NCBI RefSeq assembly: GCF_001593605.1
Contig: NZ_CP012836.1
Location: 2,050,501-2,114,500 of the forward strand
Direction: 5' to 3'
Length of the DNA: 64,000 nt
DNA from: Algoriphagus sanaruensis
GTDB lineage: Bacteria > Bacteroidota > Bacteroidia > Cytophagales > Cyclobacteriaceae
Part shown: piece by piece, positions 1-64,000 of the stretch
Numbering within the stretch: the first letter of the stretch is position 1
Layout of the letters: every line of letters begins with the position of its first letter
Made by a program: the position numbers and the translations under genes
The notes under the pieces: model-generated
The model's database searches: none
The model's input: only the letters and a program-made list of their open reading frames with translations
What the model was told of the DNA's origin: nothing

Positions 1-771
1 ACCGGTCGTAAATTGATCAGCGTGTACAGTGAGGTCAAATCCCATTTCCATGGCCTTTCGGAAATAGGAATTGATTTCTTCAGATGAAAAAGCACTTTTT
101 TCGATGAAGGCATCTATCCGATTGCTAAGCTTTTCCTTTTTTAGAAACGGGAAAAGTTCATTGGAAATCAACTCCAAGTATTCGGAGTTTGAACCAGTAA
201 AATCCTTGGGATTAATATGTGCAGCAAGACATGTGGAAATAATTGTGGCTTGAGAGAGACTCTTTGCTTCATGGATAGCCCTAAGCATTTTTAATTCTTC
301 ATCCACTGAAAGCCCATATCCACTTTTTACCTCGATGGTAGTCACTCCTTCAGAAAGGTGTCGATTGGCATTTTTGGCAGTGATTTGAGCTAATTCGGAT
401 TGATTTAGTTTCCGAGTTTGTGTCACCGTATCCCAAATTCCGCCTCCAGATTGGGCGATTTCGAGGTAGGTTTTTCCCGAATTTCGCATCGCAAAATCCT
501 TGGCCCGACTTCCTCCAAAACAAAGATGGGTATGACAATCCACCAACCCGGGGAGAGCTACAAATTCACCGGCCAACTCAATAATTTCTTCCTTAGGAAA
601 TTGCCGATGAAGTTTTTCCCAGTTTCCTACTTGTAGAATTGTTGGTCCATCGATCAGAATTCCTGCTTGTTCAATGATTTCTAATTGATCGTCTTTTAGC
701 GGTCCTTTTACAGGTAGACCGTTCAAAGTCACTACTTGGGTAATCGGGCCGATTAATTTTAGCTTTTTCAT
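1..771 (-). CDS. hutI: Imidazolonepropionase, C-terminus cut by window edge
   Basis: HutI hydrolyses 4-imidazolone-5-propionate to N-formimino-L-glutamate, the third step of histidine degradation, in the cytoplasm. I translated the minus strand from the ATG at 771. The reading frame stays open for 257 codons to base 1, so about a third of a usual ~410-residue enzyme is missing. The metal-binding amidohydrolase motif VDCHTHLCFGG is at about residues 78-87, followed by GGGIWDTVTQTRK and the IEVKSGYGLS block, both typical of HutI rather than of other amidohydrolases. It lies 25 bp downstream of hutH on the same strand, so it is very probably the second gene of a hut operon that continues beyond the left edge. 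Identity is secure; completeness cannot be judged. Confidence 0.93.
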   Translation of the reverse strand, partial: MKKLKLIGPITQVVTLNGLPVKGPLKDDQLEIIEQAGILIDGPTILQVGNWEKLHRQFPKEEIIELAGEFVALPGLVDCHTHLCFGGSRAKDFAMRNSGKTYLEIAQSGGGIWDTVTQTRKLNQSELAQITAKNANRHLSEGVTTIEVKSGYGLSVDEELKMLRAIHEAKSLSQATIISTCLAAHINPKDFTGSNSEYLELISNELFPFLKKEKLSNRIDAFIEKSAFSSEEINSYFRKAMEMGFDLTVHADQFTTG

Positions 772-796
772 TGGAAGATTTCCTGAGTGTGCCTTA

Positions 797-2362
797 TTAA
801 TAACTAAAAACTTTACTCCATTCTGTTTCAAAAGCTAAACCTTCTGATTCTGCTATTCTTTTGGCTAATTCGATCAGCTCTCCTGATTTGACGAGGTCAA
901 TTGCAGTTTCCATGTCCTCGTACATGATGCGATCTGAAACGATCGGTTCAATGTCCTGCCTGACTCGATTATAAAGAGCGGTCATGATTTTTCCTGACTT
1001 CAGCGGAGCATGGTAATCCATGGCTTGAGCGGCATAAAACAGTTCAATGCCAAGAATCTTTTCTACATTTTCAATCACTCTGAGGGCTTTGCGAGCACCA
1101 ATACTTCCCATACTCACGTGGTCTTCTTGCCCTAGTGAGGTGGGGATCGAGTCTGCGGAAGCCGGAAAGCAAAGGCCTTTATTTTCCGAAGCCAAGGCTG
1201 CTGTGGTGTATTGCGGGATCATTAAGCCTGAATTAAGTCCCGTTTCTTTCAGCAATAGTTTTGGAACACCCGGTGTGTCGCCTTCGATGGAAAGATAAAT
1301 TCTACGATCGGCAATATTTCCAATTTCAGATGCTGCAAGTGTTGCATAGTCCAAGGGTAAGGCAATGGGTTGTCCATGGAAATGACCTCCTGAAATAGTA
1401 TGCTCTGCATCAAATACCACCGGATTGTCAGTTACTGAATTAATTTCAATTTCTAATGTATTCTTCAAATGCAAGTAAGCATTCCAGCTAGCCCCATGAA
1501 CTTGAGGCATGCACCGGAGAGAATAGGGGTCCTGAACTCGCGTACAGTGAAGATGAGATGCGACGATTTCTGAGTCTTTCAGCAGGTTTAAGATCGTTTG
1601 GGCCACATGCTTATTTCCAGCATAAGGCCGGAGTTGATGAAGTTCTGCTGAAAAAGGCTTTACAGATCCCATAAGTCCTTCAAGCATCATGGCTCCACTA
1701 ATATTTGCATGTGAAAGCAAATTGAATAATCGTTCTACCACTTTGATACCATGGGCAGCCATAAACTGAGTCCCATTGATTAAGGCAAGTCCCTCTTTTG
1801 GACCAAGCTGCAAGGGTCGTTTGTCGAATTGGTCCAAAACCGTATCGGTTCGTTCCATTTTACCTTGGAAGTGAACTTTTCCCAAACCGATTAAGGGTAA
1901 AAACAAGTGTGATAAGGGTGCCAAATCACCCGATGCCCCAACTGAACCTTGAATCGGAACCACCGGAATGATGTCTTTCTCCAACATCCAGATGATTCGC
2001 TCCACGGTTTCCAATCGAATTCCGGAAAATCCCTGGGCTAAAGCATGGATTTTCAGCACCAGCATTAGCTTGGATATTTCAAGATCAACGGATTCGCCTA
2101 CTCCTACCGCGTGACTTTTCAAGAGGTTTTCTTGAAGGGTTTTTGTGTCTGATGCTGAGATTTTGGTCGTGCAAAGTGGCCCGAAACCCGTGTTGATTCC
2201 ATAAACAATGGCATCGCCTTGAGCTATTTTTTCTACAGCTTGAGCAGAGGTTTGGATTTTTTGGAGGGTCTCTGGGCTTAGAATTCCCTTTATTTTTTTT
2301 CTGGCCAATCCAAGAGCGATGGAAGCGCTGAGTTTGTCTTGTCCGTAATGGAAGATATTCAT
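797..2362 (-). CDS. hutH: Histidine ammonia-lyase
   Basis: HutH deaminates L-histidine to trans-urocanate, the first step of the hut pathway. The MIO prosthetic group forms from Ala-Ser-Gly, visible in GSVGASGDLAPLSHL at about residues 139-153. The substrate-loop tyrosine motif YGINTGFG is at about residues 54-61. I start at the ATG at 2362 (MNIFHYGQDK), which gives 521 residues, close to the family's usual 500-520. The frame stays open 33 codons further upstream, but that stretch runs through a palindromic repeat (2436-2466) and is rich in Arg and Pro, so I treat it as noncoding. hutI follows 25 bp downstream. A divergent LysR gene starts 178 bp away and is the obvious candidate regulator. 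Confidence 0.95.
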   Translation of the reverse strand: MNIFHYGQDKLSASIALGLARKKIKGILSPETLQKIQTSAQAVEKIAQGDAIVYGINTGFGPLCTTKISASDTKTLQENLLKSHAVGVGESVDLEISKLMLVLKIHALAQGFSGIRLETVERIIWMLEKDIIPVVPIQGSVGASGDLAPLSHLFLPLIGLGKVHFQGKMERTDTVLDQFDKRPLQLGPKEGLALINGTQFMAAHGIKVVERLFNLLSHANISGAMMLEGLMGSVKPFSAELHQLRPYAGNKHVAQTILNLLKDSEIVASHLHCTRVQDPYSLRCMPQVHGASWNAYLHLKNTLEIEINSVTDNPVVFDAEHTISGGHFHGQPIALPLDYATLAASEIGNIADRRIYLSIEGDTPGVPKLLLKETGLNSGLMIPQYTTAALASENKGLCFPASADSIPTSLGQEDHVSMGSIGARKALRVIENVEKILGIELFYAAQAMDYHAPLKSGKIMTALYNRVRQDIEPIVSDRIMYEDMETAIDLVKSGELIELAKRIAESEGLAFETEWSKVFSY

Positions 2363-2435
2363 GGTTGAGTTAATCTTAAGGGTTTCTAAAAAACCAGGAA
2401 GGTTTTGAATAGATGTTGAAAATCTTATTTCATTA

Positions 2436-2466
2436 AACCTTCGAGGTCTGCAAGACCTCAAAGGTT
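2436..2466. repeat. REP-like imperfect palindrome between hutH and lysR
   Basis: The arms 2436-2449 and 2453-2466 are 14 bp each, with a single mismatch, around a GCA centre. The arm reads AACCTTCGAGGTCT. The architecture (14-bp arms, minimal loop, ACCT/AGGT core) matches small intergenic palindromes scattered in Bacteroidota genomes. Because it lies between hutH and a divergent LysR gene, it could instead be an operator. No run of T follows it, so it is not an obvious terminator. Confidence 0.6.
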
Positions 2467-2539
2467 CAGTAAAATTACTTCTTTCTTTTGATGCTTTTTG
2501 ATACTATTATTGTCAATAAATGATAACTGTAGAGCATCA

Positions 2540-3406
2540 ATGGAATTAAGGCACCTGAATTATTTTCAGGCAGTAGCGGATGAGTTGAATTATCGAAAAG
2601 CAGCAGATCGACTTTTTATTTCACAACCTGGGCTTAGTAGGCAGATCAAACAACTGGAGGAAGAATTGGGAGTTCAGCTCTTTGAACGAGATAAAAAACA
2701 TGTGGAGCTTACAGCTGCTGGGAAGTTTTTAAAGGGAGAAGTCGACTTTGTCTTGAATCATTTAGAGACAACTAAACAGCAACTTTTACAAATCGCAAAT
2801 GGAAGGGAAGGAGAGCTTCGAATTGGATTTTTGGGTTCTGCATCCAATCAGGTACTTCCCGAATTGCTAAAAAAAATTAACCAGAATTTTCCCAAAGTCA
2901 CGACGAGCCTAGAAGAACTGAGTAATCAAGTTCAGGTGGAAATGATTCAAAAAGATAAGTTGGATTTAGGTTTTGTTCGCATGGCTTCTGTGCCAGATGA
3001 ATTAGAAATGAAGTCAGTTTATCGGGATACGTTTTCATTGGTGGTTCCTGTTAACCATCCGGTTACTGTGAAAAATTTCACCAGTGTCGGTCAATTTGCC
3101 AACGAGTCTTTTATTCTATTTTCTTCAGATTATTCGAATTTCTATTACGAACAAATCTTAGGAATCTGTCGAGATTCGGGATTTTCACCGCGAATAAAAC
3201 ACAAGTCGGTTCATGCACTGACCATATTCCGATTGGTAGAAAACGGACTCGGCGTAGCTATTGTCCCCAGTTCCTTGAAGGAAGGATATGATTTGAACGT
3301 CCGATTTATGGAAATTCCTGGGACTTCCAGATTTACGGAGTTATCTGTGATTTGGAAACCTGACAATCGAAACCCTGTTTTGGGGAAAGTTCTTGAGATC
3401 GTTTAA
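2540..3406 (+). CDS. LysR-family transcriptional regulator
   Basis: This is a LysR-type regulator: an N-terminal winged helix-turn-helix that binds DNA, and a C-terminal periplasmic-binding-like effector domain. The HTH region is clear (MELRHLNYFQAVADEL, then AADRLFISQPGLSRQIKQL, residues ~1-40). The effector domain starts near residue 88 (GELRIGFLGSA). I place the start at the ATG at 2540, which gives the canonical MELRHLNYF beginning and 288 residues. The frame is open 14 codons upstream, but LysR proteins do not usually carry such an extension. The gene is transcribed away from hutH-hutI, so control of the hut genes is the simplest reading. The inducer is not predictable from sequence. Confidence 0.92.
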   Translation: MELRHLNYFQAVADELNYRKAADRLFISQPGLSRQIKQLEEELGVQLFERDKKHVELTAAGKFLKGEVDFVLNHLETTKQQLLQIANGREGELRIGFLGSASNQVLPELLKKINQNFPKVTTSLEELSNQVQVEMIQKDKLDLGFVRMASVPDELEMKSVYRDTFSLVVPVNHPVTVKNFTSVGQFANESFILFSSDYSNFYYEQILGICRDSGFSPRIKHKSVHALTIFRLVENGLGVAIVPSSLKEGYDLNVRFMEIPGTSRFTELSVIWKPDNRNPVLGKVLEIV

Positions 3407-3455
3407 TGAATTTGAGCGTGTAGAATTGGGGAGGATAGTTGGTAATCCAAACTCT

Positions 3456-5144
3456 TTAAAATTCCCCAAGTACACTTTTCACCTTTTCTTTTACCTGCTT
3501 TAGAATCTCCACATTTTTAGGACTTGAGGATTCTATTTCGATGATTTTTGGTCTCAAGCTGGGGGTGTAGAAATTCAATAAAGCCGCTTCCAATTCGTCC
3601 TGATTTTTGGCTAAGCTATACTCAAAGCCAAATTCTGCAGCCAAGTGGGATGCATTTAACTTTTGGGAAGTTTCAAAAAACTCCTCTAATTCCGGTTGCT
3701 TTGATGGTCCATCAATGATCCTGAAAATTCCTCCAGCATGATTGTTCAATAGGATAACCCGGAGGTTGGGAATGTTGTAGTTGTGCCAAAATGCATTGCG
3801 ATCATAGAAAAAAGCCATGTCTCCAGTGATCAGCGTTACGGGTTCTTTGGTCGTAAATGTGCAACCAACCGCGGTGCTATTGCTTCCATCGATGCCACTT
3901 GTGCCTCTATTGCAGATGATTTCTTGGTTCCTTTTTCCTAGAAAATTCACGTACCTAACCGCCATTGAATTGGCTAAATGAATCTTAGAGAATGGAGGTA
4001 TTTTTTTCAGAACTCGATGCAAGGCTAGATATTCTCCGAACTCAACCGATTCAAATATTTCGGGTAAGGCAGCCTGTACTCTTTTTTCTAAGCTCATCCA
4101 ATTTTGTGCAAAATTACCCTCTTGAGTAGGTAGGTTTTGCGAGAGCCAAGTGAAAAAGCCCATGGGTGAACAAGCCAAGATTCGTGTCAGGTGTTGAAAG
4201 GTATCTTTAGATTGCCCATCGGGCTGAATATGCCAATGAGAACAGGATTGTTTCCGCAGAAATTGCTTGAGCGACTTCGAAATCACTGATTTTCCAAACG
4301 TAATCACGAGATCTGGAACAAGCTCTGCATGTCGCTTTTCATTTCCTAACCAATGATCATGAAGTGAAATGCTCTGCTCACCTTGAAGGTTTGAAATCGA
4401 ATCTGAAACAATCACCACCTGTTTGTTTTTGGCAAGTTGATCAAGCAAAGTTTGAAGTTGTGGATTTGGTTTTTGTTGACCAGGAACAATCATTAATCGC
4501 TTTACCTCTTGAAGGCGGTTTTTAATGTGTCTTAGGCTCTCCTCACTCAGTTGAGTCTGGCTTGTCACAAGCGTGAATTCTCGTGGAATTTCAGGGTATT
4601 CAAATTTTTCTCCTTCTGTAGGATAAAATGGTTCGCGAAGTGGAATATTGATATGAACAGGTCCAGCAGGAAATTGCTTACTTAAGTTGATGGCTTCATT
4701 CACGATTCTTCCTGCATGCCAAACCTGATCTTTTTGCTTAAAGGAATCCGGAAATCGGAATGATTTTTTGACATGTTTTCCATAGACTTCCTCTTGGAAG
4801 ATCGTCTGTCCGTCCCATTGATCAATCCATTCAGTAGGTCGATCTGCTGTTAAAATTAAAAGAGGGATTTGTTGAAAAAAGGCCTCTGAAATGGCAGGAA
4901 AGTAATTTAACGCTGCAGAGCCGGAAGTGCAAACTAGCACCACCGGCTGACCTAACTGTTGAGCCATTCCCAAAGCGATAAATGCAGCCGCTCGTTCATC
5001 TGGAATCGTTCGAGCATGGATTTCAGGATGTCGGGCAAATGCCAAAGTCAAAGGAGCGCAACGCGAACCTGGAGAGAGGATGGCATTTTGTATGCCTTTT
5101 TTGGCACAGATGGCCACCAAATCGAGAATAGGCTGAATGATCAA
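3456..5144 (-). CDS. menD: SEPHCHC synthase (menaquinone biosynthesis)
   Basis: MenD is a thiamine-diphosphate enzyme that condenses 2-oxoglutarate with isochorismate to give SEPHCHC. Visible features are the N-terminal ILSPGSRCAPLTLAF, the IPDERAAAFIALGMA block with the cofactor-activating Glu, TSGSAALNY, and the C-terminal diphosphate/Mg site ITGDMAFFYDRNAFWH followed by LLNNHAGGIFRI. The length of 562 residues is normal. The start is TTG at 5144-5142: an in-frame stop lies eight codons upstream (5168-5166) and no ATG intervenes. The TTG overlaps the menF stop as TTGA, which suggests translational coupling. It is the last gene of the menI-like - menF - menD operon. Confidence 0.95.
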   Translation of the reverse strand: MIIQPILDLVAICAKKGIQNAILSPGSRCAPLTLAFARHPEIHARTIPDERAAAFIALGMAQQLGQPVVLVCTSGSAALNYFPAISEAFFQQIPLLILTADRPTEWIDQWDGQTIFQEEVYGKHVKKSFRFPDSFKQKDQVWHAGRIVNEAINLSKQFPAGPVHINIPLREPFYPTEGEKFEYPEIPREFTLVTSQTQLSEESLRHIKNRLQEVKRLMIVPGQQKPNPQLQTLLDQLAKNKQVVIVSDSISNLQGEQSISLHDHWLGNEKRHAELVPDLVITFGKSVISKSLKQFLRKQSCSHWHIQPDGQSKDTFQHLTRILACSPMGFFTWLSQNLPTQEGNFAQNWMSLEKRVQAALPEIFESVEFGEYLALHRVLKKIPPFSKIHLANSMAVRYVNFLGKRNQEIICNRGTSGIDGSNSTAVGCTFTTKEPVTLITGDMAFFYDRNAFWHNYNIPNLRVILLNNHAGGIFRIIDGPSKQPELEEFFETSQKLNASHLAAEFGFEYSLAKNQDELEAALLNFYTPSLRPKIIEIESSSPKNVEILKQVKEKVKSVLGEF

Positions 5145-6355
5145 GCGCTTTGATTTTTGATGAATTTACCGATGATATCGCACTTCATTTCTGTCTCCTC
5201 CCATTCTTTTTCTGGGTCTGAATCTTCAGTAACCCCAGCTCCCGCAAATAGAATTACCTGATCGTTTTGAAAGTTGGCAGTTCTTAAATTGACATAAATG
5301 GAAGTCTCGGATTCAATATTAACTGGACCAATAAAACCGGCGAAAAAGCTTCTGTCAAACTTTTCTTTTTCCTTCAAAAATTCATGGGCTTCCTTTCTTG
5401 GCATCCCACAAACGGCAGAAGTAGGGTGGAGGAGATCCAGCATGACAGAACCCAGTTGGGGAAATCCTGTGGATTTCATGTCTACTTTGAAGTCTGTCCG
5501 TAGGTGGAGAAGATTTCCAGCCTGTATGGTTTTAGGCCCATGTTCCTCATATTCTCGAAGCCTGATTTTTTTGAAACAGTCCACAATATACCTTCTCACC
5601 AGTGCCTGCTCTTCAATTTCTTTTTGAGTCCAAGCTGCGGATTTATTGGGGTTGTCTCCTTTCACCGCTTGAGTTCCTGCCAACGCCATAGTGAAGAAAA
5701 AGTCACCTTTCGTTTCGATCAGTACCTCTGGTGTTGCGCCCATCCAAGTTCCCAATTGAGGGACATGGAAAAAATTTACAAATGAATTTGGATAGGATTC
5801 GATGAGTTCAAAAAATGTTTTTGCCAGGTCAAAACCCTCCGGTAAGGGAAGAGATTTGGTTCGCGCAGGTACAATTTTTTCAAGATTCCCATTTCCAATT
5901 TCTTCCAAACCTGAGTTGACCAAGGAAATAAACTCCTCTTTTTGACTCCCTCCCCAAGTGCTATTTTCAAATCTTGAGATTTGAATTCGGAGTAGTTTTT
6001 CAATACTCGCTTTGGTACTTTCTGAATTTGCCAAATTGGATTGAACCCAGGAAGGCAATTCCTCAGGCACTATTGGACTAGCTAGGTCAAACTTAAAATA
6101 TTGGTTGGCTTGGATAAAAAATCCTTTTCGGTCTTCTTGATCTGCGAAGGGATGTAAAATAAAGCCTGCAGGAAGTGATTCCAGATTTAATTCTACTCGA
6201 TTGGGTTCTTGACGATCATCCAAGATAAACTCCACGGTATTGGTTCGAGGCTTTCTCCATAATGCAAAAGAGCCACCTGAAAGGAGCCCATGATGTAGGA
6301 GCATTTGGATCGCCTCTAGATGTGAAATTGCAGGAATGGTATCCGTTAAATTCAT
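5141..6355 (-). CDS. menF: Isochorismate synthase
   Basis: This enzyme converts chorismate to isochorismate, the committed step of menaquinone synthesis. It belongs to the chorismate-binding family (anthranilate synthase component I-like). The C-terminal half shows the family signatures GTWMGATPEVLIE, FTMALAGTQAV, the LLHPTSAVCGMPR loop, FAGFIGPV, and the terminal FAGAGVTEDSDPEKEWEET metal-binding block. At 404 residues it has the short N-terminal region usual for Bacteroidota MenF. Its ATG at 6355 overlaps the stop of the thioesterase gene by 4 bp (ATGA), and its own stop overlaps the menD start, so the three genes are translationally linked. Salicylate or enterobactin-type use is unlikely given the menD partner. 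Confidence 0.94.
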   Translation of the reverse strand: MNLTDTIPAISHLEAIQMLLHHGLLSGGSFALWRKPRTNTVEFILDDRQEPNRVELNLESLPAGFILHPFADQEDRKGFFIQANQYFKFDLASPIVPEELPSWVQSNLANSESTKASIEKLLRIQISRFENSTWGGSQKEEFISLVNSGLEEIGNGNLEKIVPARTKSLPLPEGFDLAKTFFELIESYPNSFVNFFHVPQLGTWMGATPEVLIETKGDFFFTMALAGTQAVKGDNPNKSAAWTQKEIEEQALVRRYIVDCFKKIRLREYEEHGPKTIQAGNLLHLRTDFKVDMKSTGFPQLGSVMLDLLHPTSAVCGMPRKEAHEFLKEKEKFDRSFFAGFIGPVNIESETSIYVNLRTANFQNDQVILFAGAGVTEDSDPEKEWEETEMKCDIIGKFIKNQSA

Positions 6356-6774
6356 TTTTTATCCAAAATTGCCATCGTAATTCTGCTGATACAGCACAAC
6401 TGATCGGCATTGTTATATATTTTTATTTCCCATACCTGGGTGGATTTTCCCAGATGAACTGGTTTTGCAATCCCTTTGACTACACCCTCTCGTACGGATT
6501 TTAGGTGATTAGCGTTGATTTCTAGACCCACACAAATTTGTTGATTTAAATCAAGGGTCAATGATGCAGCGACACTTCCTAGAGTCTCTGCCAATGCAAC
6601 GTTAGCTCCTCCATGTAACAGGCCAAATGGCTGTATGGTTCGATGATCCACTGGCATTGTAGCTTCCAAAAAATCATTCCCAATTGCAGTGAATTTAATT
6701 CCAAGGTGGTCAACCATGGAAGAAATTCGAGGCGTATTTAACTGTTCTAGGGAGGGTTTGGAAACAAAAACCAT
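6352..6774 (-). CDS. Hotdog-fold thioesterase, probable DHNA-CoA hydrolase
   Basis: This is a 140-residue PaaI/YdiI-type hotdog thioesterase. The active-site region reads QPFGLLHGGANVALAETLGS (about residues 48-67), where the HGG and the following Glu match hydrolases acting on aryl-CoA thioesters. It is the first gene of an operon with menF and menD, with a 4-bp ATGA overlap. This strongly suggests that it releases 1,4-dihydroxy-2-naphthoate from its CoA thioester, the MenI role. The substrate is inferred from context; the fold and motif are seen directly. The ATG at 6774 is the natural start (MVFVSKPS). Confidence 0.85.
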   Translation of the reverse strand: MVFVSKPSLEQLNTPRISSMVDHLGIKFTAIGNDFLEATMPVDHRTIQPFGLLHGGANVALAETLGSVAASLTLDLNQQICVGLEINANHLKSVREGVVKGIAKPVHLGKSTQVWEIKIYNNADQLCCISRITMAILDKK

Positions 6775-6827
6775 TAGAATCTGGGCTAAATGAAGTTTAT
6801 TTGGGCTTTGGACAAAAATAAAGAAAC

Positions 6828-7457
6828 TTGAACCGAAAAAAAATTTACCTAGTCAGACACGGTCAAACCGATTTTAATCTTCAGGGGGTAGTTCAGGGTA
6901 GCGGGATAGATGCGCCTATTAATGCTACAGGACAAGCCCAAGCGAAGGCATTTTTTGAGTCATATCATAAGGTTGCCTTTGACCAATTATATCATACTGC
7001 ACTTATTAGAACCAAGCAATCTATTCAAGGATTTATTGATCTGGGGATTCCGACACAAGCACTTCCGGAACTTAATGAGATATCTTGGGGTGATTTTGAA
7101 GGAACTCCAATGACCCCCGAAGAAGGGGAATATTACCAGCATATGCTACATCAATGGCAACAAGGAAATTTGGATTACGCAATTGCTGGAGGAGAAAGCC
7201 CAAATCAGGTAGCAGAAAGAATCAGAAGAGGGATTTCCAAGTTGCTTCAAGGTCCTGGAGAAACTCTTTTAGTGTGCATGCATGGTCGTGCGATGCGAAT
7301 ATTTCTGAGTTTGATTTTGGAAAAAGATCTTAAGGATATGGATCAATTTGAACATCATAATCTATGTCTTTATCTACTTAATCAGCAGGAAGACGGGTCA
7401 TTTGTAGTTGAAAAATTTAATGACCTGGAGCACTTACAAAAGTTGAAGGCGCTTTAA
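6828..7457 (+). CDS. Histidine phosphatase family protein (TTG start)
   Basis: This is a phosphoglycerate-mutase-like histidine phosphatase. The catalytic motif LVRHGQTDFN lies at about residues 8-17, and the second histidine is in CMHGRAMRIFLS near residue 150. A GDFEGTPM-type acid loop lies between. The length of 209 residues is typical for small GpmB/CobC-like members. The natural substrate cannot be told from sequence. The only plausible start is TTG at 6828: an in-frame TAA lies at 6819-6821 and the RHG motif begins only eight codons later. The gene is divergent from the menaquinone operon. Its last 41 bp overlap the 3' end of the convergent gene on the other strand. Confidence 0.9.
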   Translation: MNRKKIYLVRHGQTDFNLQGVVQGSGIDAPINATGQAQAKAFFESYHKVAFDQLYHTALIRTKQSIQGFIDLGIPTQALPELNEISWGDFEGTPMTPEEGEYYQHMLHQWQQGNLDYAIAGGESPNQVAERIRRGISKLLQGPGETLLVCMHGRAMRIFLSLILEKDLKDMDQFEHHNLCLYLLNQQEDGSFVVEKFNDLEHLQKLKAL

Positions 7458-7863
7458 CTCCCCTAGAGGTTTTCTTTTTTGGAGTGGAATCATCCTCGGA
7501 ATGAGCGATCAGTTGAGTGATTAACTGTTTGTTTTCAGTGAGGTCATACACTCGAAAAGCCAACTGTTGCAGTTGAATCTTATCAGCTCCGAGGTTGATC
7601 AAAAATTCACCCATCATGCACTCATCAAAATTGGAAAAGGGGATTTCGATGAAAAGTGCGAGTTCGGAATTGCCTTCGTAGGACTTGGTCTCAAAGAAAG
7701 AAGAAAATTGAGCCTCAATCTGGGAAAGACTGATTTTAGCAGATTTGAGATCTTTTTGTTTAAAAAGAAGTAAAAAAGTTTTAGGCTCAGGATCTTTTGC
7801 AAATCCTGAGAAGCAGCAAGTCAGAAAGAAGAATAGTACTGCTAACTTTTTCATAGCCGTCAA
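7417..7863 (-). CDS. Exported hypothetical protein
   Basis: I do not recognise this family. It is a 148-residue protein with an N-terminal signal peptide (KKLAVLFFFLTCCFSGFAK, cleavage near residue 22), so it is probably periplasmic. The mature part is a small mixed alpha/beta domain (FLLLFKQKDLKSAKISLSQI), and the tail is rich in Lys and Ser. Translation may begin at the ATG at 7863 or at the ATG three codons in (7854), which gives a more typical MKKLAVLF signal sequence. The last 41 bp overlap the histidine-phosphatase gene on the opposite strand, so the final ~13 residues are encoded in shared DNA. Confidence 0.65.
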   Translation of the reverse strand: MTAMKKLAVLFFFLTCCFSGFAKDPEPKTFLLLFKQKDLKSAKISLSQIEAQFSSFFETKSYEGNSELALFIEIPFSNFDECMMGEFLINLGADKIQLQQLAFRVYDLTENKQLITQLIAHSEDDSTPKKKTSRGVKAPSTFVSAPGH

Positions 7864-7917
7864 TATAAAAATAAAAGTCAGGCCAAGTCAATATTGTTTG
7901 AGAATCTTCTCTTGGTC

Positions 7918-7948
7918 AAAAAAAAAATCCCCGATTAATCGGGGATTT
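7918..7948 (-). terminator. Intrinsic terminator of the zinc-ribbon gene
   Basis: A perfect inverted repeat lies at 7925-7948 (arm AAATCCCCGATT). On the minus strand it is followed by a run of ten T residues (7927-7918). It sits 6 bp after the stop of the zinc-ribbon gene. Confidence 0.88.
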
Positions 7949-7953
7949 ATGAT

Positions 7954-8724
7954 TTAAGCTTTCGCTGATTTTCTTTTTGTTTTTACAGTTTCGTCTTCAA
8001 CTTCATCTTCGACGCCTGCAAGGATTCTTCCGCAATGTTCACAAACAATAAGTTTTTTCTTTTCGCGGATATCAGCCTGTCTTTGGGGAGGAACTGTGTT
8101 GAAACAACCACCGCAAGCTCCTCTTTTCACCATTACTACAGCAAGACCGTTCTTGGCATTTGCTCTGATCTTAGTGTAGGACTTGATAAGTCTGTCTTCT
8201 ACTTTTTTGGAAGCTTTCTCACGATCAGCCATCAACTTAGCTTCTTCAGATTCACTTTCCGAAACGATGGTTGATAGTTCGTCTTTCTTAAGATCAAGAT
8301 CTTTCTGACGATCTTTCATCAAGTTGCTGAGTTGGTCAAGATCGGCCTTTTTGTTGTCGATTTTAACTCCAGTCTCAGCAATTTTCTTCTTAGAAACTTG
8401 AATTTCTAAATCCTGAAGCTCAAGCTCTTTTGTGATCGCATCATATTCACGGTTGTTTCTAACATTCATCTGCTGATCTTGATACTTTTTGATCAGTTTT
8501 TCAGATTCTTTAATGTTTTCCTTGTGTCGTTTGATGTCTTCCTCAAAAGCCTCTATGTCTCTTTGGAATTTTTCTAGACGAGTTTCGTAGCCTGCTATTT
8601 CATCCTCAAGGTCTTGAACCTCTTCTGGGAGAGCTCCCCGTACTTTAATGATGGCGTCAAGTCTTGAATCTATAAGTTGAAGGTTGTAGATAGCTTCGAG
8701 TTTCTGTGCTACTGTACTTTCCAT
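7954..8724 (-). CDS. Coiled-coil protein with C-terminal C4 zinc ribbon
   Basis: This is a 256-residue cytoplasmic protein. It has a long heptad-rich coiled coil (about residues 25-175, with many E/K/D and regular L/I) and a C-terminal zinc ribbon with two Cys pairs (CGGCFNTV and CEHCGRIL). The architecture matches the conserved 'zinc ribbon domain-containing protein' (C4-type, YbgI-neighbour) family that is nearly universal in Bacteroidota and commonly lies beside a Nif3-like gene, as here: only 3 bp separate the two. The function is not established; nucleic-acid or protein tethering is possible. It is co-transcribed with the Nif3-like gene and ends at a strong terminator. Confidence 0.88.
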   Translation of the reverse strand: MESTVAQKLEAIYNLQLIDSRLDAIIKVRGALPEEVQDLEDEIAGYETRLEKFQRDIEAFEEDIKRHKENIKESEKLIKKYQDQQMNVRNNREYDAITKELELQDLEIQVSKKKIAETGVKIDNKKADLDQLSNLMKDRQKDLDLKKDELSTIVSESESEEAKLMADREKASKKVEDRLIKSYTKIRANAKNGLAVVMVKRGACGGCFNTVPPQRQADIREKKKLIVCEHCGRILAGVEDEVEDETVKTKRKSAKA

Positions 8725-8727
8725 GTA

Positions 8728-9828
8728 CTATCGGTAGGATGTGGGATTTGTGACTACTTTTGACAAATAGAGTGCAATATTAGGAAATTTTATTGACAAA
8801 AATTCGGCAATTAAATCTTTTGTAAAAATTTCACTTTCATAATGCCCGATATCGCAAAGGACCAATTGATCTTCTGCATCAAAGAATTCATGATATTTCA
8901 CGTCCGCGGTGATAAAAATATCGGCTTTAGCTCTTTTCGCTTCCGAAAGTAAGAAAATTCCCGCTCCCCCGCACACTGCTACACGTTGAATTGGTTTATT
9001 TATAAATGCAGTATGCTTGATGACAGAAAGATTCATCTTCTCTTTTAATGCATCCAAAAAATCATTCTCGGAGAGTGGTGTGGGTAATTCTGCGATCATT
9101 CCTGCACCAACTTCCTGATTTTCATTTTCTAAGGGCTGGAGGTAATAGGCTACTTCTTCATAAGGATGGGAAGACCTCATCGCCGAAAGTACTTTTCCTT
9201 GAAGATAATGAGGGAGAATGACCTCGATTCTAATTTCTGATTCTACATGAGGGACGCCTCGAGTTCCGAGGTGTGGGTTAGCTCGATCAGATGGAGTAAA
9301 GGTGCCACTCCCTTCCACTTGAAAGGAACAATCCTTGTATTCTCCGATTTGCCCGGCACCAGCCTCAAAAACTGCTTGAAGCACTTGGTCTTTATGTGAT
9401 GGCGGAACAAAAAATACCAATTTAGAAAGTGCTTGACGTTTGGGTTGAAGAATTCTGGTGTTAAGAAGTCCTAATTGATCACAGATTCGCTTATTGACTC
9501 CAGTTGCTACATGGTCGAGATTGGTGTGGATCGCATAGATGGAAACGTCGTTTTTGATGGCTTTGAGGATGGTTCGTTCGACATAATTTTTCCCAGTCAA
9601 ACTCTTCAAACCTTTAAACACAATCGGATGATGTGCAATAATCAGGTTTGCTCCAAGTTCGATAGCTTCGTCTACAACCTTCTCTGTACAGTCAAGCGTT
9701 GAAATCACTCCTGTTACTTTTGCATTTCTATCCCCACAAATCAAGGTTGCATTATCATAACTTTCTTGGTAGGCTGGTGGAGCCCATTGTTCCAAGACCT
9801 GAATGATTTCCTGAATTCGGTGTCCCAT
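8728..9828 (-). CDS. Nif3-like dinuclear metal-centre protein
   Basis: A member of the Nif3/YbgI family (annotated as 'GTP cyclohydrolase I type 2 homolog'), which forms toroidal hexamers with a dinuclear metal site. Metal ligands are visible in LIIAHHPIVFKGLKSL, IYAIHTNLDH and the C-terminal CDIGHYESE. The ~100-residue insertion between the two halves (about residues 130-230, with the HPYEEVAYYL motif) is the PII/CutA-like domain usual in the longer members. I prefer the ATG at 9828 (MGHRIQEIIQVLEQW) over the one seven codons upstream at 9849, because the family begins there. The gene is co-directional with the zinc-ribbon gene 3 bp downstream. Biochemical function is uncertain. Confidence 0.9.
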   Translation of the reverse strand: MGHRIQEIIQVLEQWAPPAYQESYDNATLICGDRNAKVTGVISTLDCTEKVVDEAIELGANLIIAHHPIVFKGLKSLTGKNYVERTILKAIKNDVSIYAIHTNLDHVATGVNKRICDQLGLLNTRILQPKRQALSKLVFFVPPSHKDQVLQAVFEAGAGQIGEYKDCSFQVEGSGTFTPSDRANPHLGTRGVPHVESEIRIEVILPHYLQGKVLSAMRSSHPYEEVAYYLQPLENENQEVGAGMIAELPTPLSENDFLDALKEKMNLSVIKHTAFINKPIQRVAVCGGAGIFLLSEAKRAKADIFITADVKYHEFFDAEDQLVLCDIGHYESEIFTKDLIAEFLSIKFPNIALYLSKVVTNPTSYR

Positions 9829-9867
9829 ATTTTTCTTTTCTTTGATCAAAATTAGTAATTCTGGTTA

Positions 9868-10917
9868 ATGCCTTGGTATTCTATTCTTCTCGCTCCTTTT
9901 GCCTTGATCTATTTCGGGATTACCTGGATGCGAAATTTATTTTTTGATTGGGGAATAGTAAAAAGTGAAACTGCTCCCATTCAAACTCTTGTGGTTGGAA
10001 ACTTGTCAGTTGGCGGAACGGGTAAAACACCCATGGTGGAATATCTAATCAACAATTTAAGCCAAAACTATTCCTTGGCAGTATTGAGTAGAGGATATGG
10101 CAGGAAAACCAAAGGGTTTTTGCAAGCTGAAGCAAATTCTACCCCGGAATCAATAGGAGATGAGCCCCTGCAGATTCACCATAAGTTTCATGGACAAATA
10201 CCAGTTTTTGTTGGTGAGGATCGCTTGAAGGCGCTTCAAATCATTCATTCAAAACATCCTCAAATCAATTTGGTGATTTTAGATGATGCTTTTCAGCATC
10301 GGAAACTTTTGCCTCATTTTTCAATATTGCTGACTCCTTACGATCGGCCATTTTTTAAAGATTTCTTGATGCCTTTGGGGAGACTTCGAGAAGCAAGAAC
10401 AGGTGCAAAACGAGCAGATTTGATAGTTGTGAGCAAAACCCCTCACGTCCCAAATCCTAACAAAAAAGATGCTATCAAGTCTTCTATTCAAAAAATTGTT
10501 GGATCAAAGAATGTAATGTATTCGAAATTGGACTATGGGGTGCCATATGCAATCAACTCTCTGGATAAATTCAAGGATCAGCCTGTGATTTTGGTTTCCG
10601 GATTGGCTGATGATCGCTTGTTTCAAATGTACTGTGGCGAAAATTTCAGAGTAGTCCACGCATTTCATTTCGCGGACCATCATGATTATTCGGAAAAGGA
10701 TGGGCTTGAAATCCTTAGATGGATCAATAAACAATCCCAAGAAACTCCCGTAATCCTTACCACAGAAAAAGATTCCCAAAAACTTAAATTGCTAGCGAAA
10801 CAGGGATTTTTGGGGGAAATTCCGATTTTTGCCCTTCCGATTACCGTCAAATTTGCCCCTAACGAAGAGGAACTGCTATTGTGCTCGATCAGAGAAAAAA
10901 TCCGTATTCCACAATGA
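9868..10917 (+). CDS. lpxK: Tetraacyldisaccharide 4'-kinase
   Basis: LpxK phosphorylates the 4' position of the tetraacyldisaccharide 1-phosphate lipid A precursor at the inner face of the cytoplasmic membrane. The Walker A region is VGNLSVGGTGKTPMVEYLI (about residues 43-61), preceded by an N-terminal membrane-associating segment (residues 1-25). The Walker-B-like VILDDAFQHR is at about residue 133, followed by the family's LPLGRLREAR-type loop. At 349 residues it is of normal length. The last codons overlap the start of the downstream porin gene (ATGA at 10914-10917), so expression of the two is probably coupled. Confidence 0.94.
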   Translation: MPWYSILLAPFALIYFGITWMRNLFFDWGIVKSETAPIQTLVVGNLSVGGTGKTPMVEYLINNLSQNYSLAVLSRGYGRKTKGFLQAEANSTPESIGDEPLQIHHKFHGQIPVFVGEDRLKALQIIHSKHPQINLVILDDAFQHRKLLPHFSILLTPYDRPFFKDFLMPLGRLREARTGAKRADLIVVSKTPHVPNPNKKDAIKSSIQKIVGSKNVMYSKLDYGVPYAINSLDKFKDQPVILVSGLADDRLFQMYCGENFRVVHAFHFADHHDYSEKDGLEILRWINKQSQETPVILTTEKDSQKLKLLAKQGFLGEIPIFALPITVKFAPNEEELLLCSIREKIRIPQ

Positions 10918-12872
10918 ACTTGAAAAAACTCATACTTGCGGTGATTTTTACCGTCATGGCAGTTTTCTCAGCCTGGGCTCAGCGACCAATTCCACAGCAG
11001 CAGGGGCAATCTTCGGGTTTTCCTGCTGTTAATCGATCCGAAAGGCAGTTAGTGAATCCTGATGAGCAAGAACAGGATACTGGAAGGAAGGCATTGTTGG
11101 ATGATAGTACACGGCAGGTTTATGGCCCTAAAACTTCGCTTTTTTTCTTTGAGAAAGATCTCAAGCGAAATTCCCTCAAGCTTTTTGAGCAAGATACCTC
11201 TCTTACCAATTTTCACAATTATGATCCAGTTGCGAAAAGTGGCTGGAAATACCAGGATCTGGGGAATATTGGAAGTGCTTCCCAATCCATCTTTTTTGAG
11301 GCTCCGGAAGTAATTGGAACTCGCTCGGGACTCCATGCTTATGATTTGTATTTTAAAGACCCTGCCAAAAGAAGGTATTTTGATACAAAGTCACCCTTTA
11401 CAGAAATGTCAGCATTTTTTGGTGGAGGAAACCGGAATTTACTGGACATCACCTTTGCCCGTAATGTCAATCCAAGATGGAATTTGGGCTTTGAATTTTC
11501 CACCTATCGAGTTCGAAAAACCCTCAATCCAGTCAATCGAGACGATCACTTAGCCAATCAAAATTCTTATGCATTTCATACCAATTATCGATCTGAAAAT
11601 GGTCGATATTGGATTTTAGGGGCTTTTTCTAGAATGAAGCATGTCGTAAGTGAAATCGGGGGGATCATTCCTCCTGAGGTTGATTCTACCTCCCTGTATT
11701 TCACCTATGAGGATGCCAAAGTTTGGCTTCAAAATTCCCAAGCTCGGGACCTTAGACAAGATTATCATGTGTATCATGAATACAAGCTTGGTAATGGTTT
11801 ACAAGTCTATCATACCCTTGACCGAAAGAATCAAAACGTCTTGTTTTTTGCAGATCTCACTACGTCGGATTCACTCTTTTTTCCAAAAACCAGATTAATC
11901 AATCCAGATACCACACTACAGCAACAGGATTTTGCCGAGTGGAGAAATGAATTTGGGATTAAAGGCTCATTCAAAGGCTTTTATTACAATACTTTCGTCA
12001 AGTTTCGGAACGGAAGAATGCGAAGTCCTTCGTATGAATCAGGAGATTTGAGATTCAATGAATTGTACTTGGGAGGTGAATTAATAGGGAAGATTTCTGA
12101 GCAATGGTCAGTCAGCGCGGATGGAGAATATTTGGTTCCCGGAAATTTTAGAATTCATGGTATTTTCAATTCTCCGTGGCTTGATTTGGAATATACCAAA
12201 TCACTGTTTCAACCTAATGCTATCCAGACACGATTTTTTGGAAATCATTTCGAATGGGAATCCGAGTTTGTCGACACCGGTTTAGATCAAATCAAGGGAA
12301 CGATCAAGCTTGATATCAAGTCTATTCAACTTAGACCTTCTCTTACTCTTAATCGAATCAACAATTACATCTATTTTGATGAGGCATTTTTACCTCAGCA
12401 AACTTCAAGTAGCGTCGTCATGTTAATGCCTAGTTTGAAGGCTCATGTTCCAGTCGGTAAAAAATTCAAATGGGATACAGAAGTAATTTTTACGGCTGTT
12501 TCGGGTGAAGAAAAGGATGCTTTTAGAATCCCTGCCTTAATGGGAAATACAAGATTTTATTTTGACAGCCCTGCTTTTAACGAAAATGTGTACGTCCAAC
12601 TAGGAGTTGATTTACGTTATCGATCAGGATATTTCGCACCGGCGTACATGCCAGCGATGCAGCAGTTTCACCTTCAAAATAGATTTGATGTTTATGCCTA
12701 TCCAGTGGCTGATGTTTTTCTGGATTTTAGAATTAATCGTACTCGAGTCCTTTTCAAATACAATCATTTAAATGCGGGAATGTTAAATCGCGAGGGATAC
12801 TTTGTTACTCCTGATTATACAGGCTATCGATCTTTCCTAGATTTAGGAATTACTTGGTATTTGTTTGATTGA
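10914..12872 (+). CDS. Putative outer-membrane porin (Bacteroidota porin family)
   Basis: An outer-membrane beta-barrel protein of the Bacteroidota 'putative porin' family. From the ATG at 10914 it has a clear signal peptide (MNLKKLILAVIFTVMAVFSA, cut after AWA). A Gln/Pro-rich linker follows (residues 25-60), then ~570 residues of alternating aromatic/polar strands. It ends in an aromatic-rich last strand, GITWYLFD, consistent with recognition by the BAM machinery. An upstream in-frame ATG at 10881 would put the signal peptide internally, so I reject it. The ATG overlaps the lpxK stop by 4 bp. The transported substrate is unknown. Pairing with lpxK links it to outer-membrane biogenesis. Confidence 0.85.
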   Translation: MNLKKLILAVIFTVMAVFSAWAQRPIPQQQGQSSGFPAVNRSERQLVNPDEQEQDTGRKALLDDSTRQVYGPKTSLFFFEKDLKRNSLKLFEQDTSLTNFHNYDPVAKSGWKYQDLGNIGSASQSIFFEAPEVIGTRSGLHAYDLYFKDPAKRRYFDTKSPFTEMSAFFGGGNRNLLDITFARNVNPRWNLGFEFSTYRVRKTLNPVNRDDHLANQNSYAFHTNYRSENGRYWILGAFSRMKHVVSEIGGIIPPEVDSTSLYFTYEDAKVWLQNSQARDLRQDYHVYHEYKLGNGLQVYHTLDRKNQNVLFFADLTTSDSLFFPKTRLINPDTTLQQQDFAEWRNEFGIKGSFKGFYYNTFVKFRNGRMRSPSYESGDLRFNELYLGGELIGKISEQWSVSADGEYLVPGNFRIHGIFNSPWLDLEYTKSLFQPNAIQTRFFGNHFEWESEFVDTGLDQIKGTIKLDIKSIQLRPSLTLNRINNYIYFDEAFLPQQTSSSVVMLMPSLKAHVPVGKKFKWDTEVIFTAVSGEEKDAFRIPALMGNTRFYFDSPAFNENVYVQLGVDLRYRSGYFAPAYMPAMQQFHLQNRFDVYAYPVADVFLDFRINRTRVLFKYNHLNAGMLNREGYFVTPDYTGYRSFLDLGITWYLFD

Positions 12873-12948
12873 TCAAGGGAGTCCTTCCGATTTGTTTTAT
12901 ACTCTGAAATATCATTTACCTGAGGAGAAATTCTAGTTTAAAATAACC

Positions 12949-13560
12949 ATGAGCTGGGAAGAAAGTACAAGGCAAAAAATGCTACACCTTAAATTACCGA
13001 CTGATCCAAGGTGGGTAAATATTGCTCAGATGCAAATTGAAGACATTTTGGTTGATCATGCCTATTGTGAGCAGAAGGCCGCATCTTCATGTATCAGTTT
13101 GATTGTTCGTTTCAATGATTTGGAAGAATTGGTGGATACCTTGACTCCAATTGTGGCGGAAGAATGGGGGCATTTTGAGCGAGTCATGGATCAGCTCAAG
13201 AAAAGGGGATTGAAATTTGGGCCTCAGCGAAAGGATGAATACGTGGCCAAACTCAATGAATTTGTGAAAAAAGGAGGAAGTCGGATGCAGCAATTGACTG
13301 AATACTTGTTAATGAATGCCTTGATAGAGGCCAGAAGTTGTGAACGGTTTAAACTTTTGTCCCAAAACATCGAGGATTCAGATTTGCAAAAGTTCTATTA
13401 TGAGTTGATGATTTCTGAAGCAGGTCATTATGTAACCTTTATCGAAATGGCCAGGAAATATTATGATCCAGAAAAGGTTAATAAACGCTGGCAAGAATGG
13501 CTGACTTATGAAGCTGAAGTTTTGAAAAACATGGAGCTTAGAGGAGATCGAATGCATTGA
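12949..13560 (+). CDS. miaE: tRNA-(ms2io6A)-hydroxylase
   Basis: MiaE is a non-haem diiron monooxygenase that hydroxylates the isopentenyl side chain of 2-methylthio-N6-isopentenyl-A37 in tRNA. Diiron ligands of the ferritin-like fold are visible: an E in HAYCEQKAASSC, the EEWGHFERV motif (ExxH) near residue 67, ALIEARSCERF, and SEAGHYVTF near residue 160. The length of 203 residues fits. The substrate is made by MiaB, which is also encoded in this window (49.3-50.8 kb). The start is the ATG at 12949. The gene appears to be a single transcription unit. Confidence 0.92.
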   Translation: MSWEESTRQKMLHLKLPTDPRWVNIAQMQIEDILVDHAYCEQKAASSCISLIVRFNDLEELVDTLTPIVAEEWGHFERVMDQLKKRGLKFGPQRKDEYVAKLNEFVKKGGSRMQQLTEYLLMNALIEARSCERFKLLSQNIEDSDLQKFYYELMISEAGHYVTFIEMARKYYDPEKVNKRWQEWLTYEAEVLKNMELRGDRMH

Positions 13561-13711
13561 TTTTTATGAAATGCTAGATTTATTGAAATGAGGTTTTAGA
13601 AGTTTTAATGACCATTGATCCAGTAGAAAACTTCAGATTCCATTTCAATTTCTTATAATTAGCAAGATTACAGTTGAATATTAAACCAACCTGTTCCAAA
13701 ACGAACACACT

Positions 13712-14956
13712 ATGAATTTGATCGAAAATGTCCGGGAGGCACTTACTTCGGTAAAAGTAAACCTACTTCGAACCGTTCTCACAGGAGCTATTATTGCTAT
13801 TGGAATTTCTTCCTTGGTGGGAATGCTAACTGCCATTGATGGGATCAAAGCACAGATTGCAGAGAGTTTTGCTGGATTGGGAGCGAATTCATTTGATATT
13901 CAAAATCGTGGCTTCAACGGTGGCAGGGTAGTTCAAGAAGGTAAAACCGAGAAATCGTATCCTTCTATTACCTTCCGAGAGGCATGGAAATTTAAAGAGG
14001 ACTATACAGCGATCGGTCAAGCGACTGTTTTTACTACTGTATCGGGTGCGGCTGAGGTGAAACGTGGATCAAAGACAACCAATCCTAACACTCGAGTAAG
14101 AGGTGCGGATGAAAATTATTTGTCCATCAAAGCAATCAAATTAGCCAAGGGTAGGAATTTTAGCCAAATGGAGATTCGATATGGTACTGCAGTGGCTATC
14201 ATCGGAAAAGAAATGGAAGAGACCTTGTTTGAAAGCAATGAGGATCCCATGAATCAAAAGATTAATATGTTTGGCCGTCCTTACACGGTCATTGGTGTTC
14301 TTGAAAAGCAAGGCGGTGTAGGAAGAGATCAAGGAGCTGATCGACAGATTTTGATCCCAGTTGAAAATGCTTCTAGACTGGATCAACGAGGTACGTTCAA
14401 TTACCGAATCACGGGAGTTGCTTCTGATCCAGGGAAACTCGAATACGAAATGGGCCAAGCAACAGGAATTATGCGGAAAATCCGTCAGGATAGAGTGGCT
14501 CAGGAAGATTCTTTCGAGTTAACCAAAAGCCAATCTGTAGCAGAGAGTTTGGAAGAAGTTGCTGGTTATTTGAGAATTGGAGGATTTGGGATTGGATTTA
14601 TTACGCTTCTTGGCGCTTCCATTGGGCTTATGAATATCATGCTTGTTTCTGTCACGGAGCGAACTCGAGAAATCGGGATTCGAAAGGCTCTTGGGGCAAC
14701 TCCTCACCGAATAAGACAACAATTTTTGATGGAGGCGATCACCATTTGTGTGGTGGGAGGTCTTTTTGGAATGATGTTAGGAATTGGAATAGGGAACATC
14801 ATAGCCAATTTTATAGGCCCGGGAGGATTTTTGGTTCCTTGGTTATGGATGATCATTTCCTTTTTCATTTGTATTGCGGTGGGATTGATCGCGGGATACA
14901 TCCCTGCATCCAAGGCTAGTAGACTTGATCCAATAGAGTCTTTGCGATACGAATAA
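13712..14956 (+). CDS. ABC transporter permease, MacB/FtsX type
   Basis: This is a 414-residue permease of the MacB_PCD + FtsX architecture. A first TM helix is at about residues 20-42 (TVLTGAIIAIGISSLVGML), then a large periplasmic domain (residues 45-285), then three TM helices at about 290-310, 340-365 and 375-400. The conserved ERTREIGIRKALGATPHRIR motif joins TM2 and TM3. The C-terminal PASKASRLDPIESLRYE tail is typical. Such permeases work with an ATPase and often an MFP adaptor, but neither is adjacent here, so the partner must be encoded elsewhere. A strong terminator follows. The role (peptide, lipid or antibiotic efflux) is undetermined. Confidence 0.88.
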   Translation: MNLIENVREALTSVKVNLLRTVLTGAIIAIGISSLVGMLTAIDGIKAQIAESFAGLGANSFDIQNRGFNGGRVVQEGKTEKSYPSITFREAWKFKEDYTAIGQATVFTTVSGAAEVKRGSKTTNPNTRVRGADENYLSIKAIKLAKGRNFSQMEIRYGTAVAIIGKEMEETLFESNEDPMNQKINMFGRPYTVIGVLEKQGGVGRDQGADRQILIPVENASRLDQRGTFNYRITGVASDPGKLEYEMGQATGIMRKIRQDRVAQEDSFELTKSQSVAESLEEVAGYLRIGGFGIGFITLLGASIGLMNIMLVSVTERTREIGIRKALGATPHRIRQQFLMEAITICVVGGLFGMMLGIGIGNIIANFIGPGGFLVPWLWMIISFFICIAVGLIAGYIPASKASRLDPIESLRYE

Positions 14957-14975
14957 ATGGAATGAAAAGAATTCA

Positions 14976-15020
14976 GAACCCCAAGCTTGATTTCAATTTC
15001 GGGCTTGGGGTTCTTTTTTT
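14976..15020 (+). terminator. Intrinsic terminator after the ABC permease
   Basis: The inverted repeat GAACCCCAAGC (14976-14986) pairs with 15003-15013, with a 16-bp loop, and is followed by seven T residues. Confidence 0.85.
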
Positions 15021-15091
15021 GATCTATTTTTATTCCTTGAGAAAAGCAAAATTTTTAAAGAAGTCCGCCAAGAACATCTTATTTTTCTGGT

Positions 15092-16783
15092 ATGAATACG
15101 CATGAATACGACGCAATAGTAGTTGGCTCGGGAATTTCCGGAGGATGGGCTGCCAAAGAACTTTGTGAAAAAGGATTAAAGACCCTCGTATTGGAAAGAG
15201 GTCGTCAAGTGGAGCATTTGAAAGATTATCCCACCATGACTTCTGCCCCTTGGGAAATGCCTCATCGCAATCGGATGCCCTTGGCTGATGAAAATCAAAA
15301 TCCTGTCGTCAATCGCTGTTATGCCTATGCGGAGGATACTCAGCATTTTTTTGTAAAAGATACTGAGCATCCTTATGTTCAAAATAAGCCATTCGATTGG
15401 GTGAGGGGCTATCAGGTGGGGGGTAAATCCCTCATCTGGGCACGTCAAACTCAGCGCTGGAGTAAATATGATTTTGAAGGGCCAGCTAGAGATGGTTTTG
15501 CGGTGGATTGGCCCATTCGATACGATGATATCGCCCCTTGGTACAGTTATGTTGAGCGATTTGTGGGGATCAGCGGCAACTATGATGGCTTAGATACGCT
15601 GCCCGATGGAGAATTTCTCCCCCCATGGGAGATGAATTGTGTTGAAAAGGAAATCCAAAAGCGGATTCTGGAGGCGTATGGAGATCGGAAATTTGTCATC
15701 GGTCGATGTGCTCATCTCACCAAGCCAAATGAGGTTCACCTGGCTCAGGGAAGAGGTCAATGTATGGCTCGAAATCAATGCTACCGCGGCTGTCCATTTG
15801 GTGGGTATTTTAGCTCAAACTCCTCCACGCTTCCTGCAGCAGCGAAAACAGGAAATCTGACTATCCGTCCTGATTCCGTCGTACATTCCGTGATTTGGGA
15901 TGAAGAAAAAGGAAAAGCTACCGGGGTGAGAGTCATTGATCGCATAACCAATCAAGCCACTGAATACTTTGCTAAGGTCATTTTTTTAAATGCGGCCTGT
16001 CTAAATACAAACCTTATTTTGCTCAACTCGACTTCGACAAGATTTCCAAATGGACTAGGAAATGATGCTGGTGTTTTGGGAAAATACATTGCTTTCCATA
16101 ATTACAGAGGGACACTCAGTGCTGGTTTTGAAGGCTTTGAGGATAAGTATTACTATGGCAGAAGGCCTACTGCGGTGATGCTTCCTAATTTTAGGAATGT
16201 CCAGAAGCAGGAGACAGATTTTCTTCGGGGTTATATGTCCTTTTACACAGCAGGTCGGTCAGGCTGGGGAGGAGCAAGGGATATTCCTTTTGGTGCTGAA
16301 TTTAAAGAGGCTAATTCCGTCCCAGGACCTTGGTCAGTTTTTATGATGATGCAGGGGGAAACCATTCCGAAAGAAAGTAATCAAGTAACTCTCAGTACTT
16401 CGTTATCAGATTCCTGGGGAATTCCTCAACTTCAAGTGGACGTGGATTATGATTCGAATGATGAAAAACTACTTCAGGACTTTTTGACCCAAGGAGAGGA
16501 AATGCTGACCAAGGCAGGTTGCATCAATATTCGAAAATCAGATAGTAAGCAGGCTCCAGGACTTGATATCCATGAAATGGGTGGAGCAAGAATGGGCAGG
16601 GACCCAAAGACCTCGATCTTAAATGGATTCAATCAAATGCATTTCGCTCCAAATGTTTTTGTGACTGACGGAGCAGCAATGACTTCCACCGGGACGCAAA
16701 ACCCTTCGATTACCTACATGGCATTGACCGCTCGTGCAGTAGATTATGCGGTGAAGGAGTTGAAAAAGGGGAATTTAAAGTAA
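15092..16783 (+). CDS. GMC-family flavin oxidoreductase
   Basis: A glucose-methanol-choline family oxidoreductase. The FAD dinucleotide-binding motif IVVGSGISGGWAAKEL is at residues 9-24 and the ERGR acid end of the second strand near residue 37. The C-terminal block contains HEMGGARMGRD (the His expected near the flavin) and TSTGTQNPSITYMALTARA. A Cys-containing internal region (ARNQCYRGCPFGGYFSS) resembles bacterial sugar dehydrogenases that receive substrates in the periplasm. In many Bacteroidota this family is encoded next to a small 'gluconate 2-dehydrogenase subunit 3' that supplies a Tat signal. None is seen here, and this protein has no signal peptide. Substrate unknown, probably a sugar or polyol. 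Confidence 0.9.
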   Translation: MNTHEYDAIVVGSGISGGWAAKELCEKGLKTLVLERGRQVEHLKDYPTMTSAPWEMPHRNRMPLADENQNPVVNRCYAYAEDTQHFFVKDTEHPYVQNKPFDWVRGYQVGGKSLIWARQTQRWSKYDFEGPARDGFAVDWPIRYDDIAPWYSYVERFVGISGNYDGLDTLPDGEFLPPWEMNCVEKEIQKRILEAYGDRKFVIGRCAHLTKPNEVHLAQGRGQCMARNQCYRGCPFGGYFSSNSSTLPAAAKTGNLTIRPDSVVHSVIWDEEKGKATGVRVIDRITNQATEYFAKVIFLNAACLNTNLILLNSTSTRFPNGLGNDAGVLGKYIAFHNYRGTLSAGFEGFEDKYYYGRRPTAVMLPNFRNVQKQETDFLRGYMSFYTAGRSGWGGARDIPFGAEFKEANSVPGPWSVFMMMQGETIPKESNQVTLSTSLSDSWGIPQLQVDVDYDSNDEKLLQDFLTQGEEMLTKAGCINIRKSDSKQAPGLDIHEMGGARMGRDPKTSILNGFNQMHFAPNVFVTDGAAMTSTGTQNPSITYMALTARAVDYAVKELKKGNLK

Positions 16784-16784
16784 G

Positions 16785-16852
16785 GGAGTTGGATGATAAG
16801 TGGGGAGTCAGGAAGTTTTGAGGAAATGGTACTCTTCCAAACCCCCAACTCC
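16785..16852. repeat. Degenerate inverted repeat between GMC and hydrolase genes
   Basis: GGAGTTGG at 16785-16792 is exactly complementary to CCAACTCC at 16845-16852. The intervening 52 bp are purine-rich and then pyrimidine-rich, so more of it can pair imperfectly. It is possibly a decayed palindromic element or a long hairpin in the 5' region of the downstream gene. Confidence 0.4.
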
Positions 16853-16946
16853 TATACTTCTTGCCTTTCGAGTAATTTTTTTAGGTCTATTCCTGACATT
16901 TCCGAAATTTCAAATCGATATCTATCAAACCCAAAACCTAACCTTT

Positions 16947-18242
16947 ATGAAAAAAATAGTACGAATTCTGGTGTTCCTATTTGTTCTTCCGATCGCAGGA
17001 TGGGCAAATCTGACTAACCCTCCAACGCCCGGAAAATACAAACTCGTGATCGAAGGATTTGACTGGGGGCCTGCGGTCAGTAAAGTTATTCTTCAAGATG
17101 CCAATCCTACCAAAGAAACCAACTCGGCTGATTTTGAAGTCTTTGTCACTCGATCTTCTTCCTTAGGCGAAATACCAGCGTCTCAGGCTTCTGGTAAGCG
17201 TAACATCGTTTATTCTTATGCTTCTGATGAAAACGGAAACCGAAAAGATGACGGTACTCATTTGACCTTAGTACTTTCCGTTAGTCCAGTTAACCCTTTG
17301 GGTTCAGGTATCCAATACCTAAGAATGGGGAACCGTGCTTCCAATGTTTGGATCGATTATGGTGTGACTGTCATTCATACCAAGTCAGGTAAAAGCTGGG
17401 CAGAGGAATCTGGCCGAATCCGTCCAATCGTCGATGATTTTGACCTTTCCGGCAAATTCACCTATGAGAATACGACCTTGACTTATGGTGCTTTTTCTCC
17501 AAAAAATCTAAAGGCTAAAGCTCCTTTGATCATCTGGTTGCATGGTGGAGGTGAAGGAGGAACAGATCCGACCATCGCCTTGATGGGAAATAAAGCCTTT
17601 AATTATGCCTCTCCAGAATTGCAAGTTTTGTTTGGAGAAGGAGCATTTGTCTTGGCTCCTCAGACTCCAACTTTTTGGATGAATGCCGGTGAGGGAATGA
17701 CTCGCGGACAAACAAATGACATCTACAATGCCGCTGTTTTTGCTTTGATTCAGGACTTTGTAGCCAAGAATCCAATGGTAGATCCGACTCGAATTTATGT
17801 TGGTGGTTGTTCAAATGGTGGCTATATGTCCCTAAAATTGATCCTGGAACATCCGGATTATTTTGCTGCTGGTTACATTTCTGCTTTGGCGTATAACAAT
17901 GAGTTTATCTCAGATGCGCAAGTGCAAAAGATCAAAAATGTACCCATATGGTTTGTGCATGCCAAAGATGACATGACCACCAAGCCAAATGAGACGGTGG
18001 TTCCTTTGTATCATCGGTTGAAGCAGGCCGGTGCTAAAAATGTCTACTTTACCTATTATGACAATGTTCATGATATTACAGGCTTTTACGGGGGAGAAAA
18101 TTTCCGATACAATGGACATTGGTCATGGATTTACTCTCATGCTAATGTCGCAAGAACCGATTTTGATGGCTCTCCTGTGATGCTCAATGGTCGGCCTGTG
18201 ACCATCATGGAATGGATGGCAGCGCAGAAAAAGAAAAAGTAA
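16947..18242 (+). CDS. Secreted alpha/beta hydrolase (prolyl-oligopeptidase / PHB-depolymerase-like esterase)
   Basis: An exported serine hydrolase of 431 residues, starting at the ATG at 16947, which gives a clean signal peptide (MKKIVRILVFLFVLPIAGWA). The frame is open upstream, but that part runs through noncoding repeat sequence. An Ig-like N-terminal domain (about residues 25-165) precedes the catalytic domain. The oxyanion region is IIWLHGGGEGG, the nucleophile elbow is GGCSNGGYMS (Ser near residue 292), the acid is in FVHAKDDMTTKP, and the histidine is in NVHDITG. This matches the 'prolyl oligopeptidase family / Esterase_Ig' proteins that act on polysaccharide esters, PHB or peptides. 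The substrate is not predictable. Confidence 0.8.
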   Translation: MKKIVRILVFLFVLPIAGWANLTNPPTPGKYKLVIEGFDWGPAVSKVILQDANPTKETNSADFEVFVTRSSSLGEIPASQASGKRNIVYSYASDENGNRKDDGTHLTLVLSVSPVNPLGSGIQYLRMGNRASNVWIDYGVTVIHTKSGKSWAEESGRIRPIVDDFDLSGKFTYENTTLTYGAFSPKNLKAKAPLIIWLHGGGEGGTDPTIALMGNKAFNYASPELQVLFGEGAFVLAPQTPTFWMNAGEGMTRGQTNDIYNAAVFALIQDFVAKNPMVDPTRIYVGGCSNGGYMSLKLILEHPDYFAAGYISALAYNNEFISDAQVQKIKNVPIWFVHAKDDMTTKPNETVVPLYHRLKQAGAKNVYFTYYDNVHDITGFYGGENFRYNGHWSWIYSHANVARTDFDGSPVMLNGRPVTIMEWMAAQKKKK

Positions 18243-18297
18243 TTCACTATCCAGAAATCTTCTCATAGACTAAAATATAGAACGATTTTTCACGCTA

Positions 18298-18337
18298 AGA
18301 CCTGTCAAGTTTCGAAACCTGACAGGTCTTTTTTTTC
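18298..18337. terminator. 32-bp palindrome plus T-run (REP-like terminator)
   Basis: 18298-18329 is a 32-bp palindrome with one mismatched pair; its arm starts AGACCTGTCA and its centre is TTTCGAAA. Eight T residues follow on the plus strand. It lies between the alpha/beta hydrolase and the dehydrogenase-like gene. The sequence matches a type of short palindrome common in Bacteroidota intergenic regions, here apparently serving as a terminator. Confidence 0.7.
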
Positions 18338-18350
18338 GTAAACTTGGCCT

Positions 18351-19424
18351 ATGCAATCATCCGAATTAATTACTAATGATTGGGCTTCCAAAGCTGAAAA
18401 ACTGGGAAGATTAAGTCCAGAAATGCTCGATCTGATTTATAGGAGAAAATGGTTTAAATTGTTCGTTCCACAGGAGCTGGGTGGTTTAGGTTTGAGCTTA
18501 AAGCAGGGATTGGAGCTGGAGGAACAAATTGCCAAACAAGATGCAAGCATGGGTTGGACGGTCACTCTTTGTGCCGGAGCAGCTTGGTTTGTTGGATTTT
18601 TGGATGAGAAACTCAGCCAAGAAATTTTTGCTGATCCGGAGGTTTGTTTGGCTGGAAGTGGCTTCGTAGGTGGAAAGGCCAATCGAGTAGGGGCGCAATT
18701 TGAGATTTCTGGAAGTTGGACTTATGCGTCAGGGGCCTTGCATGCCACTCATTTTACCGCAAATTGTGAACTGTGGGAGGGAGGAAAACCTCAACTAGAT
18801 GAAAATGGAAAGCCATTTGTAAAAGCTTTTATTCTAAAAAAAGAGGAAGTGGAAATCCTCGATGGCTGGAGCTATATGGGGATGATTGCGACAGGAAGCC
18901 ATGCTTTCAAAACCGAAAATCTACTTGTTCCTGAAAATAGGGGATTTGAGATTTTACCTGAAAAAATAAAAAGATCAGAATCGATCTATCGGTTTCCTTT
19001 TCTTCAATTTGCTGAAGCTACTTTGGTGGCAAACATTCTGGGAATTACCCGACATCTCCAAGATCTGATTTCCGAATCTTTTTGGAAGCGACATGAATTC
19101 CGAAAGTTTGATCCGAGGCAATTAAATTATTTTCTGAAATTGGAAAAAGCCTGCGCATCTAAATTGGATACGGGCAGAAGTAAGTTTTATGAATCGATTG
19201 AACTTGCTTGGGAAGAGTTGGAAAACATAGGAAAAATTTCTTTTAAAACGCTTAAATCAGTTAGTCTTACCAGTCGAAAACTCTCTCAAATTTGTCGGGA
19301 AATCAATTCAAAGATGCATCCTTTCGCGGGTTTGGAGGCTGCTAAAACCCACACTGAACTCAACCGAGTTTGGCGGGATTTCAATACAGTGAGTCAGCAT
19401 GCGCTATTGACTTTTCCTTTTTGA
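18351..19424 (+). CDS. Acyl-CoA dehydrogenase-family protein
   Basis: A 357-residue flavoprotein-like member of the acyl-CoA dehydrogenase superfamily. The N-terminal helical part (about 1-110) has the FVPQELGGLGLSL motif. The central beta-domain (about 110-200) contains GSWTYASGALHATHF and MIATGSHAFKTENLLVP. A helical C-terminal domain (about 215-357) is more divergent. The last two features resemble the flavin-dependent monooxygenase / 'HsaA-type' branch more than classical fatty-acyl-CoA dehydrogenases. The conserved catalytic Glu region is not recognisable. No flavin reductase is adjacent. Substrate unknown. The ATG at 18351 lies 13 bp after the palindromic terminator. Confidence 0.75.
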   Translation: MQSSELITNDWASKAEKLGRLSPEMLDLIYRRKWFKLFVPQELGGLGLSLKQGLELEEQIAKQDASMGWTVTLCAGAAWFVGFLDEKLSQEIFADPEVCLAGSGFVGGKANRVGAQFEISGSWTYASGALHATHFTANCELWEGGKPQLDENGKPFVKAFILKKEEVEILDGWSYMGMIATGSHAFKTENLLVPENRGFEILPEKIKRSESIYRFPFLQFAEATLVANILGITRHLQDLISESFWKRHEFRKFDPRQLNYFLKLEKACASKLDTGRSKFYESIELAWEELENIGKISFKTLKSVSLTSRKLSQICREINSKMHPFAGLEAAKTHTELNRVWRDFNTVSQHALLTFPF

Positions 19425-19497
19425 AGTTTTGCTGCTAAGAGGCTAGGAGTAATCAGCTGTGATCTGAGAAATCGAAACCTACTCCAATTGCTCTGCT

Positions 19498-19554
19498 CAA
19501 ACCTCCTTACTTCCATTCGCCCAAACCTCTAAGCCTCCCAACTTCTTTACTTCC
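19498..19554. repeat. Pyrimidine-rich imperfect direct repeat upstream of katG
   Basis: The octamer CAAACCTC occurs at 19498-19505 and 19522-19529. Each copy is followed by a TTACTTCC segment (19507-19514 and 19547-19554). The surrounding 90 bp are strongly C/T-biased on the plus strand. It resembles degenerate repeats or decayed palindromes; no function is evident. Confidence 0.4.
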
Positions 19555-19674
19555 AAGCCACCAAGCATCCCCTATTTCCTGACAAGAGTCATAGTTTTTA
19601 TCAATCGGAAAATAATTTTTATACGTAAGTCTTTTTTTAAATTCGCGTAGAATTAAACTCAAACTAAACGATAA

Positions 19675-21882
<2,208 letters not shown>

Positions 21883-21909
21883 TAGAAGTAGAAAAGAGTT
21901 TATCACTTC

Positions 21910-21940
21910 AAAAGCGGTCTCGAAAGGGACCGCTTTTTTT
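21910..21940 (+). terminator. Intrinsic terminator of katG
   Basis: AAAAGCGGTC (21910-21919) pairs with GACCGCTTTT (21928-21937), followed by further T residues. It lies 28 bp after the katG stop. Confidence 0.9.
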
Positions 21941-21974
21941 GTTAGAATCCTAGATACTTTCTATTGGTCAAAGT

Positions 21975-23156
21975 TTATTTAAACGGATCACTCCATTTTT
22001 CCTGAGTAGAAATACTGGGGTCAGTAAGGGTTTTTAGAAATGCAACCAGAGCAGATTTTTCGGTTTGAGTCAAATTAAGTCTAATAGGATTTCCATTAGA
22101 ATCTCTCAAAGCCGGTGATAATGTAGGGTGGGGCTGAATTCCATTTGAGTAATGCTCAATAACTTCTTCCAAACTTTTAAATCTTCCATCATGCATATAT
22201 GGTGCAGTCAATTCAATATTTCTAAGGGAAGGGGTTTTAAATCTGCCGACAAATATTGGATTATTAAACACTTCACCAGCCCCTAAATCTGAAACCGAAT
22301 TACCATCAAGTCCATTATTTTGAGGACCTGGATTTGCACTAACAAAAGCTTCTGTGGTATGGCATCCAAAACATGCCCCTCCTCCGTTGGAAATAGGAGC
22401 TAAGAATAAATTCTTTCCAAGATTTTCTTCTTCTGTAAAATTTGGAAAATTAGCACCCAAAGCAGCAACCTGAACCCTTCCTTGATCATATTTACTGGAG
22501 TAGCTTATAATGCTTCTTACGAATTGTGCCAAGGCAAGGGAGATTTTTTGGGCACTTACTTGATCCGATCCAAAGGCTTGTTTAAATAATTCGGAGTAAT
22601 AAGGTTGCGATTGAACCTTTTCAACCAATTGATTTAATATCATTCCCATTTCAATGGGGTCTTGAAAAGGCATCAAAACTTGTTCTTCTAAAGTGCTCGC
22701 TCTTTCGTCCCAGAAGAATCTTCCTCTTTGGTAAAAACGAGAGTTAATCAAGGTCATAGAATGCCTCCGAGTCCGATCTCCGTCAAATCCTAAGCTGAAT
22801 TCATTATCATCAGAAAACCCTTTTTCTTGTTTATGACAGGAAGCACAGGAAATGGTGCCATTTGCACTTAGATTTTTATCATAAAACAAAACTCTTCCTA
22901 AGGTGGCTCCCTCATCAGTTATCGGATTGTTTGAAGGAGTATTATCTGTTCCCAAAATCGAAGTAGGAAGAGGAGATCCGGGTACGTTTGTTACAAAATA
23001 GGTCGGTAAATTCAGACTGCTGTAGTCAAAAGGTTTTGTCGGGAGGTTTAGATATTGTCCAAAAGTTGGATTAAAGTCATCTTCTTTTTGGCAGCTAAAA
23101 AGAATGAGCCCAATCAAAATGGAGGTCGAGAGGACTATTAGTTTGTTTATTGTCAT
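21975..23156 (-). CDS. Di-haem cytochrome c peroxidase, lipoprotein
   Basis: A periplasmic MauG/bacterial cytochrome c peroxidase family protein of 393 residues. The N-terminal signal ends in a lipobox-like ILFSC (Cys22), so it is probably anchored in a membrane. Two haem c sites are present: CASCH (residues 104-108) and CFGCH (262-266). The conserved LGRVLFYDKNLSANGTISC and the PYMHDGRFKSLEEVIEHYS block are typical of this family. It may reduce peroxide or act on a partner as MauG does; no methylamine genes are nearby. It is convergent with katG, so two peroxide-linked genes are neighbours, which may be coincidental. Confidence 0.92.
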   Translation of the reverse strand: MTINKLIVLSTSILIGLILFSCQKEDDFNPTFGQYLNLPTKPFDYSSLNLPTYFVTNVPGSPLPTSILGTDNTPSNNPITDEGATLGRVLFYDKNLSANGTISCASCHKQEKGFSDDNEFSLGFDGDRTRRHSMTLINSRFYQRGRFFWDERASTLEEQVLMPFQDPIEMGMILNQLVEKVQSQPYYSELFKQAFGSDQVSAQKISLALAQFVRSIISYSSKYDQGRVQVAALGANFPNFTEEENLGKNLFLAPISNGGGACFGCHTTEAFVSANPGPQNNGLDGNSVSDLGAGEVFNNPIFVGRFKTPSLRNIELTAPYMHDGRFKSLEEVIEHYSNGIQPHPTLSPALRDSNGNPIRLNLTQTEKSALVAFLKTLTDPSISTQEKWSDPFK

Positions 23157-23368
23157 AATTTTTGAAGTCTTTCCTTTTTTGACTCTGCTAGTAGGCTCAA
23201 GTTTACTCTTACAAAATGTTAATTTGTTTTAATTTCTACTTCCAAAATGCTAGCCTCCAACCCATTTTTTTTGGAGCTATAGCCAAATTGAAAAATTTTA
23301 ATCGCATTAAAGAACCTTTTGCAACTTCTCAGATACAAAAGGCATCTAGAAGAAAAACGAAGCCAACT

Positions 23369-24760
23369 ATGAAACGAATATTCCTAGTACCATTACTGCT
23401 GATGCTGAGAGTCAGTCCTGTTTTTTCGCAGACCCTTAGCCCTGAGCAAATCCAACTTGATTTGAAGGTTTTTAAAGAAAGTTTAGAGGCATTTCATCCC
23501 GAACTTTATCGATATCAGAGTCAATCTGATTTTTCGGAATCTTTTGAAAAACTCAGTCAAAAATTCCAACAGCCAATCTCCCAGCGGGAATTTTATCAAG
23601 CCATGCTTCCAGTTATTAGCCAGGTAAAGGATGGTCATTTGAAATGGATCGTTCGGGGGAAGGATCAGTATTATCCATTTTTTGAGCAGGATTTGTTCCC
23701 GCTTCGGCTTCACATTGAGGAGGAGAAGATTCGGGTCTTACATTCTTTTGGTCAAGAAAATGTCCCCACTCTTTCAAAAGTGATTTCTATTGATGGAAAG
23801 CCGATTCAAGAAATCATTTCTATCCTATCGGACAACCTAACTTTTGGAGATGGATGGAGTCAAGGAGGTTATTTTTTTCAGTTGAATCGATACTTTTCGG
23901 CCTTGTATTCCAATCAATTTGGGGTGTCAAAAACCTATTCCGTAGAACTTGAGACTGAAGGGAAGCGGCAGATCCTGAATTTAAAAGGGGTAAGTAAAGC
24001 TGAGATCGAGAAAGCGTTTCCTGTTACTTCTGGACCTTTTTCATTTGAAATTAGACCCCAAGAGCAAGCTGGAATCATGAAGATTCATCGATTTTTCACC
24101 TTCAAAGGGGAGCCTGATTTTAATCGATTTTTAAAAGAAAGCTTTCAGGAACTTCAAGATCAACGTGTTCAAAAGTTGATTCTTGACCTTCGAGGAAATG
24201 AAGGTGGCAATGAAAAATTTGGCATTGAGTTATATCGATATTTGGCTTTGAAGCCCTTTCGGTATTATTCAAAAGTCAGTACACAACCCAATCAAAATCT
24301 GGAATTTGAAGTTCACACCTCTCGAATTTTCCGGATTGCCAATTCCTTTTCGAAATGTGACCAAGGCGACTGTGGTTTTCGATTTTCACCCAAGCGGCTA
24401 TTTAAGCCAACTCAAAATGCGTTTCAAGGTGAATTGATAGTATTGGTGGATGGGCAGACTTTTTCGGTTTCTACCGAATTTTCAGCTCGGGTGAAAGCTG
24501 ATCATAGGGGGCGATTCCTCGGGACTGAAACTGCCGGTGGTGCTGCACTCAATAGCAGTGGGTTCTTTAGCATTGTGACTTTGCCCAATTCCAAAATTGA
24601 TTTAGGGATTCCAAGGTTAGGGTTTCACATGCCTGATCTGCCTTCTGGCCTAGATACAAATCGCGGGATTTTGCCCGATGAGAAAATCACACCAAGTCCA
24701 CAAGAGGTATTGGATGGTTATGATCCTGTTTTGATGCGCGCATTAGAACTTTTGAAATAG
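23369..24760 (+). CDS. Exported S41-family peptidase
   Basis: A 463-residue secreted protein from the ATG at 23369, with signal peptide MKRIFLVPLLLMLRVSPVFS. The S41 (C-terminal-processing/tricorn-like) catalytic domain is in the C-terminal half. LILDLRGNEGGNEKFG (about residues 270-285) is the family signature, and ELIVLVDGQTFSVSTEFSA carries the probable nucleophile Ser. ETAGGAAL and the RLGFHMPDLPSG segment follow. A PDZ-like region is less clear (about 105-150). The frame is open 51 codons upstream, but that stretch is AT-rich, low in coding character and would bury the signal peptide. The gene stands alone; its substrate is unknown. Confidence 0.85.
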   Translation: MKRIFLVPLLLMLRVSPVFSQTLSPEQIQLDLKVFKESLEAFHPELYRYQSQSDFSESFEKLSQKFQQPISQREFYQAMLPVISQVKDGHLKWIVRGKDQYYPFFEQDLFPLRLHIEEEKIRVLHSFGQENVPTLSKVISIDGKPIQEIISILSDNLTFGDGWSQGGYFFQLNRYFSALYSNQFGVSKTYSVELETEGKRQILNLKGVSKAEIEKAFPVTSGPFSFEIRPQEQAGIMKIHRFFTFKGEPDFNRFLKESFQELQDQRVQKLILDLRGNEGGNEKFGIELYRYLALKPFRYYSKVSTQPNQNLEFEVHTSRIFRIANSFSKCDQGDCGFRFSPKRLFKPTQNAFQGELIVLVDGQTFSVSTEFSARVKADHRGRFLGTETAGGAALNSSGFFSIVTLPNSKIDLGIPRLGFHMPDLPSGLDTNRGILPDEKITPSPQEVLDGYDPVLMRALELLK

Positions 24761-24867
24761 GTTTGCTATGTTTCTCAATGTGATTTTCAAGAAAGAACCG
24801 TTCATTATTCCTATTCCGTCCCGATGTAATTCTTGGTTTTGAGAAAAAATATAAAGGCAGCGACGTC

Positions 24868-26307
24868 TTATTTCTCGAGTTGATTTTCAACAGGAACGAC
24901 GGATTGCTTGTGGGCAAGAAGGATTGTTCTGATATGCGCAATGATTTCGGGATGCTTTTCGGCAATATTTAATCGTTCACCCGGATCCTCTGCTAGGTTG
25001 AATAACAGTGGGATTTCGTGCTCCGTTTTTTGACTCAAAATCTCCGTTGGAGGAACAGTAATCGGATGGGCAGTTTGTGTACCATATTCGTTTTGGGTGA
25101 AAAAGTGGGCTTTATAATTTCCCCAACGAACTGCAAATACCTCCGTGCCATGGTAATAGAAGACCGTTTCTCGACCACTTTTTCCAGTTCCAATCAATAA
25201 AGGCGTCAGATCGAATCCATCGTATACTCGGTCTTGAGGAAGTTTGGCTAGGCTTAAATTGGCAAAAGTTGGTAATAAATCTAGGGTGGTTGCCATATCC
25301 ATTACCACTCCACGCTGGAGTTTTCCAGGCCACCAGAAAATGGTGGGTTCGCGCATACCCCCTTCAAAAGTTCCGCCTTTTGCTCCACGAAGAGGACCAG
25401 CCGATCCTCCTTGGGTTTTGAAGATATGCCATGGACCATTATCTGAAGTAAATACTACCAAGGTGTTTTCTGCGATACCCTCTTCTCGGAGAGTTTGGAG
25501 AATTTGCCCTACCGACCAGTCAATCTCCTCGATGACGTCCCCGTAAATACCAGCTTTTGATTTTCCTTTAAACTCCTCAGATCGAAAAAGCGGAATATGG
25601 GGTAGGGAATGAGCGAGATAAATAAAAAAGGGCTTTCCATTTCGGTTTTTGATCTGGGAAATGGCTTCTTCGGTGTAGCGTTTGGTAAGTGTTCGTTGGT
25701 CAGTAGGTTGCTCAAGGACCGTTTCATTTCGCATCAGTGGGACATTGTACGCTTGGTATCTCTCCTCTTCGGCAAGTTGGATTTGCCCATCAATCCAATT
25801 CAATCCTTCAATGGATTCTACCCGATTCATATCATTAGAAAAGGGGATTCCAAAATAGGAGTCAAATCCATGATCAATGGCTCGGTGGGAGGGAAGGTGG
25901 CCTAGGTGCCATTTACCGATGGCGGCGGTTTGATATCCTACGGATTTGAGTAAGCGAGCAATGGTCAGTTCACTTTGAGGAAGGCCTCCTTTCGAGTCTG
26001 GAAACAAAACCCGTTTGTTACTGCTAGCCATTCCCGAGCGGATAGGTAAGCGGCCAGTTAATAATCCTGCCCGACTTGGAGTGCATACAGAGGCAGCTAC
26101 GTAAAAATTGGTCCACTTTTGACCTTCAAATGCCATTTGATCTAGGTTTGGCGTCTGAATGTTTGGATTGCCAAAGACCCCCAAATCCCCATATCCCAAA
26201 TCATCTGCAAAAATCACAATGATATTGGGTGGGGTAGAGGCTTGCTGTGCAAAACAAAACGAAGGGAACCCAAGAAGAATTGAAATCCAAAAAGCAAAAT
26301 GTTTCAT
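24868..26307 (-). CDS. Secreted sulfatase (arylsulfatase type)
   Basis: A type I sulfatase of 479 residues with signal peptide MKHFAFWISILLGFPSFCFA. The metal-binding start IIVIFADDLGYGDLG (about residues 30-44) is followed by the sulfatase signature CTPSRAGLLTGR near residue 75. In that signature the Cys of CxPSR must be converted to formylglycine. KWHLGH (about residue 135) and TSDNGPW complete the active site. The maturation enzyme (FGE or anaerobic maturase) is not in the window. Sulfatases in Bacteroidota usually release sulfate from polysaccharides of algae or animal mucus. The gene is not in a polysaccharide-utilisation locus here, so the substrate is open. Confidence 0.92.
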   Translation of the reverse strand: MKHFAFWISILLGFPSFCFAQQASTPPNIIVIFADDLGYGDLGVFGNPNIQTPNLDQMAFEGQKWTNFYVAASVCTPSRAGLLTGRLPIRSGMASSNKRVLFPDSKGGLPQSELTIARLLKSVGYQTAAIGKWHLGHLPSHRAIDHGFDSYFGIPFSNDMNRVESIEGLNWIDGQIQLAEEERYQAYNVPLMRNETVLEQPTDQRTLTKRYTEEAISQIKNRNGKPFFIYLAHSLPHIPLFRSEEFKGKSKAGIYGDVIEEIDWSVGQILQTLREEGIAENTLVVFTSDNGPWHIFKTQGGSAGPLRGAKGGTFEGGMREPTIFWWPGKLQRGVVMDMATTLDLLPTFANLSLAKLPQDRVYDGFDLTPLLIGTGKSGRETVFYYHGTEVFAVRWGNYKAHFFTQNEYGTQTAHPITVPPTEILSQKTEHEIPLLFNLAEDPGERLNIAEKHPEIIAHIRTILLAHKQSVVPVENQLEK

Positions 26308-26442
26308 AGTTCAAGTAGCTTACTTGAATGTAAGGAAACTTTTGGACAATGGGGAGAGTAGCAGGATAATCAAAAAGAAATAGTTAACTGATTGTGAGGT
26401 TCTTAAAATTGATAGCTATAGGTCAAAACTTATTTCAACCCA

Positions 26443-26805
26443 TTACCATTGCTGAAATCTAATGCCTAATTGAGTATCCATAATCGCAAACTCTTTAGCT
26501 CCCCAAGGTCTAAGAGTAACTTTGTTCAGATTAGGGTGTAGAAGATGTGGGTGTGAATCGGCTATTTTTTTAAAAACTTCCTCAATATTTTCAGTGACTA
26601 GTCGAAGTTCTGGGTGATGTTCTTTGGCTAATTTTTCGTCTTGAAAAACCATGAGGCTAATAACGTCCTTATTTAATACACAATAGGGTTGTGCGGTATT
26701 CAAGTCTTTGTGAACGATTGTAAATTGAAGGCATTCCACAAATAGCTTTAGCCCATCTTCTAGATCGGTGTAAAAAACACTTAGGACTAGTTTTGTGAAA
26801 TTCAT
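26443..26805 (-). CDS. VOC (glyoxalase/bleomycin-resistance fold) protein
   Basis: A 120-residue protein with the vicinal-oxygen-chelate fold: two beta-alpha-beta-beta-beta repeats. The first is MNFTKLVLSVFYTDLEDGLK and the following strands. The second, near residues 65-118, includes LRLVTENIEEVFKKIADS and ends in RPWGAKEFAIMD. The PWG...F.I.D ending is typical of VOC proteins. The expected metal ligands are not obvious: no clear H/E pair at the N-terminus. It may therefore bind rather than convert its ligand. Function unknown. Confidence 0.78.
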   Translation of the reverse strand: MNFTKLVLSVFYTDLEDGLKLFVECLQFTIVHKDLNTAQPYCVLNKDVISLMVFQDEKLAKEHHPELRLVTENIEEVFKKIADSHPHLLHPNLNKVTLRPWGAKEFAIMDTQLGIRFQQW

Positions 26806-26905
26806 GGTGATTATTGATTTTTCGTGGGTTTTGATTGATAGCCTTTTAAATATTTACCTATCAACCAGATGCGATTGTATAGTTATTTTTTAAGGTTGCT
26901 AGAAA

Positions 26906-28918
26906 TTACTTTTTCCTCTCCATCACTATCACCACTCGATTGGGTAAATACAAATGTACCTGTTGGTCATTGTCGGTAGGGTAGGCGATGGACTTGTCTA
27001 GGCGCTCGAAGCCACCAAAGATTTTTTCATCTGAGTTGAGTAGAATATGGTAAGTTCCGGCCTCAGGCATTCGTATCGGGAAGCCGAAAAAAGACTCAGT
27101 CGGATGGAAAGAAAATACAAAAATCAATCCTCGACGGGTATAAGCCAAGATCTTTTTGTCAGGATCCAAGTAGAGTTGCTCGGCAGGGCCGGTGGATAAA
27201 AGCTGGTGTTTTTCGACCAAGTGAATCATGGTCTTATCCCAAGCGTCGAGTTGTTGGTATCGAAGGTGTGGGGTATCCACCAAAGACCATTGTCTTCTGG
27301 CGTATTGATAGCTCCAGTCATTTCCTAACCTTGGGAAGTCCACCCACTCCGGATGGCCAAACTCATTTCCGATAAAATTCAAATAACCCTCTCCACCCAA
27401 AGAAATGGTGATCATGCGGATCAATTTGTGCAAAGCGATACCTCGATCTACTACGAGATTTTGCTCCAAAACAGACATGGAGAAGTACATCTCTTTGTCC
27501 ATCAGCCAGAAAGCAATGCTTTTGTCCCCGACCAGCGCCTGATCATGACTTTCGGCATAGGCGATGGACTTTTCACGAAGCGGTCGGTTGGTCAGCTCGT
27601 GCCAAAGCTCAAACATGTCCCATTGCTCGTCGAGTTTATGCTTGAGCGTTTTGATCCAATAATCCGGAATTCCCATCGCTAAACGGAAATTAAAACCTAA
27701 ACCTCCTTCATCCACTCTTCGACTCAATCCCGGCATCCCACTCACCTCTTCCGCGATGGATATAGCCTCAGGTTTCAATCCATGGATTAGCGTATTAGCT
27801 AACTGAAAATAGAGGACAGCCTCTTCGTCCACTCCGGCATCGAAATACTTGTCTGCCGAATCGAAGGACGTATGACCATGATGATGGTAGAGCATTGAGG
27901 TGGCTCCATCAAATCGGAACCCGTCAAAGTGAAATTCCTCGAGCCAATAGCGAATATTCGAAAGTAAAAACTGCTGAACTTCCCACTTGCCATAATTGAA
28001 AAGCTTGGAATCCCATCCCTCATGATAGCCACGAGCTCCAGGATGAAAGTATTGATCTTCGCTTCCGTCAAACTCGTTGAGACCTTCGAGGACGTTTTTC
28101 ACGGCATGGGAATGCACGATATCCATGATCACTGCGATCCCCATTTGGTGGGCGGTATTGATCAAACTTTTCAATTCTTCCGGAGTGCCAAACCGAGAAG
28201 AGGGTGCAAAGAAATTGGAAACGTGATAGCCAAATGAACCGTAGTAAGGATGCTCCATGACCGCCATCATTTGGATGGCATTGTAGCCCCCGGCTTTGAT
28301 GCGGGGGAGAATCAAATCTTCGAATTCCTTGTAGGTTCCAACCCCAAGTTTTTCTTGAGCCATACCCACGTGGCATTCATAGATCAGGGGCATTTTGGCG
28401 GGTTCTTTCAGGGAAAAGTGCTGATCAGTCCATTGAAATTGAGTTTCTGGAAACCAAAGTTGCCCAGCAAAGTCGTGTGTATTTTCGTCCTGAATTACCC
28501 TTCGAATATAGGCGGGGATTCGGTCGAGGTCTGAATCATTGGCTCCGATGACGCGAACCTTTATTTTGCTGCCATGGACAAAGGTCTGATAGTATTGGTC
28601 AAATGGAAGAAAAATCTCCCAATCTCCACGATGGTTTCTTTTTAGCGGGTGTGAATTTCGATCCCACCAGTTGAAATCACCCATGAGAAACAGGGCCTTT
28701 GCAGCTGGTGCCCACTCACGATAGATCCAACCTTTTCGGATTTTATCGAAATGGATCCCATAGTATTCATGCATTCGTGCAAACTCCAGGATACTTCCTG
28801 AGTAGTCATTAATGGTGCGAATGGCAGCTTGGAACCGTTCGTATCGAGATTGGATTGTTGCGCTGTAAGGCTGCAACCAAGATTCATCAGTTAGTATTTG
28901 TAGCGATTTTTGGCTCAC
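26906..28918 (-). CDS. glgB: 1,4-alpha-glucan branching enzyme, eukaryote-like GH13_8 type
   Basis: The branching enzyme introduces alpha-1,6 branches into glycogen. The N-terminal CBM48 region holds YREWAPAAKALFLMGDFNWW (about residues 67-86). The catalytic barrel contains DIVHSHAVKN, DGFRFDGATSMLYHHHG (nucleophile Asp), ISIAEEVSGMPG (acid/base Glu) and YAESHDQALVGD. These motifs match the eukaryotic/cyanobacterial-like GH13_8 subfamily rather than E. coli GlgB. The length of 670 residues also fits GH13_8. The start codon is GTG at 28918-28916, with a stop upstream (28933-28931) and no ATG between. No other glycogen gene is adjacent. Confidence 0.93.
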   Translation of the reverse strand: MSQKSLQILTDESWLQPYSATIQSRYERFQAAIRTINDYSGSILEFARMHEYYGIHFDKIRKGWIYREWAPAAKALFLMGDFNWWDRNSHPLKRNHRGDWEIFLPFDQYYQTFVHGSKIKVRVIGANDSDLDRIPAYIRRVIQDENTHDFAGQLWFPETQFQWTDQHFSLKEPAKMPLIYECHVGMAQEKLGVGTYKEFEDLILPRIKAGGYNAIQMMAVMEHPYYGSFGYHVSNFFAPSSRFGTPEELKSLINTAHQMGIAVIMDIVHSHAVKNVLEGLNEFDGSEDQYFHPGARGYHEGWDSKLFNYGKWEVQQFLLSNIRYWLEEFHFDGFRFDGATSMLYHHHGHTSFDSADKYFDAGVDEEAVLYFQLANTLIHGLKPEAISIAEEVSGMPGLSRRVDEGGLGFNFRLAMGIPDYWIKTLKHKLDEQWDMFELWHELTNRPLREKSIAYAESHDQALVGDKSIAFWLMDKEMYFSMSVLEQNLVVDRGIALHKLIRMITISLGGEGYLNFIGNEFGHPEWVDFPRLGNDWSYQYARRQWSLVDTPHLRYQQLDAWDKTMIHLVEKHQLLSTGPAEQLYLDPDKKILAYTRRGLIFVFSFHPTESFFGFPIRMPEAGTYHILLNSDEKIFGGFERLDKSIAYPTDNDQQVHLYLPNRVVIVMERKK

Positions 28919-28981
28919 AAAAAGTATGGATTAGTAATTTTTGAATTTATGAAAAAATGCATGGATTGGAAGTCGAAGAAA

Positions 28982-29008
28982 TAAAAAAGCCACCTAAAAA
29001 GGTGGCTT
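28982..29008 (-). terminator. Intrinsic terminator of mtaB
   Basis: AAGCCACCT (28988-28996 on the plus strand) pairs with the segment ending at 29008. On the minus strand it is followed by a T-run. It lies just after the mtaB stop. Confidence 0.85.
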
Positions 29009-29013
29009 ATGGA

Positions 29014-30333
29014 TCAATGTTTTTCAAAGATCATTTCTGGTTCTAAAACTTCTACATTGCCAGATTCATTGATCTGATCAAGCTGTACTGTTTTTAACTC
29101 ATTGATTAACATCGGGTCATACTTAGCCGCTACTCTGATATAGTTTTCTGTGAAGCCATGCATCTTGCCATCTTCCACATCTTCTTCAAAAAGAACGGTA
29201 AACGTCTGTCCTAGATTTTCTTCGTAAAATTTACGTCTCTTTTTCTCAGAAAGGAATCGAAGCATTTTGGATCTCTCATTTCGCTTTTTCAGAGGAACAA
29301 TTCCGTCCATTTCAACTGCACGGGTATTAGCACGCTCCGAGTAGGTGAATACATGAAGATAGGAGATGTTTAGCTCGTTCAAGAAATTGTATGTTTCAAG
29401 AAAAAGCTCATCTGTTTCACCAGGAAAGCCCACTATCACATCCACACCTATACAAGCCTTAGGCATTAGGGTCTTTATTTTACTCACACGATCTTCATAA
29501 AGTTCGCGGAGATAGCGACGCCCCATCCTTCGTAATATAGTGTTTGAGCCGGACTGAAGCGGAATATGGAAATGAGGTACGAAGCGCTTGGATTTTGAGA
29601 CAAACTCAATGATCTCATTGGTTAAGAGGTTAGGTTCGATGGAAGAGATTCGGAAGCGATCAATTCCTTCCACCTCATCTAGTGCAGTCACCAAATCAGC
29701 AAATCGCTCTACCCGCTTTCCTTCTACAATTCCAAAGTCTCCGATATTTACTCCGGTTAATACAATTTCCTTTACATCAGTTGCGGCTATTTCCCGAGCA
29801 GAGGCCAACACAGATTCGATCGTGTTGCTTCGACTTTTACCCCTTGCCAAAGGAATTGTACAAAATGCACAGCCGTAATTGCAGCCATCTTGAACCTTAA
29901 GAAAAGTTCGAGTTCGGTCGTTGATAGAAAAAGCATTGTTAAAGGACTTTGCTTCTGTGATTTCGCTTGCAAGGACTTTCGCTTCTTGTTCTTTGGCAAA
30001 ATCCCCTAAAAGCTCATGAAGTCGGAATTTTTCAGCTGCACCCAATACCGCATCCACTCCTTCAATTTCTGAAATTTCGGTAGGTTTTAGCTGTGCATAG
30101 CATCCAATGATAGCTACGTAAGAGTTGGGAGATATTTTTTTAGCCTCTTTGACGATCTTTTTACACTTTTTGTCAGCATTCTCGGTGACAGAACATGTGT
30201 TAATGATAAAAATGTCTGGGTTTTCCTGAAAATCGACTTTCAGGTAGCCTTTTTCTTCAAATTGACGACTAATAGTAGACGTTTCTGAGAAATTTAGCTT
30301 GCAACCGAGGGTATAGAAGGCAACTTTTTTCAC
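29014..30333 (-). CDS. mtaB: tRNA t6A37 methylthiotransferase
   Basis: MtaB is a radical-SAM methylthiotransferase that converts t6A37 to ms2t6A37 in ANN-decoding tRNAs. The N-terminal UPF0004 domain binds one 4Fe-4S cluster (Cys in FYTLGCKLN, FIINTCSVTE and AIIGCYAQ). The radical-SAM cluster motif is CNYGCAFCTIP near residue 152. A C-terminal TRAM domain follows (about 375-435). The start of TLGCKLNFSET, rather than SYGCQMN, separates it from MiaB. The start is GTG at 30333-30331, because a stop (TGA) lies two codons upstream. 439 residues is normal. Terminator present. Confidence 0.94.
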   Translation of the reverse strand: MKKVAFYTLGCKLNFSETSTISRQFEEKGYLKVDFQENPDIFIINTCSVTENADKKCKKIVKEAKKISPNSYVAIIGCYAQLKPTEISEIEGVDAVLGAAEKFRLHELLGDFAKEQEAKVLASEITEAKSFNNAFSINDRTRTFLKVQDGCNYGCAFCTIPLARGKSRSNTIESVLASAREIAATDVKEIVLTGVNIGDFGIVEGKRVERFADLVTALDEVEGIDRFRISSIEPNLLTNEIIEFVSKSKRFVPHFHIPLQSGSNTILRRMGRRYLRELYEDRVSKIKTLMPKACIGVDVIVGFPGETDELFLETYNFLNELNISYLHVFTYSERANTRAVEMDGIVPLKKRNERSKMLRFLSEKKRRKFYEENLGQTFTVLFEEDVEDGKMHGFTENYIRVAAKYDPMLINELKTVQLDQINESGNVEVLEPEMIFEKH

Positions 30334-30527
30334 TTTTCAGCAAATCCTAGTGGAAGTGCAAAGGTAAGTAATCCCTGTCTTATTGCAATTTTTCAAATTG
30401 GGAGCCCAAAACATACTTTTTTTCGGGTAAAGGCTATAAAAACATCGACATTTTTTGAAAAAAGTGGAAATTTTTTCAAAAATCACTTCAAAAATGAGCC
30501 AATCTCTTTTTCGGAAACATATTTTTC

Positions 30528-30535
30528 TATTTTTG
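30528..30535 (+). promoter_or_regulatory. Candidate Bacteroidota -7 promoter element of glnN
   Basis: TATTTTTG matches the Bacteroidota primary-sigma -7 consensus TAnnTTTG and lies 32 bp before the glnN ATG. I do not see a good -33 TTTG at the expected distance, so the call rests on one element. Confidence 0.4.
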
Positions 30536-30566
30536 TGGGTATAATCTTAAACCACAACTTGTAGAT

Positions 30567-32729
30567 ATGGCAACATTGAGACAACAAGCCTTGGCAATGG
30601 TTCAGGCAAGACCTCGGGTAAGCGCGACTCCGCCTTCCTCAAAAATTTCAGACTACTTCGGTACCAATGTATTTGGTCCTTCTCAAATGAAGCAGTCTCT
30701 CGCTCCTTCTGTTTACAAAAAGGTAATGGAGGCGATCGAAAAAGGGACCAAAATTGATCCTGCAACAGCTGAAGAAATTGCGTCTGCGGTAAAAATTTGG
30801 GCCATATCTAAAGGTGTAACTCACTACACACACTGGTTCCAGCCATTGACAGGTTCCACTGCTGAGAAGCATGATTCCTTCTTTGATATGTATGCTGGAA
30901 TGGAAAAGTTCAAAGGTTCTGCATTAGTACAGCAGGAGCCAGATGCTTCTTCTTTCCCGAATGGTGGAATTCGTTCTACGTTTGAGGCAAGAGGATATAC
31001 CGCTTGGGATCCATCTTCTCCAATCTTTGTTTTTGATAAAACGCTTTGTATCCCAACCATCTTCGTTTCTTACACCGGAGAGGCTTTGGATTATAAAACT
31101 CCATTATTGAAGTCTATGGAGGCGATTAACGAAGCAGCAGTTGCAATCTGCCAGCTTTTTGATCGAAACGTCAGAAAAGTGACTCCATCCTTGGGTATTG
31201 AGCAAGAATATTTTGTAGTAGACAAGGCTTTATTTTCTGCACGTCCTGATCTTGTGATGGCTGGAAGATCTGTTTATGGTCATACTCCTGCTAGAGGTCA
31301 GCAATTAGAAGATCATTACTTCGGATCCATTCCTACCCGAGTGAAGGAATTTATGATGGATTTCGAAGTAGAAGCTCACAAGTTGGGTATTCCTGTTTCT
31401 ACTCGTCACAATGAAGTAGCTCCAGGTCAATTTGAAGTTGCACCTATTTTCGAAGAAATCAATAAGGCGGTTGATCATAACCAGCTTTTGATGGATTTGA
31501 TGGATAAAGTAGCAGAAAAGCACAGTTTGAAGGTTCTTTTCCACGAAAAGCCTTTTGCGGGAGTTAACGGTAGTGGTAAGCATAATAACTGGTCATTGAT
31601 CACTGATACAGGTGTTAACTTGTTCCAGCCAAGTAATTCTGCACGTGAGAATCTTCAGTTCTTGGTGTTCTTAGTGGCAACAGTAAAGGCAGTATATGAT
31701 CATGCTGATTTGTTGAGAGCAAGTATTGCTTCTGCATCTAACGACTTCCGATTGGGAGCAAACGAAGCACCTCCAGCAATCATGTCAACATTCTTGGGAG
31801 CTACGCTATCTGAGCTTTTGGATGAATTGGAGAAAAATGGCAATGTGAAAATTGAGAAGGGTGACAACATGTATATGAAACTGGGTATTTCTAAGATCCC
31901 AGAAATCATCCTAGACAACACAGATAGAAACAGAACATCTCCGTTTGCTTTCACAGGAAACAAATTTGAGTTCCGGGCAGTAGGTTCTTCTGCAAACTGT
32001 GGAGGTCCAATGATGACCTTGAACGTTATCGTTGCAGAGGTATTGAAGCAGCTTTATAAGGATATTGAAAAAGAAATGAATGCTGGCAAAGAGAAGAAAA
32101 TTGCCATCGTTAATGTCCTTAGAAAGTACATCAAAGAGTCTAAAAAAATCAGATTCGAAGGTGATGGATATTCTGAAGAGTGGGCAAAAGAAGCTGAGAA
32201 AAGAGGCTTGAATAACTTCAAATCTACTCCTGAAGCTTTGGATGTATATACTAAAAAGGCTACGAAAGAGCTATTTGAAAGACATGGTGTATTGAATCAC
32301 GTGGAAGTTCATGCACGTCATGAGATTGAATTGGAAGCTTTCATTAAGAAAGTTCAAATTGAAAGCCGTGTAATGGGTGATTTGGCTTTAAACCACATTA
32401 TTCCTACTGCTATTCTTTATCAAAATAAATTGATCGAAAATGCAAATGGCTTAAAAGGACTTGGATTAGATAATTCAGCAGCAGTTGATACTATCAAAGA
32501 TGTGTCTAAACATATCGCTAACTTGAGAACCTTCGTCAATGAAATGACAGAAGTTAGAAAGCAGCTAAATAAAGAGGAAGACGTTATCAAGCGTGCTAAA
32601 GGATATCAGAAAGAAGTAAAAGAAGCTTATTTTGATAAGATCCGATATGCAGTTGATAAGCTTGAGTTGTTAGTTGATGACGAAAGCTGGCCTCTGGTAA
32701 AATATCGTGAATTGCTTTTTATTCGCTAA
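30567..32729 (+). CDS. glnN: Glutamine synthetase type III
   Basis: GSIII makes glutamine from glutamate, ammonia and ATP. It is the usual large dodecameric form in Bacteroidota. The 720-residue length fits GSIII, not the ~470-residue GSI. Family features seen are SGTCQ-free N-terminus TNVFGPSQMKQ, THYTHWFQPLTG, PSLGIEQEYFVVD (metal-binding Glu), STRHNEVAPGQFEVAPI, GVNGSGKHNNWSL and NRTSPFAFTGNKFEFRA. The long C-terminal helical part (about 580-720) is typical. The ATG at 30567 follows a candidate -7 element by 32 bp, and a strong hairpin terminator ends the unit. No PII gene (glnB/glnK) or ammonium transporter is adjacent. Confidence 0.96.
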   Translation: MATLRQQALAMVQARPRVSATPPSSKISDYFGTNVFGPSQMKQSLAPSVYKKVMEAIEKGTKIDPATAEEIASAVKIWAISKGVTHYTHWFQPLTGSTAEKHDSFFDMYAGMEKFKGSALVQQEPDASSFPNGGIRSTFEARGYTAWDPSSPIFVFDKTLCIPTIFVSYTGEALDYKTPLLKSMEAINEAAVAICQLFDRNVRKVTPSLGIEQEYFVVDKALFSARPDLVMAGRSVYGHTPARGQQLEDHYFGSIPTRVKEFMMDFEVEAHKLGIPVSTRHNEVAPGQFEVAPIFEEINKAVDHNQLLMDLMDKVAEKHSLKVLFHEKPFAGVNGSGKHNNWSLITDTGVNLFQPSNSARENLQFLVFLVATVKAVYDHADLLRASIASASNDFRLGANEAPPAIMSTFLGATLSELLDELEKNGNVKIEKGDNMYMKLGISKIPEIILDNTDRNRTSPFAFTGNKFEFRAVGSSANCGGPMMTLNVIVAEVLKQLYKDIEKEMNAGKEKKIAIVNVLRKYIKESKKIRFEGDGYSEEWAKEAEKRGLNNFKSTPEALDVYTKKATKELFERHGVLNHVEVHARHEIELEAFIKKVQIESRVMGDLALNHIIPTAILYQNKLIENANGLKGLGLDNSAAVDTIKDVSKHIANLRTFVNEMTEVRKQLNKEEDVIKRAKGYQKEVKEAYFDKIRYAVDKLELLVDDESWPLVKYRELLFIR

Positions 32730-32745
32730 TTCAACAACAGTAATA

Positions 32746-32778
32746 AAAAAAGGCCTTTGGATTCCAAAGGCCTTTTTT
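32746..32778 (+). terminator. Intrinsic terminator of glnN
   Basis: AAAAAGGCCTTTGG (ending at 32760) pairs with CCAAAGGCCTTTTT around a 3-base loop (ATT), followed by T residues. It lies 16 bp after the glnN stop. Confidence 0.92.
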
Positions 32779-32840
32779 CATTTTGGCTTTCGCCAGATTT
32801 AAAACTTAACACATTTCAAATTTCAGCTAAAAAAAGGCAT

Positions 32841-32870
32841 CAAAAAATACCTAGCGCTAGGTATTTTTTG
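32841..32870. repeat. Perfect 30-bp palindrome
   Basis: The two 15-bp arms match exactly, with no loop; the arm is CAAAAAATACCTAGC. A-runs on the left and T-runs on the right would make it a terminator in either direction. It lies 60 bp after the glnN terminator, where a second terminator is not needed. It could equally be a dimeric-protein operator or a palindromic repeat. Confidence 0.7.
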
Positions 32871-33077
32871 ACTATTTTAAATCTTTAGGCGATGAAAAAT
32901 CACAATCTTTCCATGTTTTTGCTTTCGCTGTAATTCTTTAGGATTTAAAATATGAAATGGATAGCCCCAGTTCTTGTGTAAGTTAGATTCGATCTTAGCT
33001 AAAAAGTAACAGGTGTCATTACCATTTTTACCTAATTATTAAAGAAAAATTCAAATTCATCTCATTATTTCATCCAA

Positions 33078-33097
33078 AGCTTAATGGGTGTTAAGCT
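33078..33097 (+). promoter_or_regulatory. Small hairpin in possible leader of glycan genes
   Basis: AGCTTAA (33078-33084) is exactly complementary to TTAAGCT (33091-33097) around a 6-base loop. It lies 18 bp upstream of a terminator-like hairpin on the same strand. Confidence 0.35.
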
Positions 33098-33115
33098 GCT
33101 TTTCTCATTTTTTTG

Positions 33116-33145
33116 AGGCTGTTACTGCGGTGGACAGCCTTTTTT
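33116..33145 (+). terminator. Terminator-like hairpin upstream of glycan genes
   Basis: AGGCTGT (33116-33122) pairs with ACAGCCT (33134-33140), with an 11-base loop, and is followed by T residues to 33145. No gene ends nearby, and the aminotransferase starts 201 bp downstream. It may therefore be an attenuator in a long leader rather than a gene-end terminator. Confidence 0.5.
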
Positions 33146-33346
33146 ATTTAAATCAAGCCTTATTTTTTTCGCATGTGAATCTTATTTTAAACAAAAGCAT
33201 CAGTCAAAAGCTAATTTTTCAAAATAAAATGGGGTTAATTGGACTTAATGTAGAATTTTAAGTCTTTAAATTATTTTTAACTCCAAATTGGTTGGGTTTT
33301 TGTAGCTTGGCTTGTAAGTTTAGGAAAAAATATTTTCTACAAAATT

Positions 33347-34483
33347 ATGCCCCAAATGCTTCACCTTTCATTTCCTGTTTTTGATGGTAATGAGAGTTTG
33401 TATTTGCAACAAGCGGTTAGTTCTGGCTATTTGGCGACAAATGGGGCATTTATCAATAAGTTTGAGACCAAGCTAAGTAAAAGACTTAGATCCCATCAAA
33501 CTGTTGGCTTGAATTCAGGGACATCTGCTTTGCATTTGGCTCTGGTATTATTAGGTGTAGGACAAGGCGATGAAGTTATTTGTCAGTCCTTTACTTTTTG
33601 TGCATCAGCAAATCCAATCGTTTACTTGGGAGGGACTCCGATCTTCGTGGATAGTGAAGAGGAGAGTTGGAATATCAATCCAGAAATTCTAGAAGATGCG
33701 ATTTTAGGAAGGTTAGCATTGGGTAAAAAGCCCAAGGCAATTATTGTAGTTCATTTGTTTGGGATGCCAGCCAAAATGAGGGAAATATTAGAGATCGCAT
33801 CAAAATATAATATTCCTGTTTTGGAAGATGCGGCAGAGGCTGTGGGCAGCACTTATCAGGGTCAATTTTGTGGAACTTTTGGAAAGCTTGGGATATATTC
33901 ATTTAATGGGAATAAGATAATAACCACTGGAGGTGGGGGTGCAATTATTTCAAATGATACCTCTTTGATTGAAAAGGCAAAGTATCTCTCAACTCAAGCC
34001 CGTGAAGACTTGCCTTTTTACCAGCATTTAGAAATCGGATTCAATTACCGAATGACCAATATGGCAGCAGCTATTGGTCTAGCCCAGTTAGAGAAGTTGG
34101 ATCAGTTTGTTCAAAAGAGAAGGCAAATCAACCAGCGATATAGAGAGTTATTTAAAGACTTCCCTGGAATTTCTTTCCAAACCGAATATGATGATGCTTA
34201 TTCTAATTTTTGGTTGACAACAATCATTATCGATGAAAAAGTAACTGGATTCTCCAATGATCGATTGAGAGTACAATTTTTTAAAAATGGAATTGAGACC
34301 AGATTTTTATGGAAACCACTTCATTTGCAGCCTGTTTATAAAACAGTTCCTTTTTATGGTGGATTGGTTTCAGAACAACTTTTTTTAAAGGGGCTCTGTC
34401 TCCCAAGTTCAGTTAACCTTTCTGAGCAAGACCAATATCGGATTTTCGAAATTGTAGAAAGGGAATTCAGTAAAATCTCTTAA
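33347..34483 (+). CDS. DegT/DnrJ/EryC1-family sugar aminotransferase
   Basis: A PLP-dependent aminotransferase (378 residues) of the family that aminates keto-sugar nucleotides. Family features are GLNSGTSALHLAL (about residues 51-63), DEVICQSFTFCASANPI, PVLEDAAEAVGSTY with the cofactor-binding Asp, and the Schiff-base lysine in YSFNGNKIITTGGGG near residue 186. The closest functional class by context is PglE/PerA/LegC-like, forming a 4-amino sugar from the product of the 4,6-dehydratase at 35.6-37.5 kb. The start at 33347 could also be the ATG three codons later. The next gene begins 1 bp after its stop. Confidence 0.9.
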   Translation: MPQMLHLSFPVFDGNESLYLQQAVSSGYLATNGAFINKFETKLSKRLRSHQTVGLNSGTSALHLALVLLGVGQGDEVICQSFTFCASANPIVYLGGTPIFVDSEEESWNINPEILEDAILGRLALGKKPKAIIVVHLFGMPAKMREILEIASKYNIPVLEDAAEAVGSTYQGQFCGTFGKLGIYSFNGNKIITTGGGGAIISNDTSLIEKAKYLSTQAREDLPFYQHLEIGFNYRMTNMAAAIGLAQLEKLDQFVQKRRQINQRYRELFKDFPGISFQTEYDDAYSNFWLTTIIIDEKVTGFSNDRLRVQFFKNGIETRFLWKPLHLQPVYKTVPFYGGLVSEQLFLKGLCLPSSVNLSEQDQYRIFEIVEREFSKIS

Positions 34484-34484
34484 T

Positions 34485-35093
34485 GTGATTTACAAAGCTT
34501 TTGGCAAAAGACTTTTGGATTTAATTCTTGCCAGCTCCATGGCAATCATTTTATTTCCATTGTTCTTTATAGTCGCGGCAATTTTGATCTTTTATCATCA
34601 AGGAAGTCCATTCTTTTACCAATCCAGACCAGGTTATAAGGGAGTTGTTTTTCAAATAATAAAGTTTAAAACCATGTTGGATTTAAGAGATCAAAACGGG
34701 ATGGTTTTACCTGATGAAAAACGAGTCTTTGGATTAGGAAAATTGATAAGGAAATTTTCCCTTGATGAAATTCCTCAGCTTTTTAATGTTATCAGAGGGG
34801 ATATGAGCCTAGTTGGTCCTAGGCCATTATTAGTAGAATACCTTGAGCTTTATACAGAAGAACAGCATAAAAGGCATCTTGTCAAACCAGGTGTTACTGG
34901 CTGGGCGCAAATCAATGGCAGAAACACGATTTCTTGGAGGCAAAAGTTTAACTATGATATTTGGTATGTTCAAAATTGTTCTCTCGCCCTTGATTTGAAA
35001 ATTCTAGTGGTAACTTTTTGGAATGTGATTTTGGGAAAGGGAGTAAGTCAGCAAGGGCATGTGACAGTTGGGAAATTTGATGGAACCAACTAA
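34485..35093 (+). CDS. Phosphoglycosyl transferase, PglC-like
   Basis: A small monotopic phosphoglycosyl transferase (202 residues) that moves a sugar 1-phosphate from a UDP-sugar to undecaprenyl phosphate, starting a glycan on the inner membrane. An N-terminal re-entrant membrane helix (about residues 12-35, LILASSMAIILFPLFFIVAA) precedes the catalytic domain with RPGYKG, KFKTM, the essential RKFSLDEIPQLFNVIRGDMS (Asp-Glu pair) and GPRPLL, VKPGVTGWAQINGR. The short length without extra TM helices matches PglC rather than WbaP. The start is GTG at 34485; an ATG two bases earlier would hit a stop at once. The gene is coupled to the aminotransferase. Confidence 0.92.
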   Translation: MIYKAFGKRLLDLILASSMAIILFPLFFIVAAILIFYHQGSPFFYQSRPGYKGVVFQIIKFKTMLDLRDQNGMVLPDEKRVFGLGKLIRKFSLDEIPQLFNVIRGDMSLVGPRPLLVEYLELYTEEQHKRHLVKPGVTGWAQINGRNTISWRQKFNYDIWYVQNCSLALDLKILVVTFWNVILGKGVSQQGHVTVGKFDGTN

Positions 35094-35559
35094 TCCGTTA
35101 GCTTTAGAACCATGCTTGAAAAATTCGAAATAGAATTACAAAAAACTAACTGAAATTAGTTGTGTATTATTACTATATAAGTTTTTTTTCAAATTGTAAT
35201 TTTCGATTAAAACTAAATTTTAGGAATATAGAAAATATACAATTTCTATTTTAATGTTGGTGACACGTGATTCTAATTCCACCATGGAAAATTTGTTTCT
35301 GATGCATGTTCAAGTTTTTTTTGAATTTCAAGAAATCCAAATTCTATTTTGATTACGTATTTAATCACGCTTAAAAATGGATTATTTGAACAAGTAAAAA
35401 GTCGACAAATACAATTTTGAAGATTGTGGAATCTGCAATGAAATGATTTAAAAATTCTGAATTTTGAAGAAAAATAAAATTTTTATTTAATTTGTTGTCA
35501 GTAAGAAGGATTATTTCAATATTCCAATAAAATTTTATCTATTTGAAAACATCATTACC
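35094..35559. other. 466-bp AT-rich gap inside the glycan locus
   Basis: I see no convincing gene, terminator or known RNA here. By hand count 35161-35520 has 82 G+C in 360 (about 23%), far below neighbouring genes. Long T and A runs occur. It could be a promoter region for the dehydratase gene or the remains of lost DNA. Confidence 0.55.
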
Positions 35560-37470
35560 ATGAATTTTTTGTCAGGTTTGAAAATTTTGCCTAGGTGGAT
35601 TATTGCCACTTTAGACTCGTTGATTCTTTTTCAATGTGCTTTATTCGGGTACCTAGTTCGATTTAATTTTGAGCTTGAGTTAATTGAACAATACGATGCG
35701 TTTGCCGGAAGTTTTACGTTCATGATTGGAGGTCTTTTGGTAATGCAAAATACCAGAAGTTATGAGGGAATAGTAAGGCATACTGGGTTTCGAGATGGCT
35801 CTAATATTTTCAAAACAGTATTGATCAATTTTGTTTTGTTTTTATTCCTTAATTTTTTTCACGGGAATTTTTTGAATGACAGGTTTTTGCTTCCCACTTC
35901 GGTATTGATTATTGCTAGCTTGTCAGCTCTTTTCATGCTTATTTTCTATCGACTTCTTGTAAAAGAGCTCTTCGTTTATTTGAAAAATGGCTTTGCAGAA
36001 CATGAACGTAAGCACGGAGTAATTTTTGGAGCCGGGGAAGCAGGGATAATTGCGCAAGAGGCGATCAAAAGGGATTCAAAAACCCAAATGAATATCGTTG
36101 CTTTCTTGGATGATGATCCTAAGAAGGATGGAAAACACATTGACGGTAAACGAATTTATTTTGGGTTGAATGATTTGGAACATCTTGCCAAACAATTTCA
36201 TATTACAGAATTAATTATTGCTGTAAGAGACCTTTCGGTTCAACGGAAAAATGAAATTATCGACGAATGTTTACGCCTAAAAATCTCTGTCTCTTTGGTC
36301 CCTCCGGTTGACCAGTGGATCAATGGAGGATTGACTGCGGGAGCAATCCGTGAGATAAAAATCGAAGACCTTTTAAGTAGAGAGCAAATAGTGCTTGATA
36401 ATCCTAGGATTGAGGAAGATCTTCATGATAAAATAGTGTTGGTAACAGGGGCGGCAGGTTCGATTGGATCGGAATTATGCAGACAAATTTCATATTATCA
36501 CCCTAGGCTACTTGTCTTACTTGATATTGCAGAATCTCCACTTTATGATGTAGAGCAAGAGTTCAAAGAACATCATCCGAATTGTTCCATCAAGATTATC
36601 TTAGGTGATGTTCGGAATAAAAAGAAAATGAAAGAAGTTTTCCGGGAATTTAAACCGCAAGTCGTCTTTCATGCTGCTGCTTATAAGCATGTTCCAATGA
36701 TGGAGAATTACCCAGAAGAGGCAGTTCATTCAAATGTTATTGGAACCAAAGTTCTTGCAGATTTAGCCGTTTTATCTCAAGTGGAGAAATTCGTCTTTGT
36801 TTCCACTGATAAGGCAGTTAACCCGACCAATGTGATGGGAGCTAGTAAAAGAGCTGCAGAGATGTATGTTCAGGCTTTGAATGAATATTTGGAAAGAAAC
36901 CATAAAAAATACCATACTAAGTTTATTACTACTCGATTCGGGAATGTGTTAGGTTCTAATGGATCAGTTATTCCACTGTTTAAAAAGCAGATTTTAAATG
37001 GAGGACCTCTTACTGTTACCCATCCCGAAATCACGAGATACTTCATGACAATTCCAGAGGCTTGTCAGTTAGTGTTGGAAGCGGGAGTGATGGGTAATGG
37101 TGGAGAAATCTATGTTTTCGACATGGGTGAGCCAGTGAAGATTTTGGATCTAGCGAAAAAGATGATCCAACTTTCAGGGAAGAAAGTTGACCAGGATATT
37201 AAAATTCAATTTACAGGATTGAGGGAGGGTGAAAAGTTATATGAAGAACTATTGAATGATTTTGAAACAGTAAAGATTACCCATCATCCCAAAATCAAAA
37301 TTGCTCAAGTATTGCCTGCAGCTTACCATAAAATTGACGGCCAAATCGAGATTTTTCAAGAGTTGATTGGAAAGAATAGTGAGACAGATTTGGTACGCCA
37401 TTTAAAAGTCATCGTTCCTGAATTCATCTCTAATTCCTCGAGATTTGAGGTTTTGGATCGAATGAATTAA
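35560..37470 (+). CDS. Membrane NDP-sugar 4,6-dehydratase (PglF/WbpM/CapD-like)
   Basis: A 636-residue polysaccharide-biosynthesis protein. Four N-terminal TM helices lie within about residues 10-145. A first Rossmann-like CoA-binding domain holds VIFGAGEAGIIAQEA (about 152-166). The catalytic short-chain dehydrogenase domain has LVTGAAGSIGSEL (about 293-305), AAYKHVPMMENYPEEAV, VSTDKAVNPTNVMGASKR (catalytic region) and RFGNVLGSNGSVIPLF. Such proteins convert UDP-GlcNAc to the 4-keto-6-deoxy sugar. With the aminotransferase and the PglC-like transferase it suggests synthesis of a 4-amino or 2,4-diacetamido sugar. It is separated from those genes by the AT-rich gap and has its own terminator. 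Confidence 0.94.
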   Translation: MNFLSGLKILPRWIIATLDSLILFQCALFGYLVRFNFELELIEQYDAFAGSFTFMIGGLLVMQNTRSYEGIVRHTGFRDGSNIFKTVLINFVLFLFLNFFHGNFLNDRFLLPTSVLIIASLSALFMLIFYRLLVKELFVYLKNGFAEHERKHGVIFGAGEAGIIAQEAIKRDSKTQMNIVAFLDDDPKKDGKHIDGKRIYFGLNDLEHLAKQFHITELIIAVRDLSVQRKNEIIDECLRLKISVSLVPPVDQWINGGLTAGAIREIKIEDLLSREQIVLDNPRIEEDLHDKIVLVTGAAGSIGSELCRQISYYHPRLLVLLDIAESPLYDVEQEFKEHHPNCSIKIILGDVRNKKKMKEVFREFKPQVVFHAAAYKHVPMMENYPEEAVHSNVIGTKVLADLAVLSQVEKFVFVSTDKAVNPTNVMGASKRAAEMYVQALNEYLERNHKKYHTKFITTRFGNVLGSNGSVIPLFKKQILNGGPLTVTHPEITRYFMTIPEACQLVLEAGVMGNGGEIYVFDMGEPVKILDLAKKMIQLSGKKVDQDIKIQFTGLREGEKLYEELLNDFETVKITHHPKIKIAQVLPAAYHKIDGQIEIFQELIGKNSETDLVRHLKVIVPEFISNSSRFEVLDRMN

Positions 37471-37487
37471 AATTCAAAAAATAGATG

Positions 37488-37517
37488 AAGCCTCTGGATA
37501 ATTTCAGAGGCTTTTTT
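37488..37517 (+). terminator. Intrinsic terminator of the dehydratase gene
   Basis: AAGCCTCTG (37488-37496) pairs with CAGAGGCTT (37505-37513), then T residues. It lies 17 bp after the stop codon. Confidence 0.88.
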
Positions 37518-37573
37518 ATTGGATTAAAGTAAATTTCACCTTCATTTAAATTTCATAATCCGATTTATAGGTG

Positions 37574-38011
37574 ATGGATAGCCACCAAATAAGCAATTCG
37601 AATGGACTGAATATTCGACAAGTCCCTAGTTTAAAATTGGAGGATTTTATCCGGGTTTTAGAGGAGTCAGGATTATCCTCACGGCGGCCAATGGAGGATC
37701 ATTTGCTTCTTGAAAAAATGATTTTAGGTTCAAACCTAATTGTGTCCGCAGAAAAAGAAGGAAGGATAATTGGGGTACTTCGTGCAATAACAGACCATTG
37801 TTATCGATGCTTCATCGCAGATTTAGCAGTTTCTAAAGAGTTTCAAGGTCAGGGTATAGGGAAAGGAATGATCCAATTTACACGTGATTTAGCTCCATCT
37901 GCAAGATTAATTTTATTTTCTGCTGAAGAAGCAGTTGGATTTTACCAAAAGATTGGTTTTCATATCCATGAGCGGTGCTATCAATTGAAGGCTGAAGAAA
38001 TTCTTTTGTGA
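37574..38011 (+). CDS. GNAT-family N-acetyltransferase
   Basis: A GNAT acetyltransferase of about 145 residues that uses acetyl-CoA. The cofactor loop is VSKEFQGQGIGKGMIQF (about residues 95-111; Q-x-x-G-x-G), followed by the C-terminal EEAVGFYQKIGFHIHER segment. The start is taken as the ATG at 37574; a GTG directly before it (37571) is also possible. It follows the glycan locus but lies beyond a terminator, so it is probably a separate unit. A role in acetylating the amino sugar made by the upstream genes is possible, but that step is normally done by a left-handed-beta-helix enzyme (PglD). Confidence 0.85.
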   Translation: MDSHQISNSNGLNIRQVPSLKLEDFIRVLEESGLSSRRPMEDHLLLEKMILGSNLIVSAEKEGRIIGVLRAITDHCYRCFIADLAVSKEFQGQGIGKGMIQFTRDLAPSARLILFSAEEAVGFYQKIGFHIHERCYQLKAEEILL

Positions 38012-38139
38012 TCTTCCTTTAAATTTCAATCCAGAAGGGAAGATGCGAGATTATATGCGTTTCTAGTATCCTTTGCTAAATCCTAGATTCCCAAATTGAA
38101 TATCATTTAATTTAATTATCACCCCCTAATCTCAATAAA

Positions 38140-39426
38140 ATGAAATCATTAATTCTAGCAGGCTCTTTTATCCTGCTTTCTTCTGGAGTTTTTGCCCAGA
38201 GGACTATTATCCATGCAGGGAAACTGATCGACGTGAAGTCTAACAAGGTATTGGAAAACCAGTCCATTATTGTTGAAGGTGAAAAAATCATTTCAGTCGT
38301 TTCTGGATTTCAACCAATAAGCATCAATGATCGATTGGTGGATTTAAAAGATGCCACTGTGATGCCAGGATTGATGGATATGCACGTTCACATAGAAAGT
38401 CAAACAAGTCCAACGAGATATGTGGACGGGTTTAGAGATAATGAGGCAGATGTAGCTTATAAGGCATTGCCTTATGCTAAAATCACTTTAATGGCTGGAT
38501 TCACTACTGTCAGAGATATGGGTGGAACTGGAGTGAATATCGCATTGAGAAATGCGATAAATAATGAACTAGTTGTGGGGCCAAGAATTTATACGGCTGG
38601 AAAATCTATCGCTCCTACTGGAGGTCATGCAGATCCTACGAATGGAGTTAAGAGAGAATTGATGGGTGATCCGGGGCCTGATCAAGGTGTTATTAATGGT
38701 CCATATGATGCAAGAAAGGCTGTGAGACAAGCAGTTAAATATGGATCCGATGTCATTAAAGTGACCGCAACAGGAGGGGTTTTGTCTGTAGCCAGGGACG
38801 GATCAGCTCCGCAGTTTCAACAGGATGAATTAGAGGCTATAGTAGAAACAGCAAGAGATTTTGGAATTCATGTAGCGGCTCATGCACATGGAGATGAGGG
38901 GATGAAAAGAGCAGTGAAAGCCGGGATTCATTCAATTGAACATGGTACTTTAATGACCGAAGAAACCATGGAAATGATGAAAAAAGCGGATACCTGGTAT
39001 GTCCCTACTGTAACGGCAGGTATGTCAGCTGCAGAATATGCAAAGATTCCGGGATATTATCCTCCAGTGGTACGAGACAAAGCGATGAGAATTGGTGCTC
39101 AAATCCAGGATACATTTGCAAGAGCCTATCAAAAAGGAGTGAAGATTGCCTTTGGAACTGATGCTGGAGTATTTCCACATGGAGAAAATTACCGAGAATT
39201 TCTGTATTTGACAGAGGCAGGCATGCCCAATTTGGAGGTAATTCAGGCTGCAACATTAAGAGGTGCCCAGTTATTGGGTATTGAGGATAAGCTTGGAGTA
39301 ATTGAGTCTGGAAAGCTTGCTGATATAATTGCGGTAAAAGGAGATCCATCCAAAGACATAGCAGTTATGCAAAATGTCATTTTCGTGATGAAGGGTGGTG
39401 AGGTATTTAAACAATCAGCGGATTAA
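38140..39426 (+). CDS. Secreted amidohydrolase (prolidase/imidazolonepropionase-like)
   Basis: An exported metal-dependent amidohydrolase (428 residues) with signal peptide MKSLILAGSFILLSSGVFA. Metal ligands are MDMHVHIES (His82, His84), the probable carboxylated lysine in SDVIKVTATGG, two histidines in AAHAHGDEGM and SIEHGTLM, and the Asp in AFGTDAGVFPHG. The family includes bacterial Xaa-Pro dipeptidases and related peptidases. Its position before an S10 carboxypeptidase gene suggests peptide degradation, but the exact substrate is unknown. It is the first of three co-directional genes for exported hydrolases. Confidence 0.9.
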   Translation: MKSLILAGSFILLSSGVFAQRTIIHAGKLIDVKSNKVLENQSIIVEGEKIISVVSGFQPISINDRLVDLKDATVMPGLMDMHVHIESQTSPTRYVDGFRDNEADVAYKALPYAKITLMAGFTTVRDMGGTGVNIALRNAINNELVVGPRIYTAGKSIAPTGGHADPTNGVKRELMGDPGPDQGVINGPYDARKAVRQAVKYGSDVIKVTATGGVLSVARDGSAPQFQQDELEAIVETARDFGIHVAAHAHGDEGMKRAVKAGIHSIEHGTLMTEETMEMMKKADTWYVPTVTAGMSAAEYAKIPGYYPPVVRDKAMRIGAQIQDTFARAYQKGVKIAFGTDAGVFPHGENYREFLYLTEAGMPNLEVIQAATLRGAQLLGIEDKLGVIESGKLADIIAVKGDPSKDIAVMQNVIFVMKGGEVFKQSAD

Positions 39427-39504
39427 GTCTCATTAACTCTAAAGATTTAAAAATTCTTTGAAATTGATTTTAAACGTTTGTTCACTTACTAAATCAAATA
39501 AGTC

Positions 39505-41007
39505 ATGAAAATCAAATTGCTGGTAATATTGATTTTATGGTCCACTTTTTCATTTGCTCAAAATGAAAAAAGCCCATCAGAATCATTTCCAAAGGCTCAG
39601 GTATTCGAAAGTAAACAATCTGTGACGATCGAAGGGAAGGTTATTCCTCTTCGTACAAAAGCAGGTACCTTAGAGTTGAAGGATGAAAATAATAAACCGA
39701 TTGCCTTATTTGGATTCACTGCTTATTTCAAAGAAGGTGCAGGAAAAGATCGCCCAGTTGTCTTTGCATACAATGGTGGCCCCGGTTCTTCCTCATATTG
39801 GCTTCATATGGGCATTATGGGGCCAAAACGAATTGTGGTAGACGACCCTAATTACAATAAAGCTGCCCCATATCAATTGGTTAATAATGAATTTTCAATT
39901 TTGGATATAGCCGATGTTGTCATGATGGATCCTGTTGGTACTGGATTGAGCGTGCCAATAGGGGAGTCTGCTGGTGCAGACTTCTGGGGAGTTGATCAAG
40001 ATATCCGAAGCATTAGTCTTTTTATCATGCAGTTTTTAAAAGAGCATGATCGTCTAAATAGTCCGAAATACATTCTTGGAGAGAGTTATGGGACATTTAG
40101 AAATGCTGGTGTCATGAATTACTTGCTTGGTAAAGGGTATGCGCTTAATGGGGTAATAATGGTTTCCGCAGTTTTTGACTTACGAACGCTATTTTTTGCC
40201 CCCAATGAAGATTTACCCTACATCGTTTATTTGCCAACCATGGCAGCTACAAGTTGGTATCATGGTAAAACGGCAGAGAAATCAGGGGACTTGCCTTCAT
40301 TTGTTCAAAAAGTCAGAGAATTTACTGAAAATGAATACGCTCCAGCTCTTTTCAAAGGAAATCGAATTTCTGCACAAGAAAAAGAAGGGATAGCTAATAA
40401 ACTTGAACAATTGACAGGGATTGAGGCCAGAATTTGGGAAAGAGCAAATCTTAAAATAAATGCGAACGAATATTTCCAAGAATTGCTCAGATCAACGGGC
40501 GAGACTGTGGGTAGATTAGATTCGAGATATAAGGGTATAAACCTAGATCCTATGGCAACGAATGCCTTTACAGATCCACAAAGTGATGCCATATCTCCTG
40601 CCTATACCATGGCTTTTCTAGATTATTTTCATGGTACTTTAGGGGTAAGTAAGAATTTACTTTATTCAACATCAGCCTACTCAAAGCAAGGGTTTAAATG
40701 GGATTGGAAGCACCAAAGAAATAATTTTTGGGGTGCAGATGCGGCAGTTACCACATTGCCTGATATGGCAGAGGCTTTATCTAAAGATCCAAATGTGAAA
40801 ATTTTAATCATGAATGGCTATTATGATTTAGCTACTGTTTTTCATGGTGTTGAACATTCAATTTCTCATTTGGAATTGCCTAAATCAGCTCTAGATCGAA
40901 TTGTAATGACCTATTATGAGGCGGGTCATATGATGTATACTCATCTTCCTTCAGCAAAGCTATTTCGAGAAGATTTGAAAAATTTTATTGAGGAAACACT
41001 TAACTAA
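39505..41007 (+). CDS. Secreted serine carboxypeptidase, S10 family
   Basis: A 500-residue exported peptidase with signal peptide MKIKLLVILILWSTFSFA. S10 hallmarks: YNGGPGSSSYWLHMG (about residues 89-103, oxyanion region), nucleophile Ser194 in LGESYGTFRN, the catalytic Asp region in MNGYYDLATVFHG and the His in YYEAGHMMY. S10 enzymes remove C-terminal residues at acidic pH in eukaryotes. Bacterial members of this long, periplasmic type occur in Bacteroidota and Proteobacteria. The gene lies 78 bp after the amidohydrolase gene and 5 bp before the beta-lactamase-like gene, so the three are probably an operon. Confidence 0.92.
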   Translation: MKIKLLVILILWSTFSFAQNEKSPSESFPKAQVFESKQSVTIEGKVIPLRTKAGTLELKDENNKPIALFGFTAYFKEGAGKDRPVVFAYNGGPGSSSYWLHMGIMGPKRIVVDDPNYNKAAPYQLVNNEFSILDIADVVMMDPVGTGLSVPIGESAGADFWGVDQDIRSISLFIMQFLKEHDRLNSPKYILGESYGTFRNAGVMNYLLGKGYALNGVIMVSAVFDLRTLFFAPNEDLPYIVYLPTMAATSWYHGKTAEKSGDLPSFVQKVREFTENEYAPALFKGNRISAQEKEGIANKLEQLTGIEARIWERANLKINANEYFQELLRSTGETVGRLDSRYKGINLDPMATNAFTDPQSDAISPAYTMAFLDYFHGTLGVSKNLLYSTSAYSKQGFKWDWKHQRNNFWGADAAVTTLPDMAEALSKDPNVKILIMNGYYDLATVFHGVEHSISHLELPKSALDRIVMTYYEAGHMMYTHLPSAKLFREDLKNFIEETLN

Positions 41008-41012
41008 TTCTG

Positions 41013-42119
41013 ATGACTGCACAGCTTAAAGTTTGGATACGAATTACCTTGTTTTTTGGCTGTGCAGTCTTTTATTCAAGCTGTGCAGAAGGACAAAATC
41101 CCAACATCTCCAATTCTTTATATTTCCCTCCAAATTCAGGTGATTGGGAAAGAAAACCCGTAGATGAATTGCCTTGGGATCGAGAAAAGTTAGCTGATTT
41201 TTTAGCTTGGTTACCTACTCAGGATACAAGGGCCTTTTTGATTCTGAAGGATGGTAAGATAGTGGTAGAGGAGTATTGGGGAGCTAAATTGACGGGCCTT
41301 GGCTCAATGGATGAAAACTCCTATTGGTACTGGGCTTCCGCCGGAAAAACATTAACAGCTGCATTGATTGGAATTGCTGAAACGGAGAAAATTCTTTCAA
41401 TCGAAGACCGAACCCAGAAATACCTAGGAGCTGGTTGGACTAGTTTGACGTCCTCACAAGAGAAAGATATTAAGCTGGTTCATCAGCTGACCATGACTAC
41501 AGGTTTGGATGATCAAGTATCTAATTTGGATGATACCTCTCCAGAAAGTTTGAAGTATTTAGCCAAGCCAGGAACTCGATGGAGTTATCACAATGCTCCG
41601 TATACGCTACTTGAAAATGTTTTGGAAAAGGCAAGCGGAATATCATTTCAGGATTACTTCAAAACGAGATTAGGAGATGCCATTGGGATGAATGGCTTTT
41701 GGCAGAAAACTGGCGATAATAACGTGTTTTATTCTAGTCCTCGTTCATTTGCTCGTTTTGGTTTGCTCCTTTTAGCAAATGGAAATTGGGGAGGCGTCCA
41801 GGTGTGGAAAGGGAACTACTTTGATCAATTAAAAAATACCTCTCAAGCCTTCAATCAAAGCTATGGATATTTGACTTGGTTAAATGGAAAGCAGAGTTAT
41901 ATGGTCCCTGGTCTCCAAAGACAATTTCCTGGCTCATTGGCGCCATCTGCACCACGAGATATGTATCAAGCAATGGGGAAAAATGGGCAATTTTTGATGG
42001 TGATTCCTTCTGAGAATCTGGTGATAGTAAGGATGGGAGGCTCAAGTCAGGATGTTCCTGTGCCTTTTTTGATGCTAGAAGAAATCTGGAAGAGACTCTA
42101 TGGGGTAATTTATCGTTAA
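41013..42119 (+). CDS. Serine hydrolase, class C beta-lactamase fold
   Basis: A 368-residue exported protein of the beta-lactamase-related family (Pfam Beta-lactamase). The nucleophile motif SxxK is SAGK (Ser109, Lys112), the second motif is Y-H-N (residues 192-194), and FGLLLLANGNWGG is the usual block before the third motif. The third motif region GKNGQFLMVIP replaces KTG. Family members are often esterases or D-amino peptidases, not true beta-lactamases. An N-terminal hydrophobic segment with SSC (Cys24) suggests export, possibly as a lipoprotein. Its last 4 bp overlap the convergent response-regulator gene. Confidence 0.87.
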   Translation: MTAQLKVWIRITLFFGCAVFYSSCAEGQNPNISNSLYFPPNSGDWERKPVDELPWDREKLADFLAWLPTQDTRAFLILKDGKIVVEEYWGAKLTGLGSMDENSYWYWASAGKTLTAALIGIAETEKILSIEDRTQKYLGAGWTSLTSSQEKDIKLVHQLTMTTGLDDQVSNLDDTSPESLKYLAKPGTRWSYHNAPYTLLENVLEKASGISFQDYFKTRLGDAIGMNGFWQKTGDNNVFYSSPRSFARFGLLLLANGNWGGVQVWKGNYFDQLKNTSQAFNQSYGYLTWLNGKQSYMVPGLQRQFPGSLAPSAPRDMYQAMGKNGQFLMVIPSENLVIVRMGGSSQDVPVPFLMLEEIWKRLYGVIYR

Positions 42120-42502
42120 TCTTCTATTCCAAAATGGAATTTGATTTTTTCTAGCGTTAGAGGTTTTTCAAGAAAACCAGAGACTAACTCGTATTCTTTA
42201 GCCTTTTGTCGGTCTTGAAAATCTATTGAAGAGGATAAAATCAAAATGGTATCGTTCCGTTCTGCGAATTCTTCTTGATACCGGTTTAAAAAATCCCAAC
42301 CGTTTAACACCGGCATATTGATGTCTAAAAATATTAGAAGGGAATGATTTTTATCGATTGTTGAAATAAACTCCAATGCTTCTTCACCTCCTATAAATTC
42401 CTTGATTGAGTCAGAAATTTTTATTTTTCCAAGGAGACGTTTATTTATCAAATTATTAATGGGATCGTCATCCACTAAAAAAATCGAATCAAATTGAATC
42501 AT
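42116..42502 (-). CDS. Single-domain response regulator
   Basis: A stand-alone CheY-like receiver domain of 128 residues. The acidic pair is in FLVDDDPINN (residues 8-12 region). The phospho-acceptor Asp is in LLIFLDINMPVLNGWDF (near residue 59), the Thr/Ser switch is in ILILSSSIDF, and the Lys is in FLEKPLT. With no output domain it may act by protein contact or in a phosphorelay. No histidine kinase is adjacent. The PINNLINKRLL helix is the form common in Bacteroidota orphan receivers. It is convergent with the beta-lactamase-like gene (4-bp overlap). Confidence 0.9.
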   Translation of the reverse strand: MIQFDSIFLVDDDPINNLINKRLLGKIKISDSIKEFIGGEEALEFISTIDKNHSLLIFLDINMPVLNGWDFLNRYQEEFAERNDTILILSSSIDFQDRQKAKEYELVSGFLEKPLTLEKIKFHFGIED

Positions 42503-42726
42503 TCACGGATTTAATCAAAGTGTTGCAGTTCTTTTCCGAAAATACAATTATTCCTAATTATTGGACAAATGATTTTTTTAAAATCTATCAAATATTAAAA
42601 AGTCGTTTGAGATTCTAAGCTTTATCCTATTATTATTTTTTGCAAAAGATGGATTAATGGGAAATAAGCCCAATTAGTGCTGAAATTTGAGTAAAAGTGA
42701 ATTGTATTTTGTCTAGGATAAAAGAA

Positions 42727-42758
42727 TGAAAAAAGGAGATCCAACTTGGATCTCCTTT
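42727..42758 (-). terminator. Intrinsic terminator of groEL
   Basis: The 13-bp arms AAAGGAGATCCAA (42732-42744) and 42746-42758 match perfectly around a single central base. On the minus strand a T-run follows to 42727. Confidence 0.9.
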
Positions 42759-42779
42759 CCTATTTTGAATAGGTTGGAA

Positions 42780-44423
<1,644 letters not shown>

Positions 44424-44442
44424 TCAGTTTGTGAATGAATGA

Positions 44443-44721
44443 TTAAAGGATTGCGAAAATGTCAGATTCTCTCATGATAAGGTAGTCTGCTCCATCTACG
44501 CTGAGCTCAGTTCCGGAATACTTACCGTACAAAACAGTGTCTCCTACTTTTACAGTCAATGGCTCATCTTTTTTGCCGTTACCCACTGCTACGACAGTTC
44601 CTCTTTGAGGCTTTTCCTTGGCAGTGTCCGGGATGTAAAGTCCGGAAGCAGTTTTCTCTTCAGCTGCAGCTGGCTGTACCAAAACTCGGTCTGCTAGAGG
44701 TTTGATGTTCACGTTTGACAT
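44443..44721 (-). CDS. groES: Co-chaperonin GroES
   Basis: GroES caps the GroEL ring. At 92 residues, it has the conserved start [20 protein letters not shown] (about 7-26, including the start of the mobile loop), [16 protein letters not shown], and the dome/roof region [11 protein letters not shown] ending in [13 protein letters not shown]. It is the first gene of groES-groEL. A CIRCE element is not present upstream. Instead the region holds a hexamer cluster and a sigma-54-like element (see separate entries). Confidence 0.98.
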
Positions 44722-44765
44722 AGATATGTATTGTTTAAGGTTAGATTAAAATGCTATTGGCCGTT

Positions 44766-44783
44766 GTGCACTTCTTGTGCCAA
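44766..44783 (-). promoter_or_regulatory. Sigma-54-like -24/-12 element upstream of groES
   Basis: Read on the minus strand the element is TTGGCACAAGAAGTGCAC, starting at 44783. The GG at -24 (44781-44780) and the GC at -12 (44769-44768) have exactly 10 bp between them. TGGCAC matches the consensus fully; GTGCA differs in one base from TTGCA. Predicted transcription would start about 35 bp before the groES ATG. A single match of this kind can occur by chance. Confidence 0.4.
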
Positions 44784-44803
44784 GCCAAGTTAAAGCGTGC
44801 TTT

Positions 44804-44925
44804 CTGACAAATCGGCTGTAAATACGGCTTTTTTCTTGGATTTGAAGCCTGTTTTTTGACAGATGATCCTGTCATAATTTCAATTTTGTCAGCAAAAAAT
44901 GTCAGAATTCTTTAAATTATGACAG
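44804..44925. promoter_or_regulatory. Cluster of six TGTCAG/TGACAG-type hexamers
   Basis: The divergent groES / hypothetical-gene intergenic region holds CTGACA at 44804, TGACAG at 44857, CTGTCA at 44869, TGTCAG at 44887 and 44900, and TGACAG at 44920 (hexamer starts). TGACAG (44857-44862) and CTGTCA (44869-44874) form an exact inverted repeat with a 6-bp spacer. About 0.2-0.3 TGTCA/TGACA pentamers would be expected by chance in this length. It may be a multi-site operator controlling groES, the divergent gene, or both. Confidence 0.5.
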
Positions 44926-44947
44926 ATGAATTTTAGCTATTAAACCT

Positions 44948-45658
44948 ATGAAATCGCTACCCAAAAATTGGATCACGGAAGGTCTCATTGATTTTGAGTT
45001 CAAAAAGTATCAGTTGTTGGCCTATCTTCAATCAGTAGAAAAGGAATTTAAAGCAGTTAAGCTTTACCCAGTGCTTGGGGATTTAATTGATCACCATAGA
45101 AATCTGGCTGAATTGGAATCTGGTAAGACGGAGTTAAAAAATCTTTTTCCAAAAGCCCTGAATGGGATTGATTTCAAAGCAGCTCAATTACACTATTCGA
45201 CCCGGATTGAAGATGGTCAAGTGATGGAGGAAATTGGACAAATTACCTCTTTTGCATTGCCAAGACTCAAATCTCATATTGAAGAAGGAAAGGCAATTTT
45301 TGATTTTATAGAAGAGCAAATTGAATTTGAACCGGTTGGTATCCTTCCGATTTACACCCGAGAAGGATATATTTTTCTCACCCAGGAAAGCGCGAATGAA
45401 GTTCACACATTTAGATATAAATCTAACTTTTTGCAATTAGCAGGAGAGCGGTTTAGAAGCATAACGCTATGGCTTGTTGGAGTATTTCAGAGAAGCCTTG
45501 TCAATACACTTGAAAAACTCAAGTTGGAACTAGTCAAAGAAATTAAGGAATTACCTAATCCCGCTGCCTGGAGAATGCATAGTCAAGATTCCTTTCCAAT
45601 TGAAGAAACATTGATTCCAATAGGAAAACGATTGCTTTTAAAGTCGGTCGTAGAATAA
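44948..45658 (+). CDS. Conserved hypothetical protein divergent from groES
   Basis: I do not recognise this 236-residue protein. It has no signal peptide or TM helix, so it is probably cytoplasmic. It is rich in Glu, Lys and aromatic residues and mainly helical in appearance (GLIDFEFKKYQLLAYLQSVE; TLEKLKLELVKEIKELPNPA). A central beta-rich part, EFEPVGILPIYTREGYIF (about residues 125-142), separates the two. The reading frame has good coding character and starts 22 bp after a TGACAG hexamer. It shares its upstream region with groES, so a link to stress or chaperonin expression is possible but not shown. Confidence 0.75.
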   Translation: MKSLPKNWITEGLIDFEFKKYQLLAYLQSVEKEFKAVKLYPVLGDLIDHHRNLAELESGKTELKNLFPKALNGIDFKAAQLHYSTRIEDGQVMEEIGQITSFALPRLKSHIEEGKAIFDFIEEQIEFEPVGILPIYTREGYIFLTQESANEVHTFRYKSNFLQLAGERFRSITLWLVGVFQRSLVNTLEKLKLELVKEIKELPNPAAWRMHSQDSFPIEETLIPIGKRLLLKSVVE

Positions 45659-45845
45659 TGTTTGAAAAGGTAAATTATCTAACGATTTATCTTTTGAATG
45701 GTATTAATAAGTATTTGCTATGCATTTATTTTTGCTGCATAAAAGGTCCTTTAATTTTTGAAAGCCTTAGTTTATCTTAATTCTTATTAATTTGGCTAGG
45801 CAGTAGAATTTTGCACCTTCTGATTTCGATTTACTCAAATTATTA

Positions 45846-46292
45846 ATGTCGGTTATACCCCCATTTTCAGAAAAAAAATATTCGATTAAGATTTTTCCAA
45901 ATTCCGGATTTATGGTGGCAAAATTCTTCGGTAAACTTCGGCTGAGTGATATGCAAGCGTTTACCTCGGATATCATTTCTGAACCAGACTATTCAATTAC
46001 TTATCCTTTGATCTGTGATTTCAGGGATTGTACTGCGGTTGGGTATAGAATTGATGTTCCTGATTTTATCCGTAACCATAGATCAAAAGTGGCCATTCCA
46101 CAGAAAAAAAAGTATGGGTTAATCATTTCAACGCTAAATCAGCGATTTATTTTTTCACTCTTTAAACTTTCGGCACCCTTATTAAATCTTGAGGTGGAAT
46201 TATTTGATCATTCAGAAGATTGTATCAATTGGATGACAGATAACCTAGATCAAAAGATTGAATTACTGAGTTATTTGGAAAAAAGAGGCTAA
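45846..46292 (+). CDS. Hypothetical protein, STAS/SpoIIAA-like shape
   Basis: A 148-residue cytoplasmic protein with no signal or TM segment. The pattern of a glycine-containing strand (VAKFFGKLRLSDMQAF), a helix, then YPLICDFRDCTAVGYRIDVP resembles small STAS- or SpoIIAA-like domains common in Bacteroidota, where the D-x-R after a hydrophobic strand is typical. This is a pattern judgement, not a confident family assignment. It has its own upstream region and ends at the bidirectional terminator shared with secG. Confidence 0.65.
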   Translation: MSVIPPFSEKKYSIKIFPNSGFMVAKFFGKLRLSDMQAFTSDIISEPDYSITYPLICDFRDCTAVGYRIDVPDFIRNHRSKVAIPQKKKYGLIISTLNQRFIFSLFKLSAPLLNLEVELFDHSEDCINWMTDNLDQKIELLSYLEKRG

Positions 46293-46322
46293 ACAGAATG
46301 AGATAAAAAATGTATTTACAAA

Positions 46323-46357
46323 AAAAAGCCAGCTTCATTCTTTGAAGCTGGCTTTTT
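46323..46357. terminator. Bidirectional terminator between hypothetical gene and secG
   Basis: AAAAAGCCAGCTTCA (46323-46337) pairs with TGAAGCTGGCTTTTT (46343-46357) around a 5-base loop. A- and T-runs on both sides allow termination on both strands of these convergent genes. Confidence 0.92.
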
Positions 46358-46371
46358 CAATTATCGATATT

Positions 46372-46725
46372 TTATTGTTGCGATGTAGTATCAGTTGCTT
46401 GCTCAGCTGCTGGAGTTAAGCTTTCAGAGTTTTCGAATGCTGGTGTAACTACTTGCTGCTTAGCACTTTCGATATTTGGAGAAGAAAATTGGTTAGGCTG
46501 GCTACTGGTATAGAACGCAGAAGATACCAGAGAAAGAGCCAAAATTGCTACAGCTAGAATCCAAGTTGCTTTTTCTAATACGTTACCAGTGCGTGTAACT
46601 CCCATAATTTGAGATGCACTACCACCAAATGCAGCACCTGCACCACCTTTTGAATTTTGACCTAGGATCACTAAGATTAGCAAAAATGCCAAAATCAAAA
46701 TCACTCCGATTAATAAGTTGAACAT
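46372..46725 (-). CDS. secG: Preprotein translocase subunit SecG
   Basis: SecG is a small inner-membrane component of SecYEG that stimulates protein export. At 117 residues it has two TM helices (about 3-22 and 53-75) linked by the conserved cytoplasmic loop GQNSKGGAGAAFGGSASQIM (about 23-42), which is diagnostic. The C-terminal tail (about 80-117) is low-complexity, Ser/Glu/Thr-rich, as in Bacteroidota SecG. It is the last gene of the miaB operon, 14 bp after the TPR-like gene. Confidence 0.93.
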   Translation of the reverse strand: MFNLLIGVILILAFLLILVILGQNSKGGAGAAFGGSASQIMGVTRTGNVLEKATWILAVAILALSLVSSAFYTSSQPNQFSSPNIESAKQQVVTPAFENSESLTPAAEQATDTTSQQ

Positions 46726-46739
46726 ATAAGTAAGTAAGG

Positions 46740-47477
46740 TTAATCTTTCAATTTTTCAATTAAGTCCGCAAAGTAAGTCCTTTTATCGGGAAACTTCAAG
46801 CTCAATTTTTCATAAATCTCTATAGCCATCTCTTTTTTGCCTTGTCTTACCAAGATTTTTGCAAAAGTCTCGGACATTAAGTTGTCATTGAGTTGAGTGC
46901 TAGATTCGGCAAGATTTTCGGTGTTTTGGTTGGCCTCAATCTCTTTGATTGTCGCAATTTTGATCTCTTTTTTACTAAAGGCCTTGATCAAATCTATTTG
47001 CTCTTTCTTCTTTGAGTCCAAAATCTCCTTCTTCTCTTTTCGCTTGATGGTCTCAATCAAGTCATCTGCAGGCCTTTTACGTTTTGGTCGAGCAGTCTTT
47101 GTTGGACTTGGCTTTTCCTCAGCATTTCCTTTCAGTTTTTCACCTAGCATTTTCAATGATTCGGTTCGCTTGGATGAATCTTGGAGCTCTGAGTTTTCTT
47201 CGGGGAGTAGATCGGCCTGTTCTTTTGATTCAGTAGAGGTAGAAATTGGTTTTTCCAACCAAGTTTTCAAGAAAAGTCGATTAGGAGAAGTGACCGCAGC
47301 AAAAGCAAGCTGACTTGATTTTTTGTCAGGAAACTTGGCTAGTTCATATCTAGCCCCCAAAACATAGGGTATCTGGAAATAAGGGAAGTTTTCCTGAATT
47401 TTCTTCAGTTGAAGAAAATCTCCTTTTTCCAGATTATCAGATTTTTGGATGAGTTCCAGAAATGTTTGGGCGTTCAC
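46740..47477 (-). CDS. TPR-like hypothetical protein of the miaB-secG operon
   Basis: A 245-residue cytoplasmic protein, no signal peptide. The N-terminal helical part (about 1-75, with FPYFQIPYVLGARYELAKF) is a recurrent Bacteroidota domain. The middle (about 80-185) is charged and low-complexity, with many Lys/Glu (KRKRPADDLIETIKRKEKK). The C-terminus (about 200-245) forms a helix pair, LVRQGKKEMAIEIYEKLSLK, typical of a single tetratricopeptide-like repeat. Function unknown. Position between lptE and secG suggests an envelope-biogenesis role, which is inference only. Confidence 0.75.
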   Translation of the reverse strand: MNAQTFLELIQKSDNLEKGDFLQLKKIQENFPYFQIPYVLGARYELAKFPDKKSSQLAFAAVTSPNRLFLKTWLEKPISTSTESKEQADLLPEENSELQDSSKRTESLKMLGEKLKGNAEEKPSPTKTARPKRKRPADDLIETIKRKEKKEILDSKKKEQIDLIKAFSKKEIKIATIKEIEANQNTENLAESSTQLNDNLMSETFAKILVRQGKKEMAIEIYEKLSLKFPDKRTYFADLIEKLKD

Positions 47478-47508
47478 GGGCTAAAGTTTGGTTTCTAATA
47501 TAGTCAAT

Positions 47509-48042
47509 TTACCAGTTTGCCACAGTTGCGGTAAAAATATCCTGGATGATGACCTCAAATATTTCTTCCACCAATTGACTTTCTACATCGAGTAAGGTGG
47601 TCGTACGCGGGTCGTAATCCTTAAAGAAAGAAAACGTCTGCTTTAAATTTTCTTCCTCATTGGTTTGATTTAGATATTCTACTTCGACACGGATGGTCAA
47701 ACGCATTTGACCTGCCCGATCAGGAACATTAGATGAACCGCTGGAAACAACCGCCTGTGGGGTGATGGAATACCCATTAATTGCTCCAGAAAATTGGAGA
47801 TCCCCATTTGATCTGACTAGCTCTAATTGTGTATTCCTTTGGTAATATTCTTTCAGCGCTTCCGTAAATCGTTGTTCCATGTTCGCAGGCCCATTTCCTG
47901 AATCATTGAAAAAGTTTTCGACTGAAAAAGTCTTGACTACTTCATAATTAATATTTGTCCCAGTGAAGCTGTACTTCACCGAGCAGGATTGAAAAATGAA
48001 CCACACCAATCCCCAAAAAAACAATCTACTATTCGATTTCAT
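47509..48042 (-). CDS. lptE: LptE-like lipoprotein (LPS assembly)
   Basis: A 177-residue putative outer-membrane lipoprotein from the ATG at 48042, with N-terminal signal and a Cys in WFIFQSCSVKYSF (lipobox-like; not the classic LxGC). The mature part has the LptE/RlpB-type start YSFTGTNINYEVVKTFSVEN and the pattern LQFSGAINGYSITPQAV, typical of Bacteroidota LptE. LptE works with LptD to insert LPS. The frame is open 19 codons upstream, but that would bury the signal. The start overlaps the end of the regulator gene by 14 bp, so translation is probably coupled. Confidence 0.83.
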   Translation of the reverse strand: MKSNSRLFFWGLVWFIFQSCSVKYSFTGTNINYEVVKTFSVENFFNDSGNGPANMEQRFTEALKEYYQRNTQLELVRSNGDLQFSGAINGYSITPQAVVSSGSSNVPDRAGQMRLTIRVEVEYLNQTNEEENLKQTFSFFKDYDPRTTTLLDVESQLVEEIFEVIIQDIFTATVANW

Positions 48043-49318
48043 ATTGTTTGATTTTTCGGTAAAGGGTGCGTTCTGAAATCCCCAAATCCTGTGCGGCATA
48101 TTTACGCTTGTTGTTGTGCTTTCTGAGGGCTTTAAGAATCATTTCTTTTTCTTTCCGCTCGAGCGAAAGTGAATTGTCATCTTCCTCATGAAGAATATCT
48201 TCTATGATGTCTTCTTCATAATCTAAATCGTCCAAATTCCCACTTTTTTGTGGCTCGAGTACAAGTGGAACAGTGTAGGGAGAAGAACTCTCAGAACTTT
48301 CTTGAGAAGGAATTTTTGTTTCAATGTCCTCAAACAAGCCTTGGTGCTTTTGCAAAATGCTTGTATTCAGATTTCCACTTTGAAATGATTCAAGTACGAG
48401 TTTTTTCAATTCGTTCATATCCTTTTTCATGTCAAAAAGGACTTTGTACAAAATGTCTCGTTCCGAAAAATCCATTCCATCATTTGACCCACTTTGCCCG
48501 GTAAGCGCTACTGGAAGACGACTGGAATCTTGAGGAAGATACCTTCCCAAAGTTTTTGCACTAACCTCTCGAGTCTCTTCCAACAAGGAAACCTGTTCTG
48601 CAATATTTTTTAGCTGTCGGATATTACCAGGGAAAGGATACCGCATTAATAAAGCTTGAGCTTCTGCATCTAGCGTGATAGGTTTTACATGATATCTTTC
48701 CGAAAAGTCTGTGGTAAATTTTCTGAACAATAAAACCATATCCTCGCCTCGTTCTCGTAGGGGAGGGACGAAAATCGGAACGGTATTCAGGCGATAATAT
48801 AGGTCTTCTCTGAATTTCCCTTTTTCAACTGCTTTGATCAAATTGACGTTTGTGGCAGCAATTACGCGGACATTGGTTTTTTGGACTTTAGAAGATCCAA
48901 CTCGAATAAACTCTCCATTTTCCAAGACCCGAAGTAATCTGGATTGAGTCCCGAGAGGCATCTCTCCAATTTCGTCCAGAAAAATCGTGCCTCCATCCGT
49001 CACTTCAAAATACCCCTTTCGAGCTTCATGCGCACCGGTAAAGGATCCTTTTTCGTGTCCAAATAGCTCAGAATCTATCGTTCCTTCAGGAATAGCACCA
49101 CAGTTGATTGCAATGAATTTGCCATGCTTTCGTAGCGAAAGTGAATGGATGATTTTAGAAAAGCTCTCTTTTCCACTACCACTTTCTCCAGTGATCAAGA
49201 CGGTCATTTCGGTAGGAGAAGCCTGCATGGCCACTTGAATCGCATGATTCAGAAGTGGGCTGTTTCCAATAATCCCAAAGCGCTGTTTGATGCTTTGAAT
49301 TTCTGAAGGTTCAATCAT
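48029..49318 (-). CDS. Sigma-54-interacting transcriptional regulator without receiver domain
   Basis: A 429-residue AAA+ enhancer-binding-type protein. The AAA+ core starts almost at the N-terminus: Walker A GESGSGK (residues 44-50), the sigma-54-contacting GSFTGA (91-96, a form of GAFTGA), Walker B TIFLDE (111-116), and arginine-finger region [11 protein letters not shown] spacer (about 280-385) precedes a Fis-type HTH ([26 protein letters not shown], split here as two motifs near the C-terminus). No N-terminal sensing domain is present, so the activity may be set by level or partner. Its start overlaps the miaB stop by 4 bp. Confidence 0.92.
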
Positions 49319-50790
49319 GCCATTGCCGGATTAATTTCTACTATTTGCCCAAATAGGGTAGCAGGGGTGCAATCGGTGATCTTTACTTTAACATAGTCTC
49401 CTAGTTTGACACCTTGAGAGGGGATAATCACGACTTTATTCGCAGAATTTCTCCCTTTAAATTCAGTATCTGACTTTTTGGAGGTTCCTTCTACCAGAAT
49501 GATTTGCTCCTTACCAAGATCAAGTTTGTTTCGTTCAAAAGACAATTGGTTTTGCTTTTCAATAATCTCAGCCAAACGACGTTTTTTGATGTCCAGCGGA
49601 ATATCGTCCTCATATTTTTTAGCAGCCAATGTCCCTGGTCTTTCAGAATAATAAAACATGTAAGAGAAATCATACTTCACGATATCCATAAGCGTCAAGG
49701 TGTCTTGATGCTCTTCCTCAGTTTCAGAGCAAAACCCTGCAATCATATCAGAAGAAATACCGCATTCTTGGCCTAGAATCTCTCTAATCGCTCTTACCCG
49801 ATCGAGATACCAATCTCGGTCATAGGTTCTGTTCATTAATTCCAAGACTCGGCTATTTCCAGATTGAACAGGTAAATGGATGTATTTGCAGATATTATCG
49901 TACTTCTTCATGGTAAAAAGTACTTCGTCTGTAATGTCTTTAGGATGAGAAGTGGAAAATCGAACTCGCAATAATGGACTTACTTGAGCTACCATTTCAA
50001 GTAAGTTGGCAAAGTTGACAACAGTGCTGACTTCTTCCTCTTTTTTATTGAGGCGGGCTTTATTGTTCTCTTCAGGAGACCATTTGTAGCTATCTACATT
50101 TTGGCCCAAAAGGGTTACCTCACGATATCCTTTTGCAAATAAATCCTGTGCTTCGGCTACGATGGAATGTGGATCCCGGCTTCTTTCCCTTCCGCGAGTA
50201 AAAGGTACCACGCAGAAAGAGCACATATTATCACAGCCTCTCATAATGGAAATGAAAGCTGTCACACCATTTGAATTTAATCGAACAGGAGCGATGTCAG
50301 CATACGTTTCCTCTCGTGATAGGAAGGTATTGACTCCTTTTCGTCCATCTTCTGCTGCATTAACCAAATTTGGGAGATCTCGATAGGCATCAGGTCCAAC
50401 GACCACATCGACGATTTTTTCTTCTTCGAGAAGTTTTTCTTTCAATCGCTCAGCCATACATCCCAATACTCCTATGGTCATTTCTGGTTTATGCTTTTTG
50501 ACAGCATTGAAATGGTTTAGTCTATTTCGTACGGTTTGCTCAGCTTTTTCACGAATTGAGCAGGTGTTTAAAAAGACGACATCAGCTTGATTGAAGTCGG
50601 AAGTGGTATCAAATCCATTTTCTTTCATAATGGAAGCCACAATCTCCGAATCAGAAAAATTCATTTGACAGCCATAACTCTCAATATAGAGTTTCTTGGT
50701 CTTACCGGTATTTTCATCCGAGGTGGTTTTATAATCAACCGCTTGCGCTTCTTCTCCAGAGAGTATATCGATGTCTTTGATTAAATCCAT
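49315..50790 (-). CDS. miaB: tRNA-2-methylthio-N6-dimethylallyladenosine synthase
   Basis: MiaB is a radical-SAM methylthiotransferase making ms2i6A37 in UNN-decoding tRNAs. The N-terminal cluster-binding domain begins [17 protein letters not shown], with further Cys in [13 protein letters not shown] and VLGCMAERL. The radical-SAM motif is [17 protein letters not shown] near residue 165. A C-terminal TRAM domain lies at about 420-485. SYGCQMN identifies MiaB rather than MtaB. The N-terminus has a ~30-residue extension. It is the first gene of the operon with the regulator, lptE, TPR-like and secG genes. The product is substrate for MiaE, encoded at 12.9 kb. Confidence 0.95.
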
Positions 50791-50915
50791 ATGGCTTTTA
50801 TGCTAATCTGTAGTTATAGATGACCTGTACTAGTACTTCCAAGTCAGTAGTGAGGTTGCAAAATTATTAAAACGCAGACAAAATGGCAGAGAAAGCGCTT
50901 ATTTATTCTTGAGAA

Positions 50916-52016
50916 CTATTCCTCGAAAGGGATTTTAAGTTGACTACCTAGGAATTCTTGTTCCTCAGTGATATTCAGGTTGGAAATTCCCAAGCCTAGG
51001 AGTCGGACAGGTTTAGGGATTTCTTCTTGTCTGAGCAATTCCAATCCTATCTGCCAAATCATGCCTTTTTCCGGATACTGCTCCAGTGTTTTGCTCCGAG
51101 TTTGGAGGGTGAAATCTGAATATTTCAGTTTTAGTGTGATCGTACGGCCTTTGATTCCGATTTTTTCAATTCTCCTCATCAGCTCCTCAAAAATGGGATA
51201 GAGTTGATTTTCCATTTCTTTCAGGGAAATCAAATCTTTTTCAAACGTGTTTTCTGCGCTCAATGATTTTCGAACACGATGGGGCTGCACTTCCGAAAGG
51301 TGAATGCCCCGAACAATATTAAAATAGTGGAGTCCGGATTTTCCGAATTTCTTGGTTAAAAACTGAAGGGAATATTCCTTGAGATCCTTTCCTGAATGAA
51401 TTCCGAGCTTTTGCATTTTCTCTGCGGTGACTTTTCCAATTCCAAAGAATTTCCCAATGGGGAGTTTCTCCAAAAATGCTTCAGCCTCTTCAGGAAGAAT
51501 CACTGCTTGGCCATTCGGTTTATTAAGGTCTGAAGCTGTTTTTGCTAAAAATTTATTGTAGCTAATTCCTGCAGAGGCATTCAGTCCGGTTTTTGATTTT
51601 ATTTTTTCTCGGATTTGTCGAGCTATTAAAATGGCAGATTTAAGTCCCATTTTATTCTCAGTGACGTCAAGAAAAGCTTCGTCTAAGGAAAGGGGTTCGA
51701 CAAGATCAGTGTATTTATAGAAAATTTCCCGGATTTGGAGTGAAATTTCCTTGTATCGATCAAATCGAGGTTTTGCGAAAATCAATTGGGGACATTTTTT
51801 AGCAGCTAAAGCAGAGGACATTGCGGAATGAATCCCAAATTTCCTTGCTTCATAGCTTGCAGCGGCCACCACACCTCTGGCTTCATTTCCTCCTACTACG
51901 AGTGGTTTGCCTCTCCATTCAGGATGATCCAGCTGCTCTACAGAAGCATAAAATGCATCCATATCCACATGGATAATTTTCCGAACAGCATTATTTTCCT
52001 GATAGGGTTGCGGCAT
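50916..52016 (-). CDS. dinB: DNA polymerase IV (Y family)
   Basis: A translesion DNA polymerase (366 residues). The catalytic metal-binding site is in IHVDMDAFYASVEQ (about residues 15-28) and the second acidic pair in SLDEAFLDVT (about 105-114). The palm/finger region has GNEARGVVAAASYEARKFG. The little-finger domain is at about 240-350. 366 residues is typical; the C-terminus lacks a clear clamp-binding QL[SD]LF-type motif, ending in LKIPFEE. No SOS (LexA) box is visible immediately upstream, but I cannot exclude a divergent one. A single-gene unit. Confidence 0.93.
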   Translation of the reverse strand: MPQPYQENNAVRKIIHVDMDAFYASVEQLDHPEWRGKPLVVGGNEARGVVAAASYEARKFGIHSAMSSALAAKKCPQLIFAKPRFDRYKEISLQIREIFYKYTDLVEPLSLDEAFLDVTENKMGLKSAILIARQIREKIKSKTGLNASAGISYNKFLAKTASDLNKPNGQAVILPEEAEAFLEKLPIGKFFGIGKVTAEKMQKLGIHSGKDLKEYSLQFLTKKFGKSGLHYFNIVRGIHLSEVQPHRVRKSLSAENTFEKDLISLKEMENQLYPIFEELMRRIEKIGIKGRTITLKLKYSDFTLQTRSKTLEQYPEKGMIWQIGLELLRQEEIPKPVRLLGLGISNLNITEEQEFLGSQLKIPFEE

Positions 52017-52045
52017 TCTCGAAGTTCAAGTTTCTCGAAAATAAA

Positions 52046-52074
52046 AAAAAGGGATCCTTGAAGAATCCCTTTTT
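52046..52074 (-). terminator. Intrinsic terminator of the YceI gene
   Basis: AAAAAGGGAT (ending 52055) pairs with ATCCCTTTTT (52065-52074). On the minus strand it is followed by a T-run. It lies 24 bp after the yceI-like stop and before dinB. Confidence 0.82.
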
Positions 52075-52097
52075 AACATATTGTGGTAGTTGTGTTA

Positions 52098-52820
52098 TTA
52101 CTTAGCAGTCACGTCCAACACCAAAGAAACGGTGTTGTAGATGAATTGGTCTTTTGCTTTGTCTACTGCAGCAGATTCGTCACCATACATCAATCCCCAC
52201 TGGGTTCTATCGATATTGAAGCCAGCTTTGGCAGATACAGTTCCGTTTTGAATGCTTACAGCAGCTGGGAATTTGATGTTTTTGGTAGTTCCTCTCATAG
52301 TCAAGTTACCGCTGATCCAATGTGTTGGTGCCTCTGGAGACAATGAGCTGTCAGATGCAGGAGTATTTTCAGTAGTAAATTCTTCCTTGTCTGCAACTAC
52401 ATCACCTGCAGCAAAAGGTTCTGCACCTGTGATTTCAAAGGTTGCGGTTGGGAAATTTGCTGCATCAAAGAAATCAGCAGACTGAAGGTGTCCATAAAGC
52501 TTGCCATAGAATTCATTAGATTCTTCCATGTCTTCGATTTTCAAGCCTACGATGTCAAAAGTAAATGAACCTGCAGTGATTTGATCACCAGATACCACTA
52601 AAGAACCACCAGTAGTTGGGATTTTTCCAAAGTGTTTTCCTGCCGGCTTATATCCTGTCCAAGAAATTGTAGAAGAAGTCAAATCTACAGAAAGTGTGTC
52701 ACCAGCACCTGCGGCTACTTCTTGAGCGTCAGTTGTTTCAACGGTGTCTCCTGGATTTCCACAAGCGAATGCAAGCATTGCAGCGGCTACAAATAGGCCT
52801 AATTGCTTTGTAATTTTCAT
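52098..52820 (-). CDS. YceI-family lipoprotein
   Basis: A 240-residue exported protein with a lipobox-type signal (FVAAAMLAFACGNPG, Cys20). After an acidic linker (about 22-45) the YceI-like lipocalin-type beta-barrel begins with VDLTSSTISWTGYKPAGKHF and includes GSFTFDIVGLKIED and LTMRGTTKNIKFP. The end GFNIDRTQWGLMYGDES is the family's diagnostic tail. YceI proteins bind isoprenoid-type lipids such as polyprenyl quinones. The ligand here is unknown; the menaquinone of this organism is one candidate. Confidence 0.92.
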   Translation of the reverse strand: MKITKQLGLFVAAAMLAFACGNPGDTVETTDAQEVAAGAGDTLSVDLTSSTISWTGYKPAGKHFGKIPTTGGSLVVSGDQITAGSFTFDIVGLKIEDMEESNEFYGKLYGHLQSADFFDAANFPTATFEITGAEPFAAGDVVADKEEFTTENTPASDSSLSPEAPTHWISGNLTMRGTTKNIKFPAAVSIQNGTVSAKAGFNIDRTQWGLMYGDESAAVDKAKDQFIYNTVSLVLDVTAK

Positions 52821-52955
52821 AGTAATTGTGTTGTTGTATTGGTTTTGGTTTTTAATGTATAGACATGGAAACTGATTTTCCTGAAAAAAGTTCTCTTGAG
52901 TTTCAAAATTTCTAATTTTCGATGAAAAAATAGTTTAGCTCAAATTTCGATAAGC

Positions 52956-53465
52956 ATGGCCTTGATTTTAGCAGTGAAGGAAATAGCTCCAAGTTTTGGA
53001 GAAAATTGTTGGTTGGCTCCCAATTCCACCATCGTGGGAGATGTTGTTTTAGGAAAAAACTGTACCGTATGGTTCAATGCTGTCATCCGAGGAGATGTAC
53101 ATGAAATTCGAATTGGGGATGAAACAAATATTCAGGACGGAGCCATCATCCACTGCACTTACCAAAAAGCGCCAACATACATTGGAAGTCAAGTTTCAAT
53201 CGCTCATAATGCATGCGTCCATGGCTGTACTATCCATGACCGGGTTTTAATAGGTATGGGAGCGATTGTCATGGATGGAGCGGTAGTTCATTCGGATTCA
53301 GTCATTGCGGCCGGAGCTATTGTTCTTGCAGGGACTGTTGTTGAGTCAGGTTCTATTTACGCTGGAATTCCTGCCAAAAAAGTAAAAGAAATTACGCCGG
53401 AGATGAGGGAAGTAATTGCGAGGACTGCCAAAAATTATCCGATGTATGCCTCGTGGTATGAATAG
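52956..53465 (+). CDS. Gamma carbonic anhydrase-family protein
   Basis: A 169-residue left-handed beta-helix protein of the gamma-carbonic-anhydrase/PaaY/YrdA family. The hexapeptide repeats are visible (VGDVVLGKNCTVWFNAVIRG, IQDGAIIHC, and IGMGAIVMDGAVV). The zinc-binding histidines are in DGAIIHCTY and SIAHNACVHGC (about residues 66, 86 and 91). The C-terminal helix (about 145-169) is normal. Many members lack measurable carbonic anhydrase activity, so only the family is secure. It is a single gene, divergent from the YceI gene. Confidence 0.92.
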   Translation: MALILAVKEIAPSFGENCWLAPNSTIVGDVVLGKNCTVWFNAVIRGDVHEIRIGDETNIQDGAIIHCTYQKAPTYIGSQVSIAHNACVHGCTIHDRVLIGMGAIVMDGAVVHSDSVIAAGAIVLAGTVVESGSIYAGIPAKKVKEITPEMREVIARTAKNYPMYASWYE

Positions 53466-53573
53466 GGGTATTCGATTTGAAATGTAATTTCCTGTTTTTC
53501 AATAGCTTTTAAAGTGGTTTTTCTTGATTTGGAAGAACCGCTTCACTATTTTTGAAATAATCAATTTTTAGAA

Positions 53574-54095
53574 ATGCGTATGATTTTTTATCCCTTTGAA
53601 CGAGGAAGAAATCTTCTTCTTTTACTCTTGCTTTTTATTTGGGTAAACACCCTCTTAAGCTCTTTTTTGCCAAAGGATCATGCTTTGGATTTGAAATTTG
53701 CTTACACAGTCGAAGAGGCCTACCATTCTCTCAACCAACTTGATCCTGACCAAAGAGAGATTTACAGATTTGGAGTTTGGGCCTTGGACATGCCTTATCT
53801 GATCATTTACTTTTTTTTCTTTTCGGGACTTCTTCGATTTCTTCACGGAAATCGGAAATTTTATTGGGTGCCTCTTCTAATCTCGCTCACTGATTTTATT
53901 GAAAACCTTCTTCTTCTTCGGATTTTGAAGTTGTTTCCAGATACCCAAAGTGGACTAGTCAGATTATGTTCTTTTTTTACTACATCCAAATGGATTTTCG
54001 TAGGTGGATTGGTTATTTGCCTGCTGATGGGAGTTTGGTCTTTTTTGAGCCAGAGGAAAAAAACAAGTAGTTCCTCCCAAGAAATCAGAATTTAA
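53574..54095 (+). CDS. Hypothetical integral membrane protein, four TM helices
   Basis: A 173-residue protein with four predicted TM segments: about residues 12-31 (LLLLLLLFIWVNTLLSS), 73-90 (YLIIYFFFFSGLLRF), 98-118 (VPLLISLTDFIENLLLLRI) and 137-158 (KWIFVGGLVICLLMGVWSF). The first loop (about 35-70) is soluble and acidic. The end is Lys/Ser-rich. I do not recognise the family, but the helices and the DxxEN in helix 3 suggest a real conserved membrane protein. It is upstream of the amide-ligase cluster, separated by 184 bp, so membership in it is uncertain. Confidence 0.72.
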   Translation: MRMIFYPFERGRNLLLLLLLFIWVNTLLSSFLPKDHALDLKFAYTVEEAYHSLNQLDPDQREIYRFGVWALDMPYLIIYFFFFSGLLRFLHGNRKFYWVPLLISLTDFIENLLLLRILKLFPDTQSGLVRLCSFFTTSKWIFVGGLVICLLMGVWSFLSQRKKTSSSSQEIRI

Positions 54096-54279
54096 TAGAA
54101 CCTTCATTTTTGCTTTCCTGTACTTCTTTTCTTTTCAAGGAAATTTGAGTAGTATTTCATTCCGGTATTTAAAAAAACTTGTGGTTGAAATAAAGATGAG
54201 ATTCTTGTGAATTGAATTTTTATTTAAGAGGATAATCTCCAACCCATTTTTTCTCCAGATAAAGAAAACTGAAAATTCT

Positions 54280-54993
54280 ATGAAAGAAGAGTATATCAAA
54301 TGGTATTCACCACATCTCCATCGAGATGTACAAATGTTGGTTTTTGGTCATTCTGGATATCCGGTTGTTCTTTTTCCTACTTCCATGGGGTCTTTTCATG
54401 AAAATAAGGACATGGGATTGATTGGATCTGCACAGTGGTTTATCGATGAGGGATTGATTCAGATTTATTGTCCAGAAAGCAATGACAAACAAAGCTTCTA
54501 CAATAAATCAGTATCTCCTTATGAAAGAATCCAACAGCATATTGCCTACGATAAAATGATCTGCCATGAATTGGTAGAGCGAGTACGATTAAACACACCC
54601 CAAGCAAAAGTAGCCCTAGCCGGCTGCAGTTTTGGAGGCTACCATGCTGCAAATTTTGCTTTCAGGCATCCGGGATATGTGAGCCATTTATTCAGTATGA
54701 GTGGGGCTTTTGATATTCGAAGTTTTATGGATGGGTTTCAACATGATGATATTTATTACAATAGTCCGTTGGAATATCTTCCTGGTCTTCAAGATGCTGA
54801 ATTGTGGAAAATGGGAATCGTCTTGGGTACCTCCAACTGGGATATCTGCTTTGATTCCAATCTGAAACTTCACGAAGTTTTAAAACAAAAAAATATTTCA
54901 CATTGGCTGGATGTACGTCAAGACCGACAGCATGACTGGCCGGTCTGGAGAGAAATGTTTCCTCATTACCTCAGCACGATCAAGTTTGATTAA
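54280..54993 (+). CDS. Esterase-like alpha/beta hydrolase of the amide-ligase cluster
   Basis: A 237-residue cytoplasmic alpha/beta hydrolase of the esterase (antigen-85/esterase-D-like) superfamily. The nucleophile elbow is AGCSFGGYHAANFAF (Ser near residue 116). The upstream strand and oxyanion region is YPVVLFPTSMGSFHEN. The histidine is likely in DRQHDWPVWREMFPHYL near the C-terminus. The GCS elbow and the tail differ from common lipases. The gene is followed 113 bp downstream by the ATP-grasp gene on the same strand and is probably the first gene of the cluster. It could hydrolyse or transfer an acyl group on the cluster's product. Confidence 0.8.
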   Translation: MKEEYIKWYSPHLHRDVQMLVFGHSGYPVVLFPTSMGSFHENKDMGLIGSAQWFIDEGLIQIYCPESNDKQSFYNKSVSPYERIQQHIAYDKMICHELVERVRLNTPQAKVALAGCSFGGYHAANFAFRHPGYVSHLFSMSGAFDIRSFMDGFQHDDIYYNSPLEYLPGLQDAELWKMGIVLGTSNWDICFDSNLKLHEVLKQKNISHWLDVRQDRQHDWPVWREMFPHYLSTIKFD

Positions 54994-55106
54994 TTCCGGC
55001 TGGATATAGCCCTCCTTACCAATACTTTAAATTGATCGATAAATTATTTCGATTCCTGTTTGGGTAAGGTTTTGATTAGAAATTTAAAAATGAAATACCT
55101 CGACTA

Positions 55107-56063
55107 ATGAAAAAAATTGGAATTCTTTTTGGCATGGAGGATACTTTTCCTCATGCTTTTGTGGAGCGCGTCAATCAATTAGCGCCAAAAGGTATCGTGG
55201 CGGAGCCAGTCAAGATTGATAAAGTAATTCAAAACGAATTGACCGAATATGCGGTGATTATTGACCGGATTTCACAGGATGTGCCTTTTTATAGAGCTTA
55301 TTTAAAGAATGCTGCCCTCACTGGGACAGCAGTGATCAACAATCCTTTTTGGTGGAGCGCCGATGATAAATTTTTCAATAACTGTCTCGCTGACACCTTA
55401 GGAGTGCCGCTTCCAAAAACGGTGATTTTGCCCTCCGCAGAACATCCTGATGACACTACTTCCAAGTCTTTTAGAAATCTCGTAGCTCCTTTAGATTGGG
55501 AGGGGATATTTAGTTATGTGGGGTTTCCAGCATATATGAAGCCTTATGCAGGGGGAGGTTGGAAAAATGTCTATCGCTTGGAAAACAAAGAGGAGTTTTT
55601 TCAAAAGCATCCGGAAACAGGAAAACTGGTTATGCTCCTACAAGAAGAAATCGTGTTTGATGAATATTTCAGGGTGTATTGCCTAGGAGGAAAAGCTGTC
55701 CGAATTATGGAATACGAACCTAGAAATCCACATCACCTGCGCTATGTGGTAGATCGTGCTCCCTCTTCCAAAAAGCTATTATCAACGGTGAAAGATTATA
55801 CCATCAAGCTTTGTACAGGACTTGGATATGATTTCAATACGGTGGAATTTGCTGTGAGGGATGGAATTCCATATGCCATTGATTTTGGAAATCCTGCACC
55901 GGATGCAGATGTCAATTCGGTTGGTCAGGAGAATTTTGAATGGGTGGTAGAAGAAGCTGCAAAAATGGCCATTGCCTATGCCAAGGCTCAAAAACCTGGA
56001 AAAATGAATTTGACATGGGGGACTTTTGTAAAAGACTCCGTAGAAATGGCGAAACGATTTTAA
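55107..56063 (+). CDS. ATP-grasp ligase of the amide-ligase cluster
   Basis: A 318-residue ATP-grasp protein. The N-terminal pre-ATP-grasp domain starts KKIGILFGMEDTFPHAFVERV. ATP-binding strands include AYMKPYAGGGWKNVYRL (about residues 140-156; glycine loop) and LLQEEIVFDEYFRVYCLGG (about 176-194). The metal-binding acid/Asn triad is in NTVEFAVRDGIPYAIDFGNP (about 243-262). This is a carboxylate-amine ligase of unknown substrate, similar in shape to RimK/glutathione-synthetase-like enzymes. The next gene (GCS2) begins 10 bp after its stop, so they are co-translated in an operon. Confidence 0.85.
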   Translation: MKKIGILFGMEDTFPHAFVERVNQLAPKGIVAEPVKIDKVIQNELTEYAVIIDRISQDVPFYRAYLKNAALTGTAVINNPFWWSADDKFFNNCLADTLGVPLPKTVILPSAEHPDDTTSKSFRNLVAPLDWEGIFSYVGFPAYMKPYAGGGWKNVYRLENKEEFFQKHPETGKLVMLLQEEIVFDEYFRVYCLGGKAVRIMEYEPRNPHHLRYVVDRAPSSKKLLSTVKDYTIKLCTGLGYDFNTVEFAVRDGIPYAIDFGNPAPDADVNSVGQENFEWVVEEAAKMAIAYAKAQKPGKMNLTWGTFVKDSVEMAKRF

Positions 56064-56073
56064 GCCCTGAATT

Positions 56074-57192
56074 ATGTCCATTGCATTGAAAAAGCTGCCC
56101 AAATTTACCCTAGGTGTAGAGGAGGAATACATGATTTTGGACCCAACTACTCGTGATCTTCGATCCCATATGTCCAAGATCGTAGAAGGAGGGAAGATTC
56201 AGCTTCGAGAACAAGTAAAGGCTGAAATGCATCAGTCTGTGGTCGAAGTCGGCACGAATATCTGCCAAAACATTGCAGAGGCAAGGAAAGAAGTTTCTTT
56301 CCTCAGAAGAAAGATTGATGAATTAGCACGTGCTCAAGGCCTGGTAGCGGGGGCATCAAGTACCCACCCCTTTGCCAAATGGCAAGATCAGGAAATTACC
56401 GATGATCCTAGGTATCACAATATTGTCAATGAACTGAAGGATATAGCGCGATCCAACCTGATTTTTGGGCTTCATGTCCATGTCGGGATTGAGAGTAGGG
56501 AGATTGCTCTTCAATTGATGAATCAGGCTTGCTATTTTCTTCCTCATATTTATGCCTTGACAACCAATTCTCCCTTTTGGGAAGGCCGTAACACTGGTTT
56601 CAAGGCATTTCGGGCTAAGGTCTTTGCCAAATTTCCACGAACTGGATTACCAGAGTATTTCGACTCTGTTCAGTCCTATGATAATTTTCTTGAAATATTG
56701 GTCAAGACGAATTGCATAGACAATCCTAAGAAGATATGGTGGGATTTGCGCATGCACCCATTTTTCTCCACCATCGAATTTAGAATTTGCGACATGTGTC
56801 TTACCGTTGATGAGACGATCTGCGTGGTAGCCTTGATTCAAGCTGTGGTAGCTAAATTGTACAAGTTGTTGATGAGTAATACCAGCTTCAACATTTATAG
56901 GATTGCGTTGATTCGTGAAAATAAATTCCGTGCAGCTAGGAATGGAATTGAGGGATTGCTGATAGACTTTGGGAAGAAAGTGGAAGTTCCAACCCGTGAA
57001 TTGATTCTTGAACTTCTTGATTTTGTGGATGATGTTGTCGATGAATTAGGAAGCAGAGAAGAAATCAATTATGTGCATCAAATTCTTGAGCGAGGCACCG
57101 GTGCAGATCAACAGCTCGCTGTTTTTGAACAAACAGGTAGTCTAGAATCTGTGGTAGATTTTATTACTTCAAAGTTTACCGAGGGAATTTGA
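56074..57192 (+). CDS. Carboxylate-amine ligase, GCS2 / YbdK type
   Basis: A 372-residue member of the glutamate-cysteine ligase type 2 (YbdK-like) family, which shares its fold with glutamine synthetase. The ATP/metal-binding start is FTLGVEEEYMILDP (residues 11-24), then EMHQSVVEVGTNIC and IFGLHVHVGIESRE (about 129-142). ELDPS-type block WWDLRMHPFFSTIEFRICDM completes the active site. Family members make gamma-glutamylcysteine weakly or act on unknown amines. Presence beside two ATP-grasp genes points to a peptide-like product. Its TGA stop is in the same frame as the next gene's start, with 14 sense codons between. Confidence 0.9.
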   Translation: MSIALKKLPKFTLGVEEEYMILDPTTRDLRSHMSKIVEGGKIQLREQVKAEMHQSVVEVGTNICQNIAEARKEVSFLRRKIDELARAQGLVAGASSTHPFAKWQDQEITDDPRYHNIVNELKDIARSNLIFGLHVHVGIESREIALQLMNQACYFLPHIYALTTNSPFWEGRNTGFKAFRAKVFAKFPRTGLPEYFDSVQSYDNFLEILVKTNCIDNPKKIWWDLRMHPFFSTIEFRICDMCLTVDETICVVALIQAVVAKLYKLLMSNTSFNIYRIALIRENKFRAARNGIEGLLIDFGKKVEVPTRELILELLDFVDDVVDELGSREEINYVHQILERGTGADQQLAVFEQTGSLESVVDFITSKFTEGI

Positions 57193-57234
57193 TGGATTGA
57201 GTACCTTTGCTTCAGACTTAACACCTTATTTGAA

Positions 57235-58065
57235 GTGGCAAAAAGAAAAGTGAATTTGGCGATTTTGGACATGTATGATGGGGAGCCCAATCAGGGTATG
57301 CGCTGTATTCATGATATTTTGTCCAAATTTTCGGACTCGATTTCCTTTCGTGAGTTTGACGTAAGGGGTAAATCGGAGATTCCAGAGATTAGAGATTTTG
57401 ATCTTTTTATTTCCACCGGAGGTCCTGGTAACCCATTGGAAGGTGATGGAGTTTGGGATTTGAAGTACAATGATTTTTTGGACCAAGTCTGGATATGGAA
57501 TCAAAATCATAGTCAGAAAAAATACTTGCTTTTGATTTGTCATTCCTTTCAAATGGCATGCAAGCATTTTGGATTAGGAGAAATCACAAAACGTAAATCA
57601 ACTTCCTTTGGTGTGATGACGGTGCACAAAACACCGGATGGAATGCAGGATGATTTACTTCAGAATTTGGATAATCCCTTTTGGGCAGTTGACTCTCGAG
57701 ATTTTCAAGTGGTTCAGCCTAATCCTAGAAAGTTCAAGCATCTTGGATCTAAAATAATTGCTTTGGAAAAAATCCGTAATCATGTCGAATATGAGCGGGC
57801 AATTATGGCTATCCGGTTTTCAGATGAAATCGTCGGAACTCAATTTCACCCTGAAGCTGATCCGGTTAGTTTCCTTGAACATTTGAAAAAGCCAATGGTG
57901 AAGGAAAAAATTATTGAGCTCAAAGGGAAAGCTAAGTTTCGCGAAATGTTGGAAAACTTGGTGGATGAATCAAAGATTTACCGGACTAATGAAACTCTGA
58001 TCCCGAATTTTTTGCAACAATCGCTCTGGAAAATTAAAGCAGGTCAGGCGCCTTCATTTATTTGA
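57235..58065 (+). CDS. Stand-alone class I glutamine amidotransferase-like protein
   Basis: A 276-residue class I GATase-type protein without a fused or adjacent synthetase of the usual pathways. The nucleophile is in LLICHSFQMACKHFG (Cys near residue 102, in the place of the GxCxGxQ motif). The His-Glu pair is in GTQFHPEADP (about 201-210). The oxyanion strand STGGPGNPLEGDG is at about residue 61. It may release ammonia from glutamine or hydrolyse a gamma-glutamyl bond in the cluster's product. The start is GTG at 57235: no ATG is in frame after the upstream stop. The next gene starts 1 bp after its TGA. Confidence 0.85.
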   Translation: MAKRKVNLAILDMYDGEPNQGMRCIHDILSKFSDSISFREFDVRGKSEIPEIRDFDLFISTGGPGNPLEGDGVWDLKYNDFLDQVWIWNQNHSQKKYLLLICHSFQMACKHFGLGEITKRKSTSFGVMTVHKTPDGMQDDLLQNLDNPFWAVDSRDFQVVQPNPRKFKHLGSKIIALEKIRNHVEYERAIMAIRFSDEIVGTQFHPEADPVSFLEHLKKPMVKEKIIELKGKAKFREMLENLVDESKIYRTNETLIPNFLQQSLWKIKAGQAPSFI

Positions 58066-58066
58066 T

Positions 58067-59257
58067 ATGATTGAAGAAATAAGAGCAAGATTCAATACCG
58101 AATTTTCAGTAGAGAAATACCAAGCATTTTTGAAAGATGTAGGTCGAGATTTTGGTTTTTCGCCGACATTTCGGATTGCTGAAACCCCTTTCTTTATCCC
58201 CAAAAAGTTAGAAAAGCAACTGCTTGAAGCTTGTGAACAAGTGTTTGATTTAATCCGACAGCCAAATTTCAAGCAATTAACACAGCGTGCCATTGAATTA
58301 AACCCATCAGTACCAAATGAAGATGGTCACACTCAATTTTTGGCGATAGATTTTGGAATTTGTGAACAAAATGGGGACATCGTACCTAAGCTGATAGAAG
58401 CCCAAGGTTTCCCATCAATTTTTAATTTTCAATTTAACCTGCACAGAAAGTTTCTAGAATTTTACCCTTTTCTGGAATCATTAAGTCCTTATCCTGAGGG
58501 AATGGATGCCAAGTCATATCTTCAAATTCTTCGCGAAGTTGTCTTAGGGGATTATCAGCCTGAGGAGGTTGTTCTGCTTGAAATAGAACCTGAAAAGCAG
58601 AATACCAAAATTGATTTCTATTACACAAAGCGTGATTTAGGAATCGAATATGTTTGTATTACCCAAATCCAGAAGGTGGATCGAAAACTTTTCTACCAAA
58701 ATAGAGAAGGAAAAATGATCCAAATCAAGCGAATTTATAATCGGGTAATCTTTGATGAACTTGAATTGAGGAAGGATTTAAAACTGAATTTCAGCTTCCA
58801 AGATGATTTGGAAGTAGAGTGGGCAGGCCATCCCAATTGGTATTCTAGAATTTCAAAATTTATTTTGCCATTCCTAAGTGGGCCTTACTTTATAGAAAGT
58901 AAGCTTTTGAGTGAGTTTGATCGCATACCCGAGGATTTGGAGAATTATGTTCTAAAACCTCTCTTTTCTTTTTCAGGCTCTGGAGTGGTTTTCAATGTGA
59001 CTCAGGAGGATATCGATGCAGTTCAAAATCCAGATTTATATATTCTTCAGAAAAAAGTGAACTATGCACCTGTGATTAAGTCTCCAACCGGAAATGTAAA
59101 GGTGGAAGTTCGGCTACTTTGTTTATGGCCTGAAAAAGCTGAGGCTCCACAAGTGGTTGGAAATCTTGTCCGCTTAAGTAGAGGGGATATGATTGGGGTG
59201 AAGTTTAATAAAGACAAAGATTGGGTAGGTGGTTCCATTGGACTCTTTGAGAAATAA
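58067..59257 (+). CDS. Divergent ATP-grasp-like ligase of the amide-ligase cluster
   Basis: A 396-residue protein that I assign tentatively to the ATP-grasp group. YVLKPLFSFSGSGVVFNV (about residues 293-310) looks like the ATP-binding strand and glycine loop. LYILQKKVNYAPVI and VEVRLLCLW (about 325-360) look like the following strands. An N-terminal region with FLAIDFGIC and KLIEAQGFPSIFNFQ (about 85-120) resembles the glutathionylspermidine-synthase type arrangement. A clear metal-binding N/E set is not seen. The start ATG lies 1 bp after the GATase stop; the stop overlaps the terminator. Confidence 0.7.
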   Translation: MIEEIRARFNTEFSVEKYQAFLKDVGRDFGFSPTFRIAETPFFIPKKLEKQLLEACEQVFDLIRQPNFKQLTQRAIELNPSVPNEDGHTQFLAIDFGICEQNGDIVPKLIEAQGFPSIFNFQFNLHRKFLEFYPFLESLSPYPEGMDAKSYLQILREVVLGDYQPEEVVLLEIEPEKQNTKIDFYYTKRDLGIEYVCITQIQKVDRKLFYQNREGKMIQIKRIYNRVIFDELELRKDLKLNFSFQDDLEVEWAGHPNWYSRISKFILPFLSGPYFIESKLLSEFDRIPEDLENYVLKPLFSFSGSGVVFNVTQEDIDAVQNPDLYILQKKVNYAPVIKSPTGNVKVEVRLLCLWPEKAEAPQVVGNLVRLSRGDMIGVKFNKDKDWVGGSIGLFEK

Positions 59258-59284
59258 AAAAAGGCGGTTAACCCGCCTTTTTTT
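59256..59284. terminator. Bidirectional terminator between amide-ligase cluster and pyrE
   Basis: The 12-bp arms AAAAAAAGGCGG (59256-59267) and CCGCCTTTTTTT (59273-59284) are perfectly complementary around a 5-base loop. It serves the plus-strand cluster and the convergent pyrE. Confidence 0.92.
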
Positions 59285-59927
59285 ATTGCATCCAAGTGGA
59301 CGGTGATTTTCGCCATTCCCCAAGTGAATTTAAAGCTTCTGGGGTAATGTAATTTGTTTTTACTGCCTCAGGAAGAAGGGCGTCATAGTGACTCAAACAA
59401 ATTAGCTTGATTCCTGCCTCTTCAAAGTTTTTTGTAGCTACGTCGAAGCCATAGCTGAAGATTGCCACCATTCCCATTACCTCAAAGCCAGCTTTTTTCA
59501 AATCCTCAGCCGCTTTTAAGGAACTTCCTCCAGTCGATACAAGGTCTTCCACGACCACAACTTTTTGTCCTGGAGTCACTTTACCTTCAATCATATTTTC
59601 CATACCATGTCCCTTAGGTTTAGATCGAACATAAAGGAAGGGGAGGCTTAATTCATTAGCGATAAGCGCGCCTTGTGGTATGCCTGCGGTGGCTACGCCT
59701 GCGATTGCTTCCACTTGAGGGAAAAAATGCTGAACCGATTTGACCAAATTTTCTTTGATCAAATTTCTAACTTCTGGAAAGGAAAGAGAAAGTCGATTAT
59801 CACAGTAAATAGGGGATTTCCATCCAGATGCCCACGTAAATGGTTTGTCTGGTTGAAGTCGAATAGCTTCAATTTCGAGTAGTTTTTTAGCTACTTCTGC
59901 CGCGATGCTTGCATTGAGAATTTCCAT
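59283..59927 (-). CDS. pyrE: Orotate phosphoribosyltransferase
   Basis: PyrE joins orotate to PRPP to give OMP in pyrimidine synthesis. The PRPP-binding motif is KVVVVEDLVSTGGSSLKAAE (about residues 117-136). The N-terminal substrate-binding region has PFTWASGWKSPIYCDNRLSL and the mobile loop YVRSKPKGHGMENMIEG. At 214 residues it is a normal, complete enzyme. The start is the ATG at 59927 (MEILNASIAAEV). It is a single-gene unit ending at the shared terminator. It precedes the divergent Nudix gene. Confidence 0.95.
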   Translation of the reverse strand: MEILNASIAAEVAKKLLEIEAIRLQPDKPFTWASGWKSPIYCDNRLSLSFPEVRNLIKENLVKSVQHFFPQVEAIAGVATAGIPQGALIANELSLPFLYVRSKPKGHGMENMIEGKVTPGQKVVVVEDLVSTGGSSLKAAEDLKKAGFEVMGMVAIFSYGFDVATKNFEEAGIKLICLSHYDALLPEAVKTNYITPEALNSLGEWRKSPSTWMQ

Positions 59928-60026
59928 GGCTCAAAAATAAGGGAAAACTTCAGGGGTAATTGTGGCAACTGAATTTTTTATGCATTTTTGGCTGACCAGC
60001 AAAATTAAAAATATCCTTCCTGCACC

Positions 60027-60713
60027 ATGAGAATTTTCGTGAATGACAAACCTCTTGAGCTAATGAGCTATGAGGAGTTTGATGCCACTAAGTCTTTTGA
60101 GCATGTCTATTCTGAAATTGAAGAATTACATACTGATGTCGAATGGGAGGAAGATGTACTTTTTCATGAGCCTAATCAGAATGTGATCATTCGATTACTC
60201 TATTTGATGCGTACCAGAAAAATGAGAAATCTGGATTCGGTTACCATTGTTACTAAGGATAAAAGAGCACTTAAGGAGTTTGTTAAAAGTAGATTCTTAA
60301 TCATCAAAGCGGCTGGTGGTATTGTAAAAAAAGGAGATAAAATTCTCATGATTCACCGTTTGGGGAAGTGGGATTTCCCTAAAGGAAAGCTAGATAAAGG
60401 TGAAACACCAGAGGAATGTGCCAAGCGTGAGGTAGAGGAAGAATGTAATGTGAAGGTGAAACTGGGACCTCATTTATACAATACGTGGCATACGTACACT
60501 CAAAACCGAAAAAGCATTCTTAAAAAAACCTATTGGTACACCATGGAAGTGGTGAATGATGCAGGAATGAAACCACAAGCTGAAGAGGGAATCGAGGATA
60601 TCGGTTGGTTTGCGGAAGGAGATGCTAAGACTGCTTTGATTAATTCCTACCCATCAATGAGGTATTTGTTTAAGCAGTTCTTGAAAAATCAGACTTTTCC
60701 TCAGATTTCATAA
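60027..60713 (+). CDS. Nudix hydrolase with N-terminal extension
   Basis: A 228-residue protein. The Nudix domain occupies about residues 90-225. The Nudix box GKLDKGETPEEC plus AKREVEEECNV (about 120-142) matches GX5EX7REUXEEXGU except for Cys in place of the last Gly. About 90 N-terminal residues (MRIFVNDKPLELMSYEEFDA onward) form a separate, acidic domain that I do not recognise. This arrangement between pyrE and coaD seems specific to Bacteroidota. Substrate (a nucleoside diphosphate derivative) unknown. Its 3' end overlaps coaD (convergent) by 13 bp. Confidence 0.9.
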   Translation: MRIFVNDKPLELMSYEEFDATKSFEHVYSEIEELHTDVEWEEDVLFHEPNQNVIIRLLYLMRTRKMRNLDSVTIVTKDKRALKEFVKSRFLIIKAAGGIVKKGDKILMIHRLGKWDFPKGKLDKGETPEECAKREVEEECNVKVKLGPHLYNTWHTYTQNRKSILKKTYWYTMEVVNDAGMKPQAEEGIEDIGWFAEGDAKTALINSYPSMRYLFKQFLKNQTFPQIS

Positions 60714-61156
60714 GGGAGAAAATCTTTGACATTTCCTCCGTAGCGGTGAACCTCGCGAATGACAGTGGAACTAATTGCTGCAAATTGTGGAGAGGTGATC
60801 AAAAATACAGTTTCCAAATCCTCGTTGAGGTACCGATTCATTTGACTGATTGTGTTTTCATATTCGAAATCTGTCGTATTTCGGAGTCCTCTGATTAAAA
60901 AGTTTGCCCCATGTTTTTTTGCCAGGGTTGAAGTAAGTTCATTGTAAACGATGACTTTGACTCTTGGCTCTTCGGTGTAGACGCTTTCGATCTTTTCAAC
61001 CATCAAGGCAATTTCGAAGTACCTGTTTTTCTTGGTTGAGTTATAACCAATACCAATGATTACCTCGTCAAAAATATCCAAGCTTCTCAAGACAATATCG
61101 TGGTGTCCATAAGTAAACGGATCAAATGAACCTGGAAAAATGGCGATTTTTTTCAT
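60701..61156 (-). CDS. coaD: Phosphopantetheine adenylyltransferase
   Basis: CoaD adenylates 4'-phosphopantetheine in coenzyme A synthesis. The nucleotidyltransferase motif is in FPGSFDPFTYGHHDIV (about residues 8-23, TxGH form) and the second is ISSTVIREVH near residue 128. LIRGLRNTTDFEYE (about 87-100) is diagnostic. 151 residues is normal. It lies 3 bp downstream of the DUF3822 gene and is probably co-transcribed with it. The end overlaps the convergent Nudix gene by 13 bp. Confidence 0.96.
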   Translation of the reverse strand: MKKIAIFPGSFDPFTYGHHDIVLRSLDIFDEVIIGIGYNSTKKNRYFEIALMVEKIESVYTEEPRVKVIVYNELTSTLAKKHGANFLIRGLRNTTDFEYENTISQMNRYLNEDLETVFLITSPQFAAISSTVIREVHRYGGNVKDFLPYEI

Positions 61157-61159
61157 GGT

Positions 61160-61978
61160 TTAGGAATATTGCCAATCGGCTTCAAACAATTTTTCTGATT
61201 TTAAATGCTTAAAACCATGGGAGTAGTTTTGGTTGGCATGTGGACGGATTATTCTGAAATGATGAAAGTATTCTTTACCCCACGCTTCAGAGATACCACT
61301 TGCCTCAGAAGCTCCAAAAACGGTGATTCGAACATGATTTCTATCGTACTTGAGTTGTTCAAGAACAATAAAGGCATATTTAAGTAAATCCTCTTTTGAA
61401 CTTACCTCAAACATGTTAAATATCGATAAATCCTGGTCGGTAAATGCCGCTAAATAAATATGAGAGTGAAAGTAATCGATCAGAATTTCTTGACCAATCA
61501 GGTTAAATCGCTCTTTAAACAAATAAGAAAGAAAGGAGACTGCTCCGTGATAGAATTGGACTTCTGAAAATCTTGCTTCTAGTGTTTTTTTAATTTTTCC
61601 TGAAATACAGGAGACGAGTTGAATGTTATTGCTATCCAATGGAGTGCTGAAAAAATGGCTTTTCTCCTCCAATTCTGAAGCATATCCTAAGTAAGTTTTT
61701 TCCTCTCCAGGGAGAAATAACACACCAGGAACTAAAGAAAATAAGTCCGAGTGAATATAAACTTTGGCGGGGACATCAATTCGTAATAAATGATCAGCTG
61801 TCAATAACTGATCAATCTTGTTGACATCAAAGGATAAATAATGATGAATGGCAAGATTGGATTCGTTCTGATCTTTGCAAAAAATAAAAAGAGAACTCGG
61901 ATAAATGAAAAGTGATAGACTCGCTGTGTTTTCCACATCAAATCTATCACTCTTGTAAACTTTTAAGTTGTTTTCCAA
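61160..61978 (-). CDS. DUF3822-family protein (TTG start)
   Basis: A 272-residue cytoplasmic protein of the DUF3822 family, a Bacteroidota family encoded beside coaD, as here. Recognisable parts are LSLFIYPSSLFIFCKDQN near the N-terminus and GQEILIDYFHSHIYLAAF and YAFIVLEQLKYD in the second half. The spacing of two similar halves suggests an actin-like fold, but this is not established. The only plausible start is TTG at 61978-61976 (TTG GAA AAC AAC): an in-frame stop lies four codons upstream and no ATG follows for a long way. Function unknown. Confidence 0.8.
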   Translation of the reverse strand: MENNLKVYKSDRFDVENTASLSLFIYPSSLFIFCKDQNESNLAIHHYLSFDVNKIDQLLTADHLLRIDVPAKVYIHSDLFSLVPGVLFLPGEEKTYLGYASELEEKSHFFSTPLDSNNIQLVSCISGKIKKTLEARFSEVQFYHGAVSFLSYLFKERFNLIGQEILIDYFHSHIYLAAFTDQDLSIFNMFEVSSKEDLLKYAFIVLEQLKYDRNHVRITVFGASEASGISEAWGKEYFHHFRIIRPHANQNYSHGFKHLKSEKLFEADWQYS

Positions 61979-61990
61979 CGTGTGAGATTA

Positions 61991-62575
61991 TTATTTCCAG
62001 TTACCTTCAGTCGAAGCGTCAGTTCTGGATCCAACTCTAAGAGCTTTTTCGTTGTTGTTCAATCTTCTTTCTGGATTAACAGGAGCAGGGTCGCGAATTT
62101 CAAACACACTTACCATGTAACCACCTGTTTTTTCGATTTTGTTCGCAAAGAACTCGAACTGCTTACCACCTGTTCCTGGTACTACTGGAAGAAGGGCGAT
62201 ATTGAAATCAGGATATTTTCTTGTGTTAAACAATGAATCCATTACAGCAACTGAGCCCAAGGTATCGATAGTTACAGTGATTTCTTCTGCGCCGTATTCC
62301 AATAGTTTCGTTGTTTCTTTTCTCTCTACGATCCAGATTTGACCTGTCTCGATAAATGTTTTCAATGAATCCCAAGTGCCAGAATATCTGCCGTTAGAAG
62401 CTTGGAATGCCAATTGAGCATCGCGAAGCATTTCAAGCTTTTCGATGGTGGCAGCTTCTAGTAAAGCAATTCTTTTTTCTTCTTCTACTACGTCGTTAAC
62501 ACCTTTCCAAAGGAGGTAGCCTAAAAACGCAGCTATGGCAAAGAAAACTAGTGAGAGAACTTTAGTAAGATTCAT
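61991..62575 (-). CDS. Hypothetical membrane-anchored protein
   Basis: A 194-residue protein with one N-terminal TM helix (about residues 5-24, KVLSLVFFAIAAFLGYLLWK), then an acidic coiled-coil-like stretch VVEEEKRIALLEAATIEKLEML (quoted here as two adjoining pieces: VVEEEKRIALLEAA and TIEKLEML). A beta-rich periplasmic domain (about 55-170) follows, and the polar tail ends in TDASTEGNWK. The pattern LRDAQLAFQASNGRYSGTW resembles pilin/type II secretion-like proteins, but this is weak. It is common in Bacteroidota with unknown function. It is upstream of the DUF3822 gene, 12 bp away on the same strand. Confidence 0.75.
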   Translation of the reverse strand: MNLTKVLSLVFFAIAAFLGYLLWKGVNDVVEEEKRIALLEAATIEKLEMLRDAQLAFQASNGRYSGTWDSLKTFIETGQIWIVERKETTKLLEYGAEEITVTIDTLGSVAVMDSLFNTRKYPDFNIALLPVVPGTGGKQFEFFANKIEKTGGYMVSVFEIRDPAPVNPERRLNNNEKALRVGSRTDASTEGNWK

Positions 62576-62625
62576 TTTGATAGAGATTTAGAAATCTGAT
62601 TAAGGTTGAAGGTTTTTAAAACGTG

Positions 62626-63135
62626 CTATTTTATAGAAATATTTCCAAAATTAAAATATCCTTTCCATAAACACAGGTCATTCAGGGATTTTATTCCCCA
62701 AAATGCTCGATGCAAATGATTCGGATTCAAATTTTGAAGATCTTTTGAGGTCATCCATTGGATTTCCTGCAATATCTGATTTTCATCGGAAAGCTCGGGG
62801 TCTTTTCCCAATCGTGCAAGTCCATCCATCCTTTTTACTTTAAAAAAATGCTCCATGGCATGTAAAGGAGGGTCTAAAAACTCATGAACAAACAAATAAT
62901 CCTCTACTTCGATTTGAAGAGATGTTTCTTCAAGGAATTCTCTTTTTAAATTTTCGGTTGCCGAAGTTCCAAACTTCATTCCTCCTCCTGGAACAGACCA
63001 AAAATCACGATCGGCACTCATTTTATGCCTGACCATTAGTATTCTATCTCCCTCAATAAGGATTCCGTTTACCCGACTTCGGAGGCGATTTCCAAATTTT
63101 GATTCAATTTCTTTGTTGAACTGCTCGACTCCCAT
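62626..63135 (-). CDS. Nudix hydrolase
   Basis: A 169-residue Nudix hydrolase. The Nudix box starts GGGMKFGTSATENLKREFLE and continues ETSLQIEV (about residues 50-77), matching the consensus except for Ser in place of the final Gly. The preceding RILMVRHKMSADRDFWSVPG is typical of MutT/ADP-ribose-pyrophosphatase-like enzymes. The substrate is not predictable. The start ATG at 63135 lies 16 bp from the divergent helicase start. No partner gene indicates a pathway. Confidence 0.9.
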   Translation of the reverse strand: MGVEQFNKEIESKFGNRLRSRVNGILIEGDRILMVRHKMSADRDFWSVPGGGMKFGTSATENLKREFLEETSLQIEVEDYLFVHEFLDPPLHAMEHFFKVKRMDGLARLGKDPELSDENQILQEIQWMTSKDLQNLNPNHLHRAFWGIKSLNDLCLWKGYFNFGNISIK

Positions 63136-63151
63136 TTACTTTCGTTATACA

Positions 63152-64000
63152 ATGGGTAAAAATAATCTCAAAGGTCCGAATCGTCTCGAATTACTACTTA
63201 AAAATTTCCCTTTCGCTCCGACACAAGGACAGAGGGTGTTTTTTGAGAAACTTCAGGGTTTTTTGGATAAGCCTTCAGAGGAAAAGCCAGTATATATTTT
63301 GAGAGGATATGCGGGTACCGGAAAAACTTCCGTGATCTCTGCCTTAGTAAAGACTTTACCCAAAATTGATATGCGTCCACTTTTGCTGGCACCTACTGGC
63401 AGAGCTGCAAAAGTGATGAGTAACTACTCTGGAAGGGCAGCATATACGATCCATAAAATCATCTATAAGCCCAAAGAAGATACAGGATCTGGGGGGATGG
63501 GATTTATTCTGCAGAAAAATTATTTCAAGGATACCGTATTTGTGGTAGATGAATCCTCAATGCTTGCAGATGATGGGGGAATGTCTGGGAACCTGCTTTG
63601 GGATTTGATCACCTATGTTTTTTCTGGTATAGGAAATAGGTTGATTTTGGTAGGTGATTCAGCGCAGTTGCCACCAGTAGGATCGGATTACAGTCCAGCC
63701 TTGGATTCAGGATATTTGGCGAGGCATTATCGACTTGAGGCAGATCAGATCGAACTTACGGAGGTGATGCGCCAAAGATTGGAGTCCGGAATTCTTTTTA
63801 ACGCAACCTTGCTCAGGCAACAGTTGCTTGAGAATTCCCCACAGGTAAGGATTCAGACTTTTGAGTTTCCTGATATTTTTAAAATGACCTCGGAGCGATT
63901 GGAAGATGGTTTACGATATGCGTATGATAAATTTGGTACTGAAAATACCACGATTGTCACACGGTCAAATAAAGCAGCAGTTCAATACAATCTTTATATC
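63152..64000 (+). CDS. RecD-like AAA ATPase/helicase, C-terminus cut by window edge
   Basis: A superfamily 1B helicase-type ATPase. I translated 283 codons from the ATG at 63152 to the last base. Walker A is RGYAGTGKTSVISAL (about residues 51-65), followed by LLAPTGRAAKVM (motif Ia) and the TIHKIIYKP segment. Walker B is VFVVDESSML and motif III is LILVGDSAQLPPVG. ELTEVMRQ (motif IV-like) follows. These motifs match the RecD/TraA/ATP-dependent exoDNAse family. The C-terminal half, including the UvrD-like end, is missing. It is divergent from the Nudix gene. Confidence 0.9.
   Translation, partial: MGKNNLKGPNRLELLLKNFPFAPTQGQRVFFEKLQGFLDKPSEEKPVYILRGYAGTGKTSVISALVKTLPKIDMRPLLLAPTGRAAKVMSNYSGRAAYTIHKIIYKPKEDTGSGGMGFILQKNYFKDTVFVVDESSMLADDGGMSGNLLWDLITYVFSGIGNRLILVGDSAQLPPVGSDYSPALDSGYLARHYRLEADQIELTEVMRQRLESGILFNATLLRQQLLENSPQVRIQTFEFPDIFKMTSERLEDGLRYAYDKFGTENTTIVTRSNKAAVQYNLYI

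What the first reader, a model, noticed from the sequence alone, without database searches (positions are those of the whole stretch)
54280..59257. Five-gene amide-ligase cluster of unknown product
Seen: an esterase-like alpha/beta hydrolase, an ATP-grasp protein, a GCS2/YbdK-type ligase, a stand-alone class I GATase and a divergent ATP-grasp-like protein on one strand. Gaps are 113, 10, 42 and 1 bp, and one terminator ends the run. Known: ATP-grasp and GCS2 enzymes join carboxylates to amines with ATP, and surveys of amidoligases have noted such families together. I cannot check whether this exact set has been described. Inference: the genes make a small peptide-like or gamma-glutamyl metabolite, with the GATase and the hydrolase trimming or modifying it. 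No known pathway (glutathione, ophthalmate, mycothiol, lasso peptide) fits this set.
Basis: partly seen in the sequence, partly recalled or inferred. Interest (0 to 1): 0.82.

Follow-up and report, generated by a model that had tools for sequence, protein, structure and literature searches.

The report
Conserved glutamyl-amide ligase gene cluster
Five neighbouring genes found together in many related bacteria look like a small assembly line that joins amino acids or amines into an unknown glutathione-like molecule, so they mark a metabolic pathway whose product still has to be found.

Summary
In detail: five genes on one strand, gaps 113, 10, 42 and 1 bp, then a hairpin. They are an alpha/beta hydrolase (g1), a RimK-fold ATP-grasp (g2), a YbdK-type GCS2 ligase (g3), a class I GATase with intact Cys-His-Glu (g4) and g5. 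g5 has no Pfam hit, but its model has the permuted ATP-grasp fold of glutathione synthetase, glutathionylspermidine synthetase and YgiC/YjfC. In 296 genomes the genes co-occur strongly; the block probably passed between Algoriphagus kin and Flavobacterium. Two slots are exchangeable: another permuted ATP-grasp replaces g5 (15 of 15 genomes with g2 and g4 but no g5; 0 of 10 with g5); an M29 peptidase takes g4's place in 5 genomes, and an Amidohydro_3-type protein abuts g5 in 11 others. I therefore read g4 as a hydrolase. Best reading: an intracellular, NRPS-independent route to a gamma-glutamyl pseudopeptide or amide, probably not a thiol. The product is unknown, and g3 and g4 each occur without the other. 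The key survey (Iyer 2009) could not be read here.

The parts
54280..54993 (+). g1: cytosolic-looking alpha/beta hydrolase, 237 aa
   Evidence: PF00756 29.3 bits (cut-off 22), PF00561 26.5 bits (cut-off 25.8); G115-x-S117-F118-G119 elbow, D188, D211 and H218 conserved in at least 97% of 54 rows; strongest 19-residue hydropathy 0.97
55107..56063 (+). g2: RimK-fold ATP-grasp ligase, 318 aa
56074..57192 (+). g3: GCS2 / YbdK-type carboxylate-amine ligase, 372 aa
   Evidence: PF04107 193 bits; NF010039 518.7 and TIGR02050 279.9 bits over cut-off; E. coli YbdK 1r8g E 3.6e-50
57235..58065 (+). g4: stand-alone class I glutamine-amidotransferase-fold protein, 276 aa
   Evidence: PF00117; C102, Q106, H205, E207 and the GGPG loop invariant in 12 diverse rows, with an unusual ICHSFQ elbow, and in at least 97% of 59 rows
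58067..59257 (+). g5: circularly permuted ATP-grasp ligase of the glutathione synthetase / glutathionylspermidine synthetase / YgiC class, 396 aa
59253..59287 (.). terminator hairpin between the cluster and the convergent pyrE-like gene
   Evidence: sequence and fold -19.1 kcal/mol; not listed by the consensus scan

Best explanation
The cluster is one form of a modular pathway of Bacteroidota that builds a small intracellular amide-linked molecule without a ribosome, carrier protein or NRPS. Most likely steps (all chemistry inferred): g3 activates the gamma-carboxyl of glutamate, or a similar acid, and joins it to an amine or amino acid; g5, with the fold of glutathione synthetase and peptide-polyamine ligases, activates the free carboxylate of that product and adds a second amine; g2, a RimK-fold ligase, adds a further acidic residue or starts the chain; g4 hydrolyses one amide bond, probably a gamma-glutamyl one, to release or recycle the product; g1, a serine hydrolase, removes an acyl or ester group. 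Shown here: gene content, folds, conserved catalytic residues, co-occurrence, probable block transfer, and exchange of the g4 and g5 slots for other enzymes. Inferred: substrates, order and product.
For: Co-occurrence in 296 genomes: g2-g5 together in 88, g2 only 19, g5 only 3, neither 186, p 6e-52; g3-g5 86/16/5/189; all five in 50, g1-g2-g3-g5 in 32, none in 157. Of 80 named loci, the best by g2 identity and so biased to close kin, 67 hold g1-g2-g3-g4-g5 contiguous and in order. Block transfer: in the g2 and g5 trees 10 Flavobacterium rows and 14 rows of Algoriphagus and kin form one set of 24 (SH-aLRT 100), without the other Cyclobacteriaceae; all five window proteins are closer to Flavobacterium than to those (for example g4 0.63 against 0.46, g5 0.63 against 0.49). 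g5 has the GSH-synthetase/GspS/YgiC fold, g2 the RimK fold, g3 is YbdK-type. The g5 slot is exchanged for a CP_ATPgrasp_2-type protein in 15 of 15 g2+g4+ genomes without g5 and in 0 of 10 with g5. An M29 peptidase sits between g3 and g5 in 5 loci; that M29 type (at least 59% identity) is in 6 of 36 g4-less and 0 of 44 g4-bearing genomes (p 0.0065). An Amidohydro_3-type protein abuts g5 in 11 g4-less genomes (one of the 11 family-tested). No ORF of 15 aa or more lies in the internal gaps. Published precedent for such ligases making amides without an NRPS: Cp1B and YgiC/YjfC (PMC12568646, passages read).
Against: g3 and g4 occur without each other: 36 genomes with g5 have no g4, also with a g4 profile (0 of 40; control 11 of 11 positives and 0 of 7 g4-less), and 12 genomes with g4 have no g3 at E 1e-10. 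So strict 'g3 adds gamma-Glu, g4 removes it' cannot be general. In the 15 CP-type genomes g3 is absent from the cluster; 7 have a g3 relative elsewhere. In 35 of 91 genomes with g5 no partner lies within 6 kb of it in the stretch fetched. 30 of 36 g4-less genomes have no M29 of the operon type, and Amidohydro_3 also occurs in or beside the cluster in two genomes that have g4. Profile comparison of g5 and CP is weak (probability 21%, E 0.001). No activity of any of these proteins was found in print, and the folds do not fix substrates.
Confidence: 0.5

Rival explanations
1. g4 is a true amidotransferase subunit: it takes ammonia from glutamine and hands it to g5 or g2, so the product ends in a primary carboxamide.
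For: g4 keeps the Cys-His-Glu triad, the oxyanion GGPG loop and the Gln at C+4 typical of class I GATases (what is typical is recalled); g4 and g5 are 1 bp apart in the window.
Against: In 4 families the same slot holds an M29 metallopeptidase and in 2 others an Amidohydro_3-type protein abuts g5; such enzymes would not be expected to replace an ammonia channel. In all 8 genomes of family f16 with g5, g4 is present but far from it, on another contig in 7.
Confidence: 0.2
2. The cluster is catabolic: an amine is gamma-glutamylated so that it can be processed, and g4 then releases the product, as in the Puu putrescine route.
For: Ligase plus class I GATase is the PuuA/PuuD layout (recalled). A sodium:solute symporter lies next to or in frame with g5 in 3 genomes of family f28 (PF00474 tested in one). 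Proteins that I read as short-chain dehydrogenases lie within 1.5 kb of a cluster gene in 5 genomes of 5 families, and Gfo/Idh-type oxidoreductases in 3 genomes of 3 families (large superfamilies, positions vary). Genes that I read as ethanolamine permease and EutB/EutC lie between the two halves of the cluster in one genome (L071; not family-tested).
Against: Three ATP-dependent ligases; no oxidoreductase holds a fixed place in the clusters; the symporter beside g5 and the ethanolamine link are each confined to one lineage.
Confidence: 0.2
3. The ligases modify a protein or a ribosomal precursor (RimK-like glutamylation, LysW-type carrier or graspetide).
Against: No ORF of 15 aa or more lies in the four internal gaps, and upstream of g1 only a 21-aa + strand ORF. 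The upstream test on kin loci was not conclusive: some + strand ORFs are shared by up to 10 loci, and I did not resolve whether these are parts of upstream genes. GCS2 and GSH-synthetase-fold partners act on small molecules (recalled).
Confidence: 0.08
4. The cluster makes an alternative low-molecular-weight thiol that stands in for glutathione or bacillithiol.
For: GCS2 plus a GSH-synthetase-fold ligase resembles GshA plus eukaryotic-type GS.
Against: The bacillithiol gene bshC is in 79 of 80 genomes searched: 39 of 40 with g5 and 40 of 40 without, the window's own genome included; 78 of 80 over the family cut-off (other bsh genes not searched). g3 scores far below the GshA models (TIGR02048 54 of 249 bits, TIGR01436 18 of 463).
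Confidence: 0.05

Closest known systems
Glutathione / homoglutathione biosynthesis (GCL plus eukaryotic-type glutathione synthetase)
   Different: g3 fails the GshA models and passes the YbdK and NF010039 ones; g5 shares about 14% identity with GS; an extra RimK-fold ligase and two hydrolases; hosts carry bshC.
Glutathionylspermidine synthetase/amidase and the YgiC/YjfC peptide-spermidine ligases
   Same: Fold of g5; the CP variant's nearest solved structure is the putative glutathionylspermidine synthase 3n6x, also g5's top Foldseek hit. Ligase paired with a Cys amidase.
   Different: g4 is a class I GATase fold, not the amidase of GspSA; no polyamine activity tested; sequence match to YgiC only E 0.035. 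The YgiC/YjfC activity is known to me from its citation in PMC12568646.
gamma-Glutamyl handle pathways: ergothioneine EgtA/EgtC, Puu PuuA/PuuD, butirosin BtrJ/BtrG (recalled, no call)
   Same: Logic of a gamma-glutamyl ligase plus a gamma-glutamyl-cleaving enzyme.
   Different: g3 and g4 each occur without the other; EgtC is a class II amidotransferase fold (recalled).
NRPS-independent amide natural products: E-64 (Cp1B/Cp1D), dapdiamides (DdaF/DdaG) (PMC12568646, passages read)
   Different: No warhead-forming oxygenase or adenylating amide synthetase among the five genes; conserved across many families of one phylum.
Amidoligase gene neighbourhoods surveyed by Iyer et al. 2009 (Mol Biosyst 5:1636; not readable here)
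   Same: A study of ATP-grasp and GS-like amidoligases, by its title (seen in a reference list); its abstract, as I recall it, treats gene neighbourhoods and peptidases of unrelated folds.
   Different: Cannot be compared; it may already list this neighbourhood.

Membership tests
YbdK-type carboxylate-amine ligases (GCS2 superfamily), for g3 | score over the curated cut-off of TIGR02050 / NF010039 | tested here: met
   279.9 against 176.4 bits and 518.7 against 371 bits; YbdK 1r8g E 3.6e-50
Glutamate-cysteine ligase of the glutathione pathway, for g3 | score over the GshA GCS2-type models TIGR02048 / TIGR01436 | tested here: not met
   54 against 249 bits; 17.7 against 463 bits
Circularly permuted ATP-grasp ligases of the GSH synthetase / GspS / YgiC class, for g5 | whole-chain fold match | tested here: met
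Circularly permuted ATP-grasp ligases of the GSH synthetase / GspS / YgiC class, for g5 | significant sequence match to a known member or Pfam model | tested here: not met
   no Pfam hit; YgiC E 0.035 with a profile
RimK-type glutamate ligases, for g2 | TIGR00768 over cut-off | tested here: not met
Class I glutamine amidotransferases, for g4 | PF00117 over cut-off with Cys-His-Glu triad | tested here: met
   31.5 against 22.8 bits; C102, H205, E207 invariant
Class I glutamine amidotransferases, for g4 | ammonia transfer to a partner | not testable with these tools
   needs an enzyme assay; exchange with M29 speaks against it
Glutathione pathway (whole cluster) | makes GSH as the host's thiol | tested here: inconclusive
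   bshC present in the own genome and 78 of 79 others; GshB/GshF not searched
Graspetide / carrier-peptide systems | a precursor or carrier ORF in the cluster | tested here: inconclusive
   no ORF of 15 aa or more in the internal gaps and only a 21-aa + strand ORF just upstream; small ORFs shared upstream in kin loci were not resolved
Known anti-phage defence systems | hit to a PADLOC model | tested here: not met
   0 of 5 proteins at E 0.001

The most novel reading that the evidence does not exclude
About a third of sampled Bacteroidota genomes make an undescribed, non-thiol, glutathione-like pseudopeptide by a modular pathway whose ligases and trimming hydrolases have been swapped for unrelated enzymes several times, so that the conserved thing is the metabolite rather than the enzyme set.
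Probability: 0.35. Interest if true: 0.82.

Novelty: new variant of a known kind. Interest (0 to 1): 0.62.

Why it matters
If right, a widespread group of bacteria shares a conserved small metabolite for which I found no description, made by a compact set of five enzymes that can be expressed and assayed at once. The exchange of a GATase for a metallopeptidase in the same slot gives a concrete clue to the reaction and a direct test. The ligases may also be useful amide-forming biocatalysts.

Tried and rejected
Chance clustering: rejected by co-occurrence, order and probable block transfer. Fisher values are not corrected for shared ancestry. The searches used E 1e-3 for g5 and 1e-10 for the other four.

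Alternative-thiol idea: judged unlikely because bshC is in 79 of 80 genomes. Defence system: no PADLOC hit. Riboswitch or RNA regulator: nothing over gathering score in the window stretch (two sub-threshold sRNA hits at the terminator), and one SRP RNA only in eight kin loci. Plasmid carriage: g2 has no match in 72,556 plasmid records; the CP ligase has 12 distant ones at under 30% identity, 3 of them annotated as glutathionylspermidine synthase family.

g5-CP homology by sequence: weak; argued instead from a shared nearest structure. Sequence search of the PDB with the g2 and g4 profiles gave only generic or weak hits. Spread beyond the phylum was not measured: the one genome-contig scan kept the best 80 of at least 584 relatives; their titles are of Bacteroidota, with one Ignavibacteriaceae MAG.

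A crude hydropathy scan gave 2.0 over 19 residues in g3 (from 249), above the usual 1.6 for a membrane segment, but inside the GCS2 domain; the other four reach 1.02 at most.

Literature: searches listed no paper whose title or abstract start describes this cluster (one search found none; searches show capped lists). These listings are all I saw of the papers, except passages of PMC4431377, PMC8939145 and PMC12568646. Iyer 2009 is not held, so priority cannot be excluded.
Full report
WHAT IS THERE. A hairpin at 59253-59287 lies between the last gene and a convergent pyrE-like gene; the consensus scan did not list it. The window lies in a single-contig 3.88-Mb genome whose nearest named relatives for g2 are Algoriphagus (96% to A. 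litoralis).

CO-OCCURRENCE. The same 296 genomes of the phylum were searched with each protein: g5 in 91, g2 in 107, g3 in 102, g4 in 70, g1 in 124 (many of the g1 hits are under 40% identity). Patterns: all five 50; g1-g2-g3-g5 32; g1-g2-g4 8; g1-g2-g3-g4 7; g1-g2-g4-g5 4; only g1 20; only g3 9; other patterns 9; none 157. Sum 296. Among 91 genomes with g5, 56 have at least one partner within 6 kb on the same strand, 26 have all four, and 35 have none in the stretch fetched (some stretches end at a contig end), so the link also holds where the genes are scattered. Of the 80 named loci kept (best by identity, so close kin), 67 have g1-g2-g3-g4-g5 contiguous and in order, 2 more with a longer g1-g2 gap, and one has g2-g3-M29-g5.

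PROBABLY MOVES AS A BLOCK. Trees were built from 59 rows: the window, 30 rows of the phylum sample and 28 rows from 30 chosen of the 80 named loci (quick method, no mixture model, no bootstrap). In the g2 and g5 trees 10 Flavobacterium rows group with 14 rows of Algoriphagus, Belliella, Indibacter, Aquiflexum and Pararhodonellum in one set of 24 (SH-aLRT 100), with other Cyclobacteriaceae outside; for g3 the listing did not show such a starred set. For all five proteins the window is closer to 8 named Flavobacterium rows than to 4 rows of those other Cyclobacteriaceae: g1 0.73/0.53, g2 0.83/0.71, g3 0.76/0.62, g4 0.63/0.46, g5 0.63/0.49. No control gene was compared, so transfer is the likely but not the only reading.

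SLOT EXCHANGES. (a) Where g2 and g4 occur without g5, a 450-480 aa protein of CP_ATPgrasp_2 type sits next to g2, between g2 and g4 in 14 of 15 genomes (in G290 g4 is on another contig) (two of them family-tested, one just over and one just under the PF14403 cut-off). A profile search found it in 15 of 15 such genomes, in 0 of 10 genomes with g5, and with a weak partial hit in 1 of 4 genomes having only a distant g2 (the Fisher test used 9 rather than 10). (b) In 5 genomes of 4 families g4 is absent and a Peptidase_M29 protein sits between g3 and g5. That M29 type is in 6 of 36 g4-less and 0 of 44 g4-bearing genomes; more distant M29 paralogues (26-36%) were found in 10 g4-bearing genomes. (c) In 11 g4-less genomes (9 of family f24, 2 of f27) an Amidohydro_3-type protein abuts or overlaps the start of g5 (L076 family-tested); the same family also lies inside or beside the cluster in two f5 genomes that do have g4. 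Three unrelated C-N or peptide hydrolase families beside g5 suggest that hydrolysis, not ammonia supply, is what that position needs. This is inference.

EXTENSIONS. A second esterase family follows g4 in 9 CP-type loci. Another PF00756-type esterase is divergent to the start of the cluster in 14 genomes of 5 families (one family-tested). A fourth ligase (ATP-grasp_4), with an M17 aminopeptidase, lies beside the cluster in 5 genomes of family f6 and one of f7, and without M17 in one f8 and three f18 genomes; of the 80 named loci 13 show it, 11 of them with M17. The window's genome has this ligase about 0.7 Mb away, at 57% identity; it is in 17 of the 30 genomes searched. Neighbours that recur in at least 3 families within 1.5 kb also include proteins that I read as short-chain dehydrogenases (5 genomes, 5 families), an ABC-transporter ATPase (5 genomes, 3 families) and Gfo/Idh-type oxidoreductases (3 genomes, 3 families); these are large superfamilies and hold no fixed place.

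HOW IT MAY WORK. All three ligases have folds used on glutamate or gamma-glutamyl substrates, and g4 has the fold that binds glutamine or gamma-glutamyl groups (established knowledge of these families, recalled). I therefore favour an intracellular gamma-glutamyl pseudopeptide or amide made by g3, g5 and g2 and trimmed by g4, with g1 removing an ester or acyl group. The wide spread, and the absence of a transporter or regulator with a fixed place beyond single lineages, speak for a standing metabolite rather than a secreted antibiotic. Against a simple add-and-remove scheme, g3 and g4 each occur without the other. The product, substrates and order are not shown.

COMPARISON AND NOVELTY. The nearest described things are glutathione-type synthesis, glutathionylspermidine and YgiC/YjfC ligation, and E-64-type stand-alone ATP-grasp chemistry (PMC12568646, passages read). 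No paper describing this cluster appeared in the listings, but the 2009 amidoligase survey could not be read. I rate it a new variant of a known kind.

Noticed in passing
L151 4637-7240, L164 5484-6950, L088 5984-7369 (family f28): A sodium:solute symporter lies directly upstream of g5 (L088, 18 bp, PF00474) or, by my reading, in one open frame with it (L151, 867 aa; in L164 only the transporter's tail shares the frame). This may hint at an imported substrate.
   Followed up: partly
L071 6591-11597 (G253): Genes that I read as an ethanolamine permease and EutB/EutC lie between the g4-g5 and g2-g3 halves on the other strand; a blastp against the ORFs of the loci fetched found no second case. 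Names are my reading, not family-tested.
   Followed up: partly
L055, L122, L132, L136, L138, L053: M17 aminopeptidase plus ATP-grasp_4 ligase beside the five genes, which suggests a wider peptide-making and peptide-cutting set.
   Followed up: partly
L039, L040, L041 (family f18): An Asparaginase_2 (isoaspartyl-peptidase family) gene lies next to the extra ligase of CP-type clusters (PF01112 264 bits in L041).
   Followed up: no
window 58067-59257 against 55107-56063: g5 evolves much faster than g2: mean identity to 8 Algoriphagus rows 0.71 against 0.92. Could mean a shifting amine specificity.
   Followed up: no
L048 4955-7692 (G160): A distant g2 relative (45%) sits beside two squalene/phytoene synthase genes instead of the other ligases.
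   Followed up: no
L130 (G154): A cluster of genus group g12 (the Flavobacterium-like group) that keeps g3-g4-g5 but has no g1 or g2 next to them, nor in the genome at E 1e-10.
   Followed up: no
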